A stretch of DNA of 41,265 nt from Actinomycetota bacterium (GTDB lineage: Bacteria > Actinomycetota > Aquicultoria > SKW223): positions 1-41,265 of the forward strand of contig JAOADC010000051.1 in assembly GCA_026417515.1 (NCBI GenBank), written 5' to 3'. Made by a program: the position numbers and the translations under genes. Below the pieces are notes generated by a model, which worked only from the letters and a program-made list of their open reading frames with translations, was not told the origin of the DNA and did no database searches. Positions 1 to 41,265 of this stretch are shown here, piece after piece. Every line of letters starts with the position of its first letter. Positions within the stretch are counted from its first letter, which is position 1.

Positions 1-79
1 ACGATTTCAGGAGTCTTACTTAAATTTTTTCTGGAGAGGTCTGAATTAGGCATCGCTATCAATCTTAATATACCACTTT

Positions 80-126
80 AAAAAAATAAGGGGCCAGGAG
101 GAAAGACTTTTTAAATTCCTGACCCC
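80..126 (-). terminator. Intrinsic terminator of the moxR...nif3 operon
   Basis: Minus strand GGGGTCAGGA-loop-TCCTGGCCCC (10 bp, one G-U) followed by TTATTTTTTT. Confidence 0.85.
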
Positions 127-142
127 ATAAGGTAATTGTAAT

Positions 143-1096
143 TTAGACTCTGCTTACTCTGATAAGACCGGAGGTTGGTATTATATCAACTCCCCGTTTT
201 TCGTACTCGTCCAATATCAAGTTGAGCCCTATGGAATCTGAAGCGATATGGCCAGCAATTATTACATTTACATGGTTCTTCTCTGCTATTTCGCGAATCT
301 CATCAACCATATGCATACATACTATGGTTCCAACACCGGCTTGACCCAGTTTTTCGACCGCTTCCTTCGGACCTTCAGTGCCTCCTGTCATATCAACCAT
401 TACTTTTCCAGCACGACGATTTTCTGATCCAACGATAACTACTGGACCTGCACCCAACTTTTTGGAATGCTTGTATTCTGGGACAGTAAGAAGCAGATCA
501 ATTACATCCTTAACAGTATCTGGTTTCTCTTCATCTATTTTATTCTGGAGAAATGTTGTAACGCAGTTATCAGCTGCTGTATGTATACTCATAAAAGCAA
601 ATCCCAGGAGTTTAGCTGCGTCCAGAGTTCTTTCGTGGTTAATTGGAAGGAATCTTCTATATACCTCCTGTGCTCTCTTGCCTATTAAACTATCGCCCAC
701 ATTTATAGGTACCCCAAACTTGTGCCAGACATCAGCTTGAAGGTACATTACCTGATGTAGATTTACAAGCCCGCCACCTTCCGGATGGTGCGAAACAAGT
801 GCATCGATTTTCTTTCCGCTCTTTGTAAGAGATTCTGCTAAGAGGACTTCACCAACTTCAAGGTCGATACCTGTAAGTATCCTGTTAACTTCGAGGTCTC
901 TATCACCTAAAAGAATCCTTGTATCTGTATATGGATTCTCAAGGCTTTCAAGATCAAAATATTCCTTTTCTTCTTCGCTCATTTTTTCAAACTTCTCTTT
1001 GAGTTTCTTCAGTTGCTTCTCAATTTCTTCTTTGCCTCGAGGATCGTTCTCAATTCCTTTCCTCACTGCAATTTCAAGCATTTCTGAAAACTTCAA
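143..1096 (-). CDS. Nif3-like (DUF34/NIF3 superfamily) protein
   Basis: 317 aa ORF; motifs GxDLEVGEVLLAE, DALVSHHPEGG, GHIASDSIGLN are NIF3-like. Confidence 0.75.
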   Translation of the reverse strand: MKFSEMLEIAVRKGIENDPRGKEEIEKQLKKLKEKFEKMSEEEKEYFDLESLENPYTDTRILLGDRDLEVNRILTGIDLEVGEVLLAESLTKSGKKIDALVSHHPEGGGLVNLHQVMYLQADVWHKFGVPINVGDSLIGKRAQEVYRRFLPINHERTLDAAKLLGFAFMSIHTAADNCVTTFLQNKIDEEKPDTVKDVIDLLLTVPEYKHSKKLGAGPVVIVGSENRRAGKVMVDMTGGTEGPKEAVEKLGQAGVGTIVCMHMVDEIREIAEKNHVNVIIAGHIASDSIGLNLILDEYEKRGVDIIPTSGLIRVSRV

Positions 1097-1102
1097 CCCC
1101 TA

Positions 1103-1744
1103 TCACCTCTTCGATACAGATTTTGAATCAGCATCGTAAAATCTAAAGTTGTCGCCGTCAATTAATGGCACTCCGATTCTTCTACTTCTTACAATTCTAA
1201 CAGGAAAGTATGCATCTTGAATAAAAAAAATTCCATTTTGTATATTGGCTAATTTTGCGTTGTATCTTAAGTTGATATCAAAGGCCTGTGTGAGCCTAGC
1301 AGGTCCTGACAAAAGAAGATCCAAAGATTTTGTTTTTCTTCTTTGCATCATTAAATCTATTCCTGCTAAAGGTTCTGCTGCCCTTATAAGAACAGCGCCT
1401 GCTATACCTTTCTTTTCAGTCACAACATTAAGCATAAAATGCATTCCATAACAGAGATAAACATAGATGGTACCAGGTTCTTCAAACATCACTTTACTTC
1501 TTTTTGTAGGACCTCTATGTGCGTGACTGGCTGGATCACCAGGTCCAAAATAAGCTTCAGTTTCAACTATCCTTGCTGCAAGATATCCATCTCTTTCTTT
1601 TTTAACAAGAATCTTTCCCAATAGGTCTATAGCAACTTCTTCAGTGTGACGGGCAAAGAATGTTAGTTCAATAGGTTTTCCGAGAATACTATAATTCTCT
1701 ACAAGTTTAAAAGCATCTGAACTCAATACCCTATTTCTATCCAT
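1103..1744 (-). CDS. mpg: 3-methyladenine DNA glycosylase (AAG/Mpg family)
   Basis: ARIVETEAYFGPGDPASHAHRGPTKRSKVMFEEPGTIYVYLCYGMHFMLNVVTE is the AAG family signature. Confidence 0.93.
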   Translation of the reverse strand: MDRNRVLSSDAFKLVENYSILGKPIELTFFARHTEEVAIDLLGKILVKKERDGYLAARIVETEAYFGPGDPASHAHRGPTKRSKVMFEEPGTIYVYLCYGMHFMLNVVTEKKGIAGAVLIRAAEPLAGIDLMMQRRKTKSLDLLLSGPARLTQAFDINLRYNAKLANIQNGIFFIQDAYFPVRIVRSRRIGVPLIDGDNFRFYDADSKSVSKR

Positions 1745-2498
1745 TTACTATCTCTTCAATCCTATCCTTTAAATAGGTTGCATTTTCAACAGCATAAGCG
1801 GAAAAGTCATTATTGAAGAAAACAAAAACGTCTCCTGATTTTAAAAACTGAATTATTAATTTTATCCACTCATCGAGTTCTTCTTCAGAATATCTTGAAT
1901 CATATAGGGTTTCTGGACCATGAAACCTGAAATAAGAAAAGTCAGCAGTTCTTTTGAGATACAGAGGATAGCGTTTTGAATGTGAACAAACAAGCGCGAT
2001 ATTATGTTTTTTAAGGATCTTAATATTTTCATCATTGAAGGCATATTTGTTTCTAAATTCAACAGCATGTCTTATGTCTCCTTCGAGTTTTTTAATTTCA
2101 CTAAAGAAGGAGTCAAGGAATTCAGTCTCTGGTGCAAAAGATGGAGGAAACTGCCAGAGCACACATCCTGCCTTTTCTTTAAGCAACTTAATTCTTTCAA
2201 AGAATCCTTTAGCGTTATCCTCAAGGTTCTTTAATCGATCAAAATGAGTAATTACTCTTGGAGCTTTAAGCGAATATCGAAAGTTTTCAGGTGTAACTTC
2301 ATACCAATTCTTAAATGTATCTGTTCTGGGAATTCTATAAAAAGTGATGTTCAGTTCAACTGCATTGAAGTTTTTTGCGTAGTATTTTAAGAATTCAGAA
2401 GACGGTGTACCTTCAGGATAGAACCTTCCTTTCCAATGGTTGTAACTGAATCCGCTTGTTCCAATGTATGGATTACCCTTTATTATTTGTTTTTCCAT
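1737..2498 (-). CDS. DUF72 family protein (YecE-like)
   Basis: YIGTSGFSYNHWKGRFYPEG...FNAVELNITFYRIP; VFVFFNNDFSAYAVENA C-terminus typical of DUF72. Confidence 0.9.
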   Translation of the reverse strand: MEKQIIKGNPYIGTSGFSYNHWKGRFYPEGTPSSEFLKYYAKNFNAVELNITFYRIPRTDTFKNWYEVTPENFRYSLKAPRVITHFDRLKNLEDNAKGFFERIKLLKEKAGCVLWQFPPSFAPETEFLDSFFSEIKKLEGDIRHAVEFRNKYAFNDENIKILKKHNIALVCSHSKRYPLYLKRTADFSYFRFHGPETLYDSRYSEEELDEWIKLIIQFLKSGDVFVFFNNDFSAYAVENATYLKDRIEEIVNG

Positions 2499-4557
2499 TC
2501 TTAAATTTTATTTTAGATAATGCTTTTTCTGCTTCTTCCTCTAACAGATGCTTCTCGATTCTTAAACCATAGCGATACTGCTCATATCTCTGAAGGAACC
2601 CATTAAGATCAGGAGCATAAGGAGTTCTTCCAAACCATTCTCTAAGTGTCTCACCTTTTTCTCTTCTGTAACCTTGTTTCTCTAAAAAGGCAAAAACCTT
2701 ATAAATATTGCTTTTACTGCTTGTTTTTGAAATCCTTAGAAAAATAAAGATTAGGATAATCATCACAGCAGGAATCAATAAATATCGACTGAGTGTGTTC
2801 CATTTGATTGAGTAACTTCTATCTCTAACTCCTTGCGATCCTTCGAAAATCCTTTCGATAATTCCTAAGAGCATTTCCGACCAGGAATTCCTATTCTTGC
2901 CTGGATCTTCAAAACCAGGCGTCGGGTCAACTGATATCCAGCCCATTCCATTAATGTAAACCTCTGCCCATGCATGACCATGCTTTTCCTTTATCTCGTA
3001 ATAACCTGTGAACGGATTGAAATCACCTTCTGTGTATCCTGTTACTAGCCTTGAAGGAATTCCAATTGCCCTACAGAGAACCACGAAGGCAGAAGCAAAA
3101 TGCTCACAATAGCCTCTTTTTGCTTCAAAAAGAAAGAAATCAACAGAATCACGGTTTTCAGGAAAATGTGGAATTGAAAGATCGTATTTATATTTCTCCT
3201 GTAGATATTTCTCAATCAAAAGCATTTTTTCATAGTCGTCATTTGCGCCTCTGGTGATCCTCCTGGCAAGGATAATTACTCTTTCTGGCAACTTCTTTGG
3301 AAGGCTTAAATAAATATTTTTAACAGCACCTTTTCTTTTTAGAACCACAGGCGCTTCCTTTTTAAGTTTTTCGTAGATCTTTTGGTAGTCTGTTTTTACA
3401 ATGGATTCAACGGTATAGACAGTTTCTTCAGGAATGATAAATGGGGCTTTCATACAAAATGCCTCAGAAATCCAGTATTGGCTAAACGGTAGATACACTG
3501 TACTTGGTGCGTAAGGTGATAGCAAGAAATTTGAAAATTCTTTTTTTACTGTAAATATACTTATAACCCTGACTTCGCTATCAGAAAAAAAGTAGGGCTC
3601 TTTTTTAAGAACCGGTGTCCCATATTCCTCGGCAAAATCCCTGAAGTTCTTCAAGCCTTCAGTTTTCCAACCCTTACCATCATAAACAGTGTAAACTTCA
3701 GCACGGTATAAGATTGGCAAAGTTGTCTTTACCAAAAATACAATCTCGTCGCTTAAAGTACCTCTAACATTTAAATTTAGATAATCACTGACTCCAAAGT
3801 AAGAACCATTGACCACCTTTGCTTGGCCTTTTTTTGCGTAATAAGCATTGATGAGACCACCTCTGAAGTTTGCAAAAGGTCTAATTGATTCACTCATCTT
3901 TCTTGGAATTGCTGTCAGGAATGCTCCCTTAGGCTTTGGAACTGCGAGAAAGAAAATAATTGAAACAAAAAGGACAAATACAAATCTATAAATAAACGGT
4001 AAGGCATTCTTAAGAGAAATCTTTGGTTCAATTCCGTGCATTGAATAACCATCAAAGTGGTTCCATAAACCTGTTAAAAAAACAACACTGAGCACGTAAA
4101 AACTAAATAGATTGTTTAAAGAATAAGTTGAAGCAACTGAAACAAGTACCAGTGAAATTATTACCTGGAAGAAGAGATCCTTTCTTTCAGGAAGGTCAAA
4201 AGTATGCAGAACACCCAGACCAACCAACAGATGAATCAAGGGCAAACGGGAATCAGTTCCAGATAATCTGAGATCAAAAAAGTAGAAAAGCATAAGAAGC
4301 AGAAGCATCAAACTTAAAAAACCTTTAAGCGCATAATTAGGCTTGTTTCTTGTCCTGTAAGCAAAATACGAACCAAAAACAGAAACGGAAATTAAAAGAA
4401 GAACCAAAGACCAGTTCATCAATTCAACCTGAATAAGAGAAACAAGAGAAACTGCAAAGGCAAGCGCAGAAAGAATTCTTGTAATCTTTGAGTTTTCTAT
4501 GTTCTTTGGTGTATTTATCTTTACAAATTTTTCTGCGACTTTTCTTAGAAAAGCCAT
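2473..4557 (-). CDS. Transglutaminase-like membrane protein (TgpA/DUF3488 type)
   Basis: N-terminal multi-TM, then RGYCEHFASAFVVLCRAIGIPSRLVTGYTEG and HAWAEVYINGMGWISVDPTPG (transglutaminase core Cys/His/Asp). Confidence 0.92.
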   Translation of the reverse strand: MAFLRKVAEKFVKINTPKNIENSKITRILSALAFAVSLVSLIQVELMNWSLVLLLISVSVFGSYFAYRTRNKPNYALKGFLSLMLLLLMLFYFFDLRLSGTDSRLPLIHLLVGLGVLHTFDLPERKDLFFQVIISLVLVSVASTYSLNNLFSFYVLSVVFLTGLWNHFDGYSMHGIEPKISLKNALPFIYRFVFVLFVSIIFFLAVPKPKGAFLTAIPRKMSESIRPFANFRGGLINAYYAKKGQAKVVNGSYFGVSDYLNLNVRGTLSDEIVFLVKTTLPILYRAEVYTVYDGKGWKTEGLKNFRDFAEEYGTPVLKKEPYFFSDSEVRVISIFTVKKEFSNFLLSPYAPSTVYLPFSQYWISEAFCMKAPFIIPEETVYTVESIVKTDYQKIYEKLKKEAPVVLKRKGAVKNIYLSLPKKLPERVIILARRITRGANDDYEKMLLIEKYLQEKYKYDLSIPHFPENRDSVDFFLFEAKRGYCEHFASAFVVLCRAIGIPSRLVTGYTEGDFNPFTGYYEIKEKHGHAWAEVYINGMGWISVDPTPGFEDPGKNRNSWSEMLLGIIERIFEGSQGVRDRSYSIKWNTLSRYLLIPAVMIILIFIFLRISKTSSKSNIYKVFAFLEKQGYRREKGETLREWFGRTPYAPDLNGFLQRYEQYRYGLRIEKHLLEEEAEKALSKIKFKNGKTNNKG

Positions 4558-5588
4558 CTTCTTTTTCCCTCAATAGACAAAACTCTAATAACTCTTGAAA
4601 AACAATTTGGCGCCTGTTTTTCCCCTACAAGAATGAGGACCGTATCAGAAAAAGAACATAGATAGGTGAAATCTTCTGGATCTGATGTAATAATTACAAA
4701 TAACCTCGAATTATAGTTTTCATTGAATGATAATCCCTCAAAGTTTTCTTCTGGTTTTAAACCTGCGAGGATGTCATTAAATTCTACTGCGTTCCCGGAA
4801 AAGACACTTGGATTTCCATCCACGAAACAAGCCATATTAACAACAAAGCCAATATCTATAAGCGATTCAATTACAGTCCTTGAAACTGAAAGAAGATCTT
4901 CGAAATAATCCAGTTCTTCTTTTCTCCTGTTATCAACTATAACAACCGCTCTCTTTTCAAATGTTTCTACTTCATCTCTCACCAAGATCTTTTTATAAAG
5001 AGCTGTTTTTTTCCAATGGACTTTTTTTAAGGCATCTCCCTGTTGATACTCTCTTATTCCTGAATATTCTTCGCCGCTCTTTTTCTGTACACCTGCTTCA
5101 ATCATTCCACCTGCTATGAACTCTCTTGCTAACAGTATTTGCTCTCGATCAATCTCTGGCCAGACAATCATTCTTTGCTTTTGAGGAATCTTTTTGTTCG
5201 CAACAAAAAAGCCAGCTGGTAAGTAAGTTTTTACGTTAAAACCTGAAAAATCGTAGATACCACGATTTAGAGTTGCTTGAAATTGCAGCAATCCTTCTTC
5301 TCCAAAAGCTTGATATCTATCTCCCCATTCTTCATCTATAAGAAAGGCAGGTGGCATATTCTTAAAAGAATAAACCACATTAAAAGGTATTTTTGATTCC
5401 GATCTAACGGGAAGGACCCTTTCAATGGTTGCGTGTCTTAAGATCCTTCTTGAATGGAAGAAAGAGAAAAGAATCTCGAATATTAAATAAAAAGAAATAA
5501 GGTAAATCCAACCTGATTGTAGGTTGGCTGCAATCAAAAAAAGAACTAAAGATAAGGCAATAAAGACGTATGTTTTCTTGGTGGGCAT
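4545..5588 (-). CDS. DUF58 domain protein
   Basis: GEEYSGIREYQQGDALKKVHWKKTALYKKILVRDE is the DUF58 signature; sits between MoxR and TgpA-like genes. Confidence 0.92.
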   Translation of the reverse strand: MPTKKTYVFIALSLVLFLIAANLQSGWIYLISFYLIFEILFSFFHSRRILRHATIERVLPVRSESKIPFNVVYSFKNMPPAFLIDEEWGDRYQAFGEEGLLQFQATLNRGIYDFSGFNVKTYLPAGFFVANKKIPQKQRMIVWPEIDREQILLAREFIAGGMIEAGVQKKSGEEYSGIREYQQGDALKKVHWKKTALYKKILVRDEVETFEKRAVVIVDNRRKEELDYFEDLLSVSRTVIESLIDIGFVVNMACFVDGNPSVFSGNAVEFNDILAGLKPEENFEGLSFNENYNSRLFVIITSDPEDFTYLCSFSDTVLILVGEKQAPNCFSRVIRVLSIEGKRRWLF

Positions 5589-5589
5589 A

Positions 5590-6540
5590 TTAATCCACCG
5601 GCGGTTCTATTTTTTCCAACAGAAAGCGAATGAATTTTTCCTTTTCTGAAAGAAGACTTGGAACTCCTCTGATTACAAGCCTATGTCGAATTACAAAAGG
5701 AATAACAGCCTTCACATCGTCAGGTATTACAAATTCCCTTCCCTCCAGGAATGCGTGGGCTTTACAAATACTTGTTGCAACAATTGACGCCCTCGTCGAT
5801 GCACCCAAGACAATTGAGTCTTCTTTTCTTGTTGCGCTAACAATCCTCACGATATACTCGATTATCTCATCGGAAACAAAAACTTTCTTGATTTGATTTT
5901 TAATTTCAAGAATATCTTCAACATCAAGGATAGGTTGAACCAGCTCGTAAGGTTTTCCTTGGAAACTCGCCTTAACTATCTCTGCTTCTTCGTTGCCAGC
6001 TGGATATCCCAGACTTAAAGAAATACCGAATCTATCAAGCTGACTTTCAGGTAGAGGATAGGTTCCATGGTGTTCGTGAGGATTTTGAGTCGCAATAACA
6101 AAGAAGGGTTCAGGAAGTTTGAATGTTTTTCCTTCGACAGTTACCTGTCTTTCTTCCATTGCTTCAAGAAGCGCAGATTGGGTTCTCGGCGTGGTTCGAT
6201 TCAATTCATCTGCAAGAAGCACATTAGTAAAAATGGGCCCCGGAACAAATTCGAATTCCTCCTTGGACATTCTGTAAACAAACGAACCTGTAATATCTAA
6301 CGGAAGAACATCTGGTGTGAGCTGGATTCGAGAAAATTTTAATGAAAGAACTCCAGCTAAAGACCTTGCAAGAGAAGTCTTTCCTAAGCCTGGTGGATCT
6401 TCGATGAGCACATGATTGTCTGATAAAAGAGAGCAAAGAATCAGTTTTATTTGAGTTGATTTTCCGATGATGACTGAGTTAAGTGATTCTATTGCTTTTT
6501 CAAGTTTTTCTCTGGACATCTCTAAATTCATTATATTCAT
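5590..6540 (-). CDS. MoxR family AAA+ ATPase
   Basis: HVLIEDPPGLGKTSLARSLA Walker A; LLADELNRTTPRTQSALLEAMEERQVTVEG; VIATQNPHEHHGTYPLPESQLDRF. Confidence 0.96.
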   Translation of the reverse strand: MNIMNLEMSREKLEKAIESLNSVIIGKSTQIKLILCSLLSDNHVLIEDPPGLGKTSLARSLAGVLSLKFSRIQLTPDVLPLDITGSFVYRMSKEEFEFVPGPIFTNVLLADELNRTTPRTQSALLEAMEERQVTVEGKTFKLPEPFFVIATQNPHEHHGTYPLPESQLDRFGISLSLGYPAGNEEAEIVKASFQGKPYELVQPILDVEDILEIKNQIKKVFVSDEIIEYIVRIVSATRKEDSIVLGASTRASIVATSICKAHAFLEGREFVIPDDVKAVIPFVIRHRLVIRGVPSLLSEKEKFIRFLLEKIEPPVD

Positions 6541-6570
6541 TATCGGTAATAGTTACCCTTGCTTGAGTTT

Positions 6571-6656
6571 AAAAAAGAAAACCCGACTGGGGAGGGGCGA
6601 CCCAGCCGGGCAGAGGGGGTAGAGGACTTTGACAGGGGGTGGTCTGTCAAAAGTCT
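6571..6656 (-). ncRNA. Candidate small RNA or attenuator leader upstream of moxR
   Basis: Sigma70-like promoter, then hairpin GACUUUUGACAG/CUGUCAAAGUC with loop ACCACCCC, then terminator hairpin CCCGGCUGGG/CCCAGUCGGG plus TTTTCTTTTTT, all before the moxR start. Confidence 0.6.
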
Positions 6657-6662
6657 ATTATT

Positions 6663-6690
6663 ATTATAGGAAATATGTTTAATTGGTCAA
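6663..6690 (-). promoter_or_regulatory. Promoter for minus-strand leader/sRNA and moxR operon
   Basis: TTGACC (6690-6685), 16-nt spacer, TATAAT (6668-6663) on minus strand. Confidence 0.65.
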
Positions 6691-6730
6691 ATATTTATTA
6701 AATATTTTTTCGCTAATTTTTAATTAGTTA

Positions 6731-6760
6731 TTGACATCACTAATTTTACATACCTAAAAT
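6731..6760 (+). promoter_or_regulatory. Promoter of multiheme cytochrome gene
   Basis: TTGACA (6731-6736), 18-nt spacer, TAAAAT (6755-6760). Confidence 0.65.
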
Positions 6761-6762
6761 AT

Positions 6763-6788
6763 GGCTTAGTTACAATATTCACTAAGCC
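6763..6788 (+). promoter_or_regulatory. 5'UTR hairpin of cytochrome mRNA
   Basis: Perfect GGCTTAGT / ACTAAGCC 8-bp stem just before SD GGAAAGGGGG. Confidence 0.6.
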
Positions 6789-6799
6789 CAGGAAAGGGG

Positions 6800-9091
6800 G
6801 TGGTATCGATAATGGGCAAGATAATTCAATCCTATTCAAGAACATCTTTGGGGGTGAAATCTTTGAGTAAAAGAAGCTTCTTATTTCTAGTGGCTGTTTT
6901 TGTTCTGATTGCTGCTTCAACTGCCCTTGCGGCTGATATTAAACCTAAGGTTTACAACAAGCAATCTCAGCACAGTGATTTCAGCTACTACTCAAATGGT
7001 CAAGATAGGGGCTACGATTTCAGCGGATTTACAACTTCTACCCACATCTACGGAACCTGGAACAATCCATACAAAGCTGGCATAGATGCCTATAACTACA
7101 ACGATGCTCAAGGGTACACACAACTTGGTCAGGGCGGAGTTCTTTTTGTCTGGGGTGAAAGTATCCTTCCAATGCTACAACAGATGGGTTACTCAAGCGA
7201 ACAGGCAAAGATGTACTTCCCCCTCTCTCTCCAAGCTGGCACAAAGTTTAGTTACACTGATCCGAACAAAGCAACAATGCAAAACGTCGGACAGGGTCCG
7301 CACGGCGGCTACACGACAACCACTCACAAATGTCGAGAGTGCCATGCCGTGCACCGTGCATCTGGTAAGTTCAAGCTTCTGCGTGCCGACTCGAGAGTCG
7401 AAGCTTGCGATTGGTGCCACGGACAAGGTGCTGGCTCTGGCTACAACATCCAGATGGACAATGATGATAGCCTGACACAGGAGTACAATGTTGGACACAC
7501 ACTTGGCTTTGGCAACAAAGATGGAGATTATAAGGCTCCAGACGACACCTATCCAGCATACACACCTAAGTACTACATGGGTGGCTTTTCTTGTATTGAT
7601 TGCCACAGCCCTCACGGCAATCCACAGAGACTCCTTGGATTTATGGATCAAGGAAGAATGTTCAATCCACAGGCTAATCTTCCATTCTCACGTGGAGATA
7701 ACGGAAACTCTGTCTTCTACAAGTTAGGCGTCCAGGTATCTGGTTTTATTTCCAACCCTGGCGAAAACGATGAAAACACTGAAATGATGCGTGTGCCCTG
7801 GCCTCTTAACGTAAGAAGACCTGCCTACGAAGTAACAATGACTATAGATCTTGGTATGGGACCAATGCAGGTTGCAGTATTCAATGTCTGGCAGGCTGCA
7901 GCTGATGGAGTTTCCTGGTTGGCAAGAAGACCAATTGTTCCTGGTGGGCGCTATCTGTTGATTGAAAACCCAGATGTGGAAATTGTGAATGGACAGGAAA
8001 TTCCAGATTATTCTCTTGCAAAGGTAAACTTCCCCGGCGATGGAAATCAGTATCCAGTCAATAAGTCAGCAACCAGTTGGGACTTCCCATATGGTACAGT
8101 ATCAGAAGATGACCTTTTAGGTGATAATGTTGGAAACTTTGTAAATCCATTATGCGCTGCAGTAACAATTAGCCAGTTCTGTCAGGACTGCCACGATGGT
8201 AACGCTGGTCTTCATACGCAGCCTACCCCTCTTTTCAGCGAAGATAGAGCCGCTCGTGGAGAGAAGGGAGCAAGCGCGTACGACATAGGCTACGGACACG
8301 ATACAAATCCAAGACACTGTGGTCGTCAGATGAAGTTTAATCCAGAAGATGCTAATGCTGAATCTGGAACTGGCAACTTTGGACCACATTGTAGAAACTG
8401 CCACAGAGGCGCTTCCTCTTGCGATCGCTGCCACGAAAATGGATTGATTGGAACAACAGATACTGCACTTGCAGCCTACAATGTTGAAGAAAACTATCCT
8501 GAGTTTGTTTCAAGCACCTTTGGATCCAATGCTTCTACCTTCCCAGCAAGCTGGCCACTCTATGGAGGACTCTCAAACATTGGATTCCCTGCTGGATTCC
8601 CAATCTCCTGGCTTGAGGCTTTTGGATTCGATGGTGCACACTACAACAAGACAACTCATATACGTACTGCAAACGAACGCTGGTATCATGAAAGAACAGT
8701 TGCCTGGGCATCTGATTGGCGCACAAACGCAACCCAATTAAGCCCTATGTGTTCTGACGATGGTTTCAGTTTCCCACATAGAACAATGGGTTATATGATG
8801 CTCAAGGACGAGTTATTCGGTCTTGATTTTGATGGAACTCCAGTTGGCGTTGGACAGATAAGAGATGGAATTCCTTCAACAATTTTAAGCGATGGAAGCA
8901 CCACTCAAGTTGCTACAAGCACCTTACCTTCTCAACTATATCAGAAACCTGCACAGGATCTCGATTCTGTATGTCTCGATTGCCACAATCCTACCATCTG
9001 GAATGCTACTTCCTATGACAACCACTTTGACAGCTGGTCAAGATCTGATGATAACTATAACGACGAACTTCTCTTGAGGGGACTTCCATAA
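6800..9091 (+). CDS. Secreted multiheme c-type cytochrome (seven CxxCH motifs)
   Basis: Signal peptide (SKRSFLFLVAVFVLIAASTALA); CRECH, CDWCH, CIDCH, CQDCH, CRNCH, CDRCH, CLDCH. Likely true start is ATG 6812 or TTG 6863 (SD GGGGGTGA at 6850). Confidence 0.9.
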   Translation: MVSIMGKIIQSYSRTSLGVKSLSKRSFLFLVAVFVLIAASTALAADIKPKVYNKQSQHSDFSYYSNGQDRGYDFSGFTTSTHIYGTWNNPYKAGIDAYNYNDAQGYTQLGQGGVLFVWGESILPMLQQMGYSSEQAKMYFPLSLQAGTKFSYTDPNKATMQNVGQGPHGGYTTTTHKCRECHAVHRASGKFKLLRADSRVEACDWCHGQGAGSGYNIQMDNDDSLTQEYNVGHTLGFGNKDGDYKAPDDTYPAYTPKYYMGGFSCIDCHSPHGNPQRLLGFMDQGRMFNPQANLPFSRGDNGNSVFYKLGVQVSGFISNPGENDENTEMMRVPWPLNVRRPAYEVTMTIDLGMGPMQVAVFNVWQAAADGVSWLARRPIVPGGRYLLIENPDVEIVNGQEIPDYSLAKVNFPGDGNQYPVNKSATSWDFPYGTVSEDDLLGDNVGNFVNPLCAAVTISQFCQDCHDGNAGLHTQPTPLFSEDRAARGEKGASAYDIGYGHDTNPRHCGRQMKFNPEDANAESGTGNFGPHCRNCHRGASSCDRCHENGLIGTTDTALAAYNVEENYPEFVSSTFGSNASTFPASWPLYGGLSNIGFPAGFPISWLEAFGFDGAHYNKTTHIRTANERWYHERTVAWASDWRTNATQLSPMCSDDGFSFPHRTMGYMMLKDELFGLDFDGTPVGVGQIRDGIPSTILSDGSTTQVATSTLPSQLYQKPAQDLDSVCLDCHNPTIWNATSYDNHFDSWSRSDDNYNDELLLRGLP

Positions 9092-9103
9092 GTCTGGAAA
9101 TAA

Positions 9104-9140
9104 AAAAGCCCAGCCTTCTATGGCTGGGCTTTTTTATTTT
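9104..9140. terminator. Bidirectional terminator between cytochrome and NYN genes
   Basis: AAAAAAGCCCAGCCttctatGGCTGGGCTTTTTT. Confidence 0.93.
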
Positions 9141-9144
9141 TTAA

Positions 9145-9801
9145 TCATCGTCTTATTAAGTTTACAAGATCTTCTATTTCTATGAATTCGTCAGAAACAT
9201 CTATCAGTTCTTCAGAAGCCTTATAGCCGTTTGTTTGGGCTTCGCGAGATAATGTCGTTACAACGATGATTCTCACTCCATAGTTTTGAAGTTCTTTTAT
9301 GACTGGTACGAAATCTCCATCACCAGAAACAAGAACGATTTCATCAACATGGCTGGCTATTCTCAGCATATCGAGAACTATTTCGATATCAAGGTTAGCT
9401 TTAAACATTGCTTCTTCGGTAAGATAATCCTTGTAAACCCTTACAGGCTTTGTAACAACGTGGTAGCCGCTTCTGCTTAAAAATCTTAAAAAGTCAAGTT
9501 CCTTCTTTCTTTTTGAAATTAGGTTTGCATAGATATCTCGTTCTTTGGTATTTAAAGAGTTTTCTGTTGTTGAATTGTTTAAATCTTCATCGCCGCTGTT
9601 CTCTTTTAAACGTATAAAGGCTTTTATGGATTCCTCAGTCCAGATGCCGCTGTAATAGTAAGCTCTGAGAAGATATCTGTCCTTGCTAAGAACTTCAAGT
9701 AATTTGTTGAAGTCTACTTTTAGCTTTAACGCTTTATAGGTTGCATACTTAAAGTTGCTTCCATCAATAAAAATTGCTCTCTTTATTTTTCCATCAACCA
9801 T
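9145..9801 (-). CDS. NYN/LabA-like PIN-superfamily protein
   Basis: RAIFIDGSNFKYA; EIVLVSGDGDFVPVIKELQNYGVRIIVVT. Confidence 0.88.
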   Translation of the reverse strand: MVDGKIKRAIFIDGSNFKYATYKALKLKVDFNKLLEVLSKDRYLLRAYYYSGIWTEESIKAFIRLKENSGDEDLNNSTTENSLNTKERDIYANLISKRKKELDFLRFLSRSGYHVVTKPVRVYKDYLTEEAMFKANLDIEIVLDMLRIASHVDEIVLVSGDGDFVPVIKELQNYGVRIIVVTTLSREAQTNGYKASEELIDVSDEFIEIEDLVNLIRR

Positions 9802-11539
9802 ATCTTTTCATCCTTTCAATTCTTCTCTTTTTAATCTCATCTTTAAGTTCATTTAAAGAAAATGTATTTAGAATATCGCTTTTTTCCAACCACCCTCGTC
9901 TTGCTGTTGTAACACCATATTTAATTAAAGGTAGATGGGAGACTGAATGAGAATCTGTGCCAATGATAAACTTTACACCATATCTTTTGGCTAGCCTTAT
10001 AAGCCTTGGTGGTAGGTCTAGCCTGTCTGGAAAAGAATTAATTTCAAAAAGAGTTCCTGTTTTTGCAGCCTCTTCAAAAACTCGCTCAAAGTCTATGTCT
10101 GCTTCAGGTCTCTTTAATAGAAGTCTAGTTGTCGGATGGCCAATAGCATCTACGTAAGGATTTTGCATTACCTTAATAAGTCTTTCAGTTATCTTGTCTC
10201 TATCTGACGAAAGTCCCCAGTGGAGTGAAGCGATGCAGAAGTCAAATTCTTTAAGCACAGATTCTTCATAGTCAACCTGACCGTCTTTATCGATGTTCAG
10301 TTCAATTCCTTTCAGTAAAACGATTTTACCTGCATACTTCTCATTAATTTCATCAATGGCTTCATTTCTTGCTTTGAGCTGCTCTAACGTTAAACCTCTT
10401 GCAACCATCAGTCTTTTTGCGTGGTCAGTAACTGATATATATTCGTATCCCATATGTTCAGCAATGTAGGCAAGGTCTTCTAAGCTTGCTGAACTGTCTG
10501 ACCAGTCAGAGTGAATATGTAGGTCTCCTTTAATGTCTTTAGAACACAAAAGTTTTGGTAGTGTTCCATTCTTTGCTGCTTCAATTTCTCCCCAATCTTC
10601 TCTTAGCTCAGGTGGTATGTAATGAAGACCCAGAAATTCGTAGAGTTCTTCTTCAGAAGAAAAGGTTAGAAGTTTTCCATTTTTTAAGAAAATCCCCTCG
10701 TGCGTAAGGCGATTTCCAGAACTCTTGGCAATCTGTCTCAATCGTATGTTGTGTTCTTTAGATCCAGTTAAATGCAAAAGTGCTGCGCCTTTTTTCTCTT
10801 CAGTTGTAATCAAAAAGTCAAACTGGACGCCTTTGTCATCAATTACTCGAGTTATTTCCTCGCCTTCCACCACGCTGGATGTATTTCCAGTTCTCTTAAT
10901 AAAATGGCTCAGAGCTTTTCCTGAATCAGCACCAAATATTAAGAAATCCAGATCCCCTACGGTTTCTTTTCCTCTTCTTAGGGAACCTGCAATCATCAGA
11001 TTCACTTCAGGATGATATTTACCGAAAAACTCTCTAATTCTATAAGATAATTCTTCTGCCTCATTTAATAGCATTCTTTCATAAGAGAGTTCTTTGTTTG
11101 AGAGTGCTGCTCTCAGTTTCGAAAGGGTTTTTGAACTTATTCCCCTTGCTTCCTTTATCTTTCCAGTAAAAAGTGCTTCCTTAAGATCTGATATGTTTGA
11201 AATTCCGAACTGGTCAAAAAGAATTTTGGCTGTTTTTGGTCCTATGTGAGGAATTTTTAAGAGCTCGACAATCTCTATCGGTATTTTCTTTTGGATCTCC
11301 TCAAGAAGAGGTAGCCTTCCTTCTTCAACATATTTTTGTATCTGTTGAGAAATGCTTTTTCCTATGCCTGGTAGTGCTTCTAACTCACCTTTGCGAACAA
11401 GACTACGAATATCTTCAGGAATTGCCCTTATTGATTGAGCAGCTTTTAGATACGCCTTGGCTTTAAATGGATTTTCTCCAGTTATTTCCAATAATTCGCT
11501 TAAAGTCTCAAGTTTCTTAGCAAGTTCTTCGTTTGTCAT
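9794..11539 (-). CDS. polX: PolX-type DNA polymerase (beta-like) with PHP domain
   Basis: HhH GIGKSISQQI and HIGPKTAKILFDQFG; SLRRGKETVGDLDFLI; DLHIHSDWSDSSASLEDLAYIAEHMGYEYISVTDH. Confidence 0.95.
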   Translation of the reverse strand: MTNEELAKKLETLSELLEITGENPFKAKAYLKAAQSIRAIPEDIRSLVRKGELEALPGIGKSISQQIQKYVEEGRLPLLEEIQKKIPIEIVELLKIPHIGPKTAKILFDQFGISNISDLKEALFTGKIKEARGISSKTLSKLRAALSNKELSYERMLLNEAEELSYRIREFFGKYHPEVNLMIAGSLRRGKETVGDLDFLIFGADSGKALSHFIKRTGNTSSVVEGEEITRVIDDKGVQFDFLITTEEKKGAALLHLTGSKEHNIRLRQIAKSSGNRLTHEGIFLKNGKLLTFSSEEELYEFLGLHYIPPELREDWGEIEAAKNGTLPKLLCSKDIKGDLHIHSDWSDSSASLEDLAYIAEHMGYEYISVTDHAKRLMVARGLTLEQLKARNEAIDEINEKYAGKIVLLKGIELNIDKDGQVDYEESVLKEFDFCIASLHWGLSSDRDKITERLIKVMQNPYVDAIGHPTTRLLLKRPEADIDFERVFEEAAKTGTLFEINSFPDRLDLPPRLIRLAKRYGVKFIIGTDSHSVSHLPLIKYGVTTARRGWLEKSDILNTFSLNELKDEIKKRRIERMKRYG

Positions 11540-12993
11540 CAGATATTACTATAAGCGCTGCCAAACAATCTTTCAAAAATCTTTCTCTGCTTATCTTCCT
11601 CTTCTTTTATCCAGTTTTCTTCCCTTACAACAATTTCTTCTGCAATCTTGATTTGAGTCAGCACAGAGGATCTTGAAGTTCCACCTACAGAAGTTTTTTT
11701 CTCAAGAGATAATTCAATGTTAAAAATTTCATAATAGTCATCTTCAAATATAGGAGAGATTGATTTCAATTCGTCCAATTCAATTTCAGATAACTTCTTT
11801 CCACTCTCTTCGCTATGCTTAACAACTCTACCTACTATCTCGTGTGCCTTGCGGAAGGGAACACCCTTCCTGACAAGATAATCTGCAATATCTGTTGCCA
11901 GTAGATATTCGTCAGAGGCTGCCTCTTTCATTCTCTCCACATCAAAATGCAAAGTTCTTATGACATCTGAAAAAATTCTAAGAACGGTACACATATTCTC
12001 AGAAATCTCGCAAGCAAAAACCCTATCTTCTTGTAAATCCCTGTTATAGGTTAGAGGTAGTGATTTTAGAACAGTTGCAACCTGGACCCACGCACCAATT
12101 ACCCTTCCTGAAAATGCTCTAATTAGCTCAAGCGAATCAGGGTTCTTCTTCTGTGGCATAAGTGAAGAACCTGTGCTATATTTCTCTCCCACTTCTACAA
12201 AACCAAATTCTTTTGTGTTCCAGCAAATAATTTCTTCAGAAAACCTCGATATGTGAAGTATAAGATTGACAGCCTGTGATAGGAAATGTAGAACGAAGTC
12301 CCTGTCTGAAACAGCATCCATAGAGTTTTGAGAAGGATCTTTAAAACCAAGCATTTCAGAAATGAGTTTTCTATTTAAGCCAAAACTGTTGCCTGCCAGA
12401 GCACCTGATCCAAGTGGACAAAAGTCCATCTTCTTTCTGGCGCTAACAAATCTGTCGAAATCTCTCTTAAGCATAAAAAACCAACTCAGTAGATGGTGAG
12501 CTAAACGAACAGGTTGCGCCCTTTGCATATGGGTATAACCTGGAATTACATCATCGATATGAATTCTTGCTTTTTCAAGAATACTGTGATGGATGCTCAG
12601 AATGCCTGAATTGATTTCTAAAATTTTTCTTTTCAAAAAAAGTCTTAAATCAGTGGCAATCTGTTCGTTTCTGGAGCGACCTGTATGCACTTTAAGCGCA
12701 GATTCACCTATGAGTTCAAAAAGCGATCTTTCAACAGCGCTGTGAATATCTTCGTCTTCTCTGCTCCAGAATGGTCTTCCAGCACTAGTGTTTAAATACA
12801 TATTTCTTAAAGCATCAATGATTGTCCTTTTTTCTTCATCCGTTAAAATCCCTGCATCGTTTAGAGCATATACATAGGCAGCATTTTGCAGGATCTCTTC
12901 ACGCCAGAGGTACGAATCAGTTGCAATCGAAGATGAAAACTCTAAGAATGCTTTATCTGGTTCTTCTGAAAAACGACCTCCCCAGAGTTTCAA
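11539..12993 (-). CDS. argH: Argininosuccinate lyase
   Basis: MKLWGGRFSEEPD; GSSLMPQKKNPDSLELIRAFSGR. Confidence 0.97.
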   Translation of the reverse strand: MKLWGGRFSEEPDKAFLEFSSSIATDSYLWREEILQNAAYVYALNDAGILTDEEKRTIIDALRNMYLNTSAGRPFWSREDEDIHSAVERSLFELIGESALKVHTGRSRNEQIATDLRLFLKRKILEINSGILSIHHSILEKARIHIDDVIPGYTHMQRAQPVRLAHHLLSWFFMLKRDFDRFVSARKKMDFCPLGSGALAGNSFGLNRKLISEMLGFKDPSQNSMDAVSDRDFVLHFLSQAVNLILHISRFSEEIICWNTKEFGFVEVGEKYSTGSSLMPQKKNPDSLELIRAFSGRVIGAWVQVATVLKSLPLTYNRDLQEDRVFACEISENMCTVLRIFSDVIRTLHFDVERMKEAASDEYLLATDIADYLVRKGVPFRKAHEIVGRVVKHSEESGKKLSEIELDELKSISPIFEDDYYEIFNIELSLEKKTSVGGTSRSSVLTQIKIAEEIVVREENWIKEEEDKQRKIFERLFGSAYSNI

Positions 12994-12995
12994 TG

Positions 12996-14189
12996 CTAAT
13001 CTTCCTTACGGTTAACCTTTGAAAATATTTTTAATGGTAGTCCCCAGAGATTTACGAATCCACGAGCATCCTCGTGGCTGAATTGATCCTTTTCTTCGTA
13101 TGTTGCAAGCTCTTCCAGGTATAAAGAGTGAGGAGAACTTCTTTTTACTGGTATTGCTTTCCCTTTATAAAGTTTTAAGGTAACCTCCCCTGTAACGGGT
13201 TTCTGTGTTCTTTCTACAAAGGCAAACAGCGATTCAAGAAGTGGTGAATACCATTTTCCGTAATATATAAGTTCTGATATGTCCTGTTCCACTTTTTTCT
13301 TATAGTGAAAAGTATCTCTTTCAAGTGTCAAGGACTCAAGATCTTCGTGAGCGACAAGTATAACCTCAGCTGCTGGGACCTCATATATTTCTCTTGATTT
13401 GATGCCCACCAGACGACTTTCAATCATATCAACTCTTCCAATACCATGCCGACCTGCAATCTCAGTCAACCTTTCAATAATTTGCCTTAATTCGAGTTTC
13501 TCACCATTTAAAGAGGTTGGTAAGCCTTCGGAAAATCCTATGGTTATGTACTCAGGTTCATCCGGTGCTAAATGATGTGAGCAGGTCAGTTTATAGGCAT
13601 CTTCTGGTGGTTCGTTCATTAGATTCTCCAGCGGACCACATTCAACAGATCTTCCCCATATGTTTTCATCAATGCTATAGGGACTTTTCTTGGTAACAGG
13701 GATTGGAATCTCGTTCTTCTGTGCATACTCAATGGCTCTGTCTCTTGTTAGTTTCCAGTCTCTTACAGGTGCCATAACCTGAATATCTGGATCAAGAGCA
13801 GCAACTGAAACTTCAAATCTAACCTGATCATTGCCTTTTCCAGTACTTCCGTGGGCTACCAAATCTGCACCCACTTCTCTTGCCACTCTGACAAGATGCT
13901 TTGCAATCAATGGTCTCGAAAGGGCAGTAAAAAGAGGATACTTACCTTCATACTTAGCATTGGATCTTATGGAAGGAGATACAAATTCATTTAAGAACTC
14001 TTCCACGGCATCAACTACATAGGCTTTCTGTGCACCGACCCTTATTGCCTTATCTGCAAGAGGCTGCAGGTCTTCGCCCTGTCCCAAATCGACCAAAACA
14101 GCATAAACTTCATAGCCTTGAGATGCAAGCATATGGCAAATGACAGAAGTATCAAGACCTCCTGAATAAGCAAGAACTACCTTCTTCAA
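12996..14189 (-). CDS. argG: Argininosuccinate synthase (TTG start)
   Basis: KKVVLAYSGGLDTSVICHML; AHGSTGKGNDQVRFE; SD AAAGGAGGAG upstream of TTG. Confidence 0.97.
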   Translation of the reverse strand: MKKVVLAYSGGLDTSVICHMLASQGYEVYAVLVDLGQGEDLQPLADKAIRVGAQKAYVVDAVEEFLNEFVSPSIRSNAKYEGKYPLFTALSRPLIAKHLVRVAREVGADLVAHGSTGKGNDQVRFEVSVAALDPDIQVMAPVRDWKLTRDRAIEYAQKNEIPIPVTKKSPYSIDENIWGRSVECGPLENLMNEPPEDAYKLTCSHHLAPDEPEYITIGFSEGLPTSLNGEKLELRQIIERLTEIAGRHGIGRVDMIESRLVGIKSREIYEVPAAEVILVAHEDLESLTLERDTFHYKKKVEQDISELIYYGKWYSPLLESLFAFVERTQKPVTGEVTLKLYKGKAIPVKRSSPHSLYLEELATYEEKDQFSHEDARGFVNLWGLPLKIFSKVNRKED

Positions 14190-14238
14190 GGAATAACTCC
14201 TCCTTTTTTAAATCAAGAATATATGATTTTATCAGATT

Positions 14239-14694
14239 TTAGCCTGCAAGCTGTCTTATTCTTCTTGCTATCTCCTTGGCTTCTGCCTCGCCAGTAGCGA
14301 CAACCAAGAATGTGTCATCGCCTGCTATTGTTCCTACGACTTCTTCCCACCTCGCTGCATCGACCGCTTGTGCAACGCTGCTTGCGCCACCAGGAGTTGT
14401 TTTGACCACCACAAGATTTGCGCTTTCTCTTGCCCATAAAACAAGATCTTCGCACATACGTCTTAAATGTCTGTCTTCAGCCAGAATATAAACAGAACGT
14501 CCATCCTCTCCTGATACCTTCTCAAGTCCAAGTTGAGAAACGTCTCTCGAAACTGTGGCCTGAGTTACCTTAAATCCTAACTTCTGCAGTTCCTCTACTA
14601 ATTCGCCCTGTGTCCTTATGGTCTTTGTTCTTACTAACCTTCTTATGGCTTCATGTCTTTCGTTTTTCTTGCCCATTATCTCACCTCTTTCCAA
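14239..14694 (-). CDS. argR: Arginine repressor
   Basis: IRRLVRTKTIRTQGELVEELQKLGFKVTQATVSRDVSQLGL; VGTIAGDDTFLVVA. Confidence 0.96.
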   Translation of the reverse strand: MERGEIMGKKNERHEAIRRLVRTKTIRTQGELVEELQKLGFKVTQATVSRDVSQLGLEKVSGEDGRSVYILAEDRHLRRMCEDLVLWARESANLVVVKTTPGGASSVAQAVDAARWEEVVGTIAGDDTFLVVATGEAEAKEIARRIRQLAG

Positions 14695-15587
14695 AGATAG
14701 AAAAATACAGCTGCAGCAGTGTGCAGCCTATTTTCAGCCTGGTCGAAAACTATTGACCTCTCAGATTCAAAAACATCTTCAGTGACTTCCTCGCCTTTGT
14801 GTGCAGGAAGACAATGCATAAAGTAGGCATCTTCTGATTCAGCCATCAATTCTTGATTCACTTGCCAGCCTTTGAATGCTTTCTTCCTCTCTTTTTCTTC
14901 CATATCAAAACCCATACTTACCCAGGTATCAGTATATATCGCGTCTGCGTTCTTAACCGCTTCTTTTGGGTCTTCAAAAATAGAAATCTTTTTGCCGCCG
15001 ATCATCTCTGCTTGTTTTACCACGTTAAAATCAGGTTCATAACCAGGTGGGGTAGAAATCCTAATGTTAAATCCAAATATCGATGAAGCAATAATAAGAG
15101 AATGGCAAACGTTGTTTCCATCGCCAACGTAAGCAAGGGTAAAGTCAAGACCGCCTGTTTTTTCGTAAAGAGTAAAAACATCTGCTATAGCCTGCAAAGG
15201 ATGATGCTTGTCAGAAAGGGCATTTACAACAGGGACAGAAGCGTATACAGACATCTCTGAGAGTGTTTGGTGTTCATATACTCTTGCGCAGATAGCATCT
15301 ACATACCTTGATAAAACCCTTGTTGTGTCCTTTATATCCTCACCTCTTGATAGTTGCATATCGTTTGAGCTAAGCACCACAGGATGGGCTCCTAGTAAAG
15401 AGATGGCAACCTCTAATGATACCCTTGTTCTTGTAGATGGTTTTTCAAAAATGAGTGCTGCTTTCATCCCTTCACAAGTACGCAAAAGCGAATTCTCTTT
15501 CCTCTCTTTAAACTCTTTTGAAAGTTCTAAGATTCTTAATGCTTCCTCTTTATTTAGTTCAGTCAGATCTAAAAGATGCTTAACCAA
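14676..15587 (-). CDS. argF: Ornithine carbamoyltransferase
   Basis: FEKPSTRTRVSLEVA; HPLQAIADVFTLYE; FMHCLPAHKGEEV. Confidence 0.96.
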   Translation of the reverse strand: MVKHLLDLTELNKEEALRILELSKEFKERKENSLLRTCEGMKAALIFEKPSTRTRVSLEVAISLLGAHPVVLSSNDMQLSRGEDIKDTTRVLSRYVDAICARVYEHQTLSEMSVYASVPVVNALSDKHHPLQAIADVFTLYEKTGGLDFTLAYVGDGNNVCHSLIIASSIFGFNIRISTPPGYEPDFNVVKQAEMIGGKKISIFEDPKEAVKNADAIYTDTWVSMGFDMEEKERKKAFKGWQVNQELMAESEDAYFMHCLPAHKGEEVTEDVFESERSIVFDQAENRLHTAAAVFFYLWKEVR

Positions 15588-16770
15588 GAATCTCCTCCAG
15601 TGCTTCCCCTAAAATTAACGCAGCCTCTTCAAAATGTTCTTCTTTTGCAATAAAAGGAGGCAAGAATCTTAATGTATTATCACCACACCTTGAAGCGAGT
15701 AATCCCCTTTCAGCTAACCTTGAAACTAAAGCTTCAGCTATTGGTTGCGAAAACTCCACAGCAACCATTAATCCTTCTCCCCTAATTTCCTTAACTTTAT
15801 CATTATTATGCAAATTTTTAAATAATTCTTGCATAAATAACCTTCCATTTTTCAAATTTCTTTCAGCGTAATTCTCTCTTTCCATAATATCAAGCACCTT
15901 CGTTGCAACAGCAGTACAGAGGGCGTTCCCACCGTATGTGCTACCGTGATCCCCTGCCTTAAGGAGTGAGGCAAGTTCTTCTTTTATCCAGGTTCCCCCA
16001 ATAGGCAATCCATTGGCAAGACCCTTTGCAATAGCAACTACATCTGGAAACATCTGTCTCTTCTGGCCTGCAAGAAATGTTTCGCCTGTCCTCCATAGGC
16101 CTGTTTGAACTTCATCTACTATGAAGAGTGCACCCACTTTCTTGCAGAGGTTGTAGGCATATCTAAGGAAATTATCTTCAATCATTCTAACACCTTTTTC
16201 TCCCTGGATTACCTCGACAATAAGCGCTGAAGTCGCTTCGTCAACCGTTCTTTCAAGTTCCTCAAAATCCCCAGGGCAAATATGTGTAAAATCAGGTAGC
16301 ATACTGCCAAAACCTGATTTAATCTTTTCCTGACCGGTTGCTGACATAGAACCAAAGGTTCGACCATGAAAGGATCCATAAAGAGTTACGATCTTTCTCT
16401 TGCCGCTGACCTGTCCGTAACGTCTTGCTATCTTAATTGCAGCTTCAATAGATTCTGTTCCACTATTCGAAAAGAACCACTTTCCTTCACCTACATATTG
16501 GCTCAGCTTTTCGGCAAGACGTATCTGTGGATAACTGTAAAAAAGGTTTGAACAGGTATACAAATGTTTACTCTGTTCATATAACGCCGAATTGATTTCC
16601 TCGTTTGAATGGCCAAGAGGTGTAACTCCTACGCCAGTTATAAAATCCAAATACCTTTTGCCCTGTTCATCGTAAAGGAAAACCCCTTCTCCCTTCACAA
16701 AGACGATCTTCTGGCGTGAAAATACTGGCCAATAAAATTTTGCCTCGTTTTCAAATATGCTTTTACTCAA
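15580..16770 (-). CDS. argD: Acetylornithine aminotransferase
   Basis: FSNSGTESIEAAIKIARRYG; LFIVDEVQTGLWRTGETFL; GDHGSTYGGNALCTAVA. Confidence 0.96.
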   Translation of the reverse strand: MSKSIFENEAKFYWPVFSRQKIVFVKGEGVFLYDEQGKRYLDFITGVGVTPLGHSNEEINSALYEQSKHLYTCSNLFYSYPQIRLAEKLSQYVGEGKWFFSNSGTESIEAAIKIARRYGQVSGKRKIVTLYGSFHGRTFGSMSATGQEKIKSGFGSMLPDFTHICPGDFEELERTVDEATSALIVEVIQGEKGVRMIEDNFLRYAYNLCKKVGALFIVDEVQTGLWRTGETFLAGQKRQMFPDVVAIAKGLANGLPIGGTWIKEELASLLKAGDHGSTYGGNALCTAVATKVLDIMERENYAERNLKNGRLFMQELFKNLHNNDKVKEIRGEGLMVAVEFSQPIAEALVSRLAERGLLASRCGDNTLRFLPPFIAKEEHFEEAALILGEALEEILG

Positions 16771-17624
16771 TCCAAATCACTTCCCGTTATCATTGTTCCA
16801 ACACCGCTATCAGTGAAAAGTTCAAGAATCAACGAATGTTGAACTGTTCCGTTTAAAATGTGGGCGTATCTGACAAAATTTGATAGAGATTCCAAGCAAG
16901 CCTCCAATTTAGGTTTCATGCCACCCTCTATCTTTCCAAGTCTAATTAAATTGCGAACTTCTTTAGATGAAAGTCTGGAAGCAAGTTTCCCATCCACTAT
17001 GACACCGTCAACGTCAGTTAAGAAAATGATTTTTTCTGCCTCTATTGCTGAAGCAATTTTTGCTGCAGCATCGTCTGCATTTACATTTAGCGATTCTCCT
17101 TCTTCTCCAAGAGCAGTTGTTGCAATTACTGGAAGAAATCCGTCATCAAGTAAAGATTGAATGATTTCAGTTCTTACTGATACAACTGAACCAACATAAC
17201 CAAGTTTTTTGTTAAGCTTTCGAGCTTCAAGAAGGCCTGCATCCTCTCCTGAGAGACCTATGGCTGAAATACCCTGTTTTTTTAAAAGGACAACCAGCTC
17301 CTTGTTTATCTTTCCGGTGAGCACCATTCTTACAACTTCCATAGTTTTTTCATCAGTGACTCGAAGTCCGTCAACGAAAGCAGGTCTAATTCCAAGCAGT
17401 TCTAGGTATTGATTTATCTGAGGACCTCCTCCATGGACAAGGACGACCCTGATGCCAACGAGAGAAAGCAGTGCAATATCCTTAACTACTGATTGTTGCA
17501 GTTCGCTATCTATCATAGCTTTTCCGCCGTACTTTATAACAATGGTTTTTCCGTGAAACTTCTGAATATAAGGCAGTGCTTCTACAAGTATTCTTGCTTT
17601 CTCTAGCCCTGAGAATTCAGCCAA
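16767..17624 (-). CDS. argB: Acetylglutamate kinase
   Basis: IVIKYGGKAM; VLVHGGGPQINQYL; NVNADDAAAKIASAIEAEKIIFLTDVDGV. Confidence 0.97.
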   Translation of the reverse strand: MAEFSGLEKARILVEALPYIQKFHGKTIVIKYGGKAMIDSELQQSVVKDIALLSLVGIRVVLVHGGGPQINQYLELLGIRPAFVDGLRVTDEKTMEVVRMVLTGKINKELVVLLKKQGISAIGLSGEDAGLLEARKLNKKLGYVGSVVSVRTEIIQSLLDDGFLPVIATTALGEEGESLNVNADDAAAKIASAIEAEKIIFLTDVDGVIVDGKLASRLSSKEVRNLIRLGKIEGGMKPKLEACLESLSNFVRYAHILNGTVQHSLILELFTDSGVGTMITGSDLD

Positions 17625-17638
17625 TATTTTGAACCTCC

Positions 17639-18790
17639 TTAACTTGTATATGAAGAATTGATCTCGACATACTTTTCGCTAAGGTCGCAGGAAAAGAAGT
17701 AAGATTCATGTTTTCCAAGATTAGCATCAATCACTATCTCGATAGAATCTCCTTTTAAATAGTCGCTGAGTTCCTTCCTGTTAAAATCAACAGGCTCGCC
17801 TTTAAAAACAGGATAATCGCCAATAAAGATTCTTAATCTGTCTTCTTCAATATAAGAATTGCTGTCGCCAACGCAAGCAAATATTCTGCCCCAGTTTGGA
17901 TCTGAACCATAGACAGCTGTCTTAACAAGTGGTGAAAGTGCAACTCTTTTTGCAACATTTTCAGCGTCCTTTTTACTAGCAAATCCTTTGGTTATTACCT
18001 TAATTATTTTGGTTGCGCCTTCTCCATCTCTTAATATTTTCATAGAAAGTTCGTAAAGAAGGTTCACAAGAAGGATCTCGAATTCCTTTGCCATACTTTT
18101 ATCCACTTTAATCTTTCCGGTGGAAAAAAGAAAAATGGCATCATTGGTGCTTTGTTCGCCATCCACAGCAATTTTGTTGAATGTCTTTTGAACTGCATTT
18201 AAAAGTGCTTTCTTTAAAAAGTAAGGTGAAAAATCTGCATCGGTCATCACGAATGTAAGTGTCGTTGCCAGAGAAGGTCCAATCATTCCTGCACCTTTTG
18301 TAATTCCTGCTAGACAATATTCTTTGCTTCCTTTGACAGAGTAAAATTTTGGAAAACTATCAGTAGTCATAATTGAGCGAGCTGCAAGTTCTAAATCATC
18401 GTGCTTATTAAGGGATTCAAGTGCCTTTTTTATCTTTTCAAGGGGAAGATAAGAACCAATTACACCGGTTGAAGCAGGAATTAGCGGATAAGGCAAATCT
18501 AAAACTTTTTTTCCAAAGTCTAAAATTTCCTGTGCATCACTAATTCCCCTCTTACCTGTTGCAGCATTTGCAAAACCTGTATTTATTAGAGCACCTGAAA
18601 ATATTCTGTATTTCTTAAGCATTTCTTCAGCCAGGCGAACTGGAGCGGCTCTTAATTTGTTAGTTGTGAGAACACCTGTAGCAGAACAACCCTCTTCCGC
18701 AACTATGATGAGTATGTCTGGCCTATCTTCAGAATAGAATCCTGCATTCCCTGAGTAGAATTTAAAACCCCGTGGAATTTCTATTTTCAA
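17639..18790 (-). CDS. argJ: Bifunctional glutamate N-acetyltransferase/ornithine acetyltransferase
   Basis: LINTGFANAATGKRG; ATTLTFVMTDADFS; AVDGEQSTNDAIFLF; GSDPNWGRIFACVG. Confidence 0.96.
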   Translation of the reverse strand: MKIEIPRGFKFYSGNAGFYSEDRPDILIIVAEEGCSATGVLTTNKLRAAPVRLAEEMLKKYRIFSGALINTGFANAATGKRGISDAQEILDFGKKVLDLPYPLIPASTGVIGSYLPLEKIKKALESLNKHDDLELAARSIMTTDSFPKFYSVKGSKEYCLAGITKGAGMIGPSLATTLTFVMTDADFSPYFLKKALLNAVQKTFNKIAVDGEQSTNDAIFLFSTGKIKVDKSMAKEFEILLVNLLYELSMKILRDGEGATKIIKVITKGFASKKDAENVAKRVALSPLVKTAVYGSDPNWGRIFACVGDSNSYIEEDRLRIFIGDYPVFKGEPVDFNRKELSDYLKGDSIEIVIDANLGKHESYFFSCDLSEKYVEINSSYTS

Positions 18791-18823
18791 TCCTAGCCCC
18801 CTGTGTTATTGAATTAAATGCAA

Positions 18824-18866
18824 ATTATAAGTTTTTTATGAAAAATGGCAAATTTTTATTCATTAA
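18824..18866 (-). promoter_or_regulatory. Internal argJ promoter overlapped by an ARG-box-like site
   Basis: Minus strand TTAATGAATAAAAATTTG (18866-18849) overlapping -35 TTGCCA (18851-18846), 16-nt spacer, TATAAT (18829-18824). Confidence 0.55.
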
Positions 18867-18867
18867 T

Positions 18868-19908
18868 TTAAGGATAGAGGGGACTCATTTCTTCTAACCC
18901 AGAAGTCTCTTTGAAATCAAACATAATATTCATATTATGGACAGCATTTGCTGATGCACCAGATGTTAGATTATCCAAAGCAACAAACACAACTCCACTG
19001 TTATTAGACGTTTCAAATCCAATCTGAACATAATTTGTTGCCCTTACATTTTTTATTTCAGGTAAATTCCTATAAATTACTTTGACAAAAGGAGAGTCAG
19101 AGTAGAAGTTGCTATATATTTCGAAGAGCTTTTCATTTGAAATTTCCTCTGAAGTAGTAAAGTAGGTGCTCACGAGGATACCCCTATCAATAGCAACCAA
19201 ATGGGGAACAAACATAAGGTTGATAGAAAATCCGGCAAAATTGCTAATTTCCTGGATGATTTCAGGTACGTGCCGATGGTGAAGTGGTGCATAAGGTTTT
19301 AAATTTTCATTCATATGCGGGAAGTGAAGGTCGTCCCTAAGACTCATACCCGCACCGCTCACTCCTGTTTTTGCATCAACAACTACACAGTCTTTGTTTT
19401 TTATTAAACCTGAATCAAGCAATGGATACAAAGAAAGCAAGGTGGCTCTCGCGAGACATCCTGGATTGGCAACGATCGCAGCATTTCTTATATTAGCCTT
19501 GAATATCTCAGGCATTCCATAGACGGCAACTTGAAGCAAATCTTTATGGTTGTGTTTAACACCATAAGTATTTTCATAAACGGATGCTTCTTTTAATCTA
19601 TAGTCTGCTGAAAGATCGATTACTCTCTTGCCTTCTCTATAAAGCAAAGAAACAACATCCTGAGCTTTTCCATGGGGGACACAGACAAAGTAGACATCAG
19701 CGTTATGAGATTCTGAGAAAAAATCCTTTACCTCTAAATCAAATTTAAGATTAAGCATAGGATGAAGATTACTTAGAAAAACTCCTCTTGACTGCGATCC
19801 AAAAACCTCAAATATTTGAACATTGGGGTGGTACTTAAGTATTCGTAGAAGTTCTCGTCCCGTGTAGCCAGAAACACCTACAATGCCGACTTTAATTTTT
19901 TCAGGCAT
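18868..19908 (-). CDS. argC: N-acetyl-gamma-glutamyl-phosphate reductase
   Basis: VGIVGVSGYTGRELLRIL; VANPGCLARATLLSLYPL; HRHVPEI. Confidence 0.96.
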   Translation of the reverse strand: MPEKIKVGIVGVSGYTGRELLRILKYHPNVQIFEVFGSQSRGVFLSNLHPMLNLKFDLEVKDFFSESHNADVYFVCVPHGKAQDVVSLLYREGKRVIDLSADYRLKEASVYENTYGVKHNHKDLLQVAVYGMPEIFKANIRNAAIVANPGCLARATLLSLYPLLDSGLIKNKDCVVVDAKTGVSGAGMSLRDDLHFPHMNENLKPYAPLHHRHVPEIIQEISNFAGFSINLMFVPHLVAIDRGILVSTYFTTSEEISNEKLFEIYSNFYSDSPFVKVIYRNLPEIKNVRATNYVQIGFETSNNSGVVFVALDNLTSGASANAVHNMNIMFDFKETSGLEEMSPLYP

Positions 19909-22349
19909 TAAGAAACATCTGCCCTTCTTATATCGGCACCAAATTTTTCTTTTACAATAGACATTGCTGCCTCAAAACTATCTCTTACCTCAGATTCTTC
20001 AAGCGTGCGGTCTGGGGAACGAAATACTAACCGAATTGCCATGCTCTTTTTGCCCTTTTCAATTCCCTTGCCTTTATAGACATCAAAGACTTCAACAGAT
20101 TCTAAATATTTAAGGTTAAGTGAAATGATTGCATCCCTGATGTCACTGTAAAGTATTTCATCAGGAATAATAAAAGAAAAGTCATAGACTATGGCAGGAT
20201 ATAAAGGAACGGGTTGATATTTCTTTGATTCAAGAATTGAACTTTTTAGAATTTCAGGGATTATTTCCATTACGTATACCTGAATATCTATATCAAGTGC
20301 TCTTAAAACTTCAGATTTTACTGCACCAAGGTAGCCGACTGGCCTGCCCTTTGAAGTTATAATAGCGCTCTTGTCGCCTTCTAAGAAATTCAGATTTATT
20401 CCATCAAAGGAAGCATCACTATCAAGTGGGTTGAACTCAAGATTTTCTGCACCAAAAACTGATTCAGCCAGCCCTTTAAGGTCATAAAGGTCAGCATTCA
20501 ATGGACCGCCCCACCACTGCTTTTCTAAAGAGTTACCGCAAACAGCAGCTGCAAATACTGTTTTCTCTTCAGGAAGGATGCCGTCGGAATTCTTAAAAAC
20601 TCTTCCTAACTCAAAGATTCGAACATTTCTCACCGATCTGGTGAAGTTGTTCCTTATTACATATATCAAGTTTAGTGCAAGCCTTGGAGATAAAATTGAA
20701 AGATCATTGCTTAAAGGGTTTACAACTTTTACCAGTTTTTCTTCCTCTCTGCCAGAGAATCCAGAGATCTCTACAATCTTTGAACCGAGCAATGGATTGG
20801 TTATAACCTCTGTAAAACCTAACCTTAAAGCTCTCTCCCTTATATCTCTAAGAACTTTTAAATCTTCCTCATATCCACCTATGTGATTGTTTGAAGGAAG
20901 GGTCGATTCAATACGATCATATCCATAGATACGAGCAATTTCTTCAATCGCGTCGATTTCACGTTCTATATCTGGCCTGAAAGTTGGCACTGTTAATCTA
21001 TATCCTTCATTTATCTCTTCAACCTTAAATCCAAGATTTTCAAAGGTTCTTTTTACAAATTCCTTTGAAAATTCCATTCCAACGAGCTTTTCTATACGGT
21101 TGTGCCTGACATTTATTTGAACCTGCCCTGCCTTTTTCTTGTAAATATCAACTTCACCTTTAGCCACATTGCCACCGCAGATATCACGCATTAGATATGC
21201 TGCCCTCTTGGCAGCAAAAACCGTACCTTCAGGATCAACTTTCTTTTCGAATCTGGTTGAAGCCTCGGTATTAAGACCAAGAATCCTTGAAGTTCTCATT
21301 ATGCTTTTTGAATCAAAATGAGCGCTTTCTATAATCACGTCAGTCGTATCTTCTTTTACCTCAGAATTTTCTGCCCCCATTATACCTGCAAGAGCAATAG
21401 GTTTTTCACTATCTGCAATCAGCAGCATTCCCTCTCTCAAAGTCCTTAAAACTCCATCGAGAGTGGTTATTTTTTCATCCTTACCTGACGCACGAACAAT
21501 TATCTTCCCATCCTTAACGAATCTTAAGTCAAAGGCATGAAGTGGCTGACCTGTTTCCAACATCACGTAATTAGTGACATCGACAATTGCAGATATTGGT
21601 CTTATACCACTATGAAGAAGTCTCCATCTCATCCAGAAAGGTGAGCGTTTATTTATAACTCCCAAAACAGCTTTTGCAGTGTACCGTGGACATAAATTCT
21701 CATCTTCAACTTCAACCTTAACAATATCACCTATCTGTGGACCGTTCTCTGTCAGATGAAAATCAGGAAATTTGGCCTTAGAATTAAAGAGAGCTGCTAC
21801 CTCTCGAGCAATACCAACAACTGAAAATGCATCAGGTCGATTCGAAGGAAGTTCAAATTCAAATAGGTAGTCAGATTTTATGCCTAAAGCCTCTTCCAGA
21901 GGAACTCCGATAGGAATATCGCCACTTATTTCTTCGCTTAAAATAAGAATTCCGCTTTCATCATCGCCTAATTCAAGTTCTGCCTCTGAACAGAGCATAC
22001 CTCTTGAAAGGAAACCACGAATCTTTCTTGCTTCAAGCCTTATCTCACCATTCTTTAATGTGGAGCCTTCAGGCGCAAAAGGAACAATCTGACCAGGAGC
22101 AATATTTTTCGCGCCACAGACGACCTCTATAGTACCTTTGCCAGAATCGATCAAAGCAATTTGAAGTTTTTCAGCATTTGGATGAGGCTTGACTTCTAAT
22201 ATTTTTGCAGTAATAACTCCTTTAAAGGATGGGACGATCTTTTCAATGCTTTCAACTGATATACCTGCATAATTCAATCTCTCAGCCAGAATTTCAGGTT
22301 GAATATCTATATCAACATATTCTTTAAGCCAAGAGTAAAGGACCTTCAA
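19908..22349 (-). CDS. pheT: Phenylalanyl-tRNA synthetase beta subunit
   Basis: MKVLYSWLKEYVDI; GAKNIAPGQIVPFAPEGS; FELPSNRPDAFSVVGIAREVAAL; B3/B4 and FDX-ACB regions. Confidence 0.97.
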   Translation of the reverse strand: MKVLYSWLKEYVDIDIQPEILAERLNYAGISVESIEKIVPSFKGVITAKILEVKPHPNAEKLQIALIDSGKGTIEVVCGAKNIAPGQIVPFAPEGSTLKNGEIRLEARKIRGFLSRGMLCSEAELELGDDESGILILSEEISGDIPIGVPLEEALGIKSDYLFEFELPSNRPDAFSVVGIAREVAALFNSKAKFPDFHLTENGPQIGDIVKVEVEDENLCPRYTAKAVLGVINKRSPFWMRWRLLHSGIRPISAIVDVTNYVMLETGQPLHAFDLRFVKDGKIIVRASGKDEKITTLDGVLRTLREGMLLIADSEKPIALAGIMGAENSEVKEDTTDVIIESAHFDSKSIMRTSRILGLNTEASTRFEKKVDPEGTVFAAKRAAYLMRDICGGNVAKGEVDIYKKKAGQVQINVRHNRIEKLVGMEFSKEFVKRTFENLGFKVEEINEGYRLTVPTFRPDIEREIDAIEEIARIYGYDRIESTLPSNNHIGGYEEDLKVLRDIRERALRLGFTEVITNPLLGSKIVEISGFSGREEEKLVKVVNPLSNDLSILSPRLALNLIYVIRNNFTRSVRNVRIFELGRVFKNSDGILPEEKTVFAAAVCGNSLEKQWWGGPLNADLYDLKGLAESVFGAENLEFNPLDSDASFDGINLNFLEGDKSAIITSKGRPVGYLGAVKSEVLRALDIDIQVYVMEIIPEILKSSILESKKYQPVPLYPAIVYDFSFIIPDEILYSDIRDAIISLNLKYLESVEVFDVYKGKGIEKGKKSMAIRLVFRSPDRTLEESEVRDSFEAAMSIVKEKFGADIRRADVS

Positions 22350-22360
22350 CTTTTCTCCCT

Positions 22361-23443
22361 CTAAAACTGCTCTAGAAATTTTAGGTTATTCTCGAAAAAT
22401 AACCTGATATCAGGTATTCCATATTTAAGCATTGCCAATCTTTCGACTCCCATGCCAAACGCAAATCCTGTATATTTTTCAGAATCGTACCCTACTTCTT
22501 CAAGCACGTTTGGATGCACCATTCCTGCACCAAGAACTTCAAGCCAACCAGTGTCTTTGCAGACCCTACAACCATCTCCACCACATATGATGCAGCTTAC
22601 ATCAACTTCAGCGCTTGGTTCTGTAAATGGGAAATAGGAAGCCCTGAAACGCACACGAGCATTTTGGCTGAATAGATTGCGCAAGAAAAGTTCAAGAGTT
22701 CCTTTAAGGTCTGAGAAAGATATCCCTTCAGCGACAGCTAGACCTTCAATTTGATGAAAAACAGGAGAATGGGTTGCATCAGGCACATCTCTTCGATAGC
22801 ACCTACCAGGAGCAACGATGAACAAAGGTGGTTTCTTTCTCAGCATGGTTCTTATTTGAACTGGTGAAGTGTGTGTTCGAAGCAAAGCAATTTTTCGTGT
22901 TGCCTCTCTTAACTCGTCTTCAGTTCCTTCAAGTTCAAACAAAGTTGATTCTGATAGATAGAGCGTATCATGCATCGACCTTGCTGGGTGATAGGGCGGA
23001 ATGTTAAGGGCTGTAAAATTATAGTAATCGATTTCTGCTTCTGGACCACTTACCACCTCGTATCCAAGCCCGATAAAAAACTCGCAGATTTCATTTATTA
23101 ACTTCTGAATTGGATGCTCGCTTGAAACATAGTACTTTTTGCCTGGAAGAGAAAAATCAACGATTTCTTTTTTTTCTTTGGTATGCGATAGTTGACTCTC
23201 TTTTTCTCTTATCTTCTCTTCTAACTCTTTTTTAACAGCATTTGCTTTTTCTCCTACAATCTTTCTTTCTTCAGGAGATAATTCTTTAAGCTGCCTCAGA
23301 ATAAGATTTAATTCTGCTTTTCTTCCTAAATAGGTAACTCTTAATTTTTCCAGGTCAGAAATAGAAGCAACGTTACCTATCTCTTCAGAAGCAGCCTTTT
23401 TAATTTCATCAATGCTTCTAATTAGTTCTTCAAGTAATGACAA
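22361..23443 (-). CDS. pheS: Phenylalanyl-tRNA synthetase alpha subunit
   Basis: HPARSMHDTLYLSE; LLRTHTSPVQIRTM; GMGVERLAMLKYGIPDIRLFFENNLKFLEQF. Confidence 0.97.
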   Translation of the reverse strand: MSLLEELIRSIDEIKKAASEEIGNVASISDLEKLRVTYLGRKAELNLILRQLKELSPEERKIVGEKANAVKKELEEKIREKESQLSHTKEKKEIVDFSLPGKKYYVSSEHPIQKLINEICEFFIGLGYEVVSGPEAEIDYYNFTALNIPPYHPARSMHDTLYLSESTLFELEGTEDELREATRKIALLRTHTSPVQIRTMLRKKPPLFIVAPGRCYRRDVPDATHSPVFHQIEGLAVAEGISFSDLKGTLELFLRNLFSQNARVRFRASYFPFTEPSAEVDVSCIICGGDGCRVCKDTGWLEVLGAGMVHPNVLEEVGYDSEKYTGFAFGMGVERLAMLKYGIPDIRLFFENNLKFLEQF

Positions 23444-23465
23444 GGATACCCCCTTGTTTATTGAA

Positions 23466-23828
23466 CTAGGCGGTTTTTAACATTTCTTTGGCTTTTTCAA
23501 CAAGTGATGAGAATGCTTCCTTATCATTTACAGCAAGATCAGCAAGCATCTTGCGGTCGATTTCAACGTTGGCAAGTTTTAATCCATGGATGAAATTTGA
23601 GTAAGAAAGTCCATATTCTCTGGCTGCAGCATTGATTCTAACTATCCAGAGTTTTCTAAAGTCGCGTTTCTTTTGTTTTCTATCTCTGTATGCATAGGAA
23701 AGCGATTTTAAAAGTTGCTCTTTTGCCTTTCTGTAGCTTCTCGATTTCTGACCGTAGTATCCAGAAGCCATCTCTAGAACTTTTTTTCTTTTCTTGCGAG
23801 CATGAACAGCTCTCTTTATTCTTGCCAT
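23466..23828 (-). CDS. rplT: 50S ribosomal protein L20
   Basis: [62 protein letters not shown]. Confidence 0.97.
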
Positions 23829-23859
23829 TTCTTATACACCTCCGAAGTTTCTGAAAAAA

Positions 23860-24054
23860 CTATAAACCTAACAGCCTTTTAACTGACCTTATCTTGCTTT
23901 CGTGAACTTCATCAACTTTTCTCAAGCGTCTTTTTCTTTTCATTTCCTTTTTAGAAAGAAGATGGCTATGGCCGGTTTTTGCTCTCAAAATTTTTCCTGA
24001 CTTTGTAATCTTAAAGCGTTTCGCCGCTGCCCTTTTTGTCTTCATCTTAGGCAC
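23860..24054 (-). CDS. rpmI: 50S ribosomal protein L35
   Basis: [36 protein letters not shown]. Confidence 0.97.
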
Positions 24055-24076
24055 CTTTATTCAACTCCTTTCAAAA

Positions 24077-24661
24077 CTAGTTGTTATCTTCTGTAATCTG
24101 CTCTTCTTTTTCTGCTTTCTCAGTCTGCTTCTTTGAAGCATCCTTACGTGGAGCAAGCATCATTACCATAAATCTCCCCTCAAGACGTGGCTTTGCTTCA
24201 ACGCTTGAAAGTTCTGAAAGTTCAGAAGCTATTCTTTCAAGCAATTTAGCAGCCAGGTCCTGATGAACAATCTCTCTTCCCCTGAACCTTAAAGTAAACT
24301 TTACCTTCTGGCCTTTTGAAAGAAACTCTTTAGCATGTTTTAGTTTTACCTGTAAATCGTGCTCGCCAATTTTTGGCCTGATTTTCAACTCTTTTATAAC
24401 CACAGATTGTTGATGCTTCTTTGCCTTCTTTAACTTCTGCTCCTGCTCATACCGCCAGCGACCATAATCCATTATCCTGCAAACAGGTGGTTTAGCATTC
24501 GGAGCGACCTCCACAAGATCAAGGCCATACTCATTTTGCGCCAAATCAAGGGCTTTATTTATGCTCATTACCCCCAACTTGTTTCCATCAGGATCGATTA
24601 CAAGAACCTCGCTTGCCCTGATCCGCTCATTTACCCTTAAACTGAACTGTATAAATCCCAC
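24077..24661 (-). CDS. infC: Translation initiation factor IF-3 (start probably AUA at 24652)
   Basis: RVNERIRASEVLVIDPDGNKLGVMSINKALDLAQNEYGLDLVEVAPNAKPPVCRIMDYGRWRYEQ. Confidence 0.95.
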   Translation of the reverse strand: MGFIQFSLRVNERIRASEVLVIDPDGNKLGVMSINKALDLAQNEYGLDLVEVAPNAKPPVCRIMDYGRWRYEQEQKLKKAKKHQQSVVIKELKIRPKIGEHDLQVKLKHAKEFLSKGQKVKFTLRFRGREIVHQDLAAKLLERIASELSELSSVEAKPRLEGRFMVMMLAPRKDASKKQTEKAEKEEQITEDNN

Positions 24662-24672
24662 CTCCCAAAATC

Positions 24673-24698
24673 AAAAAAGGTGGCGAAAGCCACCTTTT
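24673..24698 (-). terminator. Attenuator-type terminator in infC leader
   Basis: Minus strand AAAAGGTGGC-TTTC-GCCACCTTTTTTT immediately upstream of the infC SD. Confidence 0.85.
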
Positions 24699-24797
24699 CA
24701 CTGAAATCTACCATGCAAGCTGGTTTATGCGCCGCATGGTGGAAAGCTTATGGCTTTCGCTTAAAAACATACCGACATCTTTATTAAATTTTTGCAA

Positions 24798-24825
24798 AGT
24801 ATACCAAAAAAGTGCTGGTTCTCAA
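24798..24825 (-). promoter_or_regulatory. Promoter of infC-rpmI-rplT operon
   Basis: TTGAGA (24825-24820), 16-nt spacer, TATACT (24803-24798), about 135 nt upstream of infC. Confidence 0.6.
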
Positions 24826-24834
24826 AATCAAAAT

Positions 24835-26748
24835 TTATCTTATCAGTCTTTCCTTTACTTCCTTATTAAGCATTTCTATGAAATCTTCCAAACTGAATGG
24901 ACCGAGGTCGCCTTCTTTCCTGTGTCTTACAGCAACTGAACCGTTTTCTGCTTCCCTATCACCAATGACAAGCATATATGGAACTTTCATTTTCTGGTGA
25001 TTCCGTATTTTCTTGTTAATTGATTCTGGACGAACATCGAGTTCAACCCTGAATCCTCTGCTTGATAACTCCTGATAAACCTTGCTTGCATAATCAAAAT
25101 GACGATCAGCAATAGGTAGAACAGCAACCTGCACAGGTGCAATCCAGGCAGGAAAAGCACCACCATAATGTTCGATGAGTGCACCCATAAATCGTTCAAT
25201 GCTACCCATAATTGCTCTATGTATCATCACTGGACGATGGTGCTGATTGTCAGCACCCCAGTATACGAGGTCGAACCTTTCAGGAATGTTAAAATCCACC
25301 TGAATGGTAGTTGCTTGCCACTCTCTGTTGAGCACATCTTTTAGTTTGATGTCAATCTTAGGACCGTAAAAAACTCCTTCACCAGGATCAATCTTGTATT
25401 CTATTCCCTTATCCTCAAGTGCTTTTCTTAGTGCACCTTCTGCTTTTTCCCAGATCTCCAATGAACCTACAAATTTTTCTGGTCGAGTTGATAGGTTTAC
25501 ACTAAAGTCATCAAAACCAAACGAGTTGAGCACATAGAAAGAGAAATCTAAGATGTTTTCCACTTCTTCCTCTATTTGGTCTGGTGTACAGAAAATATGA
25601 GCATCGTCTTGAGTAAATCCTCTTACTCTTAATAGACCGTGTAAAACACCTGAACGTTCGTACCGATAAACAGTCCCGAGTTCGTAAAATCTTAAAGGCA
25701 TTTCTTTATACGATCTTGGTTTCGATTTGTAAACAAGAATATGCCCAGGACAGTTCATCGGCTTTACTGCATACTCTTTCTCGTCTATTTCAAGGTAGAA
25801 CATATTATCGCGATAATAATCTGAATGGCCTGATATCCTCCAAAGATCACCCTTCAACACATGAGGAGTTACCAATGGCTGGTAGCCCCTTTTCTTGCAT
25901 TCATCTTTAATGAAGTTTTCAATAATTTCTCTAACAATAGCGCCTTTTGGATGATAAAAAACTAGTCCCGGACCCGCCTCTTCATGAAAGGAAAAGAGTT
26001 CTAATTCTCTTCCAAGAACCCTGTGATCACGCTTCTGAGCCTCTTCTAAAAACCTCAGGTACTGGTTTAAACTTTCTCTGTCTGGAAAAGCTGTTCCATA
26101 AATTCTCTGTAGCATTGGATTTTTTTCATCGCCCCTCCAGTAAGCGCCTGCAGAAGAGATAAGTTTAAAAGCCTTAATATAGCCAGTATGAGGAACATGA
26201 GGTCCTCTGCACAGATCTACAAAATCACCTGTTTTATAGATCGTTATGGAATCATCTTCGATCTCATCTATTAACTCTAACTTATATATCTCACCTAAAG
26301 ACTCAAAAAGTTTCCTTGCCTCAGATTTGCTCAGAACCACTCTTTCAAATCTTTGCTTCTCGCTGGTAATTTTTTCCATTTCTTTTTCTAATTTAGTTAG
26401 GTCTTCAGGTGTAAATGGATTTTTTACATCGAAGTCGTAATAAAAACCATTTTCGATAGCCGGTCCTATACCCAGGCGAGCATCTGGAAACAATCTTTTT
26501 ACAGCAGCTGCAAGAACATGGGAGGCAGAATGTCTGAGAATTTCAAGACCTTCTTCTGTGTCTAAAAAAATTGGCTCATAAGATTTGCCTTCTTCTGCTG
26601 GCATACCTAAATCTATTAATTTATGATTTTCCATTCTTGCCGCTAGCACTCTTTTTAACTGACTTTCGTTAAGAATTCTTTTAAAGACATCGTAAACCGA
26701 ATCACCGTCCTGGAAATCTACGAGACTGCCGTTTATCAGGCACTGCAT
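24835..26748 (-). CDS. thrS: Threonyl-tRNA synthetase
   Basis: TGS domain, RHSASHVLAAAVKRLFPDA, NCPGHILVYKSKPRSYKEMPLRFYELG, HRAIMGSIERFMGALIEHYGGAFPAWIAPVQV. Confidence 0.98.
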   Translation of the reverse strand: MQCLINGSLVDFQDGDSVYDVFKRILNESQLKRVLAARMENHKLIDLGMPAEEGKSYEPIFLDTEEGLEILRHSASHVLAAAVKRLFPDARLGIGPAIENGFYYDFDVKNPFTPEDLTKLEKEMEKITSEKQRFERVVLSKSEARKLFESLGEIYKLELIDEIEDDSITIYKTGDFVDLCRGPHVPHTGYIKAFKLISSAGAYWRGDEKNPMLQRIYGTAFPDRESLNQYLRFLEEAQKRDHRVLGRELELFSFHEEAGPGLVFYHPKGAIVREIIENFIKDECKKRGYQPLVTPHVLKGDLWRISGHSDYYRDNMFYLEIDEKEYAVKPMNCPGHILVYKSKPRSYKEMPLRFYELGTVYRYERSGVLHGLLRVRGFTQDDAHIFCTPDQIEEEVENILDFSFYVLNSFGFDDFSVNLSTRPEKFVGSLEIWEKAEGALRKALEDKGIEYKIDPGEGVFYGPKIDIKLKDVLNREWQATTIQVDFNIPERFDLVYWGADNQHHRPVMIHRAIMGSIERFMGALIEHYGGAFPAWIAPVQVAVLPIADRHFDYASKVYQELSSRGFRVELDVRPESINKKIRNHQKMKVPYMLVIGDREAENGSVAVRHRKEGDLGPFSLEDFIEMLNKEVKERLIR

Positions 26749-26867
26749 ATTGCCCTCCTTAAAAAGTTAGTAAAATTTGCTTTTATCCGTTAATAAAAGA
26801 GATATTAGCAGAAAAATCTTTAAAAATGATTATGAACATAAGAATAAGTTAAAAAGTTACTCTTTCT

Positions 26868-27746
26868 TTAACCAGATCTCTTGAACAATCTCCTGACAAG
26901 AAAGTAAAGGCCATAGGTTACTAAGAGGACACCGGCTATAGGAATGAGAGCAACCATAACAGCCAGTGTCTTTCGAGTGCTTCTTTGAAGCACCAAAATC
27001 AATTCTTTCAGTGTTCTGCTCCACCAATTTCTCTCGCCTTTAACCAGTTCTGGGCTTTGAATAACAACAGTAAGTAAGCTGAGTTCAACTCTTTCCTCTA
27101 TCTCTTTCAGCCTCTTTTCAAGCTGGGCGACTTCCTTCCTTAAAGACCTTGATCGGTCCCTGATTTTTAAAATTTCGTTAACATCTTTTGCCTTGCTGAG
27201 AAGCGATTCAACTGCTTGTAACTCTTCTTTTGCGACCTTCAGCTCAGCTTCAAGATCCAGAAACTCCTCTGTCACATCTTGTTTTGTCAGGTTATAAGTT
27301 ATGAATTCGTATCTCTTACGAAGATTATCTACAAGTGACTCATACTTTTCTTCAGGCACTGCCAGCGTTACAACAGCATTTGGATAATCTCCACCAGTTA
27401 TCTGTTCAGAAACAACTGTACTACCAAAACTCTTGGCTGTCTGAATTATTTCGCTGGTTGCTTTTTTTACTTCACTATTCAAGATTTCCAGATATCCAGT
27501 TTTTATCACCTTCTGACCAAGAACGGAATCACTGACGGCTTTCTGTCCTGTTGATACTTCAACGCCTTTGGAGGGAACACTTGAAGTGCGAGATCCATAA
27601 TCCATCGTCTTTTCTACTGGATAATCAATGCCCGAACCATCAGAAATTATATCTAAGTTTATAAAGACATCTTGCAAAACTACAAAAACAAAGACTGAAA
27701 TTAAGGCCACAATCAAATATATGGCAATTTTCCGCATTTTTGCCAC
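26868..27746 (-). CDS. DUF4349-domain membrane protein
   Basis: KVIKTGYLEILNSEVKKATSEIIQTAKSFGSTVVSEQITGG...VTLAVPEEKYESLVDNL with coiled coil and C-terminal TM. Confidence 0.82.
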   Translation of the reverse strand: MAKMRKIAIYLIVALISVFVFVVLQDVFINLDIISDGSGIDYPVEKTMDYGSRTSSVPSKGVEVSTGQKAVSDSVLGQKVIKTGYLEILNSEVKKATSEIIQTAKSFGSTVVSEQITGGDYPNAVVTLAVPEEKYESLVDNLRKRYEFITYNLTKQDVTEEFLDLEAELKVAKEELQAVESLLSKAKDVNEILKIRDRSRSLRKEVAQLEKRLKEIEERVELSLLTVVIQSPELVKGERNWWSRTLKELILVLQRSTRKTLAVMVALIPIAGVLLVTYGLYFLVRRLFKRSG

Positions 27747-27810
27747 CTCCGACCTAAACCCATATTAACATAATGAGATAATAAATATGACTATTAAGTC
27801 AGGTGAAAAG

Positions 27811-28137
27811 ATGATAGAGATAACCCTTGTCGGCTCTATAGGATGCAAAGGAACATCAGAAACTGAAAAACTGATACTTGAAGTAATTGAAGAATTAGGA
27901 ATTAAAGATAGAGTCTCCTTCAAGAAAGTAATCTATACTGGCATTGAAAGTGAATTCAATCCACCGATCTTCGGTAGTCCAACAGTTCTTATTAATGGAA
28001 AGGATATTATTTACGAAAGAGATGATCTTCCGATTACCACCGCCTGACGCGTCTACTCAAATCCTGCTGGTCAAGCAAGGACTCCTTCAAAAGAGATAGT
28101 AGTTAAAAAAATAAGAGCCATTTTGGAAAATCTCTGA
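27811..28137 (+). CDS. Putative selenocysteine-containing thioredoxin-like protein (in-frame TGA at 28045-28047 read as Sec)
   Basis: SD AGGTGA at 27801, ATG 27811; MIEITLVGSIGC...FGSPTVLINGKDI...ITTA-U-RVYSNPAGQARTPSKEIVVKKIRAILENL*; hairpin with GGU loop 21 nt after TGA. Confidence 0.65.
28062..28081 (+). promoter_or_regulatory. bSECIS-like hairpin
   Basis: TCCTGCT-[GGTCA]-AGCAaGGA: 7 bp with one bulged A, apical loop starting GGU, starting 15 nt after the TGA. Confidence 0.55.
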
Positions 28138-28421
28138 TCTTGCAAATAATGGGTCTGATACGCAAGCAAACGAAAGCGGGTAACAATTTAAACTTACCAC
28201 AATTAATATGAAACTGATGCTTCAATAAAGTTTCTGTTGGATATTAAGGATTAAATATGCTAACCTCCTTTTGTTTCTAAAAAACTGTCAATCATCAGTC
28301 AAACACTTTTAAGAATCAGTTGAAACTCATCCTTAGAGTTTTTTAAGAAAAATTACTTCAATCCTTTTCAGGAAAGATCTTTTTTGAAATTTTTCTCCTA
28401 CCATATCCTATAATCATTGCC

Positions 28422-28910
28422 ATGCCAGAGTTTCAATTTTTCAAAGAACTTCCACCAGAAGTTGTTTTGTTTATCCTTTCAATGCTACCTCTTTGGGAGT
28501 TAAGAGGCTCCATACCTCTAGGTATACATGCTTTCTCAATGACAGCTTTTTCGTCTTTCTTTTGGTCCTTCTTAGGAAATTTCACAGCTGGAGTGCTGCT
28601 TGTCTATCTTCTCGAACCTGCCGTCAAATATGTTGTTACGAAGGTTAAATTCCTTAACAATTTTTACGAAAAAGTTGCTGAAAGAGCGAAGAGAAAGCAT
28701 GCCAAGAAAGTCGAACTGTATGCTGAGATGGCTATATTTATAATTGTTGCCTTACCTTTGCCCGGAACCGGCGCCTGGACAGGTGCTTTGGTTTCAAGAA
28801 TATTTCGGTTAAACAAAAAAGCATCAATATTAAGTATAGGTTTAGGTCTAATCGTTTGCGGTCTCATTGTTCTTGGCCTCTCCTCCTCTATCTCACTTGT
28901 AAAACTTTAA
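28422..28910 (+). CDS. Small multidrug export-type membrane protein (COG2426-like)
   Basis: LPLWELRGSIPLGIHAF; ALPLPGTGAWTGALVSRIFRL. Confidence 0.85.
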   Translation: MPEFQFFKELPPEVVLFILSMLPLWELRGSIPLGIHAFSMTAFSSFFWSFLGNFTAGVLLVYLLEPAVKYVVTKVKFLNNFYEKVAERAKRKHAKKVELYAEMAIFIIVALPLPGTGAWTGALVSRIFRLNKKASILSIGLGLIVCGLIVLGLSSSISLVKL

Positions 28911-28937
28911 ACAACGGCAATTTGTTATAATTTCCTC

Positions 28938-29576
28938 ATGAAACTTAAAGGTACAAACAAAAACCCAAAAAGAATAGGTTTAATGGGTGGTACTTTTAAT
29001 CCAATACACATTGGACACCTTGTGACTGCTGAAGAAGCTTTTTTTCAATTCAACCTTGACGAAATTATATTCGTTCCTTCAGGCAAGCCTCCACACAAAA
29101 CAGATCGTGATATTGCTTCAGCTGAAGACCGCTATCTTATGGCGGTGATTGCTACTGCGTCAAATCCTCACTTTACCGTCTCAAGAATCGAGATTGACAG
29201 AGTAGGTCCTTCATACACTGTCGACACCCTTCGAGAAATGAAAAGGATTTATGGAGTAGACACTGAACTCTTCTTCATCACTGGCGCAGATGCAATCATC
29301 GAAATCCTTACCTGGAAAGATCCAGAGATTATTGCTGATCTTTGTCAATTTATTGCTGCCACGCGCCCTGGATACTCGCTCAGAAAGTTTGAAGAATTGC
29401 ACCTCGTTGGAAACAGGAAACTTCCTAAAGTCCATTTTATGGAAATTCCGGCACTGGCAATCTCATCTACTGATATTCGTTTGAGGGTTAAAGAAGGTAG
29501 ACCAGTAAAATATCTTGTTCCAGAAGGTGTAGATCAGTACCTGAAAAAGAGAGGTCTCTATAAAGAGCATGAATAA
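28938..29576 (+). CDS. nadD: Nicotinate-nucleotide adenylyltransferase
   Basis: RIGLMGGTFNPIHIGHLVTAEEA; GPSYTVDTLREM; ISSTDIRLRVKEGRPVKYLVPEGV. Confidence 0.97.
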   Translation: MKLKGTNKNPKRIGLMGGTFNPIHIGHLVTAEEAFFQFNLDEIIFVPSGKPPHKTDRDIASAEDRYLMAVIATASNPHFTVSRIEIDRVGPSYTVDTLREMKRIYGVDTELFFITGADAIIEILTWKDPEIIADLCQFIAATRPGYSLRKFEELHLVGNRKLPKVHFMEIPALAISSTDIRLRVKEGRPVKYLVPEGVDQYLKKRGLYKEHE

Positions 29577-30601
29577 TGAATAGCATTAAAAAAAGAAGTA
29601 TCATTTCTAAAAAAGTGCCTTACTCTGAAAAGAGAACGGTTAAAAAATATCTCGTTCCAAGGGTTGTCCAACTTAAGAGAAGAAGAGCAAAAGAAAGATT
29701 TCTTTTCTTTGCATCTTTTCTGGCTTTTTTGCTTTTGATCTATTCAATTTCATATCTAAACGTAAACTTTAAAGTTGCTAGAACGGCTTCACCAACACCA
29801 ACTGAAAAACCTCTTGTCCAGAATGAAAATAAAGCCCAGGATTCATTGGATAAGTCGCCATTTTTTGTTTACGCCCAAGAAAAAGGCAAGATTTCAACTT
29901 CTGCCATATGCGCATACGATAAGCGGTTAAAATCTCTAGCAATCATTTTGATCGATAAGAGTATTTATGTTCCAGTTCTTGGACTCGGCGTAATTGATGC
30001 AAAATCACTGAGCACAAAGTTCTTGCCAGAGTATATCGCTTCAATTAAGAATTTCTTTGAATTTGAACTTAAAGGACCTTATGTTGTAAACTCTCAATCT
30101 CTCGATACCAATAGACTTAGACAAAGTCCAAACACTTTGATTAGCGAACTTCTCAAACTCAATTCATTGAAAATTGACAAAATATCATCTGTAAAATCTG
30201 TTGAAATAGTGCCAGCACCAACAAGGCTTTCCAGAGTTGCAAACGGCACAGTGGTTGTTCTCGATGCATCAAAACTAAATGAAGCAGCTTCAATTATGTT
30301 TTCAGATAACTTTCCCAAGAGAAATCCTAAAGGAACGGTCATCATTCTCAATGGTAGTGGTCTTCCTGCATCTGGAGCACAAGCTGCTGTTATTTTGATT
30401 AATGCTGGATATCGTGTGAATGCCATAAGAAATGCAGAAAGGTTTGACTATTTGGTAACTGAAATCCAATCTTCAGAGGAAACCATCGCTTCTGAAATTC
30501 AAGCACTCTTAAAATGCGGAGAGAAAAAGGTTCTAAAAGGAGCTGAAGGTGTTGCTGATGCCGTTATTGTCATTGGAAGAGATTTCTCAACAAACAACTG
30601 A
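29576..30601 (+). CDS. Membrane-anchored LytR_C-domain protein
   Basis: Single N-terminal TM; GTVIILNGSGLPASGAQAAVILINAGYRVNAIRNAERFDYLVTEI; lies between nadD and rsfS. Confidence 0.7.
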   Translation: MNSIKKRSIISKKVPYSEKRTVKKYLVPRVVQLKRRRAKERFLFFASFLAFLLLIYSISYLNVNFKVARTASPTPTEKPLVQNENKAQDSLDKSPFFVYAQEKGKISTSAICAYDKRLKSLAIILIDKSIYVPVLGLGVIDAKSLSTKFLPEYIASIKNFFEFELKGPYVVNSQSLDTNRLRQSPNTLISELLKLNSLKIDKISSVKSVEIVPAPTRLSRVANGTVVVLDASKLNEAASIMFSDNFPKRNPKGTVIILNGSGLPASGAQAAVILINAGYRVNAIRNAERFDYLVTEIQSSEETIASEIQALLKCGEKKVLKGAEGVADAVIVIGRDFSTNN

Positions 30602-30627
30602 TTACGATTTTTTAATAAGTTGTCACT

Positions 30628-31050
30628 TTGTTGTTTAAAATCAATATGAAGGGAGTGATATTGCTGCACCTAAGTAACGAAGTTGAAAAGATTGCGCAGG
30701 CCATAATTGAAAAGAAGGCCGAAGGAGTCCTTGCAATTTATGTGGGAAAGTTGATAGGAATTACAGATTACTTTTTAATCGCAACTGTGAACAATCCTAT
30801 TCAGGCTGAAGCTGTCGTAGAAGCAGTTGAAGAAACTTCAGAAAAGTTAGGTTTGCCAATCATTGGTATTTCAGGAAACAAGGATTCGAGCTGGATTCTT
30901 ATCGACTGTGGTGATGTGGTTGTTCACTTATTTACAGAAGAAGGACGTAATCATTATCGTCTCGAATCTCTGTGGAGAGACTGTCCAACTTTTGAATTCG
31001 ATTCAAGAACTGGAGAACCAAGGATTGTAGAACAGATTAAAGAAGGATAA
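30628..31050 (+). CDS. rsfS: Ribosomal silencing factor RsfS (start possibly TTG 30661)
   Basis: ITDYFLIATVNNPIQAEAVVEAVEE; DSSWILIDCGDVVVHLFTEEGRNHYRLESLW. Confidence 0.95.
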   Translation: MLFKINMKGVILLHLSNEVEKIAQAIIEKKAEGVLAIYVGKLIGITDYFLIATVNNPIQAEAVVEAVEETSEKLGLPIIGISGNKDSSWILIDCGDVVVHLFTEEGRNHYRLESLWRDCPTFEFDSRTGEPRIVEQIKEG

Positions 31051-31079
31051 TTCCTTTGATTGTTTTTTTGAATTGTGGA

Positions 31080-31123
31080 GAAGTCAGTCTTTATCTATAA
31101 AGGCTGCTTCTTTCTATTTTTTT
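31080..31123 (+). terminator. Intrinsic terminator after rsfS
   Basis: GAAGtCAGTCTTTAT-ct-ATAAAGGCTGCTTC followed by TTTCTATTTTTTT. Confidence 0.75.
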
Positions 31124-31203
31124 AAAAACGGGCTTTAAACCAAACCATATTTGAGTCTGCTCGGATTTTGATATAATATACTTTCGCGAAAGTCTTAAAT
31201 CTA

Positions 31204-31279
31204 GGGGATGTAGCTCAGCTGGGAGAGCGCCTCCTTGGCGTGGAGGAGGTCACGGGTTCAAGTCCCGTCATCTCCACCA
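31204..31279 (+). tRNA. tRNA-Ala (anticodon GGC)
   Basis: GGGGATG acceptor pairing CATCTCC, anticodon loop TTGGCGT, T-arm ACGGGTTCAAGTCCCGT, encoded ACCA. Confidence 0.97.
31222..31275 (+). repeat. 54-bp direct repeat, proximal copy (att-like, within tRNA-Ala)
   Basis: ggagagcgcctccttggcgtggaggaggtcacgggttcaagtcccgtcatctcc, identical to 39755-39808. Confidence 0.97.
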
Positions 31280-31764
31280 AATCAAACTTTTTTTCAATTC
31301 GAATAAGTATATGATTAAGCAGATTTTTTTGGCAGAGCTAAATCTATTTTTAAAATTTTATTCCCTCATTGTTTACTGATATTTTTTAGAGCTCAGCCTT
31401 ATCCAGATATAGAGTCAAATTACTCTTTTAATTATTGAATACAAAGCATATCGTATTCGCAATCGGATTGTTTTTTTAAATTTGAGGCCAGCAATCGTAG
31501 CTTAAAGATTTTTAATGTCAAAAGTGGGTTAATTTTGTAAATTTGAATTGATATTCAAAAATAGCAAAAAAGAATAATAGGTTTCTTATTGACTCTTTCT
31601 TTTTTTAATTTTTTGCCTAATCTTAGAATTTAAAATTACGTGGTTGGGCAGTCGTTAGAAACATCAAGTGTACATAGCATATTTCTACGCTTAATCTTAG
31701 AAATTTTTACGTTTTTGAAGGATTCCTTAGATACTTCAATAGAAAAAACATGCTCGAAAAAAAT

Positions 31765-32304
31765 CTAATATAGGTTGTTTTGCCTGATTTTTATTCCATA
31801 AGCCATCAATAGTTTTTCCTTTTCTGAAAAATCTTTGCAAGTTTGATTCAGTAAATTCCAAAATTCTTCTCGATGATTATGGATTTTTAAATGACAAAGC
31901 TCATGAGATACTACATACCTTATTAGGTCCAATGGTAAAAATCTCATAAGGGTATTAAAGATCAACTTTCCATCCTTGCTACAACTGCCCCATCTTTTTT
32001 TCATTTTTCTGAAACGAATTGATTTGGGTTTAACATCCAAGATTTTGCTAAGTTCCTCAATATAATTGTGGACAATTTCCTTTATATTTTTGTGATCAAA
32101 TAGTTCGCACTGCTGTGAAAGATTCTCTAACTCTTTATAAATTTCGGTTTTTTGCTTTATCCATTTTTTATACTTATGAATCAGTTCCGCAGGATCAATA
32201 GTTGTTTCATTAGGCAAAATGATAAATATACCTTCTTCTTTAACTTCCAGTCTTGCGTATTTAACTTTGCGTCTTATAACTATATAGTCCTTATGGGTTT
32301 TCAT
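31765..32304 (-). CDS. YgjP-like (DUF45/M48-type) zinc metallopeptidase; ORF can extend to 32361
   Basis: VSHELCHLKIHNHREEFWNLLNQ (HExxH...H) and RFRKMKKRWGSCSKDGKLIFNTLMRFLPLDLIRYVV. Confidence 0.9.
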   Translation of the reverse strand: MKTHKDYIVIRRKVKYARLEVKEEGIFIILPNETTIDPAELIHKYKKWIKQKTEIYKELENLSQQCELFDHKNIKEIVHNYIEELSKILDVKPKSIRFRKMKKRWGSCSKDGKLIFNTLMRFLPLDLIRYVVSHELCHLKIHNHREEFWNLLNQTCKDFSEKEKLLMAYGIKIRQNNLY

Positions 32305-35300
32305 AAATAAACTCAAAAATCTCCTTATGCAATCTGTCGAATTCTTCATAACTAAGCCCATATTTGCCTCTTATGTCAATCAAAAATTCTCTTATTTCCT
32401 TGGAAACTTCTTGAACCTTCGCTGGATTCTTATTCCAATCTCGGTACAATTTACTTTCAATCCTTTTACATAGACTCTTTGAAAGCTCCATCAATTCGTG
32501 TGTTTCTTGCTTTATTATGCTTTCTAGAAAAAGTTTTATTGCAAATTCCTTATCGTTTAACCCATATTTTTTCCTTTCATCTTCTTTATCGTTAATAAAG
32601 GAAATTAAACTATCAACCTCAATTCCGAGTTGTTCGTTACTAATTTCATCTTCCTGCCATTTTTTGACTAATAATCTAACTCTTTCAGCAATACTCTTAT
32701 ATACTGGGTTTTTATCTCCTATTAAAATTACGATTCTGTGTAAAGCCATAAGAGTGCCGATAGTTTTCTGATTTTCTGTTAAATCGGATTTCCTTAATTT
32801 CTTAATGTAATTTAGATCAATTATTGTTGGTTTTTTCTGTTGAAACACCTCGGTAGGTTCTATCAGCTCATGAACAACTTTTATTGTTTTGTTAAAGATC
32901 TTCTCTGCTTTTTCGGTGACATCTGGCTTAAATAACTTTTTATAGTATTCGTAAAGGCAACTAAGCCATTTATAATCTGGTAAATATCTAATCATTTTTT
33001 CGTCACTGCTCAAAAATTCAAACCATTTTCTTAGTTCTAAATAAGAGTTTTCAAACCTTTCTCTTACTTCAGGTTTTTTTATAATTTCTAGCCCTCTGTC
33101 AAATGCATCTTTTTCGAATTTTCCTATTAAATCCCCAAAAATTTCTCTTAACTCTTTTAGAGAGTTATTAAAAATATCAAATGCCTCATCTTTATTAATC
33201 AGCGATTTTTTAATTAGTTTTTGATCTTCCTTCAAATAAACTTTCAATGCTTTTAACCAGTTCTTAAAAATACCCACATAATCAACAACCAAGCCCGAGG
33301 CTTTCCCATCGAATGGCCTGTTTACTCGAGCGACTGTTTGAAGCAAACGATGATTTTTTAGCAACTTATAAAGATACAATACACCCAACTTCGGCTCATC
33401 AAAGCCAGTTATAAGCATGTCAGCAACAATTAGAATTTTTGGATACTCATCTTTCTTAAATTCTTCTACCAATTTCTTATTTATCTCATTTGTATCGTTT
33501 ATTCCAAAACGCTCAACCAATTCCTCCCTAAAAGCTTGAATTTCTGCTGGTTCTTTAGGATTGCTTGGACTATATGTCATAACAACTTCGCTATATTTAG
33601 GAGGTAAAAAATTGTCTATGATCCTTTTAAACCTTACACAAGCAAGCCTACTTCCAGCAACTATAAAACCTTTGAATTTACCATCAAAGTTCTGCTTAAA
33701 ATGTTCAGCAATATCTTCGCAAATCGTTTCAATATTCTTTTCGTTTTCGAGAAAAACCGTAATTTCGTTTATTCTCCGCTTTACATTATCTCTAATTGCT
33801 TTTAACTCTAACTCATCTGATATATCTTCAACTTCGATCGTTTCCCTTAGATACCATTCTAAATCAACATCTTTAAGACTTACCTCTTCTTTTCTTCTCT
33901 CATAAACTATAGGTAAAACAAAACCGTCTTTTTCTGCTTGATCGATAAAGTATTTATCTAAATACCATTCCTTCTCATCACTGTAAATGTAACCAAATTC
34001 CTTATAGGTGTTTCTATCAGAATAAAATATTGGAGTTCCCGTAAAGCCGAAAAAGAATCCGTTATTTAAAATATTTTTCATCTTGGCTGCTAATGTCCCA
34101 TATTGAGTCCTATGAACCTCATCCAAAAAGCATATAACATTTTTCCTTTTATTGATTCCTTCTTTCTTTTCTAACTCATCTAACAAGAAAGATTCTTCCA
34201 TGTTAAATTTATGAATTAAGGTCAAAAATATGCCTCGCTTGCCTCTATAATCATCGTGTTCAATTATATTTTTGAGATGTTCAATATTTTCTATTCTTTC
34301 AAAACTAATTCCACCCAGGTCAAGGGAGCTTAGCTCATCGCTAAATTGTCTTTCCAGTTCCTGTCTGTCAACAATAAAAAATATAGTTGGATTTTCCAAT
34401 AATTCATCAAAATAAAGCTTAAAGGCTGAAAAAATCATTGTTAGAGTTTTTCCCGATCCCTGCCAGTGCCAAATCAAGCCTTTGTTTTTCTCAGATTTTC
34501 CCAGAAGATTTTCGATTACTCGCCGGTAAATTTTATTAGCTGCTCGAAATTGCATATATCTTGCTACAACTTTCTTTCTATCTCCTCTAAATTCGCGTAG
34601 AAATAAGAAATTTCTAAGGATATCAAGTAGGTTTTCAGGTTGTAATAATTCAAAAATTTCTTCATTTATGTTTAAATCATTTCCCTCGCCTGCTTCCTTA
34701 TCTTCTTTAACAGATCTCCAAATAAACTGGTCGACATCATCCAACCATGGAACAATAGGAAAATATTTGACTCTTTCAGAAAAACCAATACCTATTTGAA
34801 TATATTTGTAAAGCTCAGGAGCAACTTTTTCATATCGTTTAATTTGTCGATATGCATCGAAATAATTAGTTTTTCCAGTATAAGGATTCTTGCATTCGAT
34901 ATTTACTAAAGGTATTCCATTAACGAATAGGACAATATCGAGTCGAATATTATCTCTTCCAACAAAAGTATATTGGTTCGTAAAAATAAAATCGTTTGAG
35001 TTTAAATTCTTGTAATCAAATAGTTGAATAAACTTTACTATTCTTTCTTTTTCAGTCTTAATCGGCACACCAAATTTTATGTAATTCAAAATTTCTCTAT
35101 GGCCATTCTGGTCTGAGCTGGCACTTTGTAGCTTTAATATAACCTGCTTTAAATCTTCTTCTGTTAAATTTACATCCTTATTTATTTCTATTAGCTTTCT
35201 TTTTAGGTCAGAAATTAAAAGTGGTTCGTCAAAACTAAATCTCTCTAAATGCTCTGGCTGGATGTACTTCCAACCACATTCCTTTAGCTTTTCTATTACA

Positions 35301-35335
35301 TAAAATTCAACTATCTCTTTTTCCAAATGCTTCAT
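32291..35335 (-). CDS. hsdR: Type I restriction enzyme R subunit
   Basis: IECKNPYTGKTNYFDAYRQIKRY nuclease region; WHWQGSGKTLTMIFSAFKL; CFLDEVHRTQYG; LITGFDEPKLGVLYLYKLLKNHRLLQTVARVNRPF. Confidence 0.96.
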   Translation of the reverse strand: MKHLEKEIVEFYVIEKLKECGWKYIQPEHLERFSFDEPLLISDLKRKLIEINKDVNLTEEDLKQVILKLQSASSDQNGHREILNYIKFGVPIKTEKERIVKFIQLFDYKNLNSNDFIFTNQYTFVGRDNIRLDIVLFVNGIPLVNIECKNPYTGKTNYFDAYRQIKRYEKVAPELYKYIQIGIGFSERVKYFPIVPWLDDVDQFIWRSVKEDKEAGEGNDLNINEEIFELLQPENLLDILRNFLFLREFRGDRKKVVARYMQFRAANKIYRRVIENLLGKSEKNKGLIWHWQGSGKTLTMIFSAFKLYFDELLENPTIFFIVDRQELERQFSDELSSLDLGGISFERIENIEHLKNIIEHDDYRGKRGIFLTLIHKFNMEESFLLDELEKKEGINKRKNVICFLDEVHRTQYGTLAAKMKNILNNGFFFGFTGTPIFYSDRNTYKEFGYIYSDEKEWYLDKYFIDQAEKDGFVLPIVYERRKEEVSLKDVDLEWYLRETIEVEDISDELELKAIRDNVKRRINEITVFLENEKNIETICEDIAEHFKQNFDGKFKGFIVAGSRLACVRFKRIIDNFLPPKYSEVVMTYSPSNPKEPAEIQAFREELVERFGINDTNEINKKLVEEFKKDEYPKILIVADMLITGFDEPKLGVLYLYKLLKNHRLLQTVARVNRPFDGKASGLVVDYVGIFKNWLKALKVYLKEDQKLIKKSLINKDEAFDIFNNSLKELREIFGDLIGKFEKDAFDRGLEIIKKPEVRERFENSYLELRKWFEFLSSDEKMIRYLPDYKWLSCLYEYYKKLFKPDVTEKAEKIFNKTIKVVHELIEPTEVFQQKKPTIIDLNYIKKLRKSDLTENQKTIGTLMALHRIVILIGDKNPVYKSIAERVRLLVKKWQEDEISNEQLGIEVDSLISFINDKEDERKKYGLNDKEFAIKLFLESIIKQETHELMELSKSLCKRIESKLYRDWNKNPAKVQEVSKEIREFLIDIRGKYGLSYEEFDRLHKEIFEFIYENP

Positions 35336-35505
35336 TTTTTCTCTTCTTTAAGACACTAAAATGTTTATTTTTTAATTTATTATAAATTGGATGTAAGTCC
35401 CCGCTTGTAGGCTTCCGGAAAGTTACTCGCTAATAGAATGTGAATATTTTTTTATCGGTTTAATAAACCTTAAGCAAACATAGGATCTCTTCAATTATCT
35501 TCCCC

Positions 35506-36744
35506 TTAAAGATGTATTTCTTCAACATCTATCTCCTGTTTCATAATCTTATTTAACATTGTTTTAAAGAGCTCCTCATAAAGTGCTTTTTTCTTCTGTT
35601 CAACTTCAATTTTTTGATCAATGGTTTGAAGTATTTCAGCAATTTCACACTGTTCAAAAAGAGGTGGAAGAGGAATTTTTTCGTTCAAAATATCATCGTC
35701 GCTTATGGCTGGGTAACCCGTCCCCGATTGAAAACTACTAATGCGAACAATAAAGTAATTTGTTAATAAGTAATAGAACAAATAATTTGGCTTGAGAAGT
35801 TCTTTTTTCGTTCTTATCACGCAGAAGGCAGTGGAACAGAATTCACCATGTAACTCAGCCGGAATCAAGGCCACTCTTTTTAAATAAGGTCTTACGGTAG
35901 CAAATATAATGTCATCCGTCTCTATGATTTTTCTTGCTCTGCTCGGCGCTTTCCTCCCTTCAAAAACCTTATAAGCAATGATTTTGAAATTTTCGTTATC
36001 AATGCTCGATACGTCCAAGTATTTGATTAATTTATACGGCTCTTTAGAAGGGTCCTTTTGCTGCGTTTTTAAGCAAACCTCTCCTAGCTTCACAACCTTC
36101 CAATCTTCAGGAATTAAACCGATCTCTGTTTTCTTTAATTTTTTGCCAATCAGCTTCTCAATCTCCTCTTTCTCTAACTCGCCAGTTCGAGAACTCAACA
36201 ACTCTTTAACCCTCAACCCTGCAATCCCGTAATGAAACAGCAAGCTCATCATTGCCTTTTTTAGCTCCTTAGTCTTCTCAATGATTTTGTCCTGAATCTC
36301 AATCGCTTCTTGAATCGTATCCAAAACACCGACAATCTTCCGCTGCACTTCAACAGGAGGTAAAGGAATCTCAATATTTAAAAATTCTTTTTTCTGTAAA
36401 TGCCTCAACCCTGAGCCTCTAAAATAGATTTCATCAATATATCTTATTTTCCCCAAAATCTGATAATAAATATATTTTGTTAATGCATTTTTGATTTTTA
36501 TTGCCCAGGTATCTGTTGAATAACTTGCTTTACCACAATAATATTTCACACCAGCGTAACCACCGGTCGATAAGAACAAGTTCTCTCCATCTACAAGAAA
36601 TTCACTATGCCTTAAAACATTGCCTCCGCTCGTAAAAAAAGGATAACCTAATGTGTGATTATCTGCATCTTCAACTTTGAAAGGAGATTTCTTATTTTCT
36701 TGAAAAATTTCTTTCAGCTTTTTAGTTGGCCAAGGAGATTTCAT
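35506..36744 (-). CDS. hsdS: Type I restriction enzyme specificity subunit (two target-recognition domains)
   Basis: Two conserved regions IPLPPVEVQRKIVGVLDTI and IPLPPLFEQCEIAEILQTID; IGLIPEDWKVVKLGEV. Confidence 0.95.
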   Translation of the reverse strand: MKSPWPTKKLKEIFQENKKSPFKVEDADNHTLGYPFFTSGGNVLRHSEFLVDGENLFLSTGGYAGVKYYCGKASYSTDTWAIKIKNALTKYIYYQILGKIRYIDEIYFRGSGLRHLQKKEFLNIEIPLPPVEVQRKIVGVLDTIQEAIEIQDKIIEKTKELKKAMMSLLFHYGIAGLRVKELLSSRTGELEKEEIEKLIGKKLKKTEIGLIPEDWKVVKLGEVCLKTQQKDPSKEPYKLIKYLDVSSIDNENFKIIAYKVFEGRKAPSRARKIIETDDIIFATVRPYLKRVALIPAELHGEFCSTAFCVIRTKKELLKPNYLFYYLLTNYFIVRISSFQSGTGYPAISDDDILNEKIPLPPLFEQCEIAEILQTIDQKIEVEQKKKALYEELFKTMLNKIMKQEIDVEEIHL

Positions 36745-37574
36745 GGCTTATCCCTCCACGGGTAAAAGTTTGGGTTATTAATTAGAAATCTCCTAAGAAA
36801 CTCTAGACATTCATCGTTATATTTTCTTAGTACTATCTTGCCTTCAGAGTTTTTGTAATTATAGTTATACTTAGGATCCTCTTTTAATTGAAGCACTTTT
36901 AATAATTTGACTATAAAAGCAAGGTTCTTATTCAATAACCTAGCCAAATCTTTTGCTTGGTAAGGATAAGCAATGTTCGGATCTACCTGTTCTTTTTCGA
37001 TAACAACCGGAACTCCCTTTTTCCGATCTTTCATTGGCTTTATCTTCATTGGCAAAGCTGATTCAGAAGCTTCTAATATACTCGCGGGATATTGCGCCAC
37101 AATTATATTCATTCTCTCGAACACTTTTCGAATTTCCTCTTTTACAATTTGATCAAAGTCTGACTTATCTAAAAGTTCATTTTTTGATGAGTGTCTTATC
37201 CATATCTGCCCTTCATAAAATTCAGCAACTTTATTTCCCTTCTTGTTTCTGTAAATACCTTTCTTAATAAAAATATGTGGTCTCAAATCAGAACGAGGCA
37301 CTTTAATTTCAACCCCATTACCCTTTTTAACACATTCTATACCTCTTAGTTTTGGTGCTATATAAGAGTTCACTTTGTTATCCAAATTCGCCGGGTCAAA
37401 CTCTGAAAAATCCACGTTTATGCTTTTATACAAAATGCGCCCACCTGACCTATTGGACATCGCAACAATTGTTTTAATTAATTTGAGCCATTCTTTCTCG
37501 GAACCAAAGAACTGCGACTTTTCCTCAAAAGTTTCTTTTTCTCCCAATCTTCTCTCTCGCGGTCGCGATCTCAT
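36741..37574 (-). CDS. AlbA_2/Schlafen-like domain protein with C-terminal putative HTH (ORF can extend to 37604)
   Basis: SEKEWLKLIKTIVAMSNRSGGRILYKSI...LDNKVNSYIAPKLRGIEC...RPHIFIKKGIYRNKKGNKVAEFYEGQIWIRHSSKNELLD; SD AGAGGTGG before ATG 37574. Confidence 0.72.
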   Translation of the reverse strand: MRSRPRERRLGEKETFEEKSQFFGSEKEWLKLIKTIVAMSNRSGGRILYKSINVDFSEFDPANLDNKVNSYIAPKLRGIECVKKGNGVEIKVPRSDLRPHIFIKKGIYRNKKGNKVAEFYEGQIWIRHSSKNELLDKSDFDQIVKEEIRKVFERMNIIVAQYPASILEASESALPMKIKPMKDRKKGVPVVIEKEQVDPNIAYPYQAKDLARLLNKNLAFIVKLLKVLQLKEDPKYNYNYKNSEGKIVLRKYNDECLEFLRRFLINNPNFYPWRDKP

Positions 37575-37609
37575 GGTTCCACCTCTTGGCTTGATAATCC
37601 GCAATGCGC

Positions 37610-39328
37610 TCAGCTTATAATCTTCTTCAATTTCTCCTCTATTTTTCTTCTCTCTACTTCAAGCTTTTCCAACTCAATCCTTATCTCGTTTATTGGTCTA
37701 TAATCTTCCTCTTCAATTTTTATTACAAACCTTGAAGGGCTTAAATTGAAATCAGCCTCCTCTATCTCTTTTAAACTGATAATCTTGCTAAATCCCTCGA
37801 CTTCCTTAAACTCTCTGTAAACATCGACAATCTTCTTAATATTTTCCTCTCCTAAACTATTCTGCTTTTTCCCGGGTTGATATTCCTTACTGGAATTGAT
37901 GAGCAAAACTTTTTCTTTCTTTTCTTCAGGTTTATTTTTATGGAAAACAATAATTACTGCAGGAGCTCCTGTGTTGTAAAAAAGTTTTTCAGGAAGCAAA
38001 ATAACCGATTCAACTAAATCATCTTCTACTATTTTCTGTCTTATTAACTTTTCTCGTCCACCTCTCGAAACTGAACCGGTATCAATAACTACCGCTGCCT
38101 TCTCTTGTGCTGAAGCTAACATATGCTGAATCCATATCCAATCAGCTGATTGTTTGGTGGCAAAACCATATTTATATCTTTCTTGCCAATATTCTCCTTT
38201 TTTTAAAGTATCTTCATCATAACCATCTTGATTCCAAGGAGGATTTGCAATTACATAATCAAATCTTTTAAATGAATTTCCTTCCTTGAATTTCGGGAAA
38301 AGCAAAGTATCTCCTAGCTCTAGCTGGAAATTTCTAATATCATGTAATAGCATATTCATTTTTGCTAAAGCTAATGTTTTTGGATTTGGTTCCTGTCCAT
38401 ACAAGAGAAGAGTATTTGCTTCTTCTTTACCATAGATTTCTTCAATGTATTTGTAGGCTATTATGAGCATTCCAGCCGAGCCAAGTGCTGGATCATATAT
38501 TGAACTTTTTGGTTTTGGATCAAGGATTTCAACCATCAATCTTATAACTTCACGCGGAGTGTATACCTCACCTTCCTTCGCCTTTGTAGGGGCAAAGTAT
38601 TTTAGTATCCACTCATATGCATCTCCCAAAATATCACCGGAAATCTCCTTGAAAGAAAATTTGCTGAAAAGCTCAATTAATTGATTTAAGATTGCGGAAT
38701 TTTCTGGATTACTTGTAAATTGATGGAAGTCGAATTGAGCAAAAATATCATGATAGTTGGGATTTAGTTCCGCTAACTTTTTCATTGCAATAGAAAATTT
38801 TTCAGTAATTCTTTGTGGATCTTTCCTTATATTGTTCCATAGAAATTCCTTAGGAAAATTGAAAACATGATATGGAGCTGATTCAGCTTCCTTAACTGCC
38901 TCAACCTCATTCCAGCCCTTAGACAAGAGTTTCGTTTTGACTTCTTCGAACTCGCTCTCCCATTTATCTGAATAAGCCTTATAAAACAGTAGAAGCAAAA
39001 TAAAGGTATAATCAACTCGCGTTCTTATGATATCTGCTGCTTGTTTCAATAGATTTATCAATTGATCTTTCGTAGAAATGTGATTGGTCTGTAAATTTAG
39101 AAAGGTTTTTAATGTATAGATCTTCTCTCTTCTATCTTTTGGATTTTGAGTAACCCTTAACAATCCAGCTTTTTTAATTTCCGAAAGAATTACCTTAACT
39201 TGTTCTTCAGAGTGCTTATATTCTTTATTCAGTAAATCAAAAGCTTGGTCGAACGTGAAAGCTTGACTCCCAAAGTAATCGAGCATTCTTAAATATCTGT
39301 TTTTTATCCAGTTAGGCAATTTGTCCAA
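37610..39328 (-). CDS. hsdM: Type I DNA methyltransferase M subunit with extra N-terminal winged-helix-like region (TTG start)
   Basis: YDPALGSAGMLIIAYKYI; VIANPPWNQDGYD; N-terminal 80 aa ...EEQVKVILSEIKKAGLLRVTQNPKDRREKIYTL. Confidence 0.95.
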   Translation of the reverse strand: MDKLPNWIKNRYLRMLDYFGSQAFTFDQAFDLLNKEYKHSEEQVKVILSEIKKAGLLRVTQNPKDRREKIYTLKTFLNLQTNHISTKDQLINLLKQAADIIRTRVDYTFILLLLFYKAYSDKWESEFEEVKTKLLSKGWNEVEAVKEAESAPYHVFNFPKEFLWNNIRKDPQRITEKFSIAMKKLAELNPNYHDIFAQFDFHQFTSNPENSAILNQLIELFSKFSFKEISGDILGDAYEWILKYFAPTKAKEGEVYTPREVIRLMVEILDPKPKSSIYDPALGSAGMLIIAYKYIEEIYGKEEANTLLLYGQEPNPKTLALAKMNMLLHDIRNFQLELGDTLLFPKFKEGNSFKRFDYVIANPPWNQDGYDEDTLKKGEYWQERYKYGFATKQSADWIWIQHMLASAQEKAAVVIDTGSVSRGGREKLIRQKIVEDDLVESVILLPEKLFYNTGAPAVIIVFHKNKPEEKKEKVLLINSSKEYQPGKKQNSLGEENIKKIVDVYREFKEVEGFSKIISLKEIEEADFNLSPSRFVIKIEEEDYRPINEIRIELEKLEVERRKIEEKLKKIIS

Positions 39329-39346
39329 TGTTTACTACCCCCTTTG

Positions 39347-39379
39347 ATAGGTAATGTAATATGTTATCACATTACCTAT
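39347..39379. promoter_or_regulatory. 33-bp perfect inverted repeat (11-bp arms) at hsdM promoter
   Basis: ATAGGTAATGT-aatatgttatc-ACATTACCTAT. Confidence 0.8.
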
Positions 39380-39405
39380 TTTAAATAAATTCAAATCTAT
39401 GTCAA
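39378..39405 (-). promoter_or_regulatory. hsdM promoter
   Basis: Minus strand TTGACA (39405-39400), 16-nt spacer, TAAAAT (39383-39378). Confidence 0.65.
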
Positions 39406-39754
39406 TACAATTTTGTTTCAAATTATGATCGAGTTTTTAGTGCGATTTGTTCGATAAGTAATTTTTTGATCATGAATCAACAAACCCATATCACGCCTCT
39501 AAAAGCTATCTAACTTATCTAATCATCCTCGAAAAACTTGACCCTGAAAAACCACTCTTTGATTATAAAATCTAAGTATGACAGGAAACGAATTTTAAAT
39601 TTACCTATAAGCAAAATTTGCAAAAAAACATCAATTAATATCAAAATGTAAAAATTTTAACTGAATATTCAGGTTTTACTATTCATTTTCTTGGGATCTA
39701 GAGCTAAATTCAAAAAATCCAGTCTAAAAGATTAAGACAAAATTCTTATGAAAA

Positions 39755-39808
39755 GGAGAGCGCCTCCTTGGCGTGGAGGAGGTCACGGGTTCAAGTCCCG
39801 TCATCTCC
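39755..39808 (+). repeat. 54-bp direct repeat, distal copy (tRNA-Ala 3' fragment)
   Basis: Identical to 31222-31275; lacks the acceptor 5' strand and most of the D-arm. Confidence 0.97.
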
Positions 39809-39995
39809 TCCATCAATCAAAAGTATCTAACTTTACTTAGAACTTATTAATCAATTTCCCACTTTATGCTTAGGCTTTAAACTATGAATATTGGATTCTT
39901 CTTTTAGAGCAATTCTTTTGAAATCCTTAAATTTACTTCAGGTTTTTTGACATCTTATCTGTACTCTGTTAATTTAGATTTGAGGGGGTTTGATT

Positions 39996-40442
39996 ATGAA
40001 AAGGCTTTACCGTTCAAGAAAAGATAGGATGATTGCTGGGGTTTGTGGCGGACTTGGGGAGTATTTTCAGGTCGATCCAACACTTATAAGAGTAGCATTT
40101 GCAGCACTCACTCTCTTTAACGGTGCAGGGCTCATACTCTACATCATTCTTGCAATTGTAATACCGAATAGTCCAGAAGAATTAGAAGAACCTCCAAAAA
40201 AGATCGTAGAGCAAGAATCGACCACAAGCCAGAAATCAGCAGAAACTGTTTCAAGTTCAACTTCACAAGAACTGAAAGAACATCAATTATCCACTCCCAG
40301 AAGTATATTTGGATTAGCTCTCATATTGTTGGGATTTTACTTTCTTCTTCAGCAGATTTTCCCTTTCCACATCATTCGTTGGGATCTCATATGGCCAATC
40401 GTATTAGTCATAGTAGGTGCTTCAATTATTTTTAAACGATAG
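39996..40442 (+). CDS. PspC-domain membrane protein
   Basis: KRLYRSRKDRMIAGVCGGLGEYFQVDPTLIRVAFAALTLFNGAGLILYIILAIVIPNSP; SD GAGGGGG then ATG. Confidence 0.92.
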   Translation: MKRLYRSRKDRMIAGVCGGLGEYFQVDPTLIRVAFAALTLFNGAGLILYIILAIVIPNSPEELEEPPKKIVEQESTTSQKSAETVSSSTSQELKEHQLSTPRSIFGLALILLGFYFLLQQIFPFHIIRWDLIWPIVLVIVGASIIFKR

Positions 40443-40455
40443 AAATTGAACTTCA

Positions 40456-41265
40456 ATGAAGAATAAGGACTTCAAAAACAATGAGGATGATATTAATAGC
40501 GGTAAAGAGAAGAATTCTCTGCCATCTTCGTCGAAGAAAAAAGGTAAAAACAAAGATTCACCATTTTTTAATCCGGCAAATTTGCTTTTGGGAATAACCT
40601 TAATTCTTTTTGGGTTGAGCAGTTTTGGAAAGGTGACTGGATATTTTTATTTTGATTTAAGCCTTTTAAGAATCTGGCCTGTATTTATTGTTGTTCTTGG
40701 TCTCGATATCTTTTATCAAAATTCTTTCCCTGTAAAACTGTTCTCTTATTTCGTGCTCATTTTGTCTTTAGCCTTAATCACGGCATTCACAGTCGAAGAT
40801 ACTTACAATATTAGAATTTTTCAGGAATTTCTGAGCAAAACAAGCGTTCCTGTCGATAGTAGAGCGAGCAGGATAAGACTAAAAGTATATCTTCCTGCAA
40901 GCAGCCTCAAAATTGTAAGCCAGAATAAACCAGTCATAGAATTTTCATCTCAACCAAGCAATAGGTTACTGGCTATAAGTTCTTCAATTGATGAGTCTTC
41001 AAAAATTCAAGAAGTAAAGATTGAAGAAAACAGTGAGAGGGTTTTTGCAGTCAACGCTTTAAATTCAGACATTGTTTTGCCTGATAATCCTACTTATCTA
41101 ATCTTTATAAAAACAGCCTTTTCAGATTTGAGCCTTAATTTTAAAAAAATTGAACTTGAGAAACTTGAAATCGTGTCTCAAGCATCAAAAGTTAAAATCG
41201 ACCTTAATTACAAGAATCACATTCAAGAAATTATTCTTAGAGGCAGTGCAAATTACTTTGAAATA
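40456..41265 (+). CDS. Membrane protein with LiaF/DUF5668-like TM region (runs off window end)
   Basis: Manual translation from ATG 40456: MKNKDFKNNEDDINSG...NPANLLLGITLILFGLSSFGKVTGYFYFDLSLLRIWPVFIVVLGLDIFYQN...; no stop through 41265; absent from the ORF track. Confidence 0.75.
   Translation, partial: MKNKDFKNNEDDINSGKEKNSLPSSSKKKGKNKDSPFFNPANLLLGITLILFGLSSFGKVTGYFYFDLSLLRIWPVFIVVLGLDIFYQNSFPVKLFSYFVLILSLALITAFTVEDTYNIRIFQEFLSKTSVPVDSRASRIRLKVYLPASSLKIVSQNKPVIEFSSQPSNRLLAISSSIDESSKIQEVKIEENSERVFAVNALNSDIVLPDNPTYLIFIKTAFSDLSLNFKKIELEKLEIVSQASKVKIDLNYKNHIQEIILRGSANYFEI

Follow-up and report, generated by a model that had tools for sequence, protein, structure and literature searches.

A probable selenoprotein with a thioredoxin-like fold in an Actinomycetota genome, and Sec/Cys exchange at two sites of its family

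The window, 41,265 nt of contig JAOADC010000051.1 from an Actinomycetota bacterium, contains a short open reading frame which stops at 78 residues when the standard code is applied. The frame starts with ATG at 27811, reaches a TGA at 28045-28047, continues for 29 codons (RVYSNPAGQARTPSKEIVVKKIRAILENL), and ends with a second TGA at 28135-28137. This raises the question of whether the first TGA terminates translation or is read as selenocysteine (Sec). An earlier note on this DNA had proposed an unannotated thioredoxin-like selenoprotein. Its coordinates for the reading frame, the TGA, and a downstream hairpin were correct throughout, and the proposal is supported by the presence of Sec machinery, homology beyond the TGA, a TGA in the orthologue, and a hairpin that conforms to the bacterial SECIS rules. 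By such computational criteria, the gene very probably encodes a selenoprotein. Its features are listed in Table 1.

Table 1. Coordinates of the predicted selenoprotein gene and its features in the window
Feature	Coordinates	Strand	Remarks
Whole predicted selenoprotein gene	27811..28137	+	108 residues, Sec at codon 79, ends with TGA 28135-28137
Probable ribosome binding site AGGTGA	27801..27806	+	Assigned from the sequence
Site 1, Cys12 codon TGC	27844..27846	+	Start of helix 1; aligned to the CxxC of thioredoxin at its first Cys; many relatives have Sec here
GSPT motif, residues 55-58	27973..27984	+	Position of the thioredoxin cis-proline loop; based on invariant G55, S56, P57 and the thioredoxin alignment
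Site 2, in-frame TGA read as Sec79 (predicted)	28045..28047	+	Within the U-R-V-Y motif
Post-TGA coding segment	28048..28134	+	R-x-Y, P92, C-terminal helix 94-107
Predicted bacterial SECIS hairpin	28062..28081	+	Apical loop GGUCA
Terminal TGA, taken as the true stop	28135..28137	+	C-termini of the family end at about this position

Coding beyond the in-frame TGA

The in-frame TGA aligns with a conserved Cys of homologous proteins, and homology extends on both sides of it. The region beyond the TGA was evaluated with an HMM built from the post-site-2 regions of 47 relatives, from which the window protein and its sister (see below) had been left out. The 29 residues from the window score 15.3 bits. 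Shuffled versions of this peptide reach 6.2 bits at best (0 of 5000 attain 15.3), and when 235 further TGA codons of the window with open read-through are scored, the best reaches 5.3 bits (0 of 235 attain 15.3). NCBIfam NF049942, an independent curated model, gives the truncated ORF 29.0 bits and the read-through 45.6 bits. Comparison thus shows that the segment after the TGA is coding. The motif given in the earlier note (FGSPTVxVNGxD, then CRVY, then P-x-E), with the TGA falling exactly at its Cys, is broadly right: in a panel of 49 relatives, partly picked by such motifs, G55, S56, P57, C/U79, R80, and P92 do not vary. The terminal TGA was considered as a further Sec codon and was rejected because relatives end at this position and a TAA follows after three codons.

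The nearest genome (G001) belongs to the same family but to another genus. Its orthologue, the sister of the window protein, is 30% identical and has a TGA at the same codon (SLGURIY). The gene order is the same in the window and G001: downstream of the family gene come a Sm_multidrug_ex gene (PF06695) and then a nadD-like nucleotidyltransferase gene. The two proteins are joined in the tree at 95/92, both on long branches, and the sister scores 54.7 bits against NF049942.

These data bear on three explanations that do without Sec. If the TGA were a real stop, the product would have 78 residues and the downstream frame would be a relic. TGA does terminate 8 of 32 genes in the window in the usual way, but the downstream codons are homologous to those of relatives, including the two invariant residues R80 and P92, the TGA is kept in the orthologue, GC3 is similar before and after it, and the genome has a full Sec system; we regard this explanation as very improbable. 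The assembly is a draft in 69 contigs, so that a sequencing or assembly error in a TGC or TGT codon has to be considered. Such an error, which the earlier note had named as a possible objection, is very unlikely indeed, because the syntenic orthologue, from an independent genome and a different genus, has the same TGA, as do dozens of further relatives. A genome-wide altered code, with TGA read as Trp or Gly, can be dismissed: no support for it was found, TGA is used as a stop by the long window genes counted above, the tRNA-Sec has the anticodon TCA, and the column in question otherwise always holds Cys in relatives.

Selenocysteine machinery and the candidate SECIS hairpin

The window genome was searched for selA, selB, selD, and tRNA-Sec, as had been suggested in the earlier note. 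All four were found on a single contig (C39) of this 1.25 Mb assembly: selA at 7539, selB at 8927, tRNA-Sec at 10827, and selD at 11943. The tRNA-Sec scores 79.3 bits and is reported by ARAGORN as tRNA-SeC with anticodon tca. The selD gene has its own in-frame TGA (SGUASKI), which is followed by a strong SECIS hairpin. G001 has selA and also a selD with TGA. Across the genomes compared, selA is present in 24 of 26 with TGA copies of the gene versus 7 of 15 with Cys-only copies (Fisher p = 0.002). The two genomes with TGA copies in which selA was not found are G027 (97% complete; L032, G027:C31) and G035 (77% complete; L037, G035:C84); either contigs are missing or these genes are decaying.

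As a separate observation, three relatives from the class of the window genome resemble it in that selD is itself a selenoprotein gene (L018 around 1531; L083, L084, L086).

The hairpin downstream of the TGA consists of TCCTGCT (28062-28068), the loop GGTCA (28069-28073), and AGCA(a)GGA (28074-28081). The geometry described in the earlier note (7 bp, one bulged A, GGU loop at 21 nt) was confirmed: a spacer of 14 nt separates the TGA from the stem, and the loop starts 21 nt after the TGA. The rules for bacterial SECIS elements call for a loop of 3-9 nt, a G in the first two loop positions, a distance of 16-37 nt from the TGA, and an MFE of -7.5 kcal/mol or lower (PMC13188914). The window hairpin conforms to them, with an MFE of -7.5 kcal/mol that is exactly at the limit. 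Its energy is not significant in comparison to shuffled sequences (z-scores +0.48 to -0.87). Of random in-frame positions in the genes of the window, 8% have a hairpin that does as well (3.8% if the loop is required at 17-23 nt), and the same holds for 9.4% of synonymous recodings. Because chance positions and recodings pass this often, the hairpin alone is too weak to carry the claim.

Additional indications come from comparison. When the segment +13..+43 after the TGA is placed at a fixed offset against the SECIS of selD from the same genome, 22 of 31 positions match, with the common string AUCCUGYURGUC....AGGAYUCYUUCAAA. When all 82,410 positions of the window (both strands) are compared in this way, no second one attains 22, and the runner-up among TGA codons has 17 matches. 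The segment was picked after inspection, and this likeness is therefore taken as supporting evidence only. A fixed-offset comparison of +12..+30 with the same SECIS was unremarkable (10 of 18). Within the family, a hairpin conforming to the rules is found after 95% of the 41 Sec codons at site 2 but after only 59% of the 32 Cys codons there (p = 0.0016), although GC content is lower in the Sec set. A scan of 27400-28500 against Rfam gave no meaningful match and no SECIS family.

A family with two interchangeable Sec/Cys sites

NF049942 corresponds to the protein that Xiao & Zhang 2025 described as "hypothetical protein DF", for Desulfosediminicola flagellatus only and with no TGA homologues (PMC12013277). 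The DF protein is listed with one Sec in a 2026 review (PMC13188914). The homology of the window protein to this family spans residues 5-98, and the two have in common GSPT, R80, P92, and both Cys/Sec sites. It differs in that the published case is a single Sec in D. flagellatus, and in that the 45.6 bits of the window protein are below the curated cut-off of 70. It is thus related to the DF family but divergent, and outside the curated bound. Single-sequence searches of Pfam and PDB gave no meaningful match, an alignment being required, and a search for related loci with the single window protein retrieved no relative, the query being too divergent.

Comparison of family members shows that Sec and Cys are interchangeable at two positions, 67 residues apart: site 1 (Cys12 in the window protein) and site 2 (residue 79). 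With the states given in the order site 1, site 2 (C, Cys; U, Sec), the 49-member panel comprises 23 CC, 13 CU, 9 UC, and 4 UU proteins; the window protein is CU. The Sec/Cys labels change at least 7 times on the tree. The DF-type family is widespread. A pattern scan for Sec at site 2 across 84,980 species returned ten stretches, and all ten are family members. For one Desulfobulbaceae member, 30 loci from its order (258 genomes) were examined: CU accounts for 25 of them and UU for two, one of these scored by eye. D. flagellatus is placed in the Desulfobulbales, and the published Sec of this species is therefore probably at site 2, too. Within the literature accessible to us, the two-site Sec/Cys exchange across the family and the CU form in the lineage of the window are new.

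Several loci deserve mention in their own right. TGA occurs at both sites, as in double selenoproteins, in L064, L071, L073, L074, L109, and L111; L073 and L074 are from two genomes of one genus, and both TGAs are kept in each. In L110 (G623:C89:16923-17195), an extra in-frame TGA is found four codons before site 2 (RTDUGLGURMY). It is a single case and would give the family a third position for Sec. The Desulfobulbaceae contig WGCP01000453.1 (L070, reverse-strand frames at 3395 and 5320) carries the family gene as two partial pieces, which may represent a degraded duplicate.

Predicted fold and possible function

The structure predicted by AlphaFold2 (pLDDT 91.2, pTM 0.84) is thioredoxin-like. 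Thioredoxins and SelW-like proteins are the nearest folds, with modest scores; Foldseek gave no match at E <= 0.001, the TM score being about 0.5. The family profile aligns with the small archaeal-type thioredoxin MJ0307 of M. jannaschii (PDB 1fo5) at E = 2e-8 over residues 2-64, which does not cover the insert of the family. The two share the beta-alpha-beta core, the Cys at the start of helix 1, the cis-proline region, and the final helix. Cys12 aligns with the first Cys of CPHC, but the second Cys is missing in the window family. To match the last helix of 1fo5, the alignment has to skip the insert with C/U-R-x-Y, which precedes this helix in DF proteins. The active-site stretch of the window protein is C12-K-G-T, so that it has neither CxxC nor UxxC nor CxxU. 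SelW-like (Rdx) proteins such as PDB 2obk and 2fa8 also have a small thioredoxin-like fold but show about 13% identity, and their CxxU is absent from the window protein. Sec/Cys exchange is known for the SelW-like family. The thioredoxin-like selenoproteins Sec.1 (CxU) and Sec.2 (UxC), both PF13192 (PMC13188914), likewise have Sec at either of two nearby positions, depending on the subfamily, but these sites are two residues apart rather than 67.

Overall, the best explanation, which we hold with good confidence, is a selenoprotein of the thioredoxin fold with Sec79 specified via the hairpin and with a Cys12/Sec79 pair. SelB would bind the hairpin, and Sec would be inserted at TGA 28045. The catalytic Cys would be kept at the thioredoxin position (Cys12), without the second Cys of CxxC, and its partner would be Sec79, carried by an inserted beta-hairpin that follows the cis-proline sheet and precedes the last helix. 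The two residues would cycle via a selenenylsulfide, leading to the reduction of a disulfide or of an oxidised soft-element substrate. For a redox pair of this kind we see about an even chance; the occurrence of CC, UC, CU, and UU at these two columns would fit a coupled pair. The chances seem just as balanced that the family as a whole is a thioredoxin variant in which the resolving thiol has been relocated from CxxC to the C-terminal hairpin, with Cys and Sec swapped independently at both ends. If so, the CC/UC/CU/UU series would be a natural double-mutant test of which redox partner gains from selenium, and the homologues would address why selenium sits on the attacking versus the resolving residue. 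Annotation pipelines will truncate such genes, and the gene from the window and its sister are in addition below the curated cut-off.

Alternatively, the same selenoprotein might bind a soft metal or metalloid (As, Hg, Cu, Se) through Cys12 and Sec79 and act as a chaperone or sequestering protein. Two invariant soft ligands without CxxC would suit this role, and distant relatives adjoin genes for ArsP-type permeases, an SBF/ACR3-type transporter, ArsR regulators, an LMW-phosphatase/ArsC-type protein, RND efflux, and a multicopper oxidase. However, the window gene and its sister adjoin Sm_multidrug_ex and nadD-like genes and no metal genes, and the fold and the cis-proline loop are of the redox thioredoxin type. 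We thus consider metal binding possible but rather unlikely, and favor the redox pair set out above.

At one further locus (L068, 2601-4721), a CU member occurs with arsenic-type genes beside genes for Se_S_carrier (PF11823) and Sulf_transp (PF04143) proteins. These neighbours suggest selenium or sulfur trafficking at that locus.
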